DNA of 33,567 nt from Syntrophomonadaceae bacterium (lineage in GTDB: Bacteria; Bacillota; Syntrophomonadia; Syntrophomonadales; Syntrophomonadaceae): assembly GCA_012729835.1 (NCBI GenBank), contig JAAYCK010000013.1, positions 1-33,567 of the forward strand, given 5' to 3'. Positions 1 to 33,567 of this stretch are shown piece after piece (the stretch's first letter is position 1; every line of letters begins with the position of its first letter). The notes beneath the pieces were generated by a model that did not search any database, was not told where the DNA came from, and was given only the letters and a program-made list of their open reading frames with translations. The position numbers and the translations under genes were made by a program.

Positions 1-2
1 AG

Positions 3-281
3 CTTTTGAAACTGGCCACTTCCAATGCGGATTATGAGAAAGTTGGCGATGAGATTCACCACCTTCGTGACCAGAAGCAAAAACTGCAGGTAGAAAACGC
101 AAACCGTGATGAACTCAAAAAGCGCATGGCCGATATGAGCACTTTCCTAAAGAAGCAGTCCACTGACCTCACCGAATACGACGAGCAACTTGTCCGGAGG
201 TTGATTGAGAAGGTCACCATCTACGAGGACAAATTCACCGTGGAATTTAAATCAGGCGTGACAGTGGATGTGAATGAATAA
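3..281 (+). CDS. Large serine recombinase, C-terminal part (5' end outside window)
   Basis: The reading frame is open to the left edge, so this is the tail of a longer gene. About 92 codons remain. The sequence is a lysine/glutamate-rich coiled coil followed by LTEYDEQLVRRLIEKVTIYED and an ending of the type VEFKSGV. That ending is characteristic of the C-terminus of large serine recombinases (resolvase/invertase family with a long C-terminal domain) from clostridial mobile elements. The catalytic serine domain would lie upstream, outside the window. Family membership rests on the tail alone. An intrinsic terminator follows directly at 293-340. The gene marks the window's left end as part of, or the scar of, an integrated element. 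Confidence 0.75.
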   Translation, partial: LLKLATSNADYEKVGDEIHHLRDQKQKLQVENANRDELKKRMADMSTFLKKQSTDLTEYDEQLVRRLIEKVTIYEDKFTVEFKSGVTVDVNE

Positions 282-292
282 GGTAAAAAATG

Positions 293-340
293 AGCAAGGC
301 ACTCTACAAGATTACAACGTAGGGTGCCTTGCTTTATTTT
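293..340 (+). terminator. Intrinsic terminator of the recombinase gene
   Basis: Ten-base-pair stem AGCAAGGCAC (293-302) with GTGCCTTGCT (324-333). It has an inner CTAC/GTAG extension and is followed by TTATTTTT. It starts 12 bases after the recombinase stop codon. Confidence 0.85.
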
Positions 341-389
341 TGTGTTTAGCTTCACAGACAAATTGGAATTTGGTCATGTTCCTATATGC

Positions 390-1361
390 TCATAATTTGA
401 GAGTACACTTTTTCAATACTCGATGATAGATCGGCATATCTTTGGTACCCGCAGTCACGGCCTCAAGTTTTCCGGCATGGATCATTTCTTCTATACGAAA
501 TGCAACCCAGGAATCACTAATCCCAAGTTGGTATTTACCAAGTACTCGTCCGATAATCATTGCTTCCTGAAATTCTTCGCCTTCTGCTGCGATTTCGCGA
601 AGGATAAAGTCATCATAGAGTTTTTCTGACGTACTAACCAACTGTCCATTCAGCATTGCCCGCAAAGACGCGTTCTCTGCTTGAAGCTCCTGCCAATGAG
701 ATGCACAGCTTTGTATAAATACTGGCAACACAGGCTTTTGCAATGCAAGATACCGATGCCATTCTTCCGGAGCCACCTCACTCCAGCTATTTTTGCGTAC
801 GATATTTTCTTTTTTGTCAGTTTCCCAATCCGGGAGTCTGACAATCAAAACATTTCCGCCATGCACTTTCCACTGATCCAACTGCCCCATGAACCAATAA
901 AGTCCACACATTTCATCAGGCTGATTGCTGTACCAGATTCGAAGGGCTTCTCCCGCTTCTGCACGTTCCCGAACCGTTTTCAGAGCTTCATTTGTCCTCT
1001 TAAGTATTTCTTCCGCCGCCTGACGCCCTTCGTCATTCGGATAAACGCTGTATAAGCGTTTCAACATCTGTTCCCGCTTGATACCGGGCTGATTTTCCGA
1101 AATATCTCCGACGCTCAACACTAAATTGAATCCATAGATGTCTGTTGTTTTTCCACCCAAAGGAATAGCACTCTCCCACGCCAAGCGTGCCCTTTCCTTT
1201 GCTTCTCGTCTGGCAGCTTCAACTTCCTCTTTGGTTGGCTTGCTTCCATCACTGTGATTAACGAAAACGCTAATACACCCGTCTTGATATTTTCCTTCAC
1301 CATAGTGTTGTGCCACTTTAAGACTTCCACAAGCACTTTCGTTGAATAAGATATCAATCAT
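390..1361 (-). CDS. DUF1835/DUF3658-type conserved protein
   Basis: 323-aa soluble protein. The N-terminus MIDILFNESACGSLKVAQ matches the usual opening of DUF1835 proteins. The C-terminal third (from about residue 235, with an ILREIAAEGEEFQEAMIIGRVLG segment) looks like the DUF3658 helix-turn-helix-like domain that often accompanies it. The function of the family is unknown to me. The start at 1361 is chosen because GGAGA lies nine bases upstream; an ATG at 1394 has no ribosome binding site. The gene opposes the recombinase tail and lies outside the core-gene block that begins at rlmD, so it may be cargo of a mobile element. Family assignment is by sequence recall, not by search. Confidence 0.75.
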   Translation of the reverse strand: MIDILFNESACGSLKVAQHYGEGKYQDGCISVFVNHSDGSKPTKEEVEAARREAKERARLAWESAIPLGGKTTDIYGFNLVLSVGDISENQPGIKREQMLKRLYSVYPNDEGRQAAEEILKRTNEALKTVRERAEAGEALRIWYSNQPDEMCGLYWFMGQLDQWKVHGGNVLIVRLPDWETDKKENIVRKNSWSEVAPEEWHRYLALQKPVLPVFIQSCASHWQELQAENASLRAMLNGQLVSTSEKLYDDFILREIAAEGEEFQEAMIIGRVLGKYQLGISDSWVAFRIEEMIHAGKLEAVTAGTKDMPIYHRVLKKCTLKL

Positions 1362-1718
1362 AATAGTTATTCTCCAAGTCTCGGATTTACCCATCCGTTA
1401 TTTAATATAATAAACTTTAATCCTGAACTGCTCGCTAAATTCCGGTTTATCGTTGCAATAGCGGCACATGTTCATACTAACATCCAACCTGACCACACAA
1501 CCTCAAAAAATTCCGAAAAAACATCTAACCCGACCACTCACGAACGCTGACATCTAACCCGACTACTCGCCAAGCTATGACATCTAACCTGACCACTTAA
1601 CTATCAAATACTGCCTTTATGGATTTATTCCCTCGAAGCAATATTTTCATAATTTTACTCTATGGGTTTTACACCCATATGTGCTGAAAGCCTTGATATA
1701 TAAGGGCTTTTCACACAC
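1362..1718. other. Gene-free stretch with repeats
   Basis: No credible reading frame was found. It holds four spaced copies of a 16-base repeat (1481-1596, listed separately) and a small palindrome TATGGGT/ACCCATA at 1661-1667 and 1673-1679. It lies between the accessory left edge and the rlmD gene. Confidence 0.6.
1481..1596. repeat. Four spaced copies of a 16-base repeat
   Basis: Copies lie at 1481-1496, 1522-1537, 1551-1566 and 1581-1596, with consensus CATCTAACCYGACCAC and at most one other change per copy. Start-to-start distances are 41, 29 and 30 bases. All are direct repeats; the reverse complement reads GTGGTYRGGTTAGATG. Multiple spaced repeats of this kind occur at the ends of IS21-family elements, so this could be an orphan IS end. 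An array of protein-binding sites is the alternative. No transposase is adjacent. Confidence 0.7.
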
Positions 1719-2966
1719 TCACTCTTTTACCCTTGACATCAATACGACCGTCTCAACGTGGTACGTTTTGGGGAACATATCAATCGGTTGAACTTCCCGG
1801 ATTCGATAACCCAGTTGGGCGAATTGGGCGAGATCGCGGGCCAGGGTGGCGGGATTGCAGGAAACATATACTATTCTCTTTGCTCCAGATTCAGCCAGCA
1901 CTTCTATCACTTCCGGACGGCATCCGGCGCGGGGCGGGTCGATAACAGCAGCATCAAATTTTTTGCCCAGACCTGGCAAGACCTTCTCGCAGGCACCGGA
2001 CATGAACTCGCAATTGTCTATATGATTAATCATGGCGTTTGCGCGGGCATCGTCTACAGCTTGTCTATTGCTTTCGATACCCAATACCCGTTCGCTCTTC
2101 TTGGCCAGGCTGAGGCTGATGCTGCCTACTCCGCAGTAGGCATCAAGAATGGATTCGTTGCCATTCAATGCAAGGTAATCCAGGATAATATCAATAATCT
2201 TCTCGTTTTGCCGGTGATTTATCTGAAAGAAGGATTGTGGAGATACCCTGAATCTAAGACCGTTTATCTCTTCAATCAGCGCATCCTGACCATAGAGCAG
2301 CTTAAGATGCGATCTGGTTTCTCCGTAGATGGATGAACATGTCTCTGTCAAGGCACCTAAAACCTTTGCGGAAGGATAAGACCTTAATTTTCTTAGAACT
2401 AGCATCAATTCGCCATTCAGTGAGGATTGCCGCAGAACTGCTTCCCCTGGCTCAACAAAAGAAAGTGCAGGCAAGAGCCTTGTTAATGGCTTTATTACCC
2501 TTTCCATTTCAGGACTGATCAGGTTACATGTATCAATCGGGGTAAGCTTATTAGATAATGGCTGGTAATAACCGATTTTTCCGCTTAATATATGCCATAC
2601 TACCTTGTTGCGATAGCAAGTTGGTTCATCCATACCGATAACAGGTTTCACCGGCGCCAATAATTTACCTATGCGCCTAAGACTATCTTCAACTACCTGA
2701 CGCTTAAATTCCAGTTCCCGATGATAACTTATGTGCTGATATGCGCAGCCACCGCATCCCTGATAATGGGGGCACAGAGGATTTATTCTGCCTTCAGAGG
2801 TTTCCAAAACACCCTTCAGCAATGCTTGATTATACCGAGCCTTACTTACAATGATCTCGACATCGACCAGCTCCCCGGGTATGGCTCCCGGCACAAAGGT
2901 TGCCTTGCCATCTAGCCTGGCAACCCCCTCGCCTTTATGATTGATGCCTTCGATCCTACACTGCAA
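1719..2966 (-). CDS. rlmD: 23S rRNA (uracil-5-)-methyltransferase, RlmD/RumA type
   Basis: 415-aa TrmA/RlmD-family RNA methyltransferase that uses S-adenosylmethionine to make 5-methyluridine in 23S rRNA. An N-terminal TRAM domain (about 1-60) is followed by C65-x5-C71-x2-C74 and C147, the 4Fe-4S ligand set of RlmD-type enzymes. The Rossmann core carries DAYCGVGSISL. The C-terminal SCNPATLARDL holds the nucleophile, Cys370. The start is TTG at 2966, with AGGGGG seven bases upstream. The gene begins only 14 bases after the U-tract of the iorB terminator, so its transcription depends on read-through or on a promoter inside that terminator region. Related proteins can modify one or two sites, so the exact target base is uncertain. 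Confidence 0.9.
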   Translation of the reverse strand: MQCRIEGINHKGEGVARLDGKATFVPGAIPGELVDVEIIVSKARYNQALLKGVLETSEGRINPLCPHYQGCGGCAYQHISYHRELEFKRQVVEDSLRRIGKLLAPVKPVIGMDEPTCYRNKVVWHILSGKIGYYQPLSNKLTPIDTCNLISPEMERVIKPLTRLLPALSFVEPGEAVLRQSSLNGELMLVLRKLRSYPSAKVLGALTETCSSIYGETRSHLKLLYGQDALIEEINGLRFRVSPQSFFQINHRQNEKIIDIILDYLALNGNESILDAYCGVGSISLSLAKKSERVLGIESNRQAVDDARANAMINHIDNCEFMSGACEKVLPGLGKKFDAAVIDPPRAGCRPEVIEVLAESGAKRIVYVSCNPATLARDLAQFAQLGYRIREVQPIDMFPKTYHVETVVLMSRVKE

Positions 2967-2980
2967 TTTGATTCCCCCTG

Positions 2981-3013
2981 TAAAAAAGCGGAGAGTTTCA
3001 ACAACCCTCCGCT
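2981..3013 (-). terminator. Intrinsic terminator after iorB, just before rlmD
   Basis: Read on the minus strand: AGCGGAG (3013-3007), a 13-base loop, CTCCGCT (2993-2987), then TTTTTTA. It lies between the iorB stop and the rlmD ribosome binding site. Confidence 0.8.
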
Positions 3014-3037
3014 ATTGTGCAGATAATATCTGCAATC

Positions 3038-3634
3038 CTATGCACTTACTGGACTGTAGAGCTTGCTGCCTTCATGGAAGGCCTTGATGTTTACATCCAG
3101 GGCCTTGGCTGGTACCATGGCGCGTATAGCTGTCTCAACCTCATCTGCTGGCAAGTTAGCTGCTGCCGTCAGCACTCCCAGAAGTACCACATTGGCTGCT
3201 TTTACGTTTCCGCAAGCTACCGCTACATCAGTAGCATTAACAACTATGGTATTATCGACCTTCTGTTTTACCTTTTCAGCAATAGTCTCTGGGTATTTTA
3301 CCTTCCCGCTCATTACTGGCAGCGGATCTACCCGATCATCGTTTATTATAACCATTCCGTCTTTTTTCAAGTAATCCAGCCAACGGGCGGCCTCTAGCTT
3401 TTCAAAAGCCAGGATGATGTCTGCCCCACCCAGAGGAATAATAGGCGAGTAGATCTTTTTACCATACCTGACCTGGGAAACCACGCTCCCTCCTCGCTGA
3501 GCCATGCCATGCACTTCGGATACTTTGACATCATTGCCCAATTGGACAGCAACCTGGGCCAGGATACGGGCGGTCAATAAAGTCCCCTGTCCTCCTACTC
3601 CTACGATTAGAATGCTGGTCGTATTATCGCTCAT
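3038..3634 (-). CDS. iorB: Indolepyruvate:ferredoxin oxidoreductase, beta subunit
   Basis: 198-aa gamma-domain subunit of the pyruvate:ferredoxin oxidoreductase superfamily. With IorA it would oxidatively decarboxylate aryl-pyruvates from aromatic amino acids to aryl-acetyl-CoA, reducing ferredoxin. The N-terminus ILIVGVGGQGTLLTARILA and the HGMAQRGGSVVSQVR segment are typical of IorB. The start at 3634 has GGAGG seven bases upstream; an earlier ATG (3658) has no such site. The expected partner iorA is not adjacent: it lies at 5806-7542, beyond a hemerythrin and an HD-GYP gene. A candidate promoter is at 3698-3726, and a terminator follows at 2981-3013. Confidence 0.9.
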   Translation of the reverse strand: MSDNTTSILIVGVGGQGTLLTARILAQVAVQLGNDVKVSEVHGMAQRGGSVVSQVRYGKKIYSPIIPLGGADIILAFEKLEAARWLDYLKKDGMVIINDDRVDPLPVMSGKVKYPETIAEKVKQKVDNTIVVNATDVAVACGNVKAANVVLLGVLTAAANLPADEVETAIRAMVPAKALDVNIKAFHEGSKLYSPVSA

Positions 3635-3697
3635 AATTATTCCTCCACTGTCATTCATGTCTTATCGCATTAATACTATGTTTAAACTCTGTTTATT

Positions 3698-3726
3698 ATT
3701 TAACCATAGCTGAACACCAATTTCAA
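3698..3726 (-). promoter_or_regulatory. Candidate sigma-A promoter of iorB
   Basis: On the minus strand, TTGAAA (3726-3721), a 17-base spacer, and TTAAAT (3703-3698). It is about 64 bases upstream of the iorB start. The -10 box matches 4 of 6 consensus bases. Confidence 0.45.
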
Positions 3727-3799
3727 AAGGAATTATCAAGTTGAAAACGTTATGATTAAGTGAAACCGCAGCGTTTTTTTCATGATCCCTATGCTCATA

Positions 3800-3829
3800 T
3801 TGACGGATATATCCTTAACATAGTATATT
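3800..3829 (+). promoter_or_regulatory. Promoter of the hemerythrin gene, with palindrome in the spacer
   Basis: TTGACG (3800-3805), an 18-base spacer and TATATT (3824-3829), 30 bases upstream of the hemerythrin start. The perfect palindrome GGATATATCC (3805-3814) begins at the last -35 base and may be an operator. Confidence 0.55.
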
Positions 3830-3859
3830 CATGTCAAGTTGTTAACAGGAGGGATATTC

Positions 3860-4255
3860 ATGTTCGAATGGAAAAACGATTATAGTATTGGTGTAGATGA
3901 AATCGATAAACAGCATCAAAAGTTGTTTGAGATCGCAAACCGTGCCTACAGTCTCATGAAAAATGATCTAATCACCGACAAGTATGACCAACTTATCGAT
4001 ATCTTTGCAGAGCTCCTGGATTACACGGAATACCACTTTGGTTTTGAGGAAAAATACATGACTAGTATAGGTTACAAGAAGTTCCTATCCCATAAAGTGA
4101 TCCATGATGATTTTGTGGAAAAGGTGAAAAGCATCGACCTCAGGCAAGTTGATGAAGATCAGGACAAACATCTTATGGATATATTGGATTTCATAGTTAA
4201 TTGGATAAGCGAACATATCTTGATTCAGGACAAGAGCATAACCAAGGGTCAATAA
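3860..4255 (+). CDS. Bacteriohemerythrin
   Basis: 131-aa single-domain hemerythrin, a four-helix bundle with a non-haem di-iron site that binds O2. All seven iron ligands are visible: H19 (KQHQKLFE), H59 and E63 (YHFGFEE), H78 and H82 (HKVIH), and H119 and D124 (HILIQD). Length and the opening FEWKNDYSIGVDEIDKQH are standard for the family. The start at 3860 has AGGAGGG six bases upstream. It is transcribed alone from the promoter at 3800-3829, opposite to all its neighbours, and is convergent with the HD-GYP gene. In an anaerobe the likely role is oxygen sensing, scavenging or delivery; which of these cannot be told from sequence. Confidence 0.93.
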   Translation: MFEWKNDYSIGVDEIDKQHQKLFEIANRAYSLMKNDLITDKYDQLIDIFAELLDYTEYHFGFEEKYMTSIGYKKFLSHKVIHDDFVEKVKSIDLRQVDEDQDKHLMDILDFIVNWISEHILIQDKSITKGQ

Positions 4256-4294
4256 ATACATATACTAATGTTTACACAATCAAGGGAGTAAGGG

Positions 4295-5593
4295 TCAGGT
4301 ATCTTTGCTCTCTTTTTGGCATTTTCCCATAAACAGCGGATTCATATTGTGGTATTCCTCGTTCGATATCCTTTGTGCTTCACAACGAAAATAGTCAATC
4401 TCATCGAAGTTTTTTTCCAGCAATCCTACATATTCATTGTTAAGAGCCCTTTCCTTTACCATCTCGTGCAGTACTGATGTGCTCTGCTGGCGCGACATGG
4501 CTTTACGGTAAGGCCTGTCTTCGTTTAATGCCGTATAAATATCGGCTACAGCCATTAATTGAGCTCCCGGGGTTAAATCTTTTTCATCAAGAGCAAAGGG
4601 ATATCCCTTGCCATCAAGGCGCTCATGATGATGAGATGCCCATTGGTTTATTTGCTGGAATTCAGGTATTACAGTCAGTATATGATGTGTATAGTACGCA
4701 TGGGCTTTAATTATAGAACGTTCATTCTGATCAAGCGCGGTGTCCTTTTCAAGGATGGCAACCGGTACTACCAGCTTGCCGATATCATGCAGGTACCCCC
4801 CCATCAGCATCATGGTGCATTCTTCGGGTTTGAAACCGGCTATACGGGCCAAGGCGGCACTGGAGGCGGCCACTCCACTGGAATGGTTGGCGTTGAGTGG
4901 ACTGCGGAAATCTACTATCCGTGATAAAAACCGGCTAAAATCCAACAATGCTTCGGAGCCTATTAAAACGCTTTCCCACTTGAACAGCCCTTCGAGCACT
5001 TCGTAGACTCCATTTGATGCACAATCCAGCCAGAAATAATCTTTCGATGATATATCCATAAATGCGGCAACGTGTTCCGGACTGAACACCTTGCCTTTTT
5101 GCTGGCTAATCCTTTCGCGCAGGTTTTGTTTATGTATTAATATGTTAGTTTGATTATTTATCAATACAGCAGCCCGGTCGGCTAGATGTATTAAATGGCT
5201 TTCGGCTGGAACCGATTCATGATTGATACAGGCACCTTCTCCATAATTCCATCGCTGGTGGTGGTGCTTAATTATTGGTGCCAATGATCGAAATGGTGCA
5301 AACGCTCCTAAGAACAACGCTCCCAACTCGGCGTGAATATGAACATTATCCTTTTCAAAGCGCAATTGATCCAGGTTTTCCTCCAGGGATACCGCACCAA
5401 TATCGTGAAGAAATGCGGCCAATGTAATCTTTATTATCTGTTCTTCGCTATAGCCTAGATGTTCTGCCAGCCTGAATGCAATATAAGCAACCTGATCGTG
5501 ATGACGCCCCATAGCCGGGCTAATTAATTTAATGGCCACAGATATTGACTTAACAAGCTGTGAAAGACTGGAGCGAAAATCCTGAGGCAGCAT
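4295..5593 (-). CDS. Tandem HD-domain / HD-GYP phosphodiesterase-type protein
   Basis: 432-aa cytoplasmic protein with two HD domains. The first (about residues 25-180) has H63-D64 in FLHDIGA and a later HHHQR, but no GYP motif. The second (about 230-410) has H269-D270 in GYLHDIGKL and HHERLDGKGYP (322-332), the HD-GYP signature of cyclic-di-GMP (or cGAMP) phosphodiesterases. No membrane segment, receiver or other sensor domain is visible, so the N-terminal HD domain may act as the regulatory or second catalytic part. The start at 5593 has AGGAGAGG six bases upstream. It is a single gene, isolated by the terminator at 5750-5779 upstream and a convergent gene downstream. Confidence 0.88.
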   Translation of the reverse strand: MLPQDFRSSLSQLVKSISVAIKLISPAMGRHHDQVAYIAFRLAEHLGYSEEQIIKITLAAFLHDIGAVSLEENLDQLRFEKDNVHIHAELGALFLGAFAPFRSLAPIIKHHHQRWNYGEGACINHESVPAESHLIHLADRAAVLINNQTNILIHKQNLRERISQQKGKVFSPEHVAAFMDISSKDYFWLDCASNGVYEVLEGLFKWESVLIGSEALLDFSRFLSRIVDFRSPLNANHSSGVAASSAALARIAGFKPEECTMMLMGGYLHDIGKLVVPVAILEKDTALDQNERSIIKAHAYYTHHILTVIPEFQQINQWASHHHERLDGKGYPFALDEKDLTPGAQLMAVADIYTALNEDRPYRKAMSRQQSTSVLHEMVKERALNNEYVGLLEKNFDEIDYFRCEAQRISNEEYHNMNPLFMGKCQKESKDT

Positions 5594-5749
5594 TGTTATC
5601 CTCTCCTGACAGCAATAATATATGTTCATTACTAATAATTGAAATTTGTTTGCTGCTTACTAATATAATAGGCATAGCTAATCAAATTGGAAAGTAAGAA
5701 TCTAACAAGTACTCTTTTCCGAAGTTCAATGCCTGTACCAGGTGCATAC

Positions 5750-5779
5750 AAAAAACGCAATCAAGTGATTGCGTTTTTT
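5750..5779. terminator. Bidirectional-looking terminator after iorA
   Basis: Stem CGCAATCA/TGATTGCG (5756-5763 and 5766-5773) with a two-base gap and A/T tracts on both sides. It terminates iorA on the minus strand and separates it from the HD-GYP gene. Confidence 0.8.
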
Positions 5780-5805
5780 GAATATTATTTAGTTTATTAC
5801 TTAGG

Positions 5806-7542
5806 CTAGATCACCTTGATAGCATCCAGATTACATACTTGGGCGCAGTATCCACAGTTTACGCAGACATTAGGATTGATATAGGCCATCTTTTCATCTT
5901 CCACAAAGTATATACCGGTGCAACCGATCTTCAAACACAGTTTGCAGCCCTTGCACAAATCCTGATCGATATAGTATTGCTTGTCAGCCGGCTGCTTATC
6001 AATTAGCGCACAGGGCCGTTTAGCGATAATCACCGAAGGCTCACGGCGCTTCAGTTCTTCCTTCAGGACACTCTGGAAGGCCTTCATGTCAAGAGGGTCG
6101 ACCACTCTGACATTTTTAATACCAACCGCTTTGACCAGCCCCTCAATATCCAGCTTGGCCGTGGGTTCGCGGCGTATAGTAAGCCCGGTAGCCGGATGAT
6201 CCTGATGTCCGGTCATCGCTGTGGTGTCATTATCCAGGATAAGAACGGTAGATGTTCCTTGATTATATACCACATCTATCAGCGGGGTTATGCCTGAATG
6301 AACGAAGGTAGAATCGCCGATTACAGCTACCATTTTCTCGGCAAATTCCTCGCCGCGAGCCTTTTCCATGCCCAACGCAGTTCCTATACTGGCGCCCATG
6401 CATATACATGCATCCATGCCGTCTAGAGGGCTAAGCGCTCCCAGCGTGTAACAGCCGATGTCACCCATGGCTACCAGTTTCATCTTATTAATTGTATAGA
6501 AGACGCCGCGGTGCGGGCAACCCGGACACATAAGCGGCGGACGCGGCGGGACATCTTTTTCCAGTCCGTAACTTGGTATGGGAGCTGCTCCCCCCAGTTT
6601 TTCCGCGATCATTTCAACACTATATTCACCGAGCAAGGTAAACAATTCCTTGCCCTCAACTGCAATTCCCCAGGACCTGACCTGCTCTTCGATTACCGGT
6701 TCCAGTTCTTCGATAATTACCAGCCGTTTTACTTTGGCGGCAAAGTCCTTGATCATATTTTGCGGCAAGGGATTGGTGAAGCCTAGTTTTAAAATCGAAG
6801 CATTGGGCAGTGCTTCCTTAACATATTGGTAAGCTACGCCGCTGGTGATAATACCAAGTTGTGGGTCGTTCATTTCAATATAGTTTAATGGAGTGCTTTC
6901 CGAGTACTCTTTAAGCTCCAGCATTCTTTTTTCCACCACAACATGACGTCCCCGGGCATATCCGGGCAGCATAACATACTTAGCAGCATCCTTTTTATAC
7001 GGTTTTACTTCCCCGGGCTTCACTTCGCCTTCCTCGACCAGGGTCTGCGAATGAGAAAGCCGAGTGGTTACCCGCAGCATAACAGGTGTATCAAATCGTT
7101 CACTGACATCAAAGGCCAGTCTGGTGAAGTCCTTGGCTTCCTGACTATCAGCCGGTTCCAATACCGGGAGTTTGGCGAAGCGCCCATAACCCCTGTTGTC
7201 CTGTTCATTTTGTGAAGAATGCATGCCGGGATCGTCACCCGATACGATAACCAACCCTCCGTTGACGCCGGTGTAGGCAAAAGTATACAGCGGATCGGCT
7301 GCAACATTTACACCGACATGCTTCATCGTGACCAGAGTCCTGGCTCCTCCGATGGAAGCCCCGGCTCCTACCTCCATGGCAACCTTTTCATTGGGCGACC
7401 ACTCGGCATATACACCCGGAAATTTGGCAAAATTTGTGATGATCTCGGTACTGGGAGTACCCGGATAAGCAGCGGCCACCGTAGCCCCTGCTTCGTAAGC
7501 TCCTCTAGCTATGGCTTCATTGCCTATCATCAAACGCTTCAT
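5806..7542 (-). CDS. iorA: Indolepyruvate:ferredoxin oxidoreductase, alpha subunit
   Basis: 578-aa catalytic subunit that binds thiamine diphosphate and two 4Fe-4S clusters. It opens MKRLMIGNEAIARGAYEAG with AAYPGTPSTEI, typical of IorA. The TPP-binding part has GDIGCYTLG and GDSTFVHSG. The last 64 residues form a ferredoxin domain with C-x2-C-x2-C-x4-C and C-x2-C-x2-C-x3-C. The start at 7542 follows a GGAGGAGGT site. An in-frame upstream extension to 7659 is rejected: it translates the leader hairpins and is not a family feature. A promoter (7650-7678) and an attenuator-like hairpin (7574-7603) precede the gene. Its beta subunit is encoded separately at 3038-3634. Confidence 0.93.
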   Translation of the reverse strand: MKRLMIGNEAIARGAYEAGATVAAAYPGTPSTEIITNFAKFPGVYAEWSPNEKVAMEVGAGASIGGARTLVTMKHVGVNVAADPLYTFAYTGVNGGLVIVSGDDPGMHSSQNEQDNRGYGRFAKLPVLEPADSQEAKDFTRLAFDVSERFDTPVMLRVTTRLSHSQTLVEEGEVKPGEVKPYKKDAAKYVMLPGYARGRHVVVEKRMLELKEYSESTPLNYIEMNDPQLGIITSGVAYQYVKEALPNASILKLGFTNPLPQNMIKDFAAKVKRLVIIEELEPVIEEQVRSWGIAVEGKELFTLLGEYSVEMIAEKLGGAAPIPSYGLEKDVPPRPPLMCPGCPHRGVFYTINKMKLVAMGDIGCYTLGALSPLDGMDACICMGASIGTALGMEKARGEEFAEKMVAVIGDSTFVHSGITPLIDVVYNQGTSTVLILDNDTTAMTGHQDHPATGLTIRREPTAKLDIEGLVKAVGIKNVRVVDPLDMKAFQSVLKEELKRREPSVIIAKRPCALIDKQPADKQYYIDQDLCKGCKLCLKIGCTGIYFVEDEKMAYINPNVCVNCGYCAQVCNLDAIKVI

Positions 7543-7573
7543 AGGTCTACCTCCTCCACCCTCTAGTGCAATC

Positions 7574-7603
7574 AAAAAGCCTCTCATCCTGCGGACGGGA
7601 GGC
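7574..7603 (-). promoter_or_regulatory. Attenuator-like terminator in the iorA leader
   Basis: Minus-strand arms GCCTCCCGTCC (7603-7593) and GGATGAGAGGC (7589-7579), loop GCA, one mismatch and one wobble, followed by TTTTT (7578-7574). It lies between the promoter and the iorA ribosome binding site. GGAGG at 7626-7622 can pair with CCTCC at 7602-7598 inside the 5' arm, giving an exclusive anti-terminator. The stem resembles T-box terminators, but no T-box consensus or Stem I is present. Confidence 0.65.
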
Positions 7604-7649
7604 CATAGATTCTTATTCACTCCTCCATGAACTACCCTATTCATGGATG

Positions 7650-7678
7650 ATAATAGCACAGTTGAGGGGTATAGTAAA
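7650..7678 (-). promoter_or_regulatory. Candidate sigma-A promoter of iorA
   Basis: On the minus strand, TTTACT (7678-7673), a 17-base spacer, TATTAT (7655-7650). It gives a leader of about 100 bases before the iorA start. Confidence 0.5.
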
Positions 7679-7690
7679 CGGAAAAAGCAT

Positions 7691-8239
7691 CTACCCTTCC
7701 CTCTCTGTCTTATTTTTGCAACACTTGGCTACCGCTGCAGAAACTAGTTGGGAAAGATGATAAATGTTGGCCAGCCCATCTGGTTCACGAACCCTGTTAC
7801 CATCTTTATGACTATAAGTTCCTACCACGCCGGTCAGCGCATAGTCCCCTATGGGTGGCAGACGGCGCGCTACCGCCTTCCCCGGCAACAATGGTCCCTG
7901 CCTCAGGTTTATAAATCCTATCTCCCCGTGCACACCTAGTGAGGCATCTATGGCTATTTTTATAGATGCCGGGTAATCATTTTGCATTTCTTTGACCTTC
8001 AATGGGAGATTACGGGCATGTAAGGGGTCATCCAGCGTTCCACATACCACGACATCAGGAATCTGTTCCTTGATCATAGAACCGGTAAGCGGCCCAAAAC
8101 TATCGAGCAAATGTCGGTCCGAACCAACACAAAAAAAAACTGGTTCCAGCGATGAACCACATATTATTTTTTCCAAAGCTTCGCTTAGTGCTGTTAATGC
8201 ATCTGACTCACGGTAATGCTTGCTCACGATCAGCATCAA
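7691..8239 (-). CDS. yyaC: Putative spore protein YyaC (DUF1256, GPR-like fold)
   Basis: 182-aa protein of the YyaC/DUF1256 family, related in fold to the germination protease GPR and found in endospore formers. Recognisable segments are FFCVGSDRHLLDSFGPLTGSMI, VVCGTLDDPLHARNL, IAIDASLG and the glycine/proline-rich LRQGPLLPGKAVARRLPPIGD. The start is TTG at 8239, with GGAGG seven bases upstream. The next codon is an ATG (8236) that is also possible at spacing ten. It lies downstream of speE, separated by a 95-base gap containing an inverted repeat (8288-8323). Its exact biochemical function is not established. Its presence argues for a sporulating host. Confidence 0.88.
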   Translation of the reverse strand: MMLIVSKHYRESDALTALSEALEKIICGSSLEPVFFCVGSDRHLLDSFGPLTGSMIKEQIPDVVVCGTLDDPLHARNLPLKVKEMQNDYPASIKIAIDASLGVHGEIGFINLRQGPLLPGKAVARRLPPIGDYALTGVVGTYSHKDGNRVREPDGLANIYHLSQLVSAAVAKCCKNKTEREG

Positions 8240-8287
8240 TGTATATCCTCCGTGGACGGTAGAGAAGAAGTCTGCAGTTTGACCAAC

Positions 8288-8323
8288 ATATTCCTTAGGA
8301 TAACAAGCATTCCCAAGGAATAT
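8288..8323 (-). repeat. Inverted repeat between speE and yyaC
   Basis: ATATTCCTT (8288-8296) and AAGGAATAT (8315-8323) pair perfectly, with an inner GGA/TCC extension after one mismatch. No U-tract follows on either strand, so it is not a typical terminator. It may be an RNA-processing hairpin or an operator. Confidence 0.6.
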
Positions 8324-8334
8324 TAGGATGAAAT

Positions 8335-9168
8335 TTATTTTGTAATGAGATTATTAATATATTTGGGAAGAGCGAATGCAGCACTATGAACATTCTTATC
8401 ATAGTATTTTAGATCAGCAAAGTTTTCATGATTTTCTGCCAATTGAGCAGGTTCATACTTCTTGCTGCCCGCGGTAAAAGACCAAGGCCCGCTAACATAC
8501 GTCGGGACCGGCGCCAGGTAGACTCGTACAATAGGGAATACCGAGGCCAGGTGGCTGTGAGTTGAAACAAAGGTCTGCTGGTAGAATACCGGGGACTCTG
8601 ATTGGACTACTGCTATCCCGTCATCATTTAGTATATTATAAAGGTCACGATAAAAGGTTTCGCTGAATAATTCTACTGCAGGACCGACTGGATCACAGGA
8701 ATCAACTATCACCACATCATACTTATCCTGGACATTCTTTACGAAGGCCAGACCATCCTCAAAGTAGAGATTTAGTCGCGAATCGCTAAAAGCGCTGGCT
8801 ACAGCTGGGAAAAAACGTTTACTATTCTCCACTACTCTAGCATCTATTTCGACCATATCGACCACCTGCAATCTGCGGTGCCGGCAAAGTTCACGCAATA
8901 CTCCTCCGTCGCCCCCCCCTATGATGAGAACCCTTTGCGGGTTGGGATGCGAGTTCATAGCTATATGGCTGATCATCTCATGGTAGATGAATTCGTCTTT
9001 CTCTGTAATCTGGATAGCTCCATCCAGCAGCAACGCCCTTCCCCACTCCAGGGTATCAACTACCGCAAGTTCCTGATAGGGAGTCTTTTCCGAATGTAGA
9101 ACTTCTGTTATTCGCCATTTGACCCCGTATCCCTCTGTATTCTTTTCATGCAGCCAAAGATCATGCAT
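8335..9168 (-). CDS. speE: Spermidine synthase (polyamine aminopropyltransferase)
   Basis: 277-aa enzyme that transfers the aminopropyl group of decarboxylated S-adenosylmethionine to putrescine. The N-terminal beta-strand domain begins MHDLWLHEKNTEGYGVKWRI. The Rossmann core has IGGGDGG (83-89), VEIDARVV and VDSCDPVGP, the last holding the catalytic aspartate region. Length is normal. The start at 9168 has GGGAGG eight bases upstream and lies inside the 3' end of the preceding 106-aa gene (8-base overlap), which implies translational coupling. No speD or arginine/ornithine decarboxylase is nearby, so the substrate preference is assumed from family. Confidence 0.93.
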   Translation of the reverse strand: MHDLWLHEKNTEGYGVKWRITEVLHSEKTPYQELAVVDTLEWGRALLLDGAIQITEKDEFIYHEMISHIAMNSHPNPQRVLIIGGGDGGVLRELCRHRRLQVVDMVEIDARVVENSKRFFPAVASAFSDSRLNLYFEDGLAFVKNVQDKYDVVIVDSCDPVGPAVELFSETFYRDLYNILNDDGIAVVQSESPVFYQQTFVSTHSHLASVFPIVRVYLAPVPTYVSGPWSFTAGSKKYEPAQLAENHENFADLKYYDKNVHSAAFALPKYINNLITK

Positions 9169-9481
9169 ATGGCTTACCTCCCTGAACACTAAGTAGGTCT
9201 TTTATAGTATCCAAATTGGCCTCAACTGATCTGCTATTATTAAAATCAATATTCACCAGGGTTTCTTTAATAATTAAATCAATCTCTTCATCCGGTTCTT
9301 GATCCGTCCATTTCTTGAGCAAATCCACCATTTCGGGATACTGGTGTTTTACCATGATCTGATCCAGCAGGCTTAAGAGAAACCCCATTTCCGCTCCTGA
9401 AACCTGCCCCCGCATTGCGGCATCGGCAATCAGGCTGGCCGTTTCATCATATAATTTTTGTCTCTCTTCATTAACGTCCAT
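9161..9481 (-). CDS. Small helical protein of unknown function, coupled to speE and the helicase gene
   Basis: 106 aa, acidic, predicted mostly alpha-helical, with no membrane segment, cysteine motif or recognised domain. The start ATG at 9481 follows AAAGGA. The preceding helicase gene stops three bases upstream and the following speE start overlaps this gene's end by eight bases, so it sits firmly inside one transcript. The sequence runs through ETASLIADAAMRGQVSGAEMGFLLSLLDQIMVKHQYPEMVDLL, suggesting a short helical hairpin or bundle. I do not recognise a family. Position suggests, but does not prove, a link to the helicase. Confidence 0.85.
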   Translation of the reverse strand: MDVNEERQKLYDETASLIADAAMRGQVSGAEMGFLLSLLDQIMVKHQYPEMVDLLKKWTDQEPDEEIDLIIKETLVNIDFNNSRSVEANLDTIKDLLSVQGGKPYA

Positions 9482-9484
9482 GGT

Positions 9485-10846
9485 CTAAGTCCTTTCAGCA
9501 TCTTTCATAGTCTGCCTCTGCTGATCAAAGACAATGGGTATTCCCTTGCCGCTTATACCGTCGCGGTTTTTTTCTATAATCAGATAGTAATTAGGATTAC
9601 GGAAGTTCTTCAAATCAGGATTTTCTTCTAGTTCCTCTTTCGGAATGGGCGCCAATTTCAGCATCAGGTCGCATTCATTCTTCATACGGCGGGCTCCTTG
9701 CAGGGTACCGTCAGGATTTAACTGTACCAGGACCATAACTGCAATATTAAGGTTCTGCGCCAGCATTTTCTGTGTCTTTACAATCTGCTCAAGAACCTGC
9801 CATTCGGGCTGTCTCGGGTCAAATTTTTCCATACGGCCAACATAGTCGACTATCATCATTTCTATATTATGCTGAACTTTAAACTTCCGCGCGATAGAGA
9901 TACTCTTCTCCGGCGTCAGATTGGGACAGGGATACGAGTAGAACCCGCTCTCTCGCAAACGAGAATAGGCGTTCAGGATAATCGACAACTCTGATTCGTT
10001 AATATCACCTTTGCGAATTCTATCATGTTCTATGGATGATAGAATTGATCCCCAGCGCAGGGCGATCTGCTGCCGGCTCATCTCGGTGTTGAGATATAAT
10101 ATATTCTTCTGCTGCTCTACCGCTATTGCCCGGGCAGTATGTAGTGCAAATGCGGTCTTGCCATGCCCGGTCTGAGCACCTAATATGATCAGATCTCCTG
10201 GTTTATAACCGAGAGTAATGTTATCCAGGGTATTGAATCCGGTTGTAAGACCATCCAGGGGCAATACCCCTTTATGCAGTTCCTTTATCTCCTTATAACG
10301 CAGGAAACGCCGCTCTACTTCATCATAACCGAGAGCGGCCATTTCGGAAGGACTATCCACGTGATCATCAATTTCCAGGGCAGTAAGGTTGGTAAGCTTC
10401 TCTTCAGCCTCCATCAATACCTGTTCGACATCGACATCCTTCTGTTCTGCCAGGCTCTGATAGCTGATGCGCAGAAAATCCTCATAGCGCCGCAGACGGG
10501 ACTTATCCTTTACCCTTTTGATCCAATATTTAATATTCTGATCGTCTATGTACTGCAGGGCGATGTATTTTAGCTGCTCGATATCTGCGGGGCTAGTAAG
10601 TACCCCGAGACTATGCCCTTCTTTGAGTAACTCGACATAGGTAGGCCGAAGATCACGCTCATACAGATTGCAGATCATAGCGAAAACATTGCCATTATGC
10701 GGAGAGTAAAAATCACTGATCGAGAGCTGATCATAGGCTTCGATACATGCTTCCTCTGAATGAAGCATGGATGACAGCACTCTGTATTCGCTTTCGAGAT
10801 CAAATAAAGTTTCTTCTGGAACCTGACTCTTTGCGCGGGCTTTCAC
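9485..10846 (-). CDS. Divergent DnaB-type replicative helicase
   Basis: 453-aa RecA-fold hexameric helicase related to DnaB. The N-terminal helical domain (about 10-110) is followed by a linker and the ATPase core. Walker A reads GAQTGHGKT (223-231) where usual DnaB has RPxMGKT. A later MMIVDYVGRM is the Walker B region, and NILYLNTEMSRQQIALRW matches the DnaB segment after Walker A. The start is GTG at 10846, with GGAGG eight bases upstream; GTG codons at 10849 and 10861 are alternatives. The preceding gene encodes a DnaD-like loader-type protein. The divergence from standard DnaB leaves open whether this is the main chromosomal helicase or a specialised paralogue. Confidence 0.85.
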   Translation of the reverse strand: MKARAKSQVPEETLFDLESEYRVLSSMLHSEEACIEAYDQLSISDFYSPHNGNVFAMICNLYERDLRPTYVELLKEGHSLGVLTSPADIEQLKYIALQYIDDQNIKYWIKRVKDKSRLRRYEDFLRISYQSLAEQKDVDVEQVLMEAEEKLTNLTALEIDDHVDSPSEMAALGYDEVERRFLRYKEIKELHKGVLPLDGLTTGFNTLDNITLGYKPGDLIILGAQTGHGKTAFALHTARAIAVEQQKNILYLNTEMSRQQIALRWGSILSSIEHDRIRKGDINESELSIILNAYSRLRESGFYSYPCPNLTPEKSISIARKFKVQHNIEMMIVDYVGRMEKFDPRQPEWQVLEQIVKTQKMLAQNLNIAVMVLVQLNPDGTLQGARRMKNECDLMLKLAPIPKEELEENPDLKNFRNPNYYLIIEKNRDGISGKGIPIVFDQQRQTMKDAERT

Positions 10847-10871
10847 CACTTTACCCTCCACAAGTAAATTA

Positions 10872-10894
10872 AAACGGGGCTTTTATCCCCGTTT
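10872..10894 (-). terminator. Hairpin between the DnaD-like and helicase genes
   Basis: Stem AAACGGGG/CCCCGTTT (10872-10879 and 10887-10894), followed on the minus strand by TTTTAATTT. The U-tract is short, so partial termination or RNA processing within the operon is likely. Confidence 0.6.
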
Positions 10895-10898
10895 CTAA

Positions 10899-12056
10899 TT
10901 ATACCTTACTTTCTATTTCTTCCAAGCTGGGCGGCATATATATTTCGTATTCTGCAGTATTCGCCCTGGTCTGGGATCGAGCACCGCCACCGCCTGCCGG
11001 GTCTTTCTTGCTGCGATTTTTAAACTCCCGCAGCTCTTTCTCGGCGTCATCTACCTGCCTTATCTCCTTGGACAACCAATTGTGCAGCACACTATCGATG
11101 TACTCGAGACCGCCGTTCTTGGTCCGCTGACACATAATCTCGCCAGCTTTCATGATCATTACGTGAGTAAATCCCCAGTCATAACGCCACTTATAGTACA
11201 TTTTTTTGCGTGCAGCTGCCGTCATGTCAATTCCGGTATAGGAACCGAATTCTTGGATATCCGGATCAAAACGATTCAGGCGAGCAGGATTTATTCTATC
11301 GGTATCAACATAATTGTTAAGGAACAATTCAAGGTCTTCGACGGTATTAATGGAATTCTCCTTGATCTGATTTGCAATCTGCGTAATCTCGCGGGGATTG
11401 TATATCTTACGCTCAAAACATAGTTCCAGCATTATTAATAAAAACTCAGGGTTAAATGACATATCTTCTAACCACTTCTTCAATTCTGCTGCCATCTTAA
11501 CACTGAGCAGATTGCCGGTTTTTTTGGCGATAAAATCTGCGACTTTTTTAAAGCTGCCATTAGGGTAGAGATCTGGAATAATCCTCTCCCGGTTTTCTTC
11601 TTCCACCTGAAGTTCCAATTGTTCTATGCGGCTGCGGTATTGATTAAGAAGAACCAGCATATTACCGTCATTCTCATTGTCAACCGGAGAAGAAAAACCT
11701 GGGTGATCACGTCGAAGCAGCGAATCTAGTCTTTGCATAAGTGGTTCAAAGTAGACCTTCTTATCGGTAAAGCCCTTGCCGTTTTCTTCGAGTTTTACTA
11801 TCTCCAGCTTGGCTAGACGGGTCAGCTTGCCAGAAAGCTTTTGTTTGGTAATAAAGGGACAGTGCATAAGGATTTGACCAACGCTTACTCCAGTCTGAAA
11901 TAGCGGACGGGTTCTTTCCATGGTGTAGAATAACGCACACAGGAGACCGATATCATCTACCTCAAGGTCCATCTCTTTGGCATAATGAAATATGATTCCC
12001 GGCATACTCGCCAAGCCCCAGCGAAAAAATTCAAGTGAACTGGAAGTAGGATTCAT
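10899..12056 (-). CDS. DnaD-like primosomal / helicase-loader protein
   Basis: 385 aa. An N-terminal winged-helix-like domain (about 10-110, with GLLCALFYTMERT and GVSVGQI) precedes a short coiled-coil linker (about 140-160). Two DnaD/DnaB_2-like helical segments follow, at about 165-255 and 280-330. The second carries Y319-x3-V-x3-W327, close to the YxxxIxxxW motif of DnaD proteins. The C-terminal tail is charged and glycine-rich. In Firmicutes such proteins help load the DnaB helicase, and here the next gene encodes a DnaB-type helicase. The start at 12056 has only a distant GGGGG, so the first few codons are uncertain. Confidence 0.8.
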   Translation of the reverse strand: MNPTSSSLEFFRWGLASMPGIIFHYAKEMDLEVDDIGLLCALFYTMERTRPLFQTGVSVGQILMHCPFITKQKLSGKLTRLAKLEIVKLEENGKGFTDKKVYFEPLMQRLDSLLRRDHPGFSSPVDNENDGNMLVLLNQYRSRIEQLELQVEEENRERIIPDLYPNGSFKKVADFIAKKTGNLLSVKMAAELKKWLEDMSFNPEFLLIMLELCFERKIYNPREITQIANQIKENSINTVEDLELFLNNYVDTDRINPARLNRFDPDIQEFGSYTGIDMTAAARKKMYYKWRYDWGFTHVMIMKAGEIMCQRTKNGGLEYIDSVLHNWLSKEIRQVDDAEKELREFKNRSKKDPAGGGGARSQTRANTAEYEIYMPPSLEEIESKV

Positions 12057-12256
12057 AGAGTGTTAAAGCCCCCAAATATGTGAAGTAAAAAAATTATATC
12101 ACTAATTTTTCCTATTCAACAAGCAGAGATATTTCGAATAAACAGAATGTCAAAGCTATAAAATAGTAATAAAGCTATATCATAAGCGGGTAATACCTTA
12201 GACAAGCCTAAATGAAACTTGACTCATTCGATATACCGATAAATTGGCTTTTCTCA

Positions 12257-12289
12257 ATAAAAAATGCCGGGAATGAAATTCCCGGCATT
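12257..12289 (-). terminator. Intrinsic terminator of the beta-CASP nuclease gene
   Basis: Perfect 12-bp stem AATGCCGGGAAT/ATTCCCGGCATT (12263-12274 and 12278-12289) with a three-base loop. On the minus strand it is followed by TTTTTT. It lies 16 bases beyond the stop of the gene at 12305-13882. Confidence 0.9.
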
Positions 12290-12304
12290 ATATTGCTTAT
12301 TACG

Positions 12305-13882
12305 CTAAATTGCCTTCTCAATTTTTTCCATGGCCTCTATTATCTTGTCATAATCCGCTTTTCTCCAGTTTTCCTTAAACATTTCATGTAATTTTAGGCT
12401 GATATCCAGATACTTCTGCTCTGCATGCATAGCTTGATCGATGCGATCCTCAGTTCGAGCGACACTGCTGTATATGGTCTTTTCTGCCCCCAGTTCAAAT
12501 TCCTGTAGCCAGGCGGGAATAAAAACCGGTATGTTCATATCATTTTTAAAATAATCAGCCAGAGCCACTTGGGATTCTCCTTCGCCATGCACTACGAAAA
12601 TCGCTTGCGGCGGGGTAACAAAACTCTGCACCCAATTGATCAGACCGCCACGATCTGCATGTGCCGAATAGGCATCTATTGATTCAATATTGGCCTTAAC
12701 CGCTACCTTTTCCCCGTGAATGGTTACCTCTTTTTCGCCTTCTAGCAATCGCCGCCCGAGTGTCCCAATGGCCTGATAGCCTACGAAAAGCACCGTTGAT
12801 TCAGAACGCCATAGATTATGTTTGAGATGGTGCTTAATGCGTCCCGCCTCGCACATGCCTGAGGCAGAGATTATAATCGTATTGCCAACCCGGGTATTTA
12901 GCGCCATAGATTCTTCCTGGGTTCGGGAATAGTTTAGGTTAATAAATTGAAAAGGATTCTCATGCTCTTCAATAAATGCTCTGGTAACGTCATCAAAGCA
13001 CTCTTTGTTTTTCATAAATATCTCGGTCGCAGCTATGGCCAGCGGACTATCAATGTATATCTGAATCTTGGGGTCCAACTTGCCGTCATGGGCCAGACTG
13101 ATCAAGTCGTATAACATGTCCTGAGTACGCTCAACAGCAAACGCAGGTATCACTAAATTTCCACCCTTAGCCATGGCGGACTCAATAATCCTGCCCAGTT
13201 GTTCCGATCGAGAGTCTAATTTTTGATGGAAGCGATTGCCGTAGGTCGATTCGATAACCAGGTAATCGCAATTTTCTATTATTGTAGGGTCTTTAACTAT
13301 AGGCTGGTCCACGTTGCCCAGGTCACCGCTGAAAACCACCTTGGTCTTACGTTCTCCTTCCGTTACCCACAATTCGAGAATTGCTGCACCTAGAATATGC
13401 CCGGCATTGCGCATGCGTATCTCGATATTCGACTGCAGTTTGATTATCTCGTCGGTATTAATGGATCTGAATCTGTTCAGACAATCTAAGGCATCCTGAG
13501 TTGTATAGATAGGTTCAATCTCGGGTTTGCCTGAGCGTGTAAGTTTGCGGTTCTTTCGTTCTATTTCTGACTCCTGGATATGGGCTGAATCGGGCAATAG
13601 CACCCGGCAAAGCTCTTCTGTGGCATGAGTGCAGTAGACATGGCCTCTGAAACCATTTTTGTATAATTTGGGTATTAAACCGGTGTGGTCTATGTGAGCA
13701 TGGGTTGCAATCAGGAATTCTATACTAGCGGGATCCACTGAAAAGTCATGATAGTTCCTCTCCTGCAGTTCTTTCGGGCCCTGGAATAAACCACAGTCAA
13801 CTGCAAAACGTGTGCTGTCGGTCTCTACCAGGAAGAATGAACCAGTAACACTCTGGGCAGCGCCAAGAAATCTAATTTTCAT
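12305..13882 (-). CDS. Metallo-beta-lactamase-fold / beta-CASP RNA-processing exonuclease-type protein
   Basis: 525-aa zinc hydrolase of the YSH1/CPSF73-like beta-CASP group. Motif 2 is HAHIDH (61-66). Further metal-site motifs are NAGHILGAA and FSGDLG, the beta-CASP cap follows (about 210-400, with VIESTYGNR and IISASGMCEAGRI), and then YSAHADRGGL and VHGE near the C-terminus. This set is typical of bacterial proteins annotated as RNA metabolising MBL nucleases, though the actual substrate is untested. The start at 13882 begins MKIRFLGAAQSVTGS, the standard opening. The ribosome binding site (GGAAG) is modest. The upstream gene's stop is 34 bases away, so the two may be co-transcribed. Confidence 0.9.
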   Translation of the reverse strand: MKIRFLGAAQSVTGSFFLVETDSTRFAVDCGLFQGPKELQERNYHDFSVDPASIEFLIATHAHIDHTGLIPKLYKNGFRGHVYCTHATEELCRVLLPDSAHIQESEIERKNRKLTRSGKPEIEPIYTTQDALDCLNRFRSINTDEIIKLQSNIEIRMRNAGHILGAAILELWVTEGERKTKVVFSGDLGNVDQPIVKDPTIIENCDYLVIESTYGNRFHQKLDSRSEQLGRIIESAMAKGGNLVIPAFAVERTQDMLYDLISLAHDGKLDPKIQIYIDSPLAIAATEIFMKNKECFDDVTRAFIEEHENPFQFINLNYSRTQEESMALNTRVGNTIIISASGMCEAGRIKHHLKHNLWRSESTVLFVGYQAIGTLGRRLLEGEKEVTIHGEKVAVKANIESIDAYSAHADRGGLINWVQSFVTPPQAIFVVHGEGESQVALADYFKNDMNIPVFIPAWLQEFELGAEKTIYSSVARTEDRIDQAMHAEQKYLDISLKLHEMFKENWRKADYDKIIEAMEKIEKAI

Positions 13883-13916
13883 TATCTTCCACTTCTTTCG
13901 ATCAAAATTATTACTA

Positions 13917-14393
13917 TTATACTGCAACAATGCTCCTGGCGTCTTTTCTTTGAGACAATTTTGTGTATTCCTGATAGAAGTTCAAGATCTCATATCTTAG
14001 CATTTCCGAATTTCCGCCGTTTAGCGCCCGTTCCAGATTGGCAAAACCGTTGGCTCCGAACCCGCTCACCACATCATTAGTATCTAATTCATCAACGTGT
14101 TGGCTATAACGAACATGTACCTGCTCGAAAAGTCCGTAATACAGATCCTTTATCTGGCTGATCCTCTTGCCCACCTGTTCCCGATCTATCTCTTCCCTCT
14201 CTACCAGGTGCAGCAGCCCATGAAAAAGGTTGTGCAGCAGTTTATTATGGAACACGGTAACCATAGCATCCCTCTTGTATTGCTTGCAGAGCAGATAACG
14301 GATGTAGTCTTTGAGCTCCCTTTGCCCGCTTACCGATAGCATTTGGTAGGAATTCAGCAGTTCGACTTCGTTTAAGGTAATATCTCCTATCAA
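13917..14393 (-). CDS. Conserved-looking protein of unknown function
   Basis: 158 aa, soluble and predicted mostly helical, rich in charged residues. I recognise no domain. It starts at TTG 14393 with GAGGAGG seven bases upstream, and that ribosome binding site lies wholly in the 3' arm of a strong hairpin (14397-14430). The following gene (beta-CASP nuclease) starts 34 bases downstream with no terminator between, so they probably share a transcript. The sequence contains LLHNLFHGLLHLVEREEIDREQVGK and a conserved-looking FYQEYTKLSQR near the end. Function unknown. Confidence 0.8.
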   Translation of the reverse strand: MIGDITLNEVELLNSYQMLSVSGQRELKDYIRYLLCKQYKRDAMVTVFHNKLLHNLFHGLLHLVEREEIDREQVGKRISQIKDLYYGLFEQVHVRYSQHVDELDTNDVVSGFGANGFANLERALNGGNSEMLRYEILNFYQEYTKLSQRKDARSIVAV

Positions 14394-14396
14394 GAG

Positions 14397-14430
14397 AAAA
14401 CCTCCTCAAAAGTTGTTTTGAAGAGGTTTT
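14397..14430 (-). promoter_or_regulatory. Hairpin masking the ribosome binding site of the 158-aa gene
   Basis: Arms AAAACCTC/GAGGTTTT (14397-14404 and 14423-14430) and inner TCAAAA/TTTTGA (14406-14411 and 14416-14421), one mismatch, loop of four. On the minus strand the 3' arm contains GAGGAGG (14407-14401), the Shine-Dalgarno of the TTG start at 14393. Translational control or an RNA thermometer is possible. Confidence 0.65.
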
Positions 14431-14533
14431 CCACGGAGACTTCCGAAATCCTTTATAAATATATCGTATTATTCTTGGCCTATTCTGAGGTATTCGATGA
14501 TATTCTCCATACTTCTAGAAGATGGTTGGCAGA

Positions 14534-15709
14534 TTAACATTTTCTATGTCGAGTGATAAATCTTCCCATTCTTTCAATTGCTTCTTCAATGTTGGATATA
14601 CTTGCAGCATAACAGCAGCGAATGAAACCTTCACCTTTGGCCCCAAAGGCATTGCCGGGAACCACTGCTACCTGCTCTTCGAACAGCAGTTTTTCGCAAA
14701 AATCCTCGCTGTTCATGCCAGAGTTTGCGATGGAGGGGAAACAGTAAAAAGCCCCGCGCGGTTCAAAACATGAGCAGCCAATCTCCCGTAGACCGGACAG
14801 GATTAATTTGCGGCGATAGTTGTAATCATCTACCATTTTTCGCATTTCTGCTTCGCCGTGTCGAAGGGCTTCAATAGCAGCCATCTGTCCCATAATTGGG
14901 GCACACATAATAGTATATTGGTGAATTTTAGTCATTGCAGCGATAATATCGGGATGACCGCAGGCATAGCCTATTCTCCACCCGGTCATAGCAAAGGCCT
15001 TCGAAAAACCGTTCATAACAATGGTACGGTCTTTCATGCCTGGAAAAGAGGCGATGGAGGTATGCTGTCCCACATAAGTCAGTTCAGAATAAATCTCGTC
15101 TGAAATCACTATAAGATCGTTCTTTATTATGATGTCAACCAATGCTGCCAGATCTTCCTGAGTCATCACTCCGCCGGTGGGATTGCTGGGGTAGGCCAGA
15201 ACCAATAGTTTGCTCTTAGATGTTATGTGTTTCTCCAGCACGTCAGGCCGCAGCCGATATTCGTCTTCATCATAGGTCGGTACCGGAACTGCCTTGCCGT
15301 AAGCCAAATCAGCACCCGGCGCATAAGAGACAAAGCATGGCTCCGGGACCAGCACCTCGTCACCTGGCTCCAGCAAAACCCGCATGGCGATATCAACTGC
15401 TTCACTGACTCCTACTGTTATAAGGATCTCATCAACCGGATTATATTCTACGCCTATCTTCTTTTTTTCATAAATAGCGATCTCTTCCCGAAGCTCAGGG
15501 AGTCCGCTGTTGGAGGTATACATGGTATATCCCTGTTCCAAGGAATAGAAGCAAGCCTCTCTAATATGCCAGGGGGTAACAAAATCAGGTTCGCCTACAC
15601 CCAGGGATATTACTCCCTTGGTCTGGGTGACCAGATCAAAAAACTTGCGTATTCCCGACGGCGGAATAGCCATGACTGTCGGGGAAATATATTTATCCAT
15701 CTTGCTCAC
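14534..15709 (-). CDS. Class I/II aminotransferase (PLP-dependent)
   Basis: 391-aa fold-type I aminotransferase of the AspC/AlaT-like subgroup. Visible features are SLGVGEPDF (about 35-43), YPSNPTGG (173-180), SDEIYSEL with the PLP aspartate at about 204, the Schiff-base lysine K237 in GFSKAFAMTGWR, and a C-terminal arginine region (EGFIRCCYA). The GTG start at 15709 overlaps the stop of the preceding Lrp/AsnC regulator (GTGA), so translation is coupled. A T-box leader controls the pair. Substrate is not decided by sequence; the T-box specifier suggests alanine or glycine metabolism, so an alanine-type aminotransferase is a reasonable guess. Confidence 0.9.
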   Translation of the reverse strand: MSKMDKYISPTVMAIPPSGIRKFFDLVTQTKGVISLGVGEPDFVTPWHIREACFYSLEQGYTMYTSNSGLPELREEIAIYEKKKIGVEYNPVDEILITVGVSEAVDIAMRVLLEPGDEVLVPEPCFVSYAPGADLAYGKAVPVPTYDEDEYRLRPDVLEKHITSKSKLLVLAYPSNPTGGVMTQEDLAALVDIIIKNDLIVISDEIYSELTYVGQHTSIASFPGMKDRTIVMNGFSKAFAMTGWRIGYACGHPDIIAAMTKIHQYTIMCAPIMGQMAAIEALRHGEAEMRKMVDDYNYRRKLILSGLREIGCSCFEPRGAFYCFPSIANSGMNSEDFCEKLLFEEQVAVVPGNAFGAKGEGFIRCCYAASISNIEEAIERMGRFITRHRKC

Positions 15710-16194
15710 GGGCTCACCACCAATCTCTTGTCTTCCTGGGGATCCTCAAAAATCAGATTATCCTGTTTATAGCGCTTTAACATGAAATGGGTCACTGTAC
15801 TCTGGACATTATCCAAGGTAGAGAGCTTATGGGAAATGAAGTCAGCGATATCCTTCATGGTCTCTCCGCAAACCATAACCGACAGATCATAGGTCCCGCT
15901 CATCAGATAAACACAGCGCACCTCGGGAAACCGGCAGATACGTTCGGCTACCCTGGAGAAGCCGAACTCCCGCTCTGGTGTAACCTTGACGTCTATCATG
16001 GCCATGGCACCATCACCATCGACCTTTTCCCAATTAATTACTGTATTATAACCCAGGATGACCTTGTCGGCTTCCATCTGCTGTATAATCGATGCTATCT
16101 TTGCCTCCTCCTCGTCCAACATGACTGCTATGGTGCGAGGACTTAGCCTGGCGTCGTTTTCCATCAACTGCAGGATCTTCTGCTTAAGTTCCAT
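15706..16194 (-). CDS. Lrp/AsnC family transcriptional regulator
   Basis: 162-aa protein with an N-terminal helix-turn-helix (about 1-55, LSPRTIAVMLDEEEAKIASIIQQME) and a C-terminal RAM ligand-binding/oligomerisation domain (about 65-150, with AMIDVKV, VYLMSGTYDLSVMV and VTHFMLKRYK). The start at 16194 has GGAGG seven bases upstream; an earlier in-frame start would lie in the T-box expression platform. It is the first gene of a two-gene operon with an aminotransferase behind a T-box leader. It probably senses an amino acid related to that pathway, but the ligand is unknown. Confidence 0.9.
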   Translation of the reverse strand: MELKQKILQLMENDARLSPRTIAVMLDEEEAKIASIIQQMEADKVILGYNTVINWEKVDGDGAMAMIDVKVTPEREFGFSRVAERICRFPEVRCVYLMSGTYDLSVMVCGETMKDIADFISHKLSTLDNVQSTVTHFMLKRYKQDNLIFEDPQEDKRLVVSP

Positions 16195-16237
16195 GGGGTC
16201 TCCTCCTTCATAATAGGTTTTAGAAAGTGCAATCAAT

Positions 16238-16479
16238 AAAAAAACCCTCATCCCCTGAAGGGACGAGAGTTGTTTTCCCGCGGTACCACCCTAATTGACT
16301 TATGTCCAACTTTGACCTGATAACGGCAGGTGCCGTCCGCCTTGGTGCCGTGTGGCCTTTCGACAGAACTCACAGGTGGCCTTCGTCAAACAGCTTGTTA
16401 CCGGCTCTCACCAATACCGGCTCTCTGCAAACGATCTGTTTACTACTATCCTGATCATCGATTTCATTATAATTTTATG
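16238..16479 (-). promoter_or_regulatory. T-box riboswitch of the Lrp-aminotransferase operon
   Basis: The minus strand carries the T-box sequence AGGGTGGTACCGCGG (16292-16278). It is followed by a terminator stem CTCTCGTCCC/GGGATGAGGG (16269-16260 and 16254-16245) and seven T residues. Upstream lies a Stem I with an AGTA motif, a GGTGAGAGCC apical segment, and lower arms CAGG/CCTG. The specifier loop reads GAAGGCCACCTG (16384-16373). The codon is either GCC (Ala, 16380-16378, followed by the usual purine) or GGC (Gly, 16381-16379). Uncharged tRNA would stabilise the antiterminator and turn on the operon. Confidence 0.93.
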
Positions 16480-16485
16480 CTCCAA

Positions 16486-16514
16486 ATCCTATCACTTAGC
16501 ATTCTCACAGTCAA
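16486..16514 (-). promoter_or_regulatory. Promoter of the T-box operon
   Basis: On the minus strand, TTGACT (16514-16509), a 17-base spacer, TAGGAT (16491-16486), just upstream of Stem I. A TATAAT at 16470-16465 is an alternative -10 box. Confidence 0.55.
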
Positions 16515-16623
16515 GCACTTTTGTATGTTCATCTTTGTATTGTTTATTTTGGTACAAACCAGTACTAAATTTGCTGATTTTGCATATTTATAGTCTAGAT
16601 TTTGCTGTGGAGGTGCATAACAC

Positions 16624-16899
16624 TTGTGTTCGATGCAATGCCTTAACAAAGAAGAATACCGGGTAGCCCAGCGAGTAAACCACTATTTCAAGTGTGATGA
16701 TATGAGCTTTCAGGATAAGTTGTTTAACGCCATACTTATCGCCCAATATGAGCTGGAAGTCCATCATTATGCGGGTGATGAAGAGCGCAAAAAAATTGCC
16801 CGGTTTAAAAATATACTCGACGGTCTGCTGCATAAGATCAGCGTGTATGGAATGCCGTCAATAGCGACCGCTGCGGAGGATGGAATAGGTCAGGAATAA
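16624..16899 (+). CDS. Small protein of unknown function
   Basis: 91 aa, predicted helical and cytoplasmic, containing CDDMSFQDKLFNAILIAQYELEVHHYAGDEERKKIARFKNILDGLL. It starts at TTG 16624, with GGAGG ten bases upstream; ATG at 16633 is an alternative with poorer spacing. An in-frame stop directly precedes the start. Its last 42 bases overlap the 3' end of the convergent ABC1 kinase gene. Codon use looks like that of the neighbours. I recognise no family. Confidence 0.65.
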   Translation: MCSMQCLNKEEYRVAQRVNHYFKCDDMSFQDKLFNAILIAQYELEVHHYAGDEERKKIARFKNILDGLLHKISVYGMPSIATAAEDGIGQE

Positions 16900-18519
16900 T
16901 CCCAATACTATGCCGACTGCAAATCCTAATTGTACAATTGGCAGACTGGTTAAAAGCGAGCTGTTGCTTTGGCCTGCTACCAGTGCGGTTCCTACGATAA
17001 TAGCTGCCAATATAATGGCCAGGGATAAACGATTGGACATAATATCCACTTTTGCGGTAAGCTGCTGAATATTTAAATGCTCCATTTTCACCTTGATTTT
17101 CCCATCTTCAGTCATTTTCAGGATACCCATGATTTCACGCGGCAGTTCCCTGCCCAGTTCGGCATAGTCCTGCCATACTCCCAGCAGTTCACCACTTATC
17201 CGCCTAGGAGCATATTTTCTCAGCATCAGCCTTTTTCCGTATGGTTCAGCAATCTTCACAATACTTAGATTAGGGTCTAATTGCCCGGCAATGTTTTCTA
17301 CGGTAATCAGCATCTTCACCATTAAGGAGAGTTCCACCGGCAGTCGCATCTGGTAATGCATAGACAGGTCAAGAAGTTCCGACATTGCGCTGACCAGGTC
17401 GATCTGGCCTAGTGGAACACCATAGTATTTCTGTTGTAATCGGGCTACATCCCTGCGCAATTCGTAATGGTTCACATCCCCTTTAGCAATAGCTATATCT
17501 TGCAGGGCCCGGGTAACTCGGTCTACGTTGTATTGCATCATGCCAATGACCAGTTCCATGCCCTTTTCTCTGATCGAGTTATCGATAACCCCGACTTGAC
17601 CGAAGTCATAAATTACTATGGTTTCGCCCTCAGCAATGGCAATGTTGCCGGGATGGGGATCGGCATGGAAAAATCCAAATTCATAGACCTGTTTGAACAA
17701 TACATCAACCAGATTAGTGGCTATTCTTTCCGTGTCGTAGTTTGCCCGGTGCAGCGCATTAAAATCAGATATCTTTATCCCCTCAATATATTCCATGGTC
17801 AGAACCCTTCTTGTGGAGTTCGCCCAGATAATGCGCGGGATAACTACCTTATCGTACTTTTCGAAATTATGATAGAAGATATCAGCATTGCGAGCCTCCT
17901 GATGAAAATCCAGTTCTTTTTTTAAGGATTCACCAAGTTCAACAACTACCTCACTCACATGATGCAACTTACCCCATGCACTCCTTTTCTCAAAGACCCG
18001 GGATAGTTCAAGCAGTATTTCAAGATCAGTATAGATCAACTTTTCTATACCCGGCCTTTGCACCTTAATTACCACCCTGCGCCCATCGGGAAGAATTGCT
18101 TCATGCACCTGAGCGATGGAAGCTGCCGCAATCGGCTCAGGGTTTATCCAGGTAAAACTCTGTTCCGGAACTAACCCTTCCTCTTCAATCACCTTTCTTA
18201 CAATGCCATAAGGTATGGGTGCCACATGGTCCTGGAGCTTTTCCAGTTCAGAAATATATGCGGAAGGCATCAGATCGGGACGGGTACTTATGAGCTGACC
18301 CAACTTCACATAGGTTGGCCCCAGTTCTTCCAGGGCATGTCGCAGCCTTATCGCCGTGCTATGCCCACGGAGGTTCTTCTCGATATCCGTGTCTTCCTTC
18401 CACCATGGCCAGTCCATCTGTTCAATGATGAAGCCAAAGCCGTTTCTGACCAGTATATTGGCTATTTCCCGGTAACGCGGTAATCTACGTATGCGGTTAT
18501 ATGACTTGGTAAGAAACAA
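16858..18519 (-). CDS. ABC1/AarF/UbiB-family atypical protein kinase
   Basis: 553 aa. The ABC1 core is complete. It has the KxGQ-type motif YVKLGQLISTRPDLMP (about 71-86), an ASIAQVHEA loop, the lysine in VVIKVQRPG, ELDFHQEARNA, HADPHPGN for the catalytic loop, and YDFGQVG for the metal-binding DFG. The C-terminus has two membrane helices (LSLAIILAAIIVGTALVAG and LGFAVGIVLGLFLTYSIL). The start is TTG 18519, with GGAGG seven bases upstream. In aerobes UbiB supports ubiquinone synthesis; an anaerobic Firmicute would not need that, so the role may concern membrane lipid or another isoprenoid. It lies 92 bases downstream of a phasin-like gene on the same strand. Confidence 0.92.
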   Translation of the reverse strand: MFLTKSYNRIRRLPRYREIANILVRNGFGFIIEQMDWPWWKEDTDIEKNLRGHSTAIRLRHALEELGPTYVKLGQLISTRPDLMPSAYISELEKLQDHVAPIPYGIVRKVIEEEGLVPEQSFTWINPEPIAAASIAQVHEAILPDGRRVVIKVQRPGIEKLIYTDLEILLELSRVFEKRSAWGKLHHVSEVVVELGESLKKELDFHQEARNADIFYHNFEKYDKVVIPRIIWANSTRRVLTMEYIEGIKISDFNALHRANYDTERIATNLVDVLFKQVYEFGFFHADPHPGNIAIAEGETIVIYDFGQVGVIDNSIREKGMELVIGMMQYNVDRVTRALQDIAIAKGDVNHYELRRDVARLQQKYYGVPLGQIDLVSAMSELLDLSMHYQMRLPVELSLMVKMLITVENIAGQLDPNLSIVKIAEPYGKRLMLRKYAPRRISGELLGVWQDYAELGRELPREIMGILKMTEDGKIKVKMEHLNIQQLTAKVDIMSNRLSLAIILAAIIVGTALVAGQSNSSLLTSLPIVQLGFAVGIVLGLFLTYSILRSGRY

Positions 18520-18551
18520 TTATTGTCCTCCAAACAGTGCACATAGCACTA

Positions 18552-18574
18552 CTGCCGGGGATAAAGCCCGGCAG
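18552..18574 (-). other. Intercistronic hairpin between the phasin-like and ABC1 kinase genes
   Basis: Stem CTGCCGGG/CCCGGCAG (18552-18559 and 18567-18574). No U-tract follows on the minus strand, so it is more likely an RNA-stability or processing element than a terminator. Confidence 0.5.
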
Positions 18575-18611
18575 CATAATTGTTGATTCAAATATTTATT
18601 AAACTATGTCT

Positions 18612-18908
18612 CTACTGTTGCCCAAGTTTTGCTTCCAGTTCCTTTACCCGGGCTTCCAGAGCATCGAAGTCGGATTTTCTGACAAAGGAGAAATCGCTGC
18701 GCATTTCGTTGATCTCGTCACGGACCATGTTGCGCATTTCTTTTCTTTCCTCTTCGCCCTTCTTAATAGCATCCTCTATAAATTGCTTAGCTTCTTCCCG
18801 GCTGGTCTCACCCTTGGCAATCATTTCATCATAGAGCTTTTCAGCCTTTTCACGGGTCATACTCATGGCTCCCAAGCCGAGATAGAAAGCTTCTTTAAAT
18901 ATACTCAT
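18612..18908 (-). CDS. Phasin-like / polyhydroxyalkanoate synthesis regulator-type protein
   Basis: 98-aa protein. A short hydrophobic start (MSIFKEAFYLGLGAMSMTREKAEKLYDEMIAKGE) leads into a long amphipathic helix and a terminal coiled coil (SDFDALEARVKELEAKL). This layout is that of small phasin-superfamily proteins often labelled polyhydroxyalkanoate synthesis regulators. The start at 18908 has AGGAGGG eight bases upstream. It precedes the ABC1 kinase gene, a pairing I recall from other Firmicutes and Actinobacteria. A role in coating polymer granules is only an inference; no PHA synthase is in the window. Confidence 0.8.
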   Translation of the reverse strand: MSIFKEAFYLGLGAMSMTREKAEKLYDEMIAKGETSREEAKQFIEDAIKKGEEERKEMRNMVRDEINEMRSDFSFVRKSDFDALEARVKELEAKLGQQ

Positions 18909-19027
18909 CAAAAATACCCTCCTTTGTGATATCAATATCTATTATGTGGTAAGCATAACACAATATACCCCTGTTTTCTATCCTGTGCCGCTAGCAGCAC
19001 TTCTATTCAAAAAAAGCTGATAACACC

Positions 19028-19056
19028 TTGATTTTCATTCGCAGTGCTATTATAAT
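19028..19056 (+). promoter_or_regulatory. Promoter of tRNA-Lys
   Basis: TTGATT (19028-19033), a 17-base spacer, TATAAT (19051-19056), 22 bases before the tRNA 5' end. Confidence 0.8.
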
Positions 19057-19077
19057 ACTAATTGCACGTTTACTTTT

Positions 19078-19154
19078 GGGCCATTAGCTCAACTAGGCAG
19101 AGCAGCTGACTCTTAATCAGAAGGTTGAAGGTTCGATTCCTTCATGGCCCACCA
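19078..19154 (+). tRNA. tRNA-Lys (anticodon CTT)
   Basis: 77 bases including an encoded CCA. The acceptor is GGGCCAT/ATGGCCC, the D-arm GCTC/GAGC, and the T-arm GAAGG/CCTTC with loop TTCGATT. The anticodon loop is CTCTTAA, reading AAG (Lys). In this fold the anticodon stem's outermost pair (27-43) is G-A; the other four pairs are sound. It is a single gene with its own promoter and terminator. Confidence 0.95.
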
Positions 19155-19168
19155 TTAAATTAAAAAAT

Positions 19169-19191
19169 ACCGGCAAATTGCCGGTTTTTTT
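19169..19191. terminator. Terminator shared by tRNA-Lys and the SprA-like gene
   Basis: Stem ACCGGC/GCCGGT (19169-19174 and 19180-19185) with seven T on the plus strand and TATTTTTT on the minus strand. It can stop both the tRNA transcript and the convergent gene ending at 19231. Confidence 0.85.
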
Positions 19192-19230
19192 GCATTATGG
19201 ACGTTTACAATTGTCGAATTGTTATATGAG

Positions 19231-20136
19231 CTAAGCTACAACGTCGAGTATAATAAACATTCGTGAGGAATAATTGCGCTGTTCCTGAACCAGTTTTTTG
19301 TGTTTTTCGTAGGAAACCATGTTGGGGCCCATACTCTTATTGGTCTCTTCACTGATAATAGCAGTCCGGCTGGCTAAATCCAGGGAGGCCTGGTTTATCT
19401 GCGATTGCCTGCCTTTTGTGAGTTTTTCTAAAACACCCATTCTCTTCTTTTGCCCGGGTTCTAGAGTCTCAACTTCATCATCCGGCTCTTCGATTGGTTG
19501 TGAATATGGATTATAATCCGATATCTTGGTAATCTCACCCTTTAGCGGGAAGCTGATGAAGTAGTTCTTTTGATATTCTTGGTTGCTCACCTTTGCCATT
19601 TCACTTCTAGCAGCCTGTTGTATCTGTGCAGCCCGAGCGGCTACAGCAGCATCCTGAGCTGAAGGGTCAGCAGGTGCCAGGGCAGCTCGTTTTACCCGTT
19701 CCATTATCCGAATGGTCTCTTCAGGAGTACGACCTTGCGGAGCGTTGATGGGGACATCGCCGGCTACCACATATCTCCTGCCATCAGGTCCGGTTTCATA
19801 GTCATAACTAATGGCGCCGGCATACTGCCCCGCGACTGCTTTATGCGCTTGTTCGTGGGCTGTTATCTGCCGTTCAGCCTTCCCCATCTTATCAACAATG
19901 ATTTGATCGTTTAGATCCGCTTGTTTTTTCTGCTGTTGATCAGTAGAAGCTGCCGGGTTACCCGAGCCGACTTTAACACTCTTCTTGTCCTTGGTTACTT
20001 CATTATTACCAATAGTAACATCGATCAGATTACCGAAAGAACTGAGCGTTGATCTAACCGGTTTGCTATAATGTTTGGACGCTAGTTTGGAATATATGCT
20101 GGGGATGTTGCTATAGGGAGTGCTTCCAACTTTCAT
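19231..20136 (-). CDS. SprA-related putative zinc metalloprotease
   Basis: 301 aa. The centre matches the SprA-related (CJM1_0395-type) family. It has ERQITAHEQAHKAVAGQYAG with the zinc-type HExxH motif HEQAH (94-98), then SYDYETGPDGRRYVVAGDVPI, then IRIMERVKRAALAPADPSAQDAAVAARAAQIQ. No signal peptide or membrane segment is visible. The N-terminal 85 residues and the C-terminus are polar and low in structure. The start at 20136 follows GGGAGG. It is monocistronic with a terminator at 19169-19191. Protease activity is inferred from the motif and has, to my knowledge, not been demonstrated generally for the family. Confidence 0.88.
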   Translation of the reverse strand: MKVGSTPYSNIPSIYSKLASKHYSKPVRSTLSSFGNLIDVTIGNNEVTKDKKSVKVGSGNPAASTDQQQKKQADLNDQIIVDKMGKAERQITAHEQAHKAVAGQYAGAISYDYETGPDGRRYVVAGDVPINAPQGRTPEETIRIMERVKRAALAPADPSAQDAAVAARAAQIQQAARSEMAKVSNQEYQKNYFISFPLKGEITKISDYNPYSQPIEEPDDEVETLEPGQKKRMGVLEKLTKGRQSQINQASLDLASRTAIISEETNKSMGPNMVSYEKHKKLVQEQRNYSSRMFIILDVVA

Positions 20137-20208
20137 CTTGTCATCCTCCCTTTCCCTTTACTATATATATTTTATCACGAATTATTTATCATAGTTTAAG
20201 TGTCAAAA

Positions 20209-20234
20209 TAAAAAAGCACTGCCTCAAGCAGTGC
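20209..20234 (-). terminator. Intrinsic terminator of the 48-aa gene
   Basis: Stem GCACTGC/GCAGTGC (20216-20222 and 20228-20234), loop of five, followed by TTTTTTATTTT on the minus strand. It lies 22 bases after the small gene's stop. Confidence 0.85.
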
Positions 20235-20256
20235 ATTTACATGAAAACACTATATA

Positions 20257-20403
20257 TCATTTTCCCAATTCATCGGCCAGTGCCTTGCTCTTTTCCGACA
20301 GGATCATGGCAAGATTAGCAGCATCCTTGTTCTTACCCAGAATGAGGGTCGCTGCCAGGTCGGCAAAAAGGTTTTTGAGTTCGATGAATAACTTAGTAAT
20401 CAT
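20257..20403 (-). CDS. 48-aa small protein, unknown function
   Basis: A short reading frame with ATG at 20403, GGAGG ten bases upstream and a TGA ending at 20257. The product starts MITKLFIELKNLFADLAATL and ends SEKSKALADELGK. It is predicted to be two amphipathic helices joined by a GKNKD turn. It has its own candidate promoter (20504-20532) and a strong terminator (20209-20234), so it is an independent transcription unit. No family is recognised. The plus-strand frame over the same bases has no ribosome binding site and no terminator. Confidence 0.75.
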   Translation of the reverse strand: MITKLFIELKNLFADLAATLILGKNKDAANLAMILSEKSKALADELGK

Positions 20404-20503
20404 TTGTATCATACCTCCATTCCATGGTTTGGAATTATGATGCCAACAACAATAATGTCTATTTAATATACATAATATGTCTGTTGAGTAATCTTGCCTA
20501 CAT

Positions 20504-20532
20504 TATATAACATAACTCAAAATTTTTCGCAA
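20504..20532 (-). promoter_or_regulatory. Candidate promoter of the 48-aa gene
   Basis: On the minus strand, TTGCGA (20532-20527), a 17-base spacer, TATATA (20509-20504), overlapping TATAAT (20507-20502). The leader would be about 90 bases. Confidence 0.5.
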
Positions 20533-20547
20533 AAAAATTGGTGCCGA

Positions 20548-21309
20548 TTATTCTAAATATATACCGATTGGGCAGTGATCCGACCCTTTTATTTCATCAA
20601 GTATAACACAATCAAGTATTCCGTTCGCCAAGTTTTCTGTGACATAAAAGTAATCGATTCGCCACCCTACATTCTTCTCCCTGGCCCGCATCCTATAGCT
20701 CCACCAGGAGTACTGGACCTTGTCGGGGTACATATAACGAAAAGCATCTAGATATCCATGTCCCAGGAACCTATCCAGGATTTCTCTTTCTGCCGGCAGG
20801 AATCCTGATCTCTTGGCATTCGCTCGAGGGTTTTTTAGGTCCATCTCTCGGTGTGCGGTATTAAAGTCCCCGCAGATTATAAGCCGTGGTCGCGTTTTTT
20901 TCAGCTCTTCACAATAATCAATCAACGCTTCATAAAATTCAAACTTATATTGAAGGCGTTCCTCGTCCATTTGGCCGTTGGGGAAATATACGTTGAGCAA
21001 GGTAAACCCTTCATGCTCGGTTATCAGCAAGCGTCCCTCACAATCGAAACGTTTAATGCCTATACGGTCGGTCACGCTATAAACTGTATCCTTAACAAAG
21101 GTTGCTACTCCACTGTAGCCCTTGCGCATTCCCGAATTCCAATAGGTTGTATACCCAGTTGGAGCAGTGAGTGCTGAAGAGAGCTGGCCAGGGTTCGCCT
21201 TGATCTCCTGCAGACACAGGATATCAGGCTGCTCGGCATGAAGCCAATCCAAGAAACCTTTGCCTTCAATAGAACGTATCCCATTGACATTCCAGGAGAT
21301 GATCTTCAG
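20548..21309 (-). CDS. xth: Exodeoxyribonuclease III, apparently with a CTG start
   Basis: 253-aa Mg-dependent AP endonuclease/3'-5' exonuclease for base-excision repair. Family motifs are SWNVNGIR with N7, CLQEIK with the catalytic Glu35, LLNVYFPNG, CGDFNTAH and the C-terminal SDHCPIGI with Asp-His. These N-terminal motifs can only be included if translation starts at CTG 21309, which has AGGGAGGGG six bases upstream. No ATG, GTG or TTG lies between it and the in-frame stop six codons earlier. The first ordinary start (TTG 21252) would remove N7 and ten or more core residues. Length with CTG matches ExoA of Bacillus. The gene is transcribed alone. Confidence 0.92.
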   Translation of the reverse strand: MKIISWNVNGIRSIEGKGFLDWLHAEQPDILCLQEIKANPGQLSSALTAPTGYTTYWNSGMRKGYSGVATFVKDTVYSVTDRIGIKRFDCEGRLLITEHEGFTLLNVYFPNGQMDEERLQYKFEFYEALIDYCEELKKTRPRLIICGDFNTAHREMDLKNPRANAKRSGFLPAEREILDRFLGHGYLDAFRYMYPDKVQYSWWSYRMRAREKNVGWRIDYFYVTENLANGILDCVILDEIKGSDHCPIGIYLE

Positions 21310-21693
21310 TTTTTTCCCCTCCCTTTATGGTATTAACAATAAACTAACACAGAACATGTAAATCGTCATTAAAGACATGTTAAAAAAGCAAAAGCCGGAG
21401 TCATCCGTCTTTTGCTTGTCAAAGAAGGAGCAGACCGAGCAAAAATGACGAAGGTAAGCTACGAAAACAAGTCTTACATTTGAGGCTAGAATGATAAGCC
21501 ACCCCAATGTTCTGGTTTGAAGATGTCTACGGTGATCCCGTTAGCAGAACCTCAAACTGAGGCACAAGCAAGCCCCGCGATTGAGGCGTACTTAGCGTAC
21601 GTCGATTGAGCGGAGCTTGAGAAGTAACGATGAGATTCGTCTTTTTTGACGGTCTGAGCCGGAATAATCCGGACTTAAAGCGTTTAATCGCTC
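21310..21693 (-). ncRNA. Structured non-coding element with terminator, downstream of mrp
   Basis: No gene is visible. On the minus strand a long-range helix pairs CAGACCG and GACGAA (21656-21650 and 21641-21636) with CGGTCTG and TTCGTC (21437-21431 and 21452-21447), with AAAAA/TTTTT pairs between. Inside are CCTCA/TGAGG (21550-21554 and 21558-21562), GTAC-containing palindromes near 21586-21602 and GTTCTG/CAGAAC. Outside are CCGGA/TCCGG (21659-21672) and a strong terminator (21382-21417). It may be a small RNA, a long structured 3' UTR of mrp or a small mobile repeat. The strand is inferred from the terminator. Confidence 0.5.
21382..21417 (-). terminator. Intrinsic terminator at the end of the structured element
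   Basis: Stem AAGCAAAAG/CTTTTGCTT (21386-21394 and 21409-21417) with inner CGGA/TCCG, loop of four and one mismatch. On the minus strand it is followed by six T. Confidence 0.85.
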
Positions 21694-22527
21694 TTAGTCT
21701 AACTTCTTTTCGAGTTTACTTATGATTTCCTTCATCTCTACAGCATCGTACTCTTCTATTCTTCCTGAGTCGGTAAGAGCATTGAGGTGAGTATCCCAAC
21801 CCATGTTGCCCAGGAAATCTATACCAGTCTCAACAGCTACCTTTTCACCCTGCGGTGGTCCGAAGATCTCCAGTTTCTCTTGGCAATGTGAACAAACTGC
21901 GTAGCTCATATTCTCTATTAAGCCTAGGATAGGTATGTTCATCTTTTGTGTCATCTTGATAGTCTTCTTGACTACCAGGAAAGACAGGTCCTGGGGTGAG
22001 GATACGATCACTATGCCGGTTACCGGGAGCGTTTGCATAACGGTCAGCGGAACATCACCAGTACCTGGCGGCAAATCAACGATCATATAATCCAGGTCTC
22101 GCCAATCCACTTCCTCCCAGAACTGTTTTACTGCCCCTGCCAGCATAGGACCTCTCCATATAACCGGATCGTCCTCGTTGGGTAGGAAAAAATTTATGGA
22201 CATGATCTTAATCCCCAACTTGGATGTTGGCGGAACCATACCAAAATCAGTGGCCTGAATCTTGGGCTTACTTATTCCAAAAGCCTTGGGCTGACTGGGT
22301 CCGGTAATATCGGCGTCCAGAATACCGACCTTTTTGCCTTGCTTGGCAAGAGTAGCAGCCAGAAGCCCGGTTACTGATGATTTACCCACGCCTCCTTTGC
22401 CGCTCATTACTACGATAACATTTCGGATGTCATTAAAAGCTCCCAATAATGCTTTGCTATCATCACATTGGTCGGGAGTGGAACCACAACTGCCCTGCGA
22501 TGGGCATCCGTTGCAATTATCTGCCAT
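21694..22527 (-). CDS. apbC: Mrp/NBP35-family ATP-binding iron-sulfur carrier
   Basis: 277-aa P-loop ATPase of the Mrp/ApbC group, thought to carry or insert iron-sulfur clusters into apoproteins. A cysteine-rich N-terminus (C5, C8, C14, C21) precedes the deviant Walker A MSGKGGVGKSS (41-51). DADITGPS, IVDLPPGTGD and the family's C-terminal C-x2-C (CSHCQEK) follow. The start at 22527 follows AAGGAG. The gene's 3' side holds the structured element at 21310-21693. It would serve the many Fe-S proteins of an anaerobe, such as IorA and RlmD here, but that link is only functional inference. Confidence 0.93.
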   Translation of the reverse strand: MADNCNGCPSQGSCGSTPDQCDDSKALLGAFNDIRNVIVVMSGKGGVGKSSVTGLLAATLAKQGKKVGILDADITGPSQPKAFGISKPKIQATDFGMVPPTSKLGIKIMSINFFLPNEDDPVIWRGPMLAGAVKQFWEEVDWRDLDYMIVDLPPGTGDVPLTVMQTLPVTGIVIVSSPQDLSFLVVKKTIKMTQKMNIPILGLIENMSYAVCSHCQEKLEIFGPPQGEKVAVETGIDFLGNMGWDTHLNALTDSGRIEEYDAVEMKEIISKLEKKLD

Positions 22528-22586
22528 TTTATGTCTCCTTTCCGAGCTTTACGTCTCTACTATTATACAACATAGTTTTAATAGAA

Positions 22587-23033
22587 TCATTTGTCAGGTA
22601 TGGACAGGGCATGCAGGAGGAGTTCCGGATCATAGAGACGCTGAACCCCTGTTCCCTTTAGCTCAATAATTATTAATTCGATTACCAGGTATACCTTTGT
22701 TAGATCCCTGATGCATCCGACTATTGCTGATTCTTCTCTACCCATTGCGCCATGAATGTGTAATAATGGTTCGCCTTGCTCGTTGCTGAAGATAGTGCCT
22801 ATAGCTAGTATTTCGCGTCCATCTTCAAAATAATGGTGTATTCCTTCCGGTGGAATAACGATTTCCTTAGGACCCACTACTATCCTACTGCTCTTTAAGG
22901 CTCCCAGCATAAAAAAGACGGCTGATTCCAGATCTTCCTTCCTTGCCAGATACTTGATACTTTCCAATAAATCATCATCATGCTCGATTTTTGCTATTAT
23001 CGTACGGCCAATCTCACCTACGTTATATTTCAA
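22587..23033 (-). CDS. PPC-domain (DUF296) protein
   Basis: 148-aa single-domain protein of the plant-and-prokaryote-conserved (PPC, DUF296) family, which forms trimers and has been linked to DNA binding. It opens MKYNVGEIGRTIIAKIEHDDDLLESIKYLA, continues FFMLGALKSSRIVVGPK, and has the metal-type HIHGAMGRE near residue 100. The start is TTG 23033, with GGGGGAG five bases upstream. Longer in-frame starts (to 23147) have no ribosome binding site and would add residues not typical of the family. It is divergent from the ECF sigma factor gene. Function unknown. Confidence 0.85.
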   Translation of the reverse strand: MKYNVGEIGRTIIAKIEHDDDLLESIKYLARKEDLESAVFFMLGALKSSRIVVGPKEIVIPPEGIHHYFEDGREILAIGTIFSNEQGEPLLHIHGAMGREESAIVGCIRDLTKVYLVIELIIIELKGTGVQRLYDPELLLHALSIPDK

Positions 23034-23244
23034 TTCCTCTCCCCCCAGCGACCAATGGTACATTTGATCAACTAAATTTACCGATAGTATCATCATTCTA
23101 ACAGTTTTCGATACAAATTCCATTCCTGTTCTATCTTTTTCTATCAATGCTAATCTGATATATTGGATACATTGGCAAGATTAATTGAAAGCAAAATACG
23201 AACAGAGCGTATTATATTACGAGGGAATTAGGAGCTGATTCAAT

Positions 23245-23841
23245 TTGATAAGCGATGAATCCCTGGCAATCGACACCTTAAATGGCGACCTATCCGCCTT
23301 TGAAGAGCTGGTCAATCGGTATAAGCATCGTGTGTTCTCCATTGTCTACCGACTGATGGGCCAATACCAGGAGGCTGAAGACGTCACCCAGGAAGTCTTC
23401 ATCAATGTCTTTGAAAAACTATACCAATTCGATGCAGATAAGAAGTTTGCCCCCTGGATATATCGAATTGCCAGCAATACGAGCATAAGTGCCCTGCGCA
23501 AGAAAAAGAATGTTATAGTAGTTGATTTTGACGAGGTTCCACAGGTTGCATATGAAAGCACCATAGCCGGTGAGTCATATAATCCTCAGCATCTTTATGA
23601 ACGGGAAGAGCTAAAGGGTCTGATTAACGACGCTATTACTGAATTGCCTGAAAGCTATCGTATGGTAATAATCCTGCGATACCAGATGGACCTCGATAAT
23701 CAAGAAATTGCTGATATCCTGGATATAAGTAAGGAGAATATCGAGGTCAGGGTTCACCGGGCACGCAAGGCTTTACGCCAAATAATCCAGAAGCGATGGG
23801 AAGAAAGGGGGATGGCCAATGAACTGCCAGCAAGTAGATGA
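23245..23841 (+). CDS. ECF-type RNA polymerase sigma factor
   Basis: 198 aa, sigma-70 family group 4. Region 2 (about 10-80) carries FEELVNRYKHRVFSIVYRLMGQYQEAEDVTQEVFINVFEKL and FAPWIYRIASN. Region 4 (about 125-185) carries ITELPESYRMVIILRY and IADILDISKENIEVRVHRARKALR. The start is TTG 23245, with GGAG ten bases upstream. The end overlaps the start of the anti-sigma gene by 23 bases, the usual cotranscribed and coupled layout. Targets are unknown, though such factors usually control their own operon. The divergent PPC gene shares the intergenic region. Confidence 0.93.
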   Translation: MISDESLAIDTLNGDLSAFEELVNRYKHRVFSIVYRLMGQYQEAEDVTQEVFINVFEKLYQFDADKKFAPWIYRIASNTSISALRKKKNVIVVDFDEVPQVAYESTIAGESYNPQHLYEREELKGLINDAITELPESYRMVIILRYQMDLDNQEIADILDISKENIEVRVHRARKALRQIIQKRWEERGMANELPASR

Positions 23842-24850
23842 GCATATCTTCTCATATATTGACAGCAAATTAGCCCCTTCACTATCCTCTGATCTTGAGT
23901 CCCATATCGCCCATTGTGAGGATTGCCGGGCTAAGTTGGATTTCGCCCGTATGGAAACCGACATATTATGTAATGAACTGTTTATGCCGACGTTGCATGA
24001 TACTTTTACTGCAGATGTGATGGCAGCCGTAGGCAATAATCAAATGATTGGACCTACAGAGTTGGCAGCTACTAGGAATCATCGTGCATGGTATACCAGG
24101 ACCCCGTTTTGGCTGGTCGCTACTGCTGCCGCCTTTGTGCTCCTGGTATATACGATATCCCCTGATTTCCTGGCCCCTGACACTAAAATAGCCAACCAGC
24201 AATCGAAGGATCTTAAGGTAGCAGAAAGGAATGTTGCCAGCAATGCTGTCATTGGTGGCGAAACCACGAAAAAACTCAAACAAGACAGCCAAAACGAATC
24301 AATGCAAGATGAAGTTAGTATTGATGAACCATCATCCTTTTCTTTGCCAGCTGAAACCGCAATAGATGAGACAGGAAACCAGGTGCGAACCTTGGCCGGT
24401 GCCGTTCCTGACGAAGTCAACAATGAACTGATGAAGCAACGGCAATCTTCGCCAGACCGTGACCGAAACGATGCCAGTGTGTTAAAAGCTCCAATTAGCA
24501 GTACAATGCCCAAAGTCATTAATATGCCTGCATCATTTGAGATTGTCAACTCTGCCAAACAAACTGATGGATGGACCTTCACTTATGAAGGAGACGGGAA
24601 ACAACTTACGGTCTCCCTGGCGTCCGCTAATGTGCCGATGGCAATGATCGTCAAACCTGAAGCTGCAGCTACTGATTCTTCAGCTTGCGTTGGCGCAGCC
24701 TGCGAATACGTTGTCAATAAGAAAAGCGCCGTTAATTCAGTTAATCGGTCTGTAGTCATCGATAATGTTAATTATGAACTAATCTTGACCGGAGAGTTAT
24801 CAGTGGAAGAACTCCAAGCTCTAGCGGAAAGGCTGATCATCGAAAAATAG
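23819..24850 (+). CDS. Membrane-bound zinc-finger anti-sigma factor
   Basis: 343 aa. The cytoplasmic ZAS domain has C3, H29, C33 and C36 (H-x3-C-x2-C in HIAHCEDC). One membrane helix at about 97-113 (FWLVATAAAFVLLVYTI) leads to an extracytoplasmic part. That part has a Gln/Ser/Asp-rich linker (about 120-230) and a C-terminal compact domain (about 240-343, FEIVNSAKQTDGWTFTYEGDGKQLTVSL to LSVEELQALAERL), which resembles DUF4367-like sensor domains. It would hold the upstream sigma factor inactive until an envelope signal arrives. It overlaps the sigma gene by 23 bases and ends before a terminator at 24855-24883. Confidence 0.9.
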   Translation: MNCQQVDEHIFSYIDSKLAPSLSSDLESHIAHCEDCRAKLDFARMETDILCNELFMPTLHDTFTADVMAAVGNNQMIGPTELAATRNHRAWYTRTPFWLVATAAAFVLLVYTISPDFLAPDTKIANQQSKDLKVAERNVASNAVIGGETTKKLKQDSQNESMQDEVSIDEPSSFSLPAETAIDETGNQVRTLAGAVPDEVNNELMKQRQSSPDRDRNDASVLKAPISSTMPKVINMPASFEIVNSAKQTDGWTFTYEGDGKQLTVSLASANVPMAMIVKPEAAATDSSACVGAACEYVVNKKSAVNSVNRSVVIDNVNYELILTGELSVEELQALAERLIIEK

Positions 24851-24854
24851 GTAA

Positions 24855-24883
24855 TAAAAAAAGCCCACTGAGGGCTTTTTTTT
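24855..24883. terminator. Terminator shared by the anti-sigma and EF-G genes
   Basis: Stem AGCCC/GGGCT (24862-24866 and 24872-24876), loop ACTGA, flanked by six A and eight T. It serves both convergent genes. Confidence 0.8.
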
Positions 24884-24906
24884 AAACAGTTGTTTCTTAT
24901 CTGGTA

Positions 24907-26928
24907 TTAGCTGGCCAGGTGACTCTGCTCGTAGTGGGAAAACTGCATAGAAAATCCTGCTCTGCCCTGAGTTAGTGAACGCAAAACAGTTGAATAACCA
25001 AACATCTCGGCCAGCGGAACTGATCCCTTGATTATCTGAGTATTATTCTGGCTTTCCATAGATTCCAGTCTCCCGCGGCGATTATTAATATTGTTAATAA
25101 TACTTCCGGTATATTCCTCAGGCGAGGTTATCTCCAAGCTCATAACCGGTTCCAGTAGTTGAGGCCCCGCTTTTTTCATGCATTCCCGGGTGGCGAGCAT
25201 GGCAGCAGTCCTGAACGCTAATTCGGAAGAATCCACCTCGTGGAAAGATCCGTCCAACAGAGTCGCTTTCACATTCACCACTTGATGCCCTTTGATTACG
25301 CCCTCTTCCAATGCCTGTTTGACGCCGGACTCAATAGCGGGTATGAATTCACGCGGAATAGCTCCACCCACTATCTTGCTAACAAACTCAAAGCCATCAG
25401 ACGGTTCCAGACTCAGCACAACATGAGCGAACTGACCGCGACCACCGGTCTGTTTAACATAGCGGGTCACCTGTTCGGCCTTTTTGGTGATAGTTTCCCG
25501 GTAGGCTACTTGAGGCTGACCCAGGTTGAAGTCTAGGTTGAATTCCTTGGTTAAACGTTCTGAAACGATCTCCAGGTGTAGTTCTCCCATACCAGATATC
25601 AATGTTTGACCGGTCTCCTGGTCGTACGACATCTTGAAGGTCGGGTCCTCGGAAGAAATCTTATATAGTGCCTCAGAAATCTTATCCTGATCTGATTGAG
25701 TCTTGGGCTCAATAGCTATCTGAATAACCGGTTCGGGAAACTCGATAGATTCCATCACCAGGCTGTTGCCTTCTTTGCACAAGGTATCACCAGTGGAAAC
25801 ATCCTTAATACCGATCAACGCTACTATATCTCCAGCTTTGACCTCTTCTGTCTCTTCTCGATGGTTGGCATGCATCTTGACCAGGCGTCCGATTCGCTCT
25901 TTTTTACCTTTACTGCTGTTATAGACATAGCTTCCCGCATGTAGAGTCCCTGAATATATGCGAGCAAAAACTAGTTTGCCTACGTGACGGTCACTAACGA
26001 TTTTGAATACCAATCCGCAAAAATCGCTGCTATCATCAGGTCTGATTTCGAATGCTTCTCCAGTCTCCTGCGATTGCACAGTTGGGAAAGGCACCTCCAA
26101 AGGTGACGGCAAATAATCAACTATAGCATCCAGCAAGTTCTGCACCCCAATATTACGATAAGAACTACCGCAGCAAACGGGTACTATTTTGCCTTCAATA
26201 GTATTTTTTCTTATGGCTTTTACCAGTAAATCATGTGGTACGTCCTGATTCTGGTAGTAAAGATCCAGGATTTCTTCATCAGTCTCAGCCAAAGCCTCTA
26301 CTAGTTGCGTACGACAAATCTCAGCAGCATCCAAATTAGATTCCGGAACTTCGAAATCGTGAATATCATTACCGGCCTTACCAGTAAAGGTGTAATATCT
26401 CATATCCAACAGATCAATTATTCCAGCAAGATTGTCACCCTGATAAACTGGCATATTTATAACCACAGGATTGGCACCCAGCCGTTCCTTTATCTGCAGA
26501 ATCACTTGATCATAGTCAGCACCTACAGCATCCATCTTATTAACATAGGCTATCCGGGGTATATGATACTTATCGGCCTGGCGCCATACTGTTTCAGATT
26601 GTGGCTCTACCCCACCCTTGCCGCAGAATATGACAACCGCGCCATCCAAGATCCGCAGGCTCCTTTCCACCTCGGCAGTAAAGTCGATGTGACCAGGGGT
26701 ATCAATGATGTTTATGCTGTTCTCTTTCCAAGTACAGCGGGTAGCGGCTGATGTAACAGTTATACCACGTTCACGCTCACAATCCAGATAATCCATAACG
26801 CTCTCGCCATCATGAGTTTCTCCAATTTTATGGGTCAACCCGGTATAGAATAGTATTCTCTCGGTAGTAGTAGTTTTACCGGCATCTATATGAGCTATGA
26901 TTCCGATATTCCGCAATTTGTTCAACAT
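24907..26928 (-). CDS. fusA: Elongation factor G-like GTPase (probable EF-G paralogue)
   Basis: 673-aa translational GTPase with the complete EF-G architecture. The G motifs are AHIDAGKTT, RGITVTSA, DTPGHIDF and NKMD, followed by domain II (VFKIVSDRHVGKLVFARIYSG), domain III (ISGMGELHLEIV), domain IV (TGGRGQFAHVVLSLEP) and domain V (GRLESMESQ). The start at 26928 has AAGGAG thirteen bases upstream, a long spacing; the in-frame extension to 27039 is not family-like. It is not in a str operon (no rpsL, rpsG or tuf beside it), and the variant GESVMDYLDCERERGIT differs from the usual GASTMDW. It is therefore more likely a second EF-G copy than the main one. Confidence 0.88.
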   Translation of the reverse strand: MLNKLRNIGIIAHIDAGKTTTTERILFYTGLTHKIGETHDGESVMDYLDCERERGITVTSAATRCTWKENSINIIDTPGHIDFTAEVERSLRILDGAVVIFCGKGGVEPQSETVWRQADKYHIPRIAYVNKMDAVGADYDQVILQIKERLGANPVVINMPVYQGDNLAGIIDLLDMRYYTFTGKAGNDIHDFEVPESNLDAAEICRTQLVEALAETDEEILDLYYQNQDVPHDLLVKAIRKNTIEGKIVPVCCGSSYRNIGVQNLLDAIVDYLPSPLEVPFPTVQSQETGEAFEIRPDDSSDFCGLVFKIVSDRHVGKLVFARIYSGTLHAGSYVYNSSKGKKERIGRLVKMHANHREETEEVKAGDIVALIGIKDVSTGDTLCKEGNSLVMESIEFPEPVIQIAIEPKTQSDQDKISEALYKISSEDPTFKMSYDQETGQTLISGMGELHLEIVSERLTKEFNLDFNLGQPQVAYRETITKKAEQVTRYVKQTGGRGQFAHVVLSLEPSDGFEFVSKIVGGAIPREFIPAIESGVKQALEEGVIKGHQVVNVKATLLDGSFHEVDSSELAFRTAAMLATRECMKKAGPQLLEPVMSLEITSPEEYTGSIINNINNRRGRLESMESQNNTQIIKGSVPLAEMFGYSTVLRSLTQGRAGFSMQFSHYEQSHLAS

Positions 26929-27185
26929 GATTATTCTGTCACTCCTTAATAAATAAAAAACACGGCATAAATAATATTTTGCCGCATGCTTTCGATTAAT
27001 ATGCACGTTGCTAATAGTTATCTGTAAAAACACACCCAAGTCACTATTATACGGCCATCAAAATACATTGTCAAACACTTGTTAAGATTTTCTAAACCGA
27101 TTTTCTTAACATCCGAAAATATGCGATTGAAAAACTAATAACCGGCCTGCTGTTGGGGGATACTTTGTATAAAGAGGTGATTATA

Positions 27186-27350
27186 TTGAGAAAAATGGGT
27201 TGGAAAAATAAAAAAGCCCCAACGACTTACGATTTAGTCCGGGGCTATACCGGGAAAAGTTATAGCAATGAGCTTTTTGCTCAGGTAAATGATTTCTTCT
27301 ACGAATTCGGTATCATTGCTCCCCCTAAACGAGATAAAGATCCCGAGTAG
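27186..27350 (+). CDS. 54-aa basic small protein, unknown function
   Basis: It starts at TTG 27186 behind GAGGTG with a six-base spacer. The product begins MRKMGWKNKKAPTTYDLV, contains GYTGKSYSNELFAQVNDFFYEFGI and ends PPKRDKDPE. Both termini are basic or charged around a short helix. It is divergent from the EF-G gene and ends six bases from the convergent transducer gene. No family is recognised. Confidence 0.6.
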   Translation: MRKMGWKNKKAPTTYDLVRGYTGKSYSNELFAQVNDFFYEFGIIAPPKRDKDPE

Positions 27351-27355
27351 TCACA

Positions 27356-28183
27356 CTATATCTCGTAAGCTATCCTGCGTAATTCTTCGATCAGGCTGGT
27401 GAGTTCTTCTACACTGGCCGTTATCTCCTGGCTGGCGGCAGCCTGTTCCTCGCTGGATTTCATGGCTATTTCAGAGCTATTAATGGCCAGATCAATTTTG
27501 TCCTGGATCTCCTGAGTGAGCTTGCGGATCTCCATAGCGGTACTCTTAGATGATTCAGAGAGCTTCCTTATCTCCTCACCGACCACGCCAAACCCTTTAC
27601 CCGCATCCCCGGCCCGGGCTGCTTCGATAGCAGCATTAAGACCCAGCATCTTGGTTTGATCAGCAATGGTCTTTATGTAATCAAGAATACTGACGATCTC
27701 GTCAGCCACCCGGTGGATACCCATGATCTCTTCATTTAGCTTCTTCTCATTGAGATTAATCTCTCCAGCTGCTACAGCATTCTCCTCTATAGCTGCAGCT
27801 ATTTCGCTCATACCAATTTGATAGGTATCAGATACCTTACGAAGTGCTTGAGCGTTGATTCTGCGTGTGGCACTGCCGAAAGTCCCGACTACCTTGGTAG
27901 GATCATCATCATCAAAGGCAGGACAATTCCTGACCTTCAAGGGCATTCCATAATAGCTCTCATCGAGTTCCATGACCAAAGGCTTCTTACTCTGGATCAC
28001 CCGGTCAGCTGTGGCACCCTGGGCAAAGGGTTCTCCGATCACCACGAAAGGTACCGTAAAGGCAGTCTCATCTTTCCAAAGGAATTTCTCTGTATCAGTG
28101 GAGTAGAATACCATATCTTCTGGCAGAATGTCCATGAGGCCTTTAATAATCTCGGGAAATGCATCCAAGATCTTGCTAGACAT
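27356..28183 (-). CDS. Soluble methyl-accepting chemotaxis-type transducer
   Basis: 275 aa with no membrane helix. The N-terminal 110 residues ([20 protein letters not shown], with [20 protein letters not shown]) form a small globular sensor-like domain. A short MCP signalling domain (about 115-275) follows, with the hairpin tip [36 protein letters not shown]. This layout resembles small cytoplasmic transducers such as YfmS of Bacillus. The start at 28183 has GGAGG eight bases upstream. It is transcribed from a strong promoter at 28255-28283, with a palindrome at 28218-28232 between promoter and gene. No chemotaxis operon is in view, so the output partner is unknown. Confidence 0.9.
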
Positions 28184-28217
28184 CTCAGTTCCTCCTTTTC
28201 GTGCAAATATTAATTCT

Positions 28218-28232
28218 CTAATACGGTATTAG
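28218..28232. promoter_or_regulatory. Palindromic operator candidate before the transducer gene
   Basis: CTAATAC-G-GTATTAG is a perfect 7+1+7 palindrome. It lies about 15-30 bases downstream of the predicted transcription start for the gene at 27356-28183, where a repressor would act as a roadblock. Confidence 0.5.
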
Positions 28233-28254
28233 TATGAAGGCTCTATTTATGTAT

Positions 28255-28283
28255 ATTATAATATATTATTAACATCTATCCAA
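28255..28283 (-). promoter_or_regulatory. Promoter of the transducer gene
   Basis: On the minus strand, TTGGAT (28283-28278), a 17-base spacer, TATAAT (28260-28255). Confidence 0.7.
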
Positions 28284-28406
28284 TATTATACCATTGCCAT
28301 GCCGGTTAAACGATGTAGCATTGGTCATCAACTACCCTCACAATGTTTCCACAGATTTCGAATTTGTAAATCCCCATAAATCTTGCGATAATGACACCTC
28401 TAAGCA

Positions 28407-28415
28407 TGATATAAT
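28407..28415 (+). promoter_or_regulatory. Extended -10 promoter candidate for apgM
   Basis: TGATATAAT (TGN plus TATAAT) at 28407-28415 with no good -35 box at 17 bases. It would give a leader of about 115 bases before the GTG start at 28538. Confidence 0.45.
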
Positions 28416-28537
28416 TGAATAGTTACAATTTCATACACATTCACCGACCAGGCTGAATGTTGCTAAACAATGGACTGTAGCTTTATTGCCCATTAATGTT
28501 ATACTTGAGAAGATTAATCTCACAGGAGATGAAAATA

Positions 28538-29749
28538 GTGCAATATCTGTTGATTCTAGCTGATGGAATGGCTGATTATAATATTGCTGAACTGGGGAAT
28601 ATGACTCCGCTGCAATACGCTAAAACCCCGAATATTGATCTTCTGGCAGCAAACTCGATGATAGGTATGGTCAACACGATTCCAGACGGCCTCAAACCTG
28701 GCAGTGATGTGGCCAACCTATCAGTAATGGGTTATGATCCCGGAAAGTCTTATTCCGGTCGTTCCTCGCTGGAAGCTGTGAGCATGGGAGTGGAACTAGG
28801 CGAATGCGACCTAGCCTTGCGCTGCAACCTGGTGACATTATCCGATAATGCTGAATTTGGCGACCGTATAATGGCGGATTATAGCTGCGGGGAGATATCT
28901 ACCGAACATGCTGCGGTTTTTATTAACGAACTGCAAAAGGTCATGGGTAATACATATTTTGAGTTTCATGCCGGAATCAGTTATCGTCATCTACTGGTCT
29001 GGAAAAACGGAAGCGACAAGAAACTCATATTGACTCCACCCCACGATGTCTCAGATCGGGTGATAGCTCCTTATCTCCCGCAGGGCACTGATGGTGCAAT
29101 CCTTCTGGATATGATGAAACAAAGCGCTGATATACTCTCCCGCCATCCCCTGAATAAGGTTCGCATTGAGCAGGGACTCAAGCCAGCCACTTCCGCCTGG
29201 TTCTGGGGTGAAGGCCGAAAGCCTTCTCTGCAGAGTTTCAGGGATAAATACGGGCTGACCGGTTCCGTGGTCACCGCGGTTGACCTGGTTCGTGGACTGG
29301 GGATATCCGCTGGTCTTACCCCGATCAGAGTAGAAGGAGCCACCGGAGGAGTAAATACCAATTTTGCCGGCAAAGCTCGGGCTGCTCTGGATGAACTCAA
29401 ACGAGGCCAGGATTTCGTCTATGTACATATAGAATCACCGGATGAAGCTGGACATCAGGGCAGCCTGGAAAGCAAAATTTGGAGCATCGAACAGATCGAT
29501 CATCAGGTATTTGGTGAGATACTACGACAAATAGATAATTTTGCTGAGCTGAGGATTATGCTACTGCCGGACCACCCAACTCCGATTTCACTGAAAACCC
29601 ATACCAGTGAGCCGGTACCCTTTATGATCTATGATAATACCCAACCCATGTCCAACCCACACCTGGTCTACAATGAAAGTTCAGCTATAGCAGCTGGAAG
29701 ATTTATAGCCAATGGCCATGAACTCATGGACCTGTTCATCAACAGTTAA
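28538..29749 (+). CDS. apgM: ApgM-family phosphoglycerate mutase / proposed homoserine kinase
   Basis: 403-aa member of the alkaline-phosphatase superfamily group that includes cofactor-independent phosphoglycerate mutase of the archaeal type. Metal- and substrate-site motifs are ILADGMADY at the N-terminus, GSDVANLSVMGYDP with the nucleophile serine, HIESPDEAGHQG and LLPDHPTP. The start is GTG 28538, with GGAG nine bases upstream; the ATG at 28529 directly abuts that site. A subfamily of ApgM proteins is proposed, from gene context, to act as homoserine kinase. Here threonine synthase is the next gene (convergent), and no ThrB is visible, which favours that role. The fold assignment is firm; the substrate is not. 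Confidence 0.88.
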   Translation: MQYLLILADGMADYNIAELGNMTPLQYAKTPNIDLLAANSMIGMVNTIPDGLKPGSDVANLSVMGYDPGKSYSGRSSLEAVSMGVELGECDLALRCNLVTLSDNAEFGDRIMADYSCGEISTEHAAVFINELQKVMGNTYFEFHAGISYRHLLVWKNGSDKKLILTPPHDVSDRVIAPYLPQGTDGAILLDMMKQSADILSRHPLNKVRIEQGLKPATSAWFWGEGRKPSLQSFRDKYGLTGSVVTAVDLVRGLGISAGLTPIRVEGATGGVNTNFAGKARAALDELKRGQDFVYVHIESPDEAGHQGSLESKIWSIEQIDHQVFGEILRQIDNFAELRIMLLPDHPTPISLKTHTSEPVPFMIYDNTQPMSNPHLVYNESSAIAAGRFIANGHELMDLFINS

Positions 29750-29763
29750 CGATATAAACAAAT

Positions 29764-29806
29764 AAACCGGGAAAACTTAATAACAGCTTTCCCGGTTTCA
29801 TTTTTT
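29764..29806. terminator. Terminator between apgM and thrC
   Basis: Stem AAACCGGGAAA/TTTCCCGGTTT (29764-29774 and 29788-29798) with a 13-base loop, followed on the plus strand by CATTTTTT. It can serve both convergent genes. Confidence 0.8.
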
Positions 29807-29811
29807 CTGTT

Positions 29812-31302
29812 CTATTTCAACAGTGTTAACATGGTGTCTTGCATATCAGCAACATTAGTTATGGTATTATGCCGGACCACCATCTCTTCCAAACTACGGA
29901 TACCATTCGGTATCTCCCACCCCGTCTTCTCTTCTAACTTCCGTAGCAGTTCGAATTCGCCTGCCTTGTCTGGCATATCCATTACTGCGCGGGCTACGCT
30001 GGCACCAAATTTGAAGGGGCTTGCTGTAGAAGCGATAATTGTCATAGTATTATCTCCGGTTACCTGGTGATACTTTTCATAGACGTCTACCGCTACAGCA
30101 GTATGGGTATCCAAAAGATACGAGTATTGTTGCCAGGTCCGGCTAATCCGGGCAATGGTCTCCTCATCGGAACTGTAATCAGCCCAGAATAGATCCGTAA
30201 TCATGTTTCGGCTGGCCTCATCGATGCTATAACATCCCTGGTCCTTTAATTCCTGCATCCAGCCCGAAACCTTTTCTGAATCATGGTTGGTTACTTCATA
30301 TAATAGACGCTCCAGGTTGGAAGATATCAATATATCCATGGAGGGTGATATAGTTTTCTCAAAGCTACGATTGCGGTTGTAGATACCGGTCTTTATAAAA
30401 TCGGTCAAGACGTTGTTAGCATTAGAGGCACATATAAGTTTATTTATAGGCACTCCCATCCGGCCAGCATAATAGGCAGCTAAAATATTGCCGAAATTGC
30501 CAGTAGGTACCACAATATTGATCTTTTGCCCTGGTAGGAGACTCCCCTCCGCCAGCAGGTCAGCATAAGCGGATATATAGTAAACAATCTGAGGAAGCAG
30601 GCGCCCCCAGTTTATAGAATTAGCTGATGATAGCTTCATATTCCGCTGCCCAAGAGCATTTGCGGCCTCATCACTGGCAAAGATATTCTTGACCCCATTC
30701 TGGGCATCATCAAAGTTACCTTCCACCGCTGCCACATATACGTTGTTACCCTCCTGGGTCATCATTTGCAGCTTCTGTACCTGGCTGACTCCCTTCTGCG
30801 GGAAGAAGACCAGGATACGGGTGCCGGGCACATCTCTAAATCCCTCCAGAGCAGCCTTACCTGTATCTCCTGAGGTGGCCACCAGGATAACGATCTCATT
30901 ATCATCGCCGGTCTTGGTCAGACTGACAGTCAAGAAATGTGGTAGTATCTGCAGAGCCATGTCCTTGAATGCCGAGGTGGGGCCATGCCACAACTCTAAT
31001 ATATACAGACCCTCTTCAAGTTGAACCAGAGGTGCGATCTTGTCATGGTCAAAATTCCTGCTGTTGTATGCGCCTTCCACACAGGAGCGCACGTCATCTG
31101 CGCTGAAGTCAGTCAGAAACTGCTGCATGATATATTGAGCCCGCCCTTGATAGGATAATCCAGCCAGAGATTTGATTTCTTCCATGGTCAACTGTGGTAT
31201 ATGATCAGGCAGAAACAATCCGCCATCCGGAGCGATCCCTTTCACAATGGCCTGTGCGGCGCTTACCGACCCACTCTGTCCCCTGCTGCTCTGGTATTGC
31301 AA
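29812..31302 (-). CDS. thrC: Threonine synthase
   Basis: 496-aa fold-type II PLP enzyme that converts O-phosphohomoserine to threonine. It is the long threonine synthase type. The opening YQSSRGQSGSVSAAQAIVKGIAPDGGLFLP is characteristic, the PLP lysine is K113 in GPTSAFKDMALQ, and VATSGDTGKAALEGF and VPTGNFGNILAAYYA bind the cofactor phosphate. The start is TTG 31302, with GGGAGG seven bases upstream. The leader is short (about 30 bases) and has no T-box, unlike the aminotransferase operon. It is convergent with apgM, a candidate homoserine kinase. Confidence 0.95.
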   Translation of the reverse strand: MQYQSSRGQSGSVSAAQAIVKGIAPDGGLFLPDHIPQLTMEEIKSLAGLSYQGRAQYIMQQFLTDFSADDVRSCVEGAYNSRNFDHDKIAPLVQLEEGLYILELWHGPTSAFKDMALQILPHFLTVSLTKTGDDNEIVILVATSGDTGKAALEGFRDVPGTRILVFFPQKGVSQVQKLQMMTQEGNNVYVAAVEGNFDDAQNGVKNIFASDEAANALGQRNMKLSSANSINWGRLLPQIVYYISAYADLLAEGSLLPGQKINIVVPTGNFGNILAAYYAGRMGVPINKLICASNANNVLTDFIKTGIYNRNRSFEKTISPSMDILISSNLERLLYEVTNHDSEKVSGWMQELKDQGCYSIDEASRNMITDLFWADYSSDEETIARISRTWQQYSYLLDTHTAVAVDVYEKYHQVTGDNTMTIIASTASPFKFGASVARAVMDMPDKAGEFELLRKLEEKTGWEIPNGIRSLEEMVVRHNTITNVADMQDTMLTLLK

Positions 31303-31340
31303 TATGATGCCTCCCTTTATACGATTCACGTCTGTTAGTT

Positions 31341-31369
31341 ATTATATAATGAAAAACCCGCAGACAAAA
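31341..31369 (-). promoter_or_regulatory. Candidate promoter of thrC
   Basis: TATAAT on the minus strand at 31346-31341, with a weak TTTTGT at 31369-31364 (17-base spacer). TTGTCT at 15 bases is an alternative -35. Confidence 0.4.
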
Positions 31370-31647
31370 GTGTGGTAATGCAGGTATATGAAAGCCGATT
31401 GCAATATAGTTCCTTTCGTCGGATACATTCACAAACCTTTCCTCTTAGGAGCCAGGCTACGAAATGTGAGTTATAATGAGCCAATTCACAGGCATGTTCG
31501 AGGGAAAATATACTATGATGTAGTAATTTGTCGGTATATTTGTAAAGGAAAACCATTATTGTGTTCCGAAATGTATATAGAATAAACCAATAATTATTGT
31601 TTTAATAACTTATATAGACCGAAATGGATAAATATCAGTGTACTATG

Positions 31648-31677
31648 TTGGATTTGGCCTGAAGGGATTGCTATTAT
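31648..31677 (+). promoter_or_regulatory. Candidate promoter of the GLUG/lipase gene
   Basis: TTGGAT (31648-31653), an 18-base spacer, TATTAT (31672-31677), about 67 bases before the start. Confidence 0.45.
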
Positions 31678-31743
31678 CTGAGTCTAATCAAAATGGTTTA
31701 GAAAAGGGGTAAGCAGATGATGATGAAACATAGGGGAGAAAAC

Positions 31744-33468
31744 ATGAGAAGGTTTTTTACTATTCTATTAATGTTAGCATTATTGATTATGCCTGGAACT
31801 GAGGCCCTGTTGGCTCAGGAATACACGGAAAAATCTGTCCAATCAAATGATTTAAAAGTGCCGCCAATAGAAGCAGATGCAGATTATTTAGATTCAATGA
31901 TAACTAGTCAGCAGCAGTTTATTAACGCACCAAAACAGGCTGATTTAGATAATAGTGTTAATCCCGAGTCAACAGGGGAACAACCTGTTGTCGACAAAGG
32001 GTTAGCAGATGATGCAGGTGAAGAATTAACATTAGAAGCGAAAAATGAGGAAATTGATACTATTCTTCGCGAAGTAAACGAAAATGATTCTGTAAATGAT
32101 GCTGTTTATAGGGAGAATACTATGCGCTTGGATGCTAAAAGTGATTTCATTCCCATTCGGAGTGCCCAGGACTTATTCAATATTAGAGATAACTTGACCG
32201 GAAATTATGTTCAAATGGCCGATATAGATTTATCGAGTTATCCTAATTGGGATCCAATAGATATGTTTAATGGTACATATGACGGAAACGGGTTTAATAT
32301 TACCAAGCTGAAGATTACCAGAAGCTCAGAAGATAGGATAGGATTATTCGGGGACTTAAAAAATACAACTGGTTGCGTTTTAAAAAATATTAATTTATTG
32401 AACGCATTGGTTTCAGGTAATAGATATGTTGGTGGATTAGTAGGATGGACAGACAAATCCACCAAGATATATAACTGCAAAGTAAACGGAGCTATAAACG
32501 GGTATAATTCATTTTCAGGCGGCATGGTTGGAGTCAATCCCGGGGAGATGAAACAATGCAAATTTGTTACACCGGGATACATAAATGGAACATGGGGTGT
32601 TGGAGGTTTAGTAGGGTTCAATGCTTCCGGAACTATTACACAATGTTATTCAACTGGTGATGTTTTTGGAAGTGATTCTCTAACATATGCGGGAGGTCTG
32701 ACTGGTGCCCATAGCGGGAATATAAATAACTGTTATTCTACTGGTGGTGTTTATGCTTCGAGTTTTTCAGGTGGTTTGACTGGTCATATAGTTGCGAATG
32801 GTTCAATCAACAGATGTTATGCTGCTGGATTAGTTTCGTGTTCTTCTGATGGCGGCGGATTGGTGGGAGACATTGTCGCTGGTACAGTTGCCGAATCGTA
32901 TTATGATAGGCAGACTACCTCTATGCATGATAGCGGAAAGGGAGAACCCAGAACGACTGAAGAAATGAAGCAGCTATCAACTTATATCAACTGGGATTTT
33001 GCCAGTACATGGGGTATAAGCTCTGACTTTAATAATGGATATCCTTATCTGATGAGTCCCAGTGAAGAAATCATTCCTGTAATTGTTATCCCGGGGATTA
33101 TGGGGTCGGAATTGTATGCTGCAAAAGACGATTACAAATGTTGGCCAAATACTTTTCATATTAACGACGGCCTCAGACGGCTTTATGTAAATGATAATGG
33201 CGAATCGGACGAAGTTATTAGGGTGGGAGGATTTCTGGAACAGCCAGATTATTACAGCGAGATGATTGACCAATTGCGAGCAGCCGGTTTCAAGGTAGAG
33301 CAATTCCCCTATGATTGGCGTATGGACAATAATACCAACGCAGATCGTCTTCAAGATATGATTAATAGCACCTTACTGAAATACAATGCTGATAAAGTCG
33401 ATATCGTAGCGCATAGTATGGGGGGGCTTGTCTCTAAGGCATACTTAAATGAGGATTTTGCATACTAA
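31744..33468 (+). pseudogene. Secreted GLUG-repeat / LCAT-like lipase protein, truncated in the hydrolase domain
   Basis: 574 aa. A signal peptide (MRRFFTILLMLALLIMPGTEALLA) is followed by an acidic linker (to about 135) and a set of GLUG-type repeats (about 135-430, units such as YVGGLVGW, GVGGLVGF and GGGLVGD with NCYSTG segments). An alpha/beta-hydrolase of the lecithin:cholesterol acyltransferase/lipase kind then starts at about 437 (IPVIVIPGIMGSEL, PYDWR). The nucleophile motif AHSMGG (Ser558) is present. The frame then stops 16 residues later, before the catalytic Asp and His. None of the three forward frames continues the domain. The start at 31744 has GGGGAG five bases upstream; ATG 31717 is an alternative. 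It is probably disrupted, or interrupted by DNA beyond 33468. Confidence 0.75.
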
Positions 33469-33567
33469 AAAGCCCTGAAAAAACGGGGAATCCAGAAGAT
33501 TAAAAAAGGACTTCACCCCCATATTTGCCGAATTTATAAGGTGACTAAACCAAAAACACAAACAAAC
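33469..33567. other. Right-edge non-coding tail
   Basis: 99 bases after the lipase stop, AT-rich, with no reading frame or lipase continuation. It may be the end of an inserted element that starts near the truncation point; too little is in view to tell. Confidence 0.35.

Follow-up and report, generated by a model that had tools for sequence, protein, structure and literature searches.

A dispersed non-coding repeat of Syntrophomonas-like bacteria flanked by duplicated intrinsic-terminator hairpins

Bacterial class C group II introns are self-splicing ribozymes with a reverse transcriptase (RT) which insert beside intrinsic terminator hairpins. These introns are not known to duplicate the hairpin, and Y1 transposases are not known to make target duplications. 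Long target duplications, of 16-28 bp, are a feature of the IS1202 group, which also has multiple end motifs and a DDE transposase (PMC10132070). Among short intergenic repeats, SPRITE resembles a rho-independent terminator (PMC10969869, PMC3049150). A search of the open-access literature returned no account of the repeat family described here, or of bacterial elements that duplicate whole terminator hairpins.

The locus lies within a 33,567-nucleotide stretch of a Syntrophomonadaceae genome (contig JAAYCK010000013.1), referred to as the window. The element of about 280 bases in the gap between mrp and xth is not a single-copy RNA gene: it represents a non-coding repeat with dispersed copies, in a diverged and interrupted form. 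The family to which it belongs is previously uncatalogued and found in Syntrophomonas-like bacteria. The coordinates are collected in Table 1.

Both strands of region 21380-21680 are strongly structured, with folding z-scores of -5.5 and -5.6 and none of 100 shuffles as good. The long-range helix, minus-strand terminator and CCGGA/TCCGG hairpin (21659-21672) of the original prediction are all real, the helix being recovered in the minus-strand MFE as well as in the comparative structure. The plus-strand MFE favours a partly different pairing because of a 103-base insert. In the related copy L002, the counterparts of 21414-21455 and 21559-21657 are adjacent, and both window parts are ~93-95% identical to it (~39 of 42 positions for 21414-21455). 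The window copy is therefore an uninterrupted repeat (21414-21455 plus 21559-21657) split by 21456-21558. A sequence comparison of this insert with all the sequences examined gave no match to a source. The insert also lowers the covariance model (CM) score of the window copy, which is 68.7 bits across 21534-21657. The GAUUGA segments of the core hairpin form tandem G-A mismatches flanking U-U. One terminator hairpin, since duplicated, is probably the ancestor of the hairpins at the two sides of the window copy; the terminator hairpin at 21385..21418 holds the left copy of the duplicated core. By analogy with the intact repeats at other copies, 21394..21408 may be the left flanking repeat; at this copy the match is ~12 of 15 positions, with a longer stem at the left side. 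The neighbouring xth gene has a probable CTG start codon at 21309 (minus strand), upstream of the listed ORF and behind a GGAGGGG ribosome-binding site (21300-21320).

Table 1. Features of the interrupted repeat copy and its flanking genes in the window
Feature	Position	Strand	Basis
Long-range helix	21431-21455 with 21633-21657		Minus-strand MFE and comparative structure from uninterrupted copies
Intrinsic terminator hairpin, then T run: AAGCAAAAGACGGATGACTCCGGCTTTTGCTTTTTT	21385..21418	minus	Sequence and predicted fold
Putative left flanking repeat, decayed: GCCGGAGTCATCCGT	21394..21408	+	Resembles 21658-21673
Left end, degenerate remnant of 28-nt terminal hairpin (consensus CAGNTTGTCGACAAAGTCGGCAAGNTGC)	21413..21430	+	Comparison with L002
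Terminal stem, 5' arm (CAGACCGAGCAAAAATGACGAAGGT)	21431..21455	+	Comparative structure
103-bp extra segment	21456..21558	+	Missing from uninterrupted L002 and all other copies
Right part: inner stem, GAUUGA/GAUUGA internal loop, GCGUAC...GUACGU hairpin, terminal-stem 3' arm	21559..21657	+	nhmmer and CM
Core hairpin, two symmetrical GAUUGA segments, GUAC-closed apical loop	21569..21618	+	Comparative structure
Terminal stem 3' arm and right end (...GACGGTCTGA)	21633..21657	+	Comparative structure
Right flanking hairpin GCCGGAATAATCCGGA, directly beyond right end	21658..21673		Sequence; same position as the right repeats of other copies
mrp, Mrp/NBP35-type P-loop ATPase, flanking gene	21694..22527	minus	ORF; neighbour conserved in relatives
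xth, exodeoxyribonuclease III-like, flanking gene	20548..21309	minus	ORF and sequence

The uninterrupted repeat is ~150 bp long, contains no ORF and consists of a 28-nt hairpin and, after it, a long hairpin of 123 nt. BLAST of the window region against its own genome gave 10 matches, the outcome expected of a mobile repeat; these were right-hand parts of ~80-100 bp or shorter, plus separate matches to 21414-21455. A covariance model was built from an alignment of 22 copies, with a consensus of 41 pairs, 22 of them with double-sided changes. At E <= 1e-4 it matched 31 of 54 Syntrophomonadaceae genomes, the richest with at least 52 copies. Copy counts per genome are lower bounds, as scoring covered 65 candidates in each genome out of hundreds. 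The distribution is patchy within genera: at least 52, 47, 25, 2 and 1 copies per genome in genus g22, and 16, 12, 11, 11, 5, 0 and 0 (lower bounds) in genus g16. One of five genomes of a sister family carries the repeat, in 18 copies, and a CM search of four genomes of a third family found none. Among the matches listed, the named hosts were mostly Syntrophomonas and Syntrophomonadaceae MAGs. Viral contigs (searched by exact pattern) and phage and plasmid records gave no match.

Three other families of the phylum have weak relatives of the repeat. In a phylum-wide sample, CM matches were found in 7 of 150 genomes, six of which lie outside the class and have 1-4 weaker matches each (42-69 bits). 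Most of these out-of-class relatives retain the inner architecture, with a GCGUAC-type apical stem and an AAGGC/CAACGC internal loop. Terminator duplications were looked for at the out-of-class relatives and none was found; targeting of terminators may therefore not hold for every repeat with this structure. Distant relatives at L281:1001-1271, from another family of the phylum, stand in tandem with an identical spacer of ~25 bp. As in the original prediction, no known RNA class was recognised: Rfam gave no family for the window region at E <= 1, 6S RNA included, and nothing relevant for the long variants described below.

Insertion was observed directly in two clean pairs of empty and occupied alleles, in which AAAAGCCCCGGCTGCGGCCGGGGCTTTTATTAC (G050 versus G022; L178/L173) and ATCCCCATGCTCGGCATGGGGATT (G022 versus G051; L172/L148) were duplicated. 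Both empty alleles have a single intrinsic-terminator hairpin and no element, while the occupied alleles have two hairpins, one per side. A strong direct repeat (score >= 30) was common to both flanks of 44% of 131 copies, compared with 0.3% in shuffled pairings, for which the left and right flanks were taken from different copies. This flanking repeat is the terminator hairpin of the locus itself and differs at every locus. It is 17-33 bp long (median 24), and its centre is offset from the hairpin dyad by a mean of 0.35 nt (SD 1.7), with 30 of 36 cases within 2 nt. A strong hairpin is found directly right of the element end in 69%, against 6-9% farther out. Read outwards to the left, the 123-nt hairpin is followed by the 28-nt hairpin (CAGNTTGTCGACAAAGTCGGCAAGNTGC) and then by the left flanking hairpin; on the other side, the right flanking hairpin directly adjoins the right end (...GGYCTGA). 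As repeat length correlates weakly with stem span (rho 0.30, p 0.08), an approximately fixed stagger symmetrical on the palindrome accounts for the lengths no less well than cutting at the base of the stem. The strong flanking repeat is missing at more than half of the copies, which could be a result of decay.

The small palindrome-ended mobile repeat suggested in the original prediction is thus borne out by copy number, empty sites and flanking duplications. Insertion sites common to different species (L160/L181, L187/L196) indicate that the element has been moving for some time. The mrp-xth gap itself is empty in G021 (L042) and is occupied in G050 (L180) by a copy in the opposite orientation relative to the genes. 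The window and L180 insertions were therefore independent, and the same terminator may have been hit twice. Element and terminator hairpin alternate (T-E-T-E-T) in tandem arrays at L182:2001-2487, L165:2001-2298, L163:1828-2123 and L022:1476-1754, which probably arose through recombination between the duplicated hairpins.

Orientation is random, at 41:41 relative to co-directional gene pairs, and 22 copies lie between convergent genes vs 6 between divergent genes. These counts fit insertion at the 3' ends of genes regardless of transcription direction and are evidence against a role as a cis-acting UTR. The proposal of a regulatory 3' UTR of mrp can be set aside on the same orientation count, on the other gene contexts and on the structured strand at the window, which is antisense to both mrp and xth. 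One long variant, L243:412-585 (G022:C77), adjoins the gene for a large SRP RNA (Rfam RF01854, 114 bits), which suggests that the terminator of this non-coding RNA gene served as the insertion site.

The fold is maintained on one strand. Covariation was assessed on 50 copies outside the model training set, in an alignment made by sequence only. This alignment refolds into the same structure, with 42 pairs, and compensatory changes were present at 31 of the 42. In the held-out copies 96.2% of cells are paired; none of 500 shuffles attained any of five measures, and slid control structures drop to ~40% of cells paired. Over 142 distinct copies, the ratio of G·U to A·C pairs was 592:86, or 507:82 without the training sequences. 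Mutation of double-stranded DNA would be expected to give the two about equally, so one strand, the plus strand of the window, has been kept foldable. The pattern of substitutions across copies indicates selection for folding of this strand, either as RNA or as single-stranded DNA.

The ends are related but imperfect inverted repeats, CAGNTTGTCGACAAAG at the left and, read inwards, TCAGRCCGATGACAAAAG at the right. A second motif like the left end, CAGRCCGATGACA, is located 28 bp inside the left end. Longer variants have the same ends with ~200-385 bp between the end motifs, and contain extra hairpin arms and no coding sequence. As the GAUUGA core is missing in several of these (L230, L239, L242, L243), the mobile unit appears to be defined by its ends rather than by the core. 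Some arms recur inside long variants at unrelated loci (L229-L246), for example GTACCTTCATTTCATTGCGGTAC and CCTTACAGGACCACAATTT, as if swapped or nested. The 103-bp insert of the window copy has a comparable internal position but is unlike the recurring arms seen. At L212:2129 and L219:1068, a solo left 28-nt hairpin directly follows a terminator and the rest of the element is missing. In L033 and L150, another short repeat (CATGGATGG...GCAGCGRTGCC...GGCAARGAGC) is inserted within the internal loop, on its 3' side.

The window element is likely to be a copy of a non-autonomous, MITE-like mobile element which depends on a transposase and targets terminator palindromes. An enzyme acting in trans would recognise the element ends, and insertion would take place at the palindrome of an intrinsic terminator through cuts ~24 bp apart, placed symmetrically about the dyad. 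Gap filling would then leave a whole terminator hairpin on each side. Both flanking genes would retain a terminator, which would render the insertion nearly harmless. The enzyme is presumably a transposase that cuts with a long stagger, and mobility or persistence would require the folded single strand (RNA or ssDNA). A search for an autonomous relative at solo-left-end loci in two copy-rich genomes found no pair of ends enclosing a gene within 4.5 kb, and an end-pattern search for a long autonomous version in two genomes found solely longer non-coding variants, up to ~385 bp. Candidates rejected as the partner are an IS1202 transposase (no match in copy-rich genomes, different ends) and the RT and Y1 transposase; the genes for all three do not follow copy number in their presence.

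A bolder form of this proposal, to which a minor probability is given, is that the folded single strand itself acts as the substrate or guide for movement. The element would target cruciform or hairpin DNA at terminators and duplicate the complete hairpin, with an enzyme that is not of a known bacterial transposase type. If true, this would amount to a mode of transposition that targets hairpins, uses an RNA or ssDNA template and has interchangeable structural arms.

It is unlikely that the repeat is a MITE of a long-TSD DDE transposase akin to the IS1202 group, with the enzyme lost or too diverged for detection in copy-rich genomes. The published duplications of 16-28 bp and extra end motifs of that group are comparable to the 17-33 bp and doubled left-end motif seen here (PMC10132070), and one IS1202-type copy in the window's own genome abuts a palindrome, ACCTCGCCATGGCGAGGT (L197:1265-1300; the other side runs off the contig). 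However, the terminal repeats of that copy are unlike the ends of the repeat, NF033594 had no matches in G022, G050, G051, G024, G010 or G044, and no specific target has been reported for the long-TSD group (PMC10132070).

It is equally unlikely that the repeat is a small RNA or regulatory element that has its own terminators and has multiplied because its function is useful to the host. The strong covariation, conserved GAUUGA/GAUUGA internal loop and strand selection are what such an RNA would exhibit, and the same inner architecture is retained in distant relatives from other families. Against this stand the many close relatives with no copies, the unrelated neighbour genes, random orientation and insertional empty sites, together with internal arms, and even a core, that are dispensable in some copies. 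For the new small RNA suggested in the original prediction, strand-specific covariation shows that one strand is under selection to fold, but no fixed gene context was seen. A function of this kind and mobility are compatible and not exclusive.

An RNA-mediated, SINE-like bacterial retroelement, with reverse transcription of the folded plus-strand RNA, integration at terminator palindromes and target duplications of variable length, is very improbable. It would accommodate the RNA-like covariation specific to one strand, the 17-33 bp range of duplications and the variable internal arms between constant ends, but no RT was found in G051 (25 copies), G010 (23), G000 or G006, while G046 and G021, both element-free, have 10-11 RTs. 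In addition, neither a 3' tail nor a 5' truncation pattern was seen, and the symmetry of the duplications about the palindrome suggests recognition by a symmetrical DNA-binding enzyme. Least probable is a REP/BIME-like origin, in which a Y1 (HUH) transposase spreads palindromic repeats via single-stranded DNA: the high-copy, intergenic, palindromic and in places tandem arrangement and the selection of one strand to fold, like the single-strand substrates of Y1 enzymes, would suit it, but the clear target duplications conflict with the Y1 mechanism, the unit is 150 bp vs ~20-40, and a search for Y1 genes found none in copy-bearing G006, G056, G058 and G065 but many in copy-free G059 and G046.

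The transposase-dependent, MITE-like reading offers a clear, sequence-readable case of an intrinsic terminator hairpin being both the target and the target duplication of a mobile element. Retention of a terminator by both neighbouring genes would constitute a safe-harbour strategy, and a testable question follows as to the enzyme that cuts a palindrome at points ~24 bp apart, centred on its dyad. For RNA discovery based on covariation, it is relevant that a structure with strong, RNA-like covariation can be part of a mobile repeat and not of a host RNA gene.

Several described systems share part of this behaviour. Class C group II introns likewise insert by terminator hairpins, but the repeat has no group II domains (no Rfam match). 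REP/BIME elements with TnpA_REP (RAYT) are also high-copy extragenic palindromes with tandem arrays and putative single-strand folding; the present repeat differs in its target duplications, longer unit and lack of tracking with Y1 genes. ERIC and the pneumococcal BOX, RUP and SPRITE elements are imperfect intergenic palindromes of a similar ~100-150 bp (PMC10969869, PMC3049150), although unrelated in sequence and hosts. SPRITE is itself terminator-like, whereas the repeat described here inserts at host terminators and duplicates them. The IS1202 group, with its unusually long target duplications and multiple end motifs, is the best analogue for duplication length, but it encodes a DDE transposase, has no reported target site, has other end sequences and was not matched in copy-rich genomes. 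Bacterial MITEs are similarly short, non-coding, multicopy and mostly intergenic, with inverted-repeat ends, target duplications and tens of copies per genome (PMC10969869). In terms of the MITE criteria, the repeat has short dispersed non-coding copies, imperfect terminal inverted repeats and a target duplication demonstrated with empty sites. It differs in that no parent IS was found and in what is new relative to known MITE-like repeats: strand-specific RNA-like covariation, interchangeable internal arms and, in place of a short duplication of fixed length, a dyad-centred duplication of 17-33 bp comprising the entire terminator hairpin.
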